The notes below the pieces were generated by a model. The model was not told where the DNA came from. It saw only the letters and a list, made by a program, of their open reading frames with translations, and made no database searches. A stretch of 6,881 nt of DNA from Synergistota bacterium (GTDB lineage Bacteria > Synergistota > JAGHAJ01): NCBI GenBank assembly GCA_021161545.1, contig JAGHAJ010000007.1:1-6881 (forward strand), given 5' to 3'. Shown here one piece after another: positions 1 through 6,881 of the stretch (positions are counted from its first letter, which is position 1; every line of letters starts with the position of its first letter). Made by a program: the position numbers and the translations under genes.

Positions 1-240
1 AATGTTTTCCCACCTAAAACTATTCGTGTATGCAAAACCCTGCTTATTGTCCCTTATAACCCTTACACCTAATCCTTGCTCAATGGAACTTTCCCAGCTC
101 TCCACATTACCATCACTAAACTCAACAGAAAAAGACAACGATACACCAAACACGAAGTCAGCTTCTATTCCCTTTGACTTAGCAACATCAATGACCCTTA
201 AAGCCAAATTCCTCACTCTATCTGCGTCAAGGTGTACCAT
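1..240 (-). CDS. TldD/PmbA-family protein, N-terminal 80 residues (3' end beyond window)
   Basis: This frame opens at the ATG at 240-238 and stays open to the left edge, so about 80 N-terminal residues are present. The translation has the N-terminal signature of the TldD/PmbA (modulator of gyrase) metalloprotease family: a helix (LALRVIDVAKSKGIEADF), a strand SLSVEF-like segment (VSLSFSVEFSDGNVESW), then EQGLGVRVIRDNKQGFAYTN. Family members process peptides such as microcin precursors, or act in heterodimers; the metal site lies later in the protein and is not in this window. The start is supported by AAAGGAG at 255-249, inside the end of rarA and 8 nt before the ATG. Only 2 nt separate the rarA stop (245-243) from this ATG, so the two genes are almost certainly co-transcribed and probably translationally coupled. 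I cannot tell TldD from PmbA with this fragment. Confidence 0.82.
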   Translation of the reverse strand, partial: MVHLDADRVRNLALRVIDVAKSKGIEADFVFGVSLSFSVEFSDGNVESWESSIEQGLGVRVIRDNKQGFAYTNSFRWENI

Positions 241-242
241 CC

Positions 243-1487
243 CTACCGCTCCTTTCTTCTGAGTTCATCTATTCGCCTCCTCAACCGCTTCTCATAACCC
301 ATAATTGTGGGCTCATAATATCTCCTACTTTCAGGAAGATATCTCTGCTTAACCCAGTGCCCTACATAGTCATGAGGATAAAGGTATCCCTTTCCCATCC
401 CTGGCCCCCTAAGGTGCAATGGCACCTCAAAGAGCTTTCCACCCTTTATATCATCCTTTACAGCGTTTACCGCTTTATAGACAGAGTTACTCTTAGGTGC
501 AGTTGCAATATATATCGCAGCCTCCCCAAGTGGCAGTATAGCCTCAGGCCAACCTATCACATCGGCAGACTGCATAGCAGCAGATGCAAGGACCAATGCT
601 ATCGGGTCTGCTAAACCCACATCTTCCGCCGCACAGATAGCAATCCTTCTTGCAATAAACCTCACATCCTCACCACTTTCTGCCATTCTAACAAGCCAGT
701 ATATGGTTGCATCTGGGTCAGAACCCCTCATGCTCTTTATAAAGGCCGATATAAACTGATAATGCTTTTCTCTGTCCTTATCATACCACAAAGGTGGCAT
801 TTGTAAAACCTCTTTCAACGTCTTGACATCTACCTTAGCCTCTTTACTTACCTCATCAACAGTAGCATGAAAAACCATTTCCAAAGCATTAAGTAACCCT
901 CTCGCATCCCCACCGGAAAACAAAATCAACAAATCTTCCGCCTCTTTCTCCAAAGTCACTACGTAATTGCCTAAACCCCTTTCTCTATCTGACACAGCCA
1001 TCTTCAAGATCGTTCTCAATTCATCTACTGAGAGGCTCTTAAACTCAAACACCTTGAGACGAGAAATCAAAGCCCTGTTCAACTCAAAAAATGGATTTTC
1101 AGTAGTAGTACCTATAACAATAATAGTACCATCTTCCATATAAGGCAATAGCACATCCTGTTGTAGCCTGTTAAACCGATGCACCTCATCTATAAAAAGC
1201 ATTAGAGGTGGTGAATCTACAGCCCTCAAGACAATGGGCTTTAACTCTTTGATACCAGCAATTGCAGCATTAAGTCTTTCAGAGGGATAACCAGTTTTAG
1301 AGGCTATAATATTGGCTACCGCACTCTTACCAACACCCGGGGGACCGTAAAACACCATGGAACTAACCGCATCCCTTTCTATGAGCGTCCTTAAGGGCTT
1401 CCCTTCCCCAAGGATATGCCTCTGCCCAACAAACTCATCAAAGTTTCTCGGCATCATTCTCAAAGATAGTGGAATATACTCTCTCAC
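243..1487 (-). CDS. rarA: RarA/MgsA replication-associated recombination AAA+ ATPase
   Basis: This is a 414-residue clamp-loader-like AAA+ ATPase of the RarA/MgsA (eukaryotic WRNIP1) family, which acts in the cytosol at stalled replication forks. The N-terminal segment has the family motif RNFDEFVGQRHILG (residues ~14-27). Walker A is GPPGVGKS at 48-55, with Ser in place of the more common Thr. Walker B is LMLFIDEVHRFN at 95-106. Sensor 1 with the arginine finger is IGTTTENPFFELNRALISR (~125-143). The sensor 2 helix is SGGDARGLLNALE. The C-terminal MgsA tetramerisation domain carries YDKDREKHYQFISAFIKSMRGSDPDA and a typical PLHLRGPGMGKGYLYPHDY region. Length is near the family norm. The start is a GTG whose first bases overlap the upstream stop (GTGA, 1487-1484), preceded by AAAGAGG at 1505-1499. 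It is the middle gene of a three-gene minus-strand operon. Family assignment is secure. Confidence 0.96.
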   Translation of the reverse strand: MREYIPLSLRMMPRNFDEFVGQRHILGEGKPLRTLIERDAVSSMVFYGPPGVGKSAVANIIASKTGYPSERLNAAIAGIKELKPIVLRAVDSPPLMLFIDEVHRFNRLQQDVLLPYMEDGTIIVIGTTTENPFFELNRALISRLKVFEFKSLSVDELRTILKMAVSDRERGLGNYVVTLEKEAEDLLILFSGGDARGLLNALEMVFHATVDEVSKEAKVDVKTLKEVLQMPPLWYDKDREKHYQFISAFIKSMRGSDPDATIYWLVRMAESGEDVRFIARRIAICAAEDVGLADPIALVLASAAMQSADVIGWPEAILPLGEAAIYIATAPKSNSVYKAVNAVKDDIKGGKLFEVPLHLRGPGMGKGYLYPHDYVGHWVKQRYLPESRRYYEPTIMGYEKRLRRRIDELRRKER

Positions 1488-2491
1488 ACCAGACCATTCC
1501 TCTTTAAAAGTTCAGTAACTACTTTCCTTGCTGTGTTTACAGCCGCATCTTCAAACTCAATCACATTATGTTTGCCAGAATAAAAGCCCTCAACAACATA
1601 ATTCACAACATCTGTATATCCATCATCCATAAAAACCACATTGACAAGTGGATTTATAGAAAGGAGTCGTTGTTCTAAAATATCCTTCCTTAAAAACCCA
1701 ACTGTTTCAGAAAATGCATCACAATCACCAGAACAAATTGATCCTCCATCACCTACTATAATTAAATTTCCTATTCCCATCCTCACCAGTATCTCCGCCA
1801 CCATTGAACCATACCCATCAGGTTCAACAATAGCAACGCTACTTTTCCAAAGAACACGTTCTTCTTCAGGTGTCAGGAAGCCAGAAAACTCTCTTTGTGA
1901 CAAACAAGGGTCCTTAAGGAGAATACCATAGAGTTCTTGCAAATCACTTACGATAAGGTCTGCATTGCAGGAAGTTGGGCACTTAGAACTTCTTATAAAG
2001 ACAGTCCTCGCACCTGCTCGTGCACCAGAAAGAACATCATACTCAAAATCACCAATCATAACTACATCCTTTGGTGAAACATCTACGAGCTCACATGCAG
2101 AAACAACAGCAGCAGGAGAAGGCTTTGGCTCAGACATCTCCCTGCTCACAGCCACATCCCAATCAAGAGAAAACTTATCTTTTATGCGTTCAACCGTATC
2201 CCAGCAGTTTCTGGTAACAATTCCCCATTTTAACCCTTTCTCCCTTACATAAGAAATTATTTGTTTTATACCCTCCCGTAAGGTGCTACTTTCTACTGCG
2301 TCCAATTCCATCTTCTTTAATCTGTTACGCGCCCAAAATCTCTTTTCTACAGGGAGTTTTTCTATACTTTCCAGGATGGGAACCTGCTTACCGAAAAGTT
2401 CCTTCTTAATAGCAAAAAGGTCTAAATTACTTTCCACCACCACCCCATCCAAGTCAAATAGAAAGGCTTTAAGCTGTGAGAACCGCCACAT
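1484..2491 (-). CDS. HAD-superfamily phosphatase fused to a degenerate ThiF/E1-like domain
   Basis: The protein has 335 residues and two parts. Residues ~1-193 form a HAD hydrolase (phosphoglycolate-phosphatase-like): motif I FLFDLDG (D13, D15), a helical cap ~22-75, motif II IVTRN (T93), motif III Lys in EPKPSP (K123) and motif IV MIGDFEYD (D148, D152). All catalytic residues are present. Residues ~199-335 resemble the N-terminal half of ThiF/MoeB/TcdA E1-like enzymes: a lead-in FLTPEEERVLWKSS, VAIVEPDGYGSMVAEILVRMGIGNLIIV, and an INPLVNV strand. The nucleotide-binding Gly-rich loop is altered (EPDGYGS), the acidic residues after strand 2 are changed (VGDGG), and no CxxC zinc site or catalytic Cys domain follows. 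It therefore looks like a non-adenylating remnant or binding module. I chose the ATG at 2491 because GGAGG (2502-2498) precedes it by 6 nt and any longer form would run into the 6S RNA. Substrate unknown. Confidence 0.85.
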   Translation of the reverse strand: MWRFSQLKAFLFDLDGVVVESNLDLFAIKKELFGKQVPILESIEKLPVEKRFWARNRLKKMELDAVESSTLREGIKQIISYVREKGLKWGIVTRNCWDTVERIKDKFSLDWDVAVSREMSEPKPSPAAVVSACELVDVSPKDVVMIGDFEYDVLSGARAGARTVFIRSSKCPTSCNADLIVSDLQELYGILLKDPCLSQREFSGFLTPEEERVLWKSSVAIVEPDGYGSMVAEILVRMGIGNLIIVGDGGSICSGDCDAFSETVGFLRKDILEQRLLSINPLVNVVFMDDGYTDVVNYVVEGFYSGKHNVIEFEDAAVNTARKVVTELLKRNGLV

Positions 2492-2497
2492 GAGATA

Positions 2498-2502
2498 CCT
2501 CC
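2498..2502 (-). promoter_or_regulatory. Ribosome binding site of the HAD/ThiF-like gene
   Basis: GGAGG lies 6 nt before the ATG at 2491. It decides the start: the open frame continues upstream to an ATG at 2614, but that extension overlaps the 6S RNA, has no Shine-Dalgarno sequence, and sits ahead of the HAD motif I by an atypical extra 41 residues. Confidence 0.75.
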
Positions 2503-2510
2503 ATAATATA

Positions 2511-2690
2511 TAACCCCGCCGTGCCGTGTGTCGAAGGCTTTGAACCTGTTCCCTCAGAACAGGCGGCACTCCCTCGAGCACTTCGCGTAGGCCTCTACAG
2601 GCCTGCGACTCCATACCCGAAAATGAGCACCCTTTTAGTCAGTGTTGGCTCAAAGCTTTCTTATCCACACGTACACCGCAGGGCCTCTCT
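2511..2690 (-). ncRNA. ssrS: 6S RNA (regulator of RNA polymerase)
   Basis: A ~180-nt GC-richer segment folds by hand into the 6S rod. Closing stem: CCCTGC (2683-2678) with GCGGGG (2519-2514), GTGT (2676-2673) with GCAC (2524-2521), and CGTGTG (2671-2666) with CACACG (2530-2525). Next comes a 10-bp helix GCTTTGAGCC (2656-2647) with GGTTCAAAGC (2546-2537). A central bubble follows: 2646-2632 on the 5' side, and 2564-2547 on the 3' side carrying the small hairpin TGTTC-TGAGG-GAACA, as in known 6S RNAs. Above it is an arm GGTGCTC...TTTCGGGTA with TGCTCGAGGGAGTGCC, capped by AGGCCT-GTAG-AGGCCT. 6S RNA binds the sigma70 holoenzyme by mimicking an open promoter. A dedicated promoter precedes it. No U-tract terminator follows, so the 3' end is probably processed and readthrough may feed the HAD/rarA genes. 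Exact ends are estimated. The location upstream of rarA matches other bacteria. Confidence 0.85.
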
Positions 2691-2696
2691 ACAAAT

Positions 2697-2725
2697 ATTT
2701 TATCACACAAGAAACAGTTATTCAA
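2697..2725 (-). promoter_or_regulatory. Sigma70-type promoter of the 6S RNA / rarA operon
   Basis: The -35 TTGAAT (2725-2720) and -10 TAAAAT (2702-2697) are separated by exactly 17 nt. A start 7 nt downstream falls at about 2690, which is where the 6S closing stem begins. Only one mismatch in the -10 and two in the -35 relative to consensus. Confidence 0.75.
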
Positions 2726-3020
2726 GGTGATTTTCGTAAGTCAGCAGAAATAAAATAAAATCTTCAGAATATTACAAGGATCTCTGGTAAAATCAACTGG
2801 TGATGTCTTATAATTCCTGTAAAAAGGAATGGCCTAAGTTATAATTGTAAATGCAACAAAACTAATAAAAGAAAGGAGACCACCAAGTCAAAAAATGCGC
2901 AAGGGGTTGGAAGAATTGCTAAAAGAAGTTATAGAAGACGCTAAGTGAAGATGTTTGGCCACCTTTTTACAAGAAATTTGGGACTTGACCTACCTATCTG
3001 TGACTTTAAATCTTATATAC
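2726..3020. other. Intergenic stretch between divergent promoters; no confident gene
   Basis: About 295 nt of AT-rich DNA between the 6S promoter and the AOR promoter. I see two identical TTATAATT boxes (2808-2815 and 2839-2846) flanking a short inverted repeat ATTCC/GGAAT (2813-2817 and 2826-2830), and one 17-codon open frame. A TTGACC at 2985-2990 has no good -10 at the right distance. No RNA gene or mobile-element remnant is recognisable here. Confidence 0.5.
2895..2948 (+). CDS. Possible 17-residue small ORF (doubtful)
   Basis: An ATG-initiated frame encodes MRKGLEELLKEVIEDAK, an amphipathic, charged 17-residue peptide. A good Shine-Dalgarno-like AAAGGAG lies at 2872-2878, but it is 16 nt from the ATG, which is too far for efficient initiation. 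A TATAAT box at 2840-2845 could drive it, though no matching -35 is visible. It lies upstream of the main AOR promoter, so it is not a leader peptide of the AOR transcript unless transcription begins further upstream. I do not recognise a family; it may be chance. Confidence 0.2.
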   Translation: MRKGLEELLKEVIEDAK

Positions 3021-3049
3021 TTGACAGTTTTATTATTATTATTTATAAT
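3021..3049 (+). promoter_or_regulatory. Perfect-consensus sigma70 promoter of the AOR operon
   Basis: TTGACA (3021-3026) and TATAAT (3044-3049) match consensus at all 12 positions and are separated by the optimal 17 nt of A/T-only sequence after one G. The predicted transcript start is about 3056. Such a strong promoter fits downstream control by attenuation rather than by activator-dependent initiation. Confidence 0.88.
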
Positions 3050-3054
3050 ATTTT

Positions 3055-3114
3055 CACAAGTGTATACTCCGATCTTGTGTTACCCAACTTGTGCTACCCA
3101 ATGGCTAGCACAAG
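3055..3114 (+). repeat. Tandem 14-bp repeat with nested inverted repeats in the AOR leader
   Basis: CTTGTGTTACCCAA (3074-3087) is followed directly by CTTGTGCTACCCAA (3088-3101), one base different. CACAAG at 3055-3060 can pair with either CTTGTG. TAGCACAAG (3106-3114) pairs perfectly with CTTGTGCTA (3088-3096), closing a 9-nt loop, or with one G-U wobble with CTTGTGTTA (3074-3082). The region could be two adjacent RNA hairpins that exchange partners, or a repeated palindromic protein operator just downstream of the transcription start. Confidence 0.75.
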
Positions 3115-3120
3115 GCGTTA

Positions 3121-3168
3121 AGGGTAAAAAGGTGCCTTTTACCCTGCCGTGCTTACAAAGGGCACCTT
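3121..3168 (+). promoter_or_regulatory. Anti-antiterminator and antiterminator helices of the AOR leader
   Basis: Two mutually exclusive helices are seen. Helix A pairs AGGGTAAAA (3121-3129) with TTTTACCCT (3137-3145). Helix B pairs AAGGTGCCTTTT (3129-3140) with AAAGGGCACCTT (3157-3168), 12 bp with one G-U. Helix B takes up the bases that helix A needs, and also removes 3164-3168 from the terminator's 5' arm. With the loop of helix A (AGGTGCC) complementary to GGCACCT (3161-3167), a pseudoknot is a further possibility. Together with 3055-3114 this is the expected layout of a riboswitch or other attenuation leader; the ligand is not identifiable from sequence. Confidence 0.65.
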
Positions 3169-3193
3169 CCTTAAGGTCGGGAAAGGTCTTTTT
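3164..3193 (+). terminator. Intrinsic terminator inside the AOR leader (attenuator)
   Basis: ACCTTCC (3164-3170) pairs with GGGAAAGGT (3179-3187) with one bulged A, then CTTTTT (3188-3193). It sits 80 nt before the AOR start codon with no gene ending upstream, so premature termination of the AOR transcript is its only sensible role. The 5' arm overlaps the antiterminator strand. Confidence 0.65.
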
Positions 3194-3257
3194 GTATTGT
3201 CAAGGTAGAAAGGAGGTGCTTACGGGGAAACTCTTCAACTCAAAAACAAAAAACTTC

Positions 3258-3263
3258 GGGAGG
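3258..3263 (+). promoter_or_regulatory. Ribosome binding site of the AOR gene
   Basis: GGGAGG ends 11 nt before the ATG at 3275. It overlaps the alternative in-frame GTG at 3263, which therefore cannot use it. An earlier AAAGGAGG (3209-3216) has no useful downstream start. Confidence 0.6.
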
Positions 3264-3274
3264 TGAATAAAGGT

Positions 3275-5080
3275 ATGTTAAGTGGGTATATGGGAAAGAT
3301 ATTACGGGTTAACCTCACGGAGAGGAGTGTAAAAGTAGAGGAGTTAAATGAAGAGATAGCAAAAGGGTTTATCGGAGCAAGAGGTTTAGCAGAAAAGATA
3401 TTATATGACGAAGTCGACCCAAAGACAGACCCATTATCCCCAAAGAATAAACTTATATTTGCAACTGGTCCTCTAACTGGAACAATAGCACCAACAGGTG
3501 GTAGATACGACCTCGTAACCATAGGTGCTTTAAACCACAGGATAGCTGCAAGCAACTCTGGAGGGTTCTTTGGAGCAGAATTGAAACTTGCTGGATATGA
3601 CCTGCTAATAGTGGAAGGAAAAGCAGACAAACCAGTGTACATATGGATAAATGATGAACACGTGGAAATCAAAGATGCATCACACCTTTGGGGTAAGGAT
3701 GTATACGAAACTACCGACAGGATAACGGAAGAGCTTGGAGATAAGAAGATAAAAGTAGCCTGTATAGGACAGGCGGGAGAAAACCTTGTCAAATTCTCTG
3801 CTGTGATGAACGATAAATACAGGGCTGCAGGTAGAACCGGAGTAGGAGCAGTAATGGGCTCCAAGGCTTTAAAGGCTATTGCTGTAAGAGGAACTAAAAA
3901 AGTGAAGATAGCAAGCGAGGCAAAGTTTAAAGAAGCGATGAAGAAGGCAATGGATTTGATAAAGAGTAATGGTGTCACCTCCCAAGGATTACCAACGTAT
4001 GGAACAATGGTGCTCAACAATATAATAGACCAGCATGGTTTATACCCTACAAGAAACTTCCAAGATGGAACCTTTGAACATGTTGAAGATGTAAGTGGAG
4101 AAAAACTAAAAGAGACCTATCTTGTAAAAAACAGAGCTTGTTTTGCATGTCCCATAGGATGCGGAAGGGTTTGCCGCCTGCCAGACGGAGAAGAAGGTGA
4201 AGGTCCAGAGTATGAAACAAGCTGGGCATTTAGTGCAGATTGTGGTGTAAATGACCTAATAGCTGTAATAAAGGCAAACAACCTATGCAACAAATACGGA
4301 TTAGACACCATCAGCACAGGTGCAACCATTGCAGCTGCAATGGAGCTCTACGAAAAAGGTTACTTAAAAGATGAAGAATTACAGGGAGGACCAAAACTAA
4401 ACTTTGGAAACGCGGAGGCAATTACATATTACACAAAAGCGATAGCACTAAGAGAGGGTCTTGGAGATAAATTAGCAGAAGGCTCTTTAAAATTCGCCCA
4501 AAATTATGGACATCCAGAACTTTCAATGAGTGCAAAAGGGCAAGAGCTGCCAGCATATGATCCTAGAGGTGCGCAAGGACACGCCCTCGAATACGCAACA
4601 TCAAACAGAGGTGGTTGCCACGTAAGAGGATACATGATATCTCCAGAAATCCTTGGCGTACCTGAGAAACTAGACCCATTCTCAACAGAAGGAAAGGCAA
4701 AGTGGGTAAAAATATTCCAGGACCTCACGGCAATTATAGACTCAGAGGGATTATGTTTATTTACATCCTTTGCTCTTAGCTTGGAGGAATACACGGAACT
4801 CTACAATGCGGTAGTGGGTACAAATTACTCACCAGATGAAATGCTGAAGCTAGGAGAGAAAATCTGGAATTTAGAAAAGCTGTTCAATCTAAAGGCTGGC
4901 TTTGGTAAAGGAGATGACACACTTCCAGAAAGATTCCTCAAAGAGCCCATGCCATCAGGTGCAGCAAAGGGGCAGGTTGTACAACTCGGAAAAACTCTCC
5001 CAGAATACTATAAGCTAAGAGGTTGGAACGAAGAAGGCATACCAACAGATGAAAAATTAAGAGAGTTAGGCTTGAAGTGA
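3275..5080 (+). CDS. aor: Tungsten-containing aldehyde:ferredoxin oxidoreductase (AOR)
   Basis: A 601-residue cytosolic enzyme of the AOR family, which oxidises aldehydes to carboxylic acids (or the reverse) with ferredoxin as electron partner. It starts with the family signature GYMGKILRVNLT. The N-terminal pterin-binding domain has FATGPLTGT, NSGGFFGAELKLAGYD and GRTGVGAVMGSKALKAIAVRG. Cluster ligands are C289, C292 and C296 (CFACPIGC) plus C494 (DSEGLCLF), which agrees closely with Cys288/291/295/494 of Pyrococcus furiosus AOR (605 residues). GPEYET (E314) and NRGGCH (H449) correspond to the active-site Glu and His described there. DPRGAQGHALEYATSN is the second pterin-binding motif region. 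I chose the ATG at 3275; a GTG at 3263 is in frame but has no usable Shine-Dalgarno. It is transcribed from a consensus promoter through an attenuator-like leader and is followed by its maturase. Which aldehyde is used cannot be said. Confidence 0.95.
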   Translation: MLSGYMGKILRVNLTERSVKVEELNEEIAKGFIGARGLAEKILYDEVDPKTDPLSPKNKLIFATGPLTGTIAPTGGRYDLVTIGALNHRIAASNSGGFFGAELKLAGYDLLIVEGKADKPVYIWINDEHVEIKDASHLWGKDVYETTDRITEELGDKKIKVACIGQAGENLVKFSAVMNDKYRAAGRTGVGAVMGSKALKAIAVRGTKKVKIASEAKFKEAMKKAMDLIKSNGVTSQGLPTYGTMVLNNIIDQHGLYPTRNFQDGTFEHVEDVSGEKLKETYLVKNRACFACPIGCGRVCRLPDGEEGEGPEYETSWAFSADCGVNDLIAVIKANNLCNKYGLDTISTGATIAAAMELYEKGYLKDEELQGGPKLNFGNAEAITYYTKAIALREGLGDKLAEGSLKFAQNYGHPELSMSAKGQELPAYDPRGAQGHALEYATSNRGGCHVRGYMISPEILGVPEKLDPFSTEGKAKWVKIFQDLTAIIDSEGLCLFTSFALSLEEYTELYNAVVGTNYSPDEMLKLGEKIWNLEKLFNLKAGFGKGDDTLPERFLKEPMPSGAAKGQVVQLGKTLPEYYKLRGWNEEGIPTDEKLRELGLK

Positions 5081-5084
5081 ACTA

Positions 5085-5116
5085 TGTTGAGGTGAGGGAT
5101 TTCCCTCACCTCAACA
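5085..5116 (+). terminator. 15-bp intercistronic hairpin between AOR and maturase genes
   Basis: TGTTGAGGTGAGGGA (5085-5099) and TCCCTCACCTCAACA (5102-5116) form a perfect 15-bp stem around 2 central bases (in practice a 4- to 6-base loop). It begins 4 nt after the AOR stop. No U-run follows (GCTTCTATAC), so it is not a classic intrinsic terminator. It more likely stabilises the 3' end of the aor mRNA or reduces readthrough, lowering maturase relative to AOR. Confidence 0.6.
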
Positions 5117-5143
5117 GCTTCTATACAGAAAGAAGGAATACTA

Positions 5144-6247
5144 ATGAAAAAGAACATAGAACTATCATTCAAAGACTACAAAGTTACAATAGAAAAAAAA
5201 CTAAACCTTAAGAAGTTATATATAGAAGTGACAAATAGGTGCAATCTAAACTGCAAGATGTGCTTTAGAAGGTTCTGGAAAGACCCTATAGGAGAGATAA
5301 ACATAAAAAATTTTAAACACATCCTCGAGAGCACAAAACCTTTCAAAGAATTAGAAACCATCTACTTAGGCGGAATAGGCGAACCAACTGTACATCCAAA
5401 ATTCAGTCAAATTATACAAACAGTAAAAGACTATGGTTACAGGTTAGAATTTGCCACAAATGGCACAAATCTGAAAAAGTACGCAAATGAAATAGTAGAT
5501 ATAGGAGTAGATACTATCATCATTTCCATAGATTCGCCAGACCCTTTAATTTACAAGGATATAAGGGGCACAGAGTTTTTTAGTATAATAGAAAATGTTA
5601 AAACAGTACAGGAAATAAAAGAAAGAAAAGGTAAAAGTACACCAGCTATAGGAGTAGAAGTTGTAGTAATGAAAGAAAACCTCAATAGCTTAGAAGAAAT
5701 CGTCAAACTCGCAGGCAAAGAACTCAAAGCAAACTTCATCATGTTTTCAAACTTAATGCCATTCAGCAAGGAACTCTCAGAAGAGATAGTATACAATGGA
5801 CTTGTAGACACAAAAAGTATGATAGACAGATTAAACAAACTTATAGGAACTTACAGAATAAAAGTCCTGACACCTAAGTTCGAGCTATTGACAGAAAGAA
5901 GATGTCAATTCATTGAAGAATCTGCAGCAGTAATAAGATGGGATGGGGAAGTAGCACCCTGCTATCGCTTTTTGCACAACTATCCAGAATACATATTAAG
6001 TAGAGAAAAACAGGTAAAAGCTTTCTCGTTTGGTAATGCACTCAAAGAAAGGCTTTCAGATATATGGACAAGAGAATCCTATATAGCATTCAGATATAGT
6101 GTAAAAAACTTTCTTTTCCCTTCTTGTACAGACTGCCCATTACGTGATGCATGCGAATATGTAAAAGACACAGATGCAGACTGCTGGGGCAACATTCCAT
6201 CTTGCGGAGATTGCTTATGGGCACGCGACATTGTAAAATGCCCTTAA
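5144..6247 (+). CDS. Radical SAM/SPASM maturase for tungsten AOR (Cmo-like)
   Basis: The 367-residue protein begins with a radical SAM core: CNLNCKMC (C33, C37, C40) binds the SAM-coordinating [4Fe-4S] cluster, GGIGEP (76-81) is the SAM-binding glycine motif, and FATNGTNL and ISIDSP are typical barrel strands. From ~250 on there is a SPASM-type auxiliary-cluster domain: C254, WDGEVAPC (C273), FGNALKERLSDIW, then a Cys-rich tail C328, C331, C337, C347, C354, C357 and C366, enough for two further clusters. Its place directly after AOR and its domain make-up match the radical SAM proteins next to tungsten oxidoreductases (P. furiosus cmo; the TIGRFAM 'tungsten cofactor oxidoreductase radical SAM maturase'). 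The exact modification is not established. AGAAGGA at 5131-5137 lies 6 nt before the ATG. The stop is only 1 nt from the 3' end of the convergent tmRNA gene. Confidence 0.88.
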   Translation: MKKNIELSFKDYKVTIEKKLNLKKLYIEVTNRCNLNCKMCFRRFWKDPIGEINIKNFKHILESTKPFKELETIYLGGIGEPTVHPKFSQIIQTVKDYGYRLEFATNGTNLKKYANEIVDIGVDTIIISIDSPDPLIYKDIRGTEFFSIIENVKTVQEIKERKGKSTPAIGVEVVVMKENLNSLEEIVKLAGKELKANFIMFSNLMPFSKELSEEIVYNGLVDTKSMIDRLNKLIGTYRIKVLTPKFELLTERRCQFIEESAAVIRWDGEVAPCYRFLHNYPEYILSREKQVKAFSFGNALKERLSDIWTRESYIAFRYSVKNFLFPSCTDCPLRDACEYVKDTDADCWGNIPSCGDCLWARDIVKCP

Positions 6248-6248
6248 G

Positions 6249-6604
6249 TGGTGGAGGCGGCGGGAATCGAACCCGCGTCCGAAGGGACCCGGTGTTAAAG
6301 GGTACTACAGGCTTGGTTGGGGTTTTTACATTCGGTGAATGGGTCTCCCCCCAACCGGATACCCCTTCACCTATCCCGAAAGTTGTCTCCTTGCAAACCC
6401 GGGATAGCTTGCAAGGACAAGCTGCCATCAATGGTTACACCCTTTACCTCCCGACAGCTAAGAGGCAAAAGATGTGGCTGTCTTTAAGCAGCCAAAGCGT
6501 ATGCAGGTTCTTCTGCAGTTACTTTTTCCCCATTGTTTTACGAGGTAATGGGACCTCGGCCTGCACCTTCACACCTCATCCCCCGTCGAAACCATTTCGC
6601 CCCC
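6249..6604 (-). ncRNA. ssrA: tmRNA (one-piece), tag AEEPAYALAA
   Basis: This 356-nt RNA has the diagnostic tmRNA ends. Its 5' GGGGGCG (6604-6598) pairs with CGCCTCC (6259-6253), followed by A and an encoded CCA (6251-6249). The third pair is G-U (6602 with 6255), the alanyl-tRNA synthetase identity element. AAATGGTTTCGACGGGG follows the 5' stem, and the T-arm GCGGG-TTCGATT-CCCGC is intact. The tag frame begins with resume codon GCA (6516-6514) and reads AEEPAYALAA then TAA (6486-6484), giving AAEEPAYALAA after the carried alanine; the ALAA end is the usual protease-recognition tail. Together with SmpB it rescues stalled ribosomes. It lies 6 nt downstream of the smpB stop on the same strand. 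The 5' end is presumably made by RNase P. No terminator is visible beyond the 3' end, where the strand runs antisense to the maturase gene. Confidence 0.98.
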
Positions 6605-6610
6605 ATTTTA

Positions 6611-6881
6611 CTACCTTTTAACGGCCTCGCGGAGCCTTCTCTCAATCTCTCTCCTAGCCAATTCTCTCCTCTTATCATATACATGCTTCCCCTTTGCAAG
6701 GGCAAGTTCCACCTTTACTTTCCCTCTATCATTTATGTACATAGACAATGGTACCAGCGTATAGCCTCTTTCCTTTGTCTTACCGATAAGCTTCCTGATT
6801 TCTTGCTTATGCAACAAAAGCTTCCTCTTCCTTAATGGATCATGATTCATATAGCTCGCAGGGTCATACACACTTATATGC
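6611..6881 (-). CDS. smpB: SmpB, tmRNA-binding protein (5' end beyond window)
   Basis: About 90 C-terminal residues are present; the frame is open to the right edge, beginning [15 protein letters not shown], so the N-terminal part of the OB-fold lies outside. Recognisable SmpB motifs are [23 protein letters not shown], the [37 protein letters not shown] block (substrate of the conserved GK and DKR signature), and a basic C-terminal tail ([13 protein letters not shown]) that enters the ribosomal A-site/mRNA channel. SmpB binds the tRNA-like domain of tmRNA and delivers it to stalled ribosomes. The stop at 6613-6611 is 6 nt before the tmRNA 5' end, so both partners are encoded in tandem and may share a transcript. 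A GTG at 6871-6869 lies in this frame but is internal, not the start. Confidence 0.96.
6616..6645 (-). promoter_or_regulatory. Weak candidate ssrA promoter inside the smpB 3' end
   Basis: TTGAGA (6645-6640) and TTAAAA (6621-6616) are 18 nt apart and would start transcription near 6609, a few bases before the mature tmRNA. The -10 matches consensus at only three positions, so ssrA may simply be processed from the smpB transcript. Confidence 0.25.

Follow-up and report, generated by a model that had tools for sequence, protein, structure and literature searches.

The stretch of DNA considered here (the window; 6,881 nucleotides of a chromosomal contig from a 1.58-Mb, 82%-complete assembly of a member of the Synergistota) contains a gene encoding an aldehyde ferredoxin oxidoreductase (AOR), followed by a gene encoding a radical SAM maturase, and raises the question of what is encoded by the leader that separates the AOR gene from its promoter. 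That promoter, described earlier as being of perfect consensus, indeed matches at all 12 positions and is the sole 12/12 TTGACA-17-TATAAT site within the window, with transcription presumably starting near position 3056. In a preliminary description, positions 3056-3193 were taken to be a structured regulatory leader, corresponding either to a divergent Moco-type element or to a new class. The results presented below favor the former. With a probability of roughly 0.62, the leader derives from a P3-less Moco riboswitch from which it has strongly diverged, belongs by descent to an AOR-linked sub-group of ON switches and most likely still attenuates transcription of the AOR operon.

When the whole window was scanned against Rfam, no riboswitch was detected above or near threshold in the leader. 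When positions 3030-3280 were scanned alone, the Moco/Tuco riboswitch model (RF01055), i.e., the Moco motif to which the preliminary description had pointed, could be aligned over its full length (positions 3055-3178), yet at 16.7 bits, a score below the curated cut-off of 36 bits. A search of the same genome with RF01055 returned a single 11.7-bit chance match elsewhere. As the window leader was missing from that list, such a genome search under-detects diverged copies of this kind. When the leader was compared at the DNA level to phage records and to 100 relatives, no more than short chance matches were returned.

AOR orthologues were gathered from public genomes and their upstream leaders were compared. 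Among the nearest orthologues (64-75% identity), found in Caldisericota, 'Atribacteria', Mesoaciditoga and TA06 records, several presented an RF01055 match of 35-85 bits at the same position. A covariance model (R1) was built from seven AOR leaders of other operons, with the window being left out. In these seven leaders, 97.1% of the cells were paired, double changes were seen in 11 of 20 pairs and the alignment gave a covariation score of 0.555, as compared to 0.248 in shuffles. R1 found the leader when the window was searched (E 1e-4) and, when the 1.58-Mb genome was searched, returned the window leader as the single match at E up to 10 (E 0.025). By simple arithmetic, and with such E-values being rough, the latter value would drop some ten-thousand-fold were the search confined to the leader of about 230 nt. 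A second model (R2), built from 51 distinct relatives and again without the window, also returned the window leader as its single genomic match. In addition, the leader folds better than do shuffled sequences (z -2.4 to -2.7), and the distance from the -10 box to the start of the aptamer model is 12 nt, as compared to 2-11 nt in orthologous leaders of the Caldisericota type. The gene linkage seen with RF01055, namely, to Moco/Tuco synthesis, transport and enzymes, is also found here, given the AOR and maturase genes downstream of the leader. The leader and the Moco/Tuco riboswitch family are homologous, as judged from sequence and structure, from where the promoter lies and from the neighboring genes. 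As such, the assignment of this region as a structured regulatory leader was borne out, while the full-length RF01055 alignment and the sole genomic match to R1 and R2 show the guess of a divergent Moco-type element to have been right.

The Moco/Tuco riboswitch family and the proposal that members lacking P3 sense Tuco were presented by Regulski et al. (2008; PMC2408646), in which study Tuco use was correlated with the absence of P3. That proposal is correlative, direct binding having been shown there for no Moco RNA (PMC2408646). Among the loci collected here, P3 is absent from both of the two forms encountered. In the ordinary form (UUGGAAAGG), P5 is closed by CC/GG and the loop is mostly GAAA. 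In the AOR-linked form (UUGCAAAGG), an RNA of about 94 nt, P5 is closed by GC/GC, P1 comprises 4 bp and a GNRA loop is found in each of the 51 R2 members (GCGA in 19, GCAA in 15, GUAA in 10 and others in 7). The R2 alignment, drawn from Synergistota, Caldisericota, Atribacterota and Tissierellales, has 96.9% of its cells paired and includes 250 double-change cells, as opposed to 73 in shuffles. It was noted in 2008 that GCAA-loop Moco RNAs lack the receptor (PMC2408646), a remark in line with the AOR-linked sub-group. The ordinary and GC/GC forms were repeatedly found together in one genome.

In searches that ignored gene context, an AOR gene lay downstream of 41 of 48 unique sequences of the GC/GC form and of 8 of 78 of the ordinary form, training sequences having been removed and the split between the two forms resting on one P5 pair (Fisher p 7e-18, a value overstated because the sequences are related). 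Two of the seven exceptions (L133 and L139) precede genes for near-identical proteins homologous to the tungsten radical SAM maturase, with that of L133 scoring 345 bits against the 380-bit cut-off for the family that includes the maturase encoded in the window. The other five, all Caldisericota hybrids not included in R2, combine an ordinary 5' half, UCCGAG and a GAAA loop with a GC/GC P5, and precede genes encoding WtpA (L164; model cut-off passed), WtpA-like proteins (L165, L169 and L198; judged by sequence likeness only) or another transporter-type protein (L194). Scanned neighbors of ordinary-form RNAs encode a TupA-like protein (below the model cut-off), WtpA, a fragment of a molybdopterin-dependent aldehyde oxidoreductase and a MoeA-like protein. 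P5 type was considered as a marker of Moco as opposed to Tuco sensing. This view was abandoned, as TupA and WtpA genes are likewise preceded by ordinary-type RNAs in the same groups; what is claimed for P5 type is a link to AOR alone, and not Moco/Tuco discrimination.

Of 20 loci scanned, six passed the RF01055 cut-off and 14 fell below it, revealing a blind spot in Rfam annotation. The Moco-II RNA motif (RF01713) of Proteobacteria, the name of which hints at a connection with molybdenum-cofactor genes (PMC2864571), gave no match in Rfam scans of the window or of 28 related loci. The AOR-linked RNAs constitute a sub-group of their own within the Moco/Tuco riboswitch, one that is for the most part unannotated and is found almost only before tungsten enzymes, in several bacterial phyla. 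No paper describing this sub-group was found in the literature searched, which included few subscription papers. The window element derives, by divergence, from a class that is already known, and the AOR-linked sub-group is a new variant of that class.

Table 1. Features of the AOR leader and flanking genes in the window.
Feature	Positions	Strand	Evidence or remark
Sigma-70-type promoter, TTGACA-17-TATAAT	3021-3049	+	12/12 consensus positions
Whole aptamer-like element, RF01055 relative of the AOR-linked sub-group	3062-3168	+	R1 20.1 bits; R2 23.0 bits; RF01055 16.7 bits
Core CUCCGA (P1 5' strand and invariant CGA)	3067-3072	+	CTCCGA in 15/51 relatives, CTTCGA in 23/51
P2 element, 43 nt (29 + 14)	3073-3115	+	29 nt is the P2 length in 38/51 relatives
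14-nt tandem duplication CTTGTGYTACCCAA inside P2	3074-3101	+	each copy able to pair with 3106-3114
P2-P4 junction CGUUA	3116-3120	+	identical letters in 5 relatives
P4 hairpin, loop AGGUGCC	3121-3145	+	helix 3121-3129/3137-3145; loop unlike the GNRA of 51/51 relatives
12-bp alternative helix, 5' arm, window-specific	3129-3140	+	pairs with 3157-3168
P5 and 3' core, GCCGUGCUUAC-AAAG	3146-3160	+	second P5 pair C.A, versus GC/GC in 51/51 relatives
12-bp alternative helix, 3' arm	3157-3168	+	overlaps P1 3' strand and terminator 5' arm
P1 3' strand GGGC	3160-3163	+	relatives of GGAG or GAAG type; P1 of about 3 pairs in the window
Weak intrinsic terminator-like hairpin and U5	3161-3193	+	7-nt loop, bulged A
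Shine-Dalgarno-like GGGAGGTG of the AOR gene	3258-3265	+	sequence
AOR, tungstopterin enzyme family	3275-5080	+	Pfam AFOR_N and AFOR_C
Tungsten cofactor oxidoreductase radical SAM maturase (TIGR04317)	5144-6247	+	434.9 bits, cut-off 380

Examination of the window copy revealed the core, P2 and P4 of an RF01055-type layout, with P1 and P5 being incomplete. As in the P3-lacking form of that family, the helices, as far as they are kept, appear in the order P1-P2-P4-P5, the core comprises CUCCGA and AAAGG, the RNA precedes a gene for a Tuco enzyme and a terminator follows the aptamer. No P3 stem is present, the P2-P4 junction being 5-6 nt long. Apart from its score, the window copy differs from RF01055 in having neither a GAAA loop, or any other GNRA tetraloop, on P4 nor the CCUAAG/UAUGG receptor in P2, two features widespread but not universal in the family, in the imperfect nature of P1 and of P5, of which one of two pairs can form, and in the duplication within P2, the two copies of which are identical at 13 of 14 positions. 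With the R2 sub-group it shares the basic P2 length, the junction, a 3' core corresponding to UGCCGUG-UU-C-AAAG, the promoter position, the downstream AOR gene and a tungsten radical SAM maturase gene in or near the operon; unlike that sub-group, it contains the 12-bp alternative helix. Of the three features that all 51 relatives possess, namely, a 4-bp P1, a GC/GC P5 and a GNRA loop, none is intact. P2 and P4 each form a perfect helix of 9 bp, with letters unlike those of any relative; the 9-bp helix that had been reported earlier corresponds to P4, a conserved aptamer helix that covaries across the 51 relatives. Neither the outer helices (P1 and P2) nor the core motifs or the tandem duplication had been noticed in the preliminary description.

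In the sub-group, the mean predicted pairing of P1 was 0.86 when the aptamer was folded alone and 0.00 when the next 45 nt, containing the terminator, were added; P2 (0.86) and P4 (0.68) remained. A terminator-like hairpin followed by a T run makes use of at least two P1 3' nucleotides in 38 of the 59 leaders tested, a set that includes the window and the hybrids, while in several of the remaining leaders that hairpin is present but the T run is shorter. As predicted from these folds, the cofactor, presumably Tuco, would close helix P1. With the 3' strand of P1 doubling as the 5' arm of the intrinsic terminator, P1 held by its ligand would block the terminator, and transcription of the cofactor-bound RNA would continue into the genes for AOR and the radical SAM maturase. 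The cofactor would thus switch AOR on, given that the P1 3' strand is the 5' arm of the terminator in most sub-group members. In the five Caldisericota hybrids, the P1 3' strand is a Shine-Dalgarno sequence located directly before the start codon of the transporter gene, an arrangement that would provide for OFF control of uptake.

Whereas the switch predicted for the relatives sets P1 against the terminator, that proposed in the preliminary description set P4 against a 12-bp antiterminator. Such a helix, including one G-U pair, does exist in the window and is rare by chance, a helix of 12 bp having arisen just once when the leader was subjected to 300 dinucleotide shuffles, yet it is conserved in none of the 51 relatives, each of which has a GNRA tetraloop at the site of one of the arms. 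The mutual exclusion of P4 and this helix held up: P4 has a predicted pairing of 0.83 in RNA that stops at 3160, but of 0.007 when the RNA extends to 3168, such that P4 would form first and then yield to the 12-bp helix. In folding at 37 C (and, for single hairpins, also at 60 C), performed without tertiary contacts, the minimum for the full-length leader was -47.4 kcal/mol, versus -34.0 kcal/mol for the aptamer-constrained fold. The terminator hairpin is conserved in place and overlaps the P1 3' strand by two nucleotides, but is poor here, at about -6 to -7.6 kcal/mol, as compared to -11 to -29 kcal/mol for the terminators of most relatives, and was not reported by a terminator scan of the window. 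Hence, when the three helices of the earlier switch are compared across relatives, P4 is conserved and covarying and the terminator is properly positioned, albeit weak in the window, but the antiterminator is confined to the window. The arms of the 12-bp helix are exactly those segments that depart from family features, i.e., the P4 loop and the P1 3' strand, and for this reason the window copy may be either rewired or decaying. Because P1 and the terminator are altered, it is uncertain how strongly, and even in which direction, control is exerted in the window.

Given that the promoter, P2, P4, junction and core are all kept, the window copy most likely still attenuates transcription of the AOR operon. 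Against this stand the sub-threshold Rfam score, the broken P1, P5 and GNRA loop, the weak terminator and a lowest-energy fold that is not that of the aptamer. Much of the same evidence would fit a relic, descended from an AOR-linked riboswitch, that has lost its response to ligand and allows constitutive read-through via the antiterminated best fold and the weak terminator: three otherwise invariant features are broken, P2 contains a duplication, the terminator hairpin was put at -6.8 kcal/mol and P4 pairing in the full leader is near zero. The perfect P2 and P4 helices, with letters of their own, together with the kept promoter, junction and 3' core, suggest selection, however, and leave a relic rather doubtful. 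In a rewired switch, the P4 loop would pair with the P1 3' strand and terminator arm as the 12-bp antiterminator, and the cofactor, by holding P4, would free the terminator and turn AOR off, the reverse of what is predicted for the relatives. The rarity of the 12-bp helix, the location of its arms in the family-deviating segments, a short P1 that is compatible with the terminator in the constrained fold and the predicted exchange of P4 for this helix would agree with such behavior. Still, this helix is absent from all relatives, the terminator is weak and it makes little sense for an enzyme to be turned off by its own cofactor, rendering this reversal quite unlikely. A related view, in which a separate Tuco sub-class, set apart in structure from ordinary P3-less Moco RNAs, dedicated to turning on tungsten AOR genes and lying mostly below the Rfam cut-off, was rewired here, with the P4 loop, as antiterminator arm, replacing the P1-terminator exchange, is equally improbable.

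What the RNA senses was likewise considered. A new riboswitch class, unrelated to Moco RNAs and responding to another ligand, such as tungstate, molybdate or an aldehyde-derived metabolite, could explain why no Rfam family is matched above cut-off by the window leader. This suggestion of the preliminary description found no support; it is already disfavored by homology, as the leader aligns over its full length with RF01055 and with orthologous AOR leaders, several of these scoring above the Rfam cut-off, and appears very improbable. That the AOR-linked sub-group as a whole senses a ligand other than Tuco, for instance, a pterin intermediate or Moco, would be in line with a core unlike that of ordinary P3-less members (P5 GC/GC, loss of the P2-P4 junction C, other GNRA loops), with the occurrence of this differing core in genomes also carrying ordinary members and with the presence of ordinary members before TupA and WtpA as well. 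Nonetheless, the nearly exclusive association of the sub-group with tungsten enzymes and tungstate uptake makes a non-Tuco ligand unlikely. Continued attenuation of the AOR operon, which would be exerted by Tuco, is the explanation favored here, where we infer both the ligand and the direction of control in this organism.

The AOR-linked sub-group represents a second structural split within P3-less RNAs, with one form being nearly confined to tungsten AOR genes. Its members are compact, natural RNAs that are supported by covariation and include an explicit terminator switch. With such RNAs, the question of Moco versus Tuco becomes directly testable, and they may help resolve how an RNA discriminates between the tungsten and molybdenum cofactors.

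The AOR encoded in the window is 74-75% identical to Caldisericota AOR, as compared to about 60% identity to AOR of its own phylum, the Synergistota. As such, horizontal transfer may have brought in the AOR operon together with its leader. A second AOR-family gene is found in the same genome (C285:643-2475; 41% identity), with no RF01055, R1 or R2 match nearby.

Several other observations were made within the window. Leader-peptide attenuation was considered and rejected, with just a tiny ATGGCTAGCACAAGGCGTTAA frame lacking a Shine-Dalgarno sequence being present, as was a coding leader, since the ORF at 2955-3266 gave no Pfam match. A perfect Shine-Dalgarno-like sequence, AGAAAGGAGGTG, lies at 3207-3218, about 50 nt upstream of the real AOR Shine-Dalgarno sequence and with no start codon within reach, and the octamer GTGCTTAC at 3149-3156 is repeated at 3216-3223. 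Upstream, a 6S RNA gene is encoded on the reverse strand (2509-2687; RF00013, 64.5 bits, above cut-off). Because the listed start of a HAD-hydrolase ORF (2614) falls within this gene, the true start is probably a later ATG near 2490. Between the 6S RNA gene and the promoter, a tiny forward-strand ORF, MRKGLEELLKEVIEDAK (2895-2948), may be a gene remnant. Finally, a tmRNA gene (6249-6604, reverse strand; RF00023, 200 bits) adjoins smpB (6611-6871).
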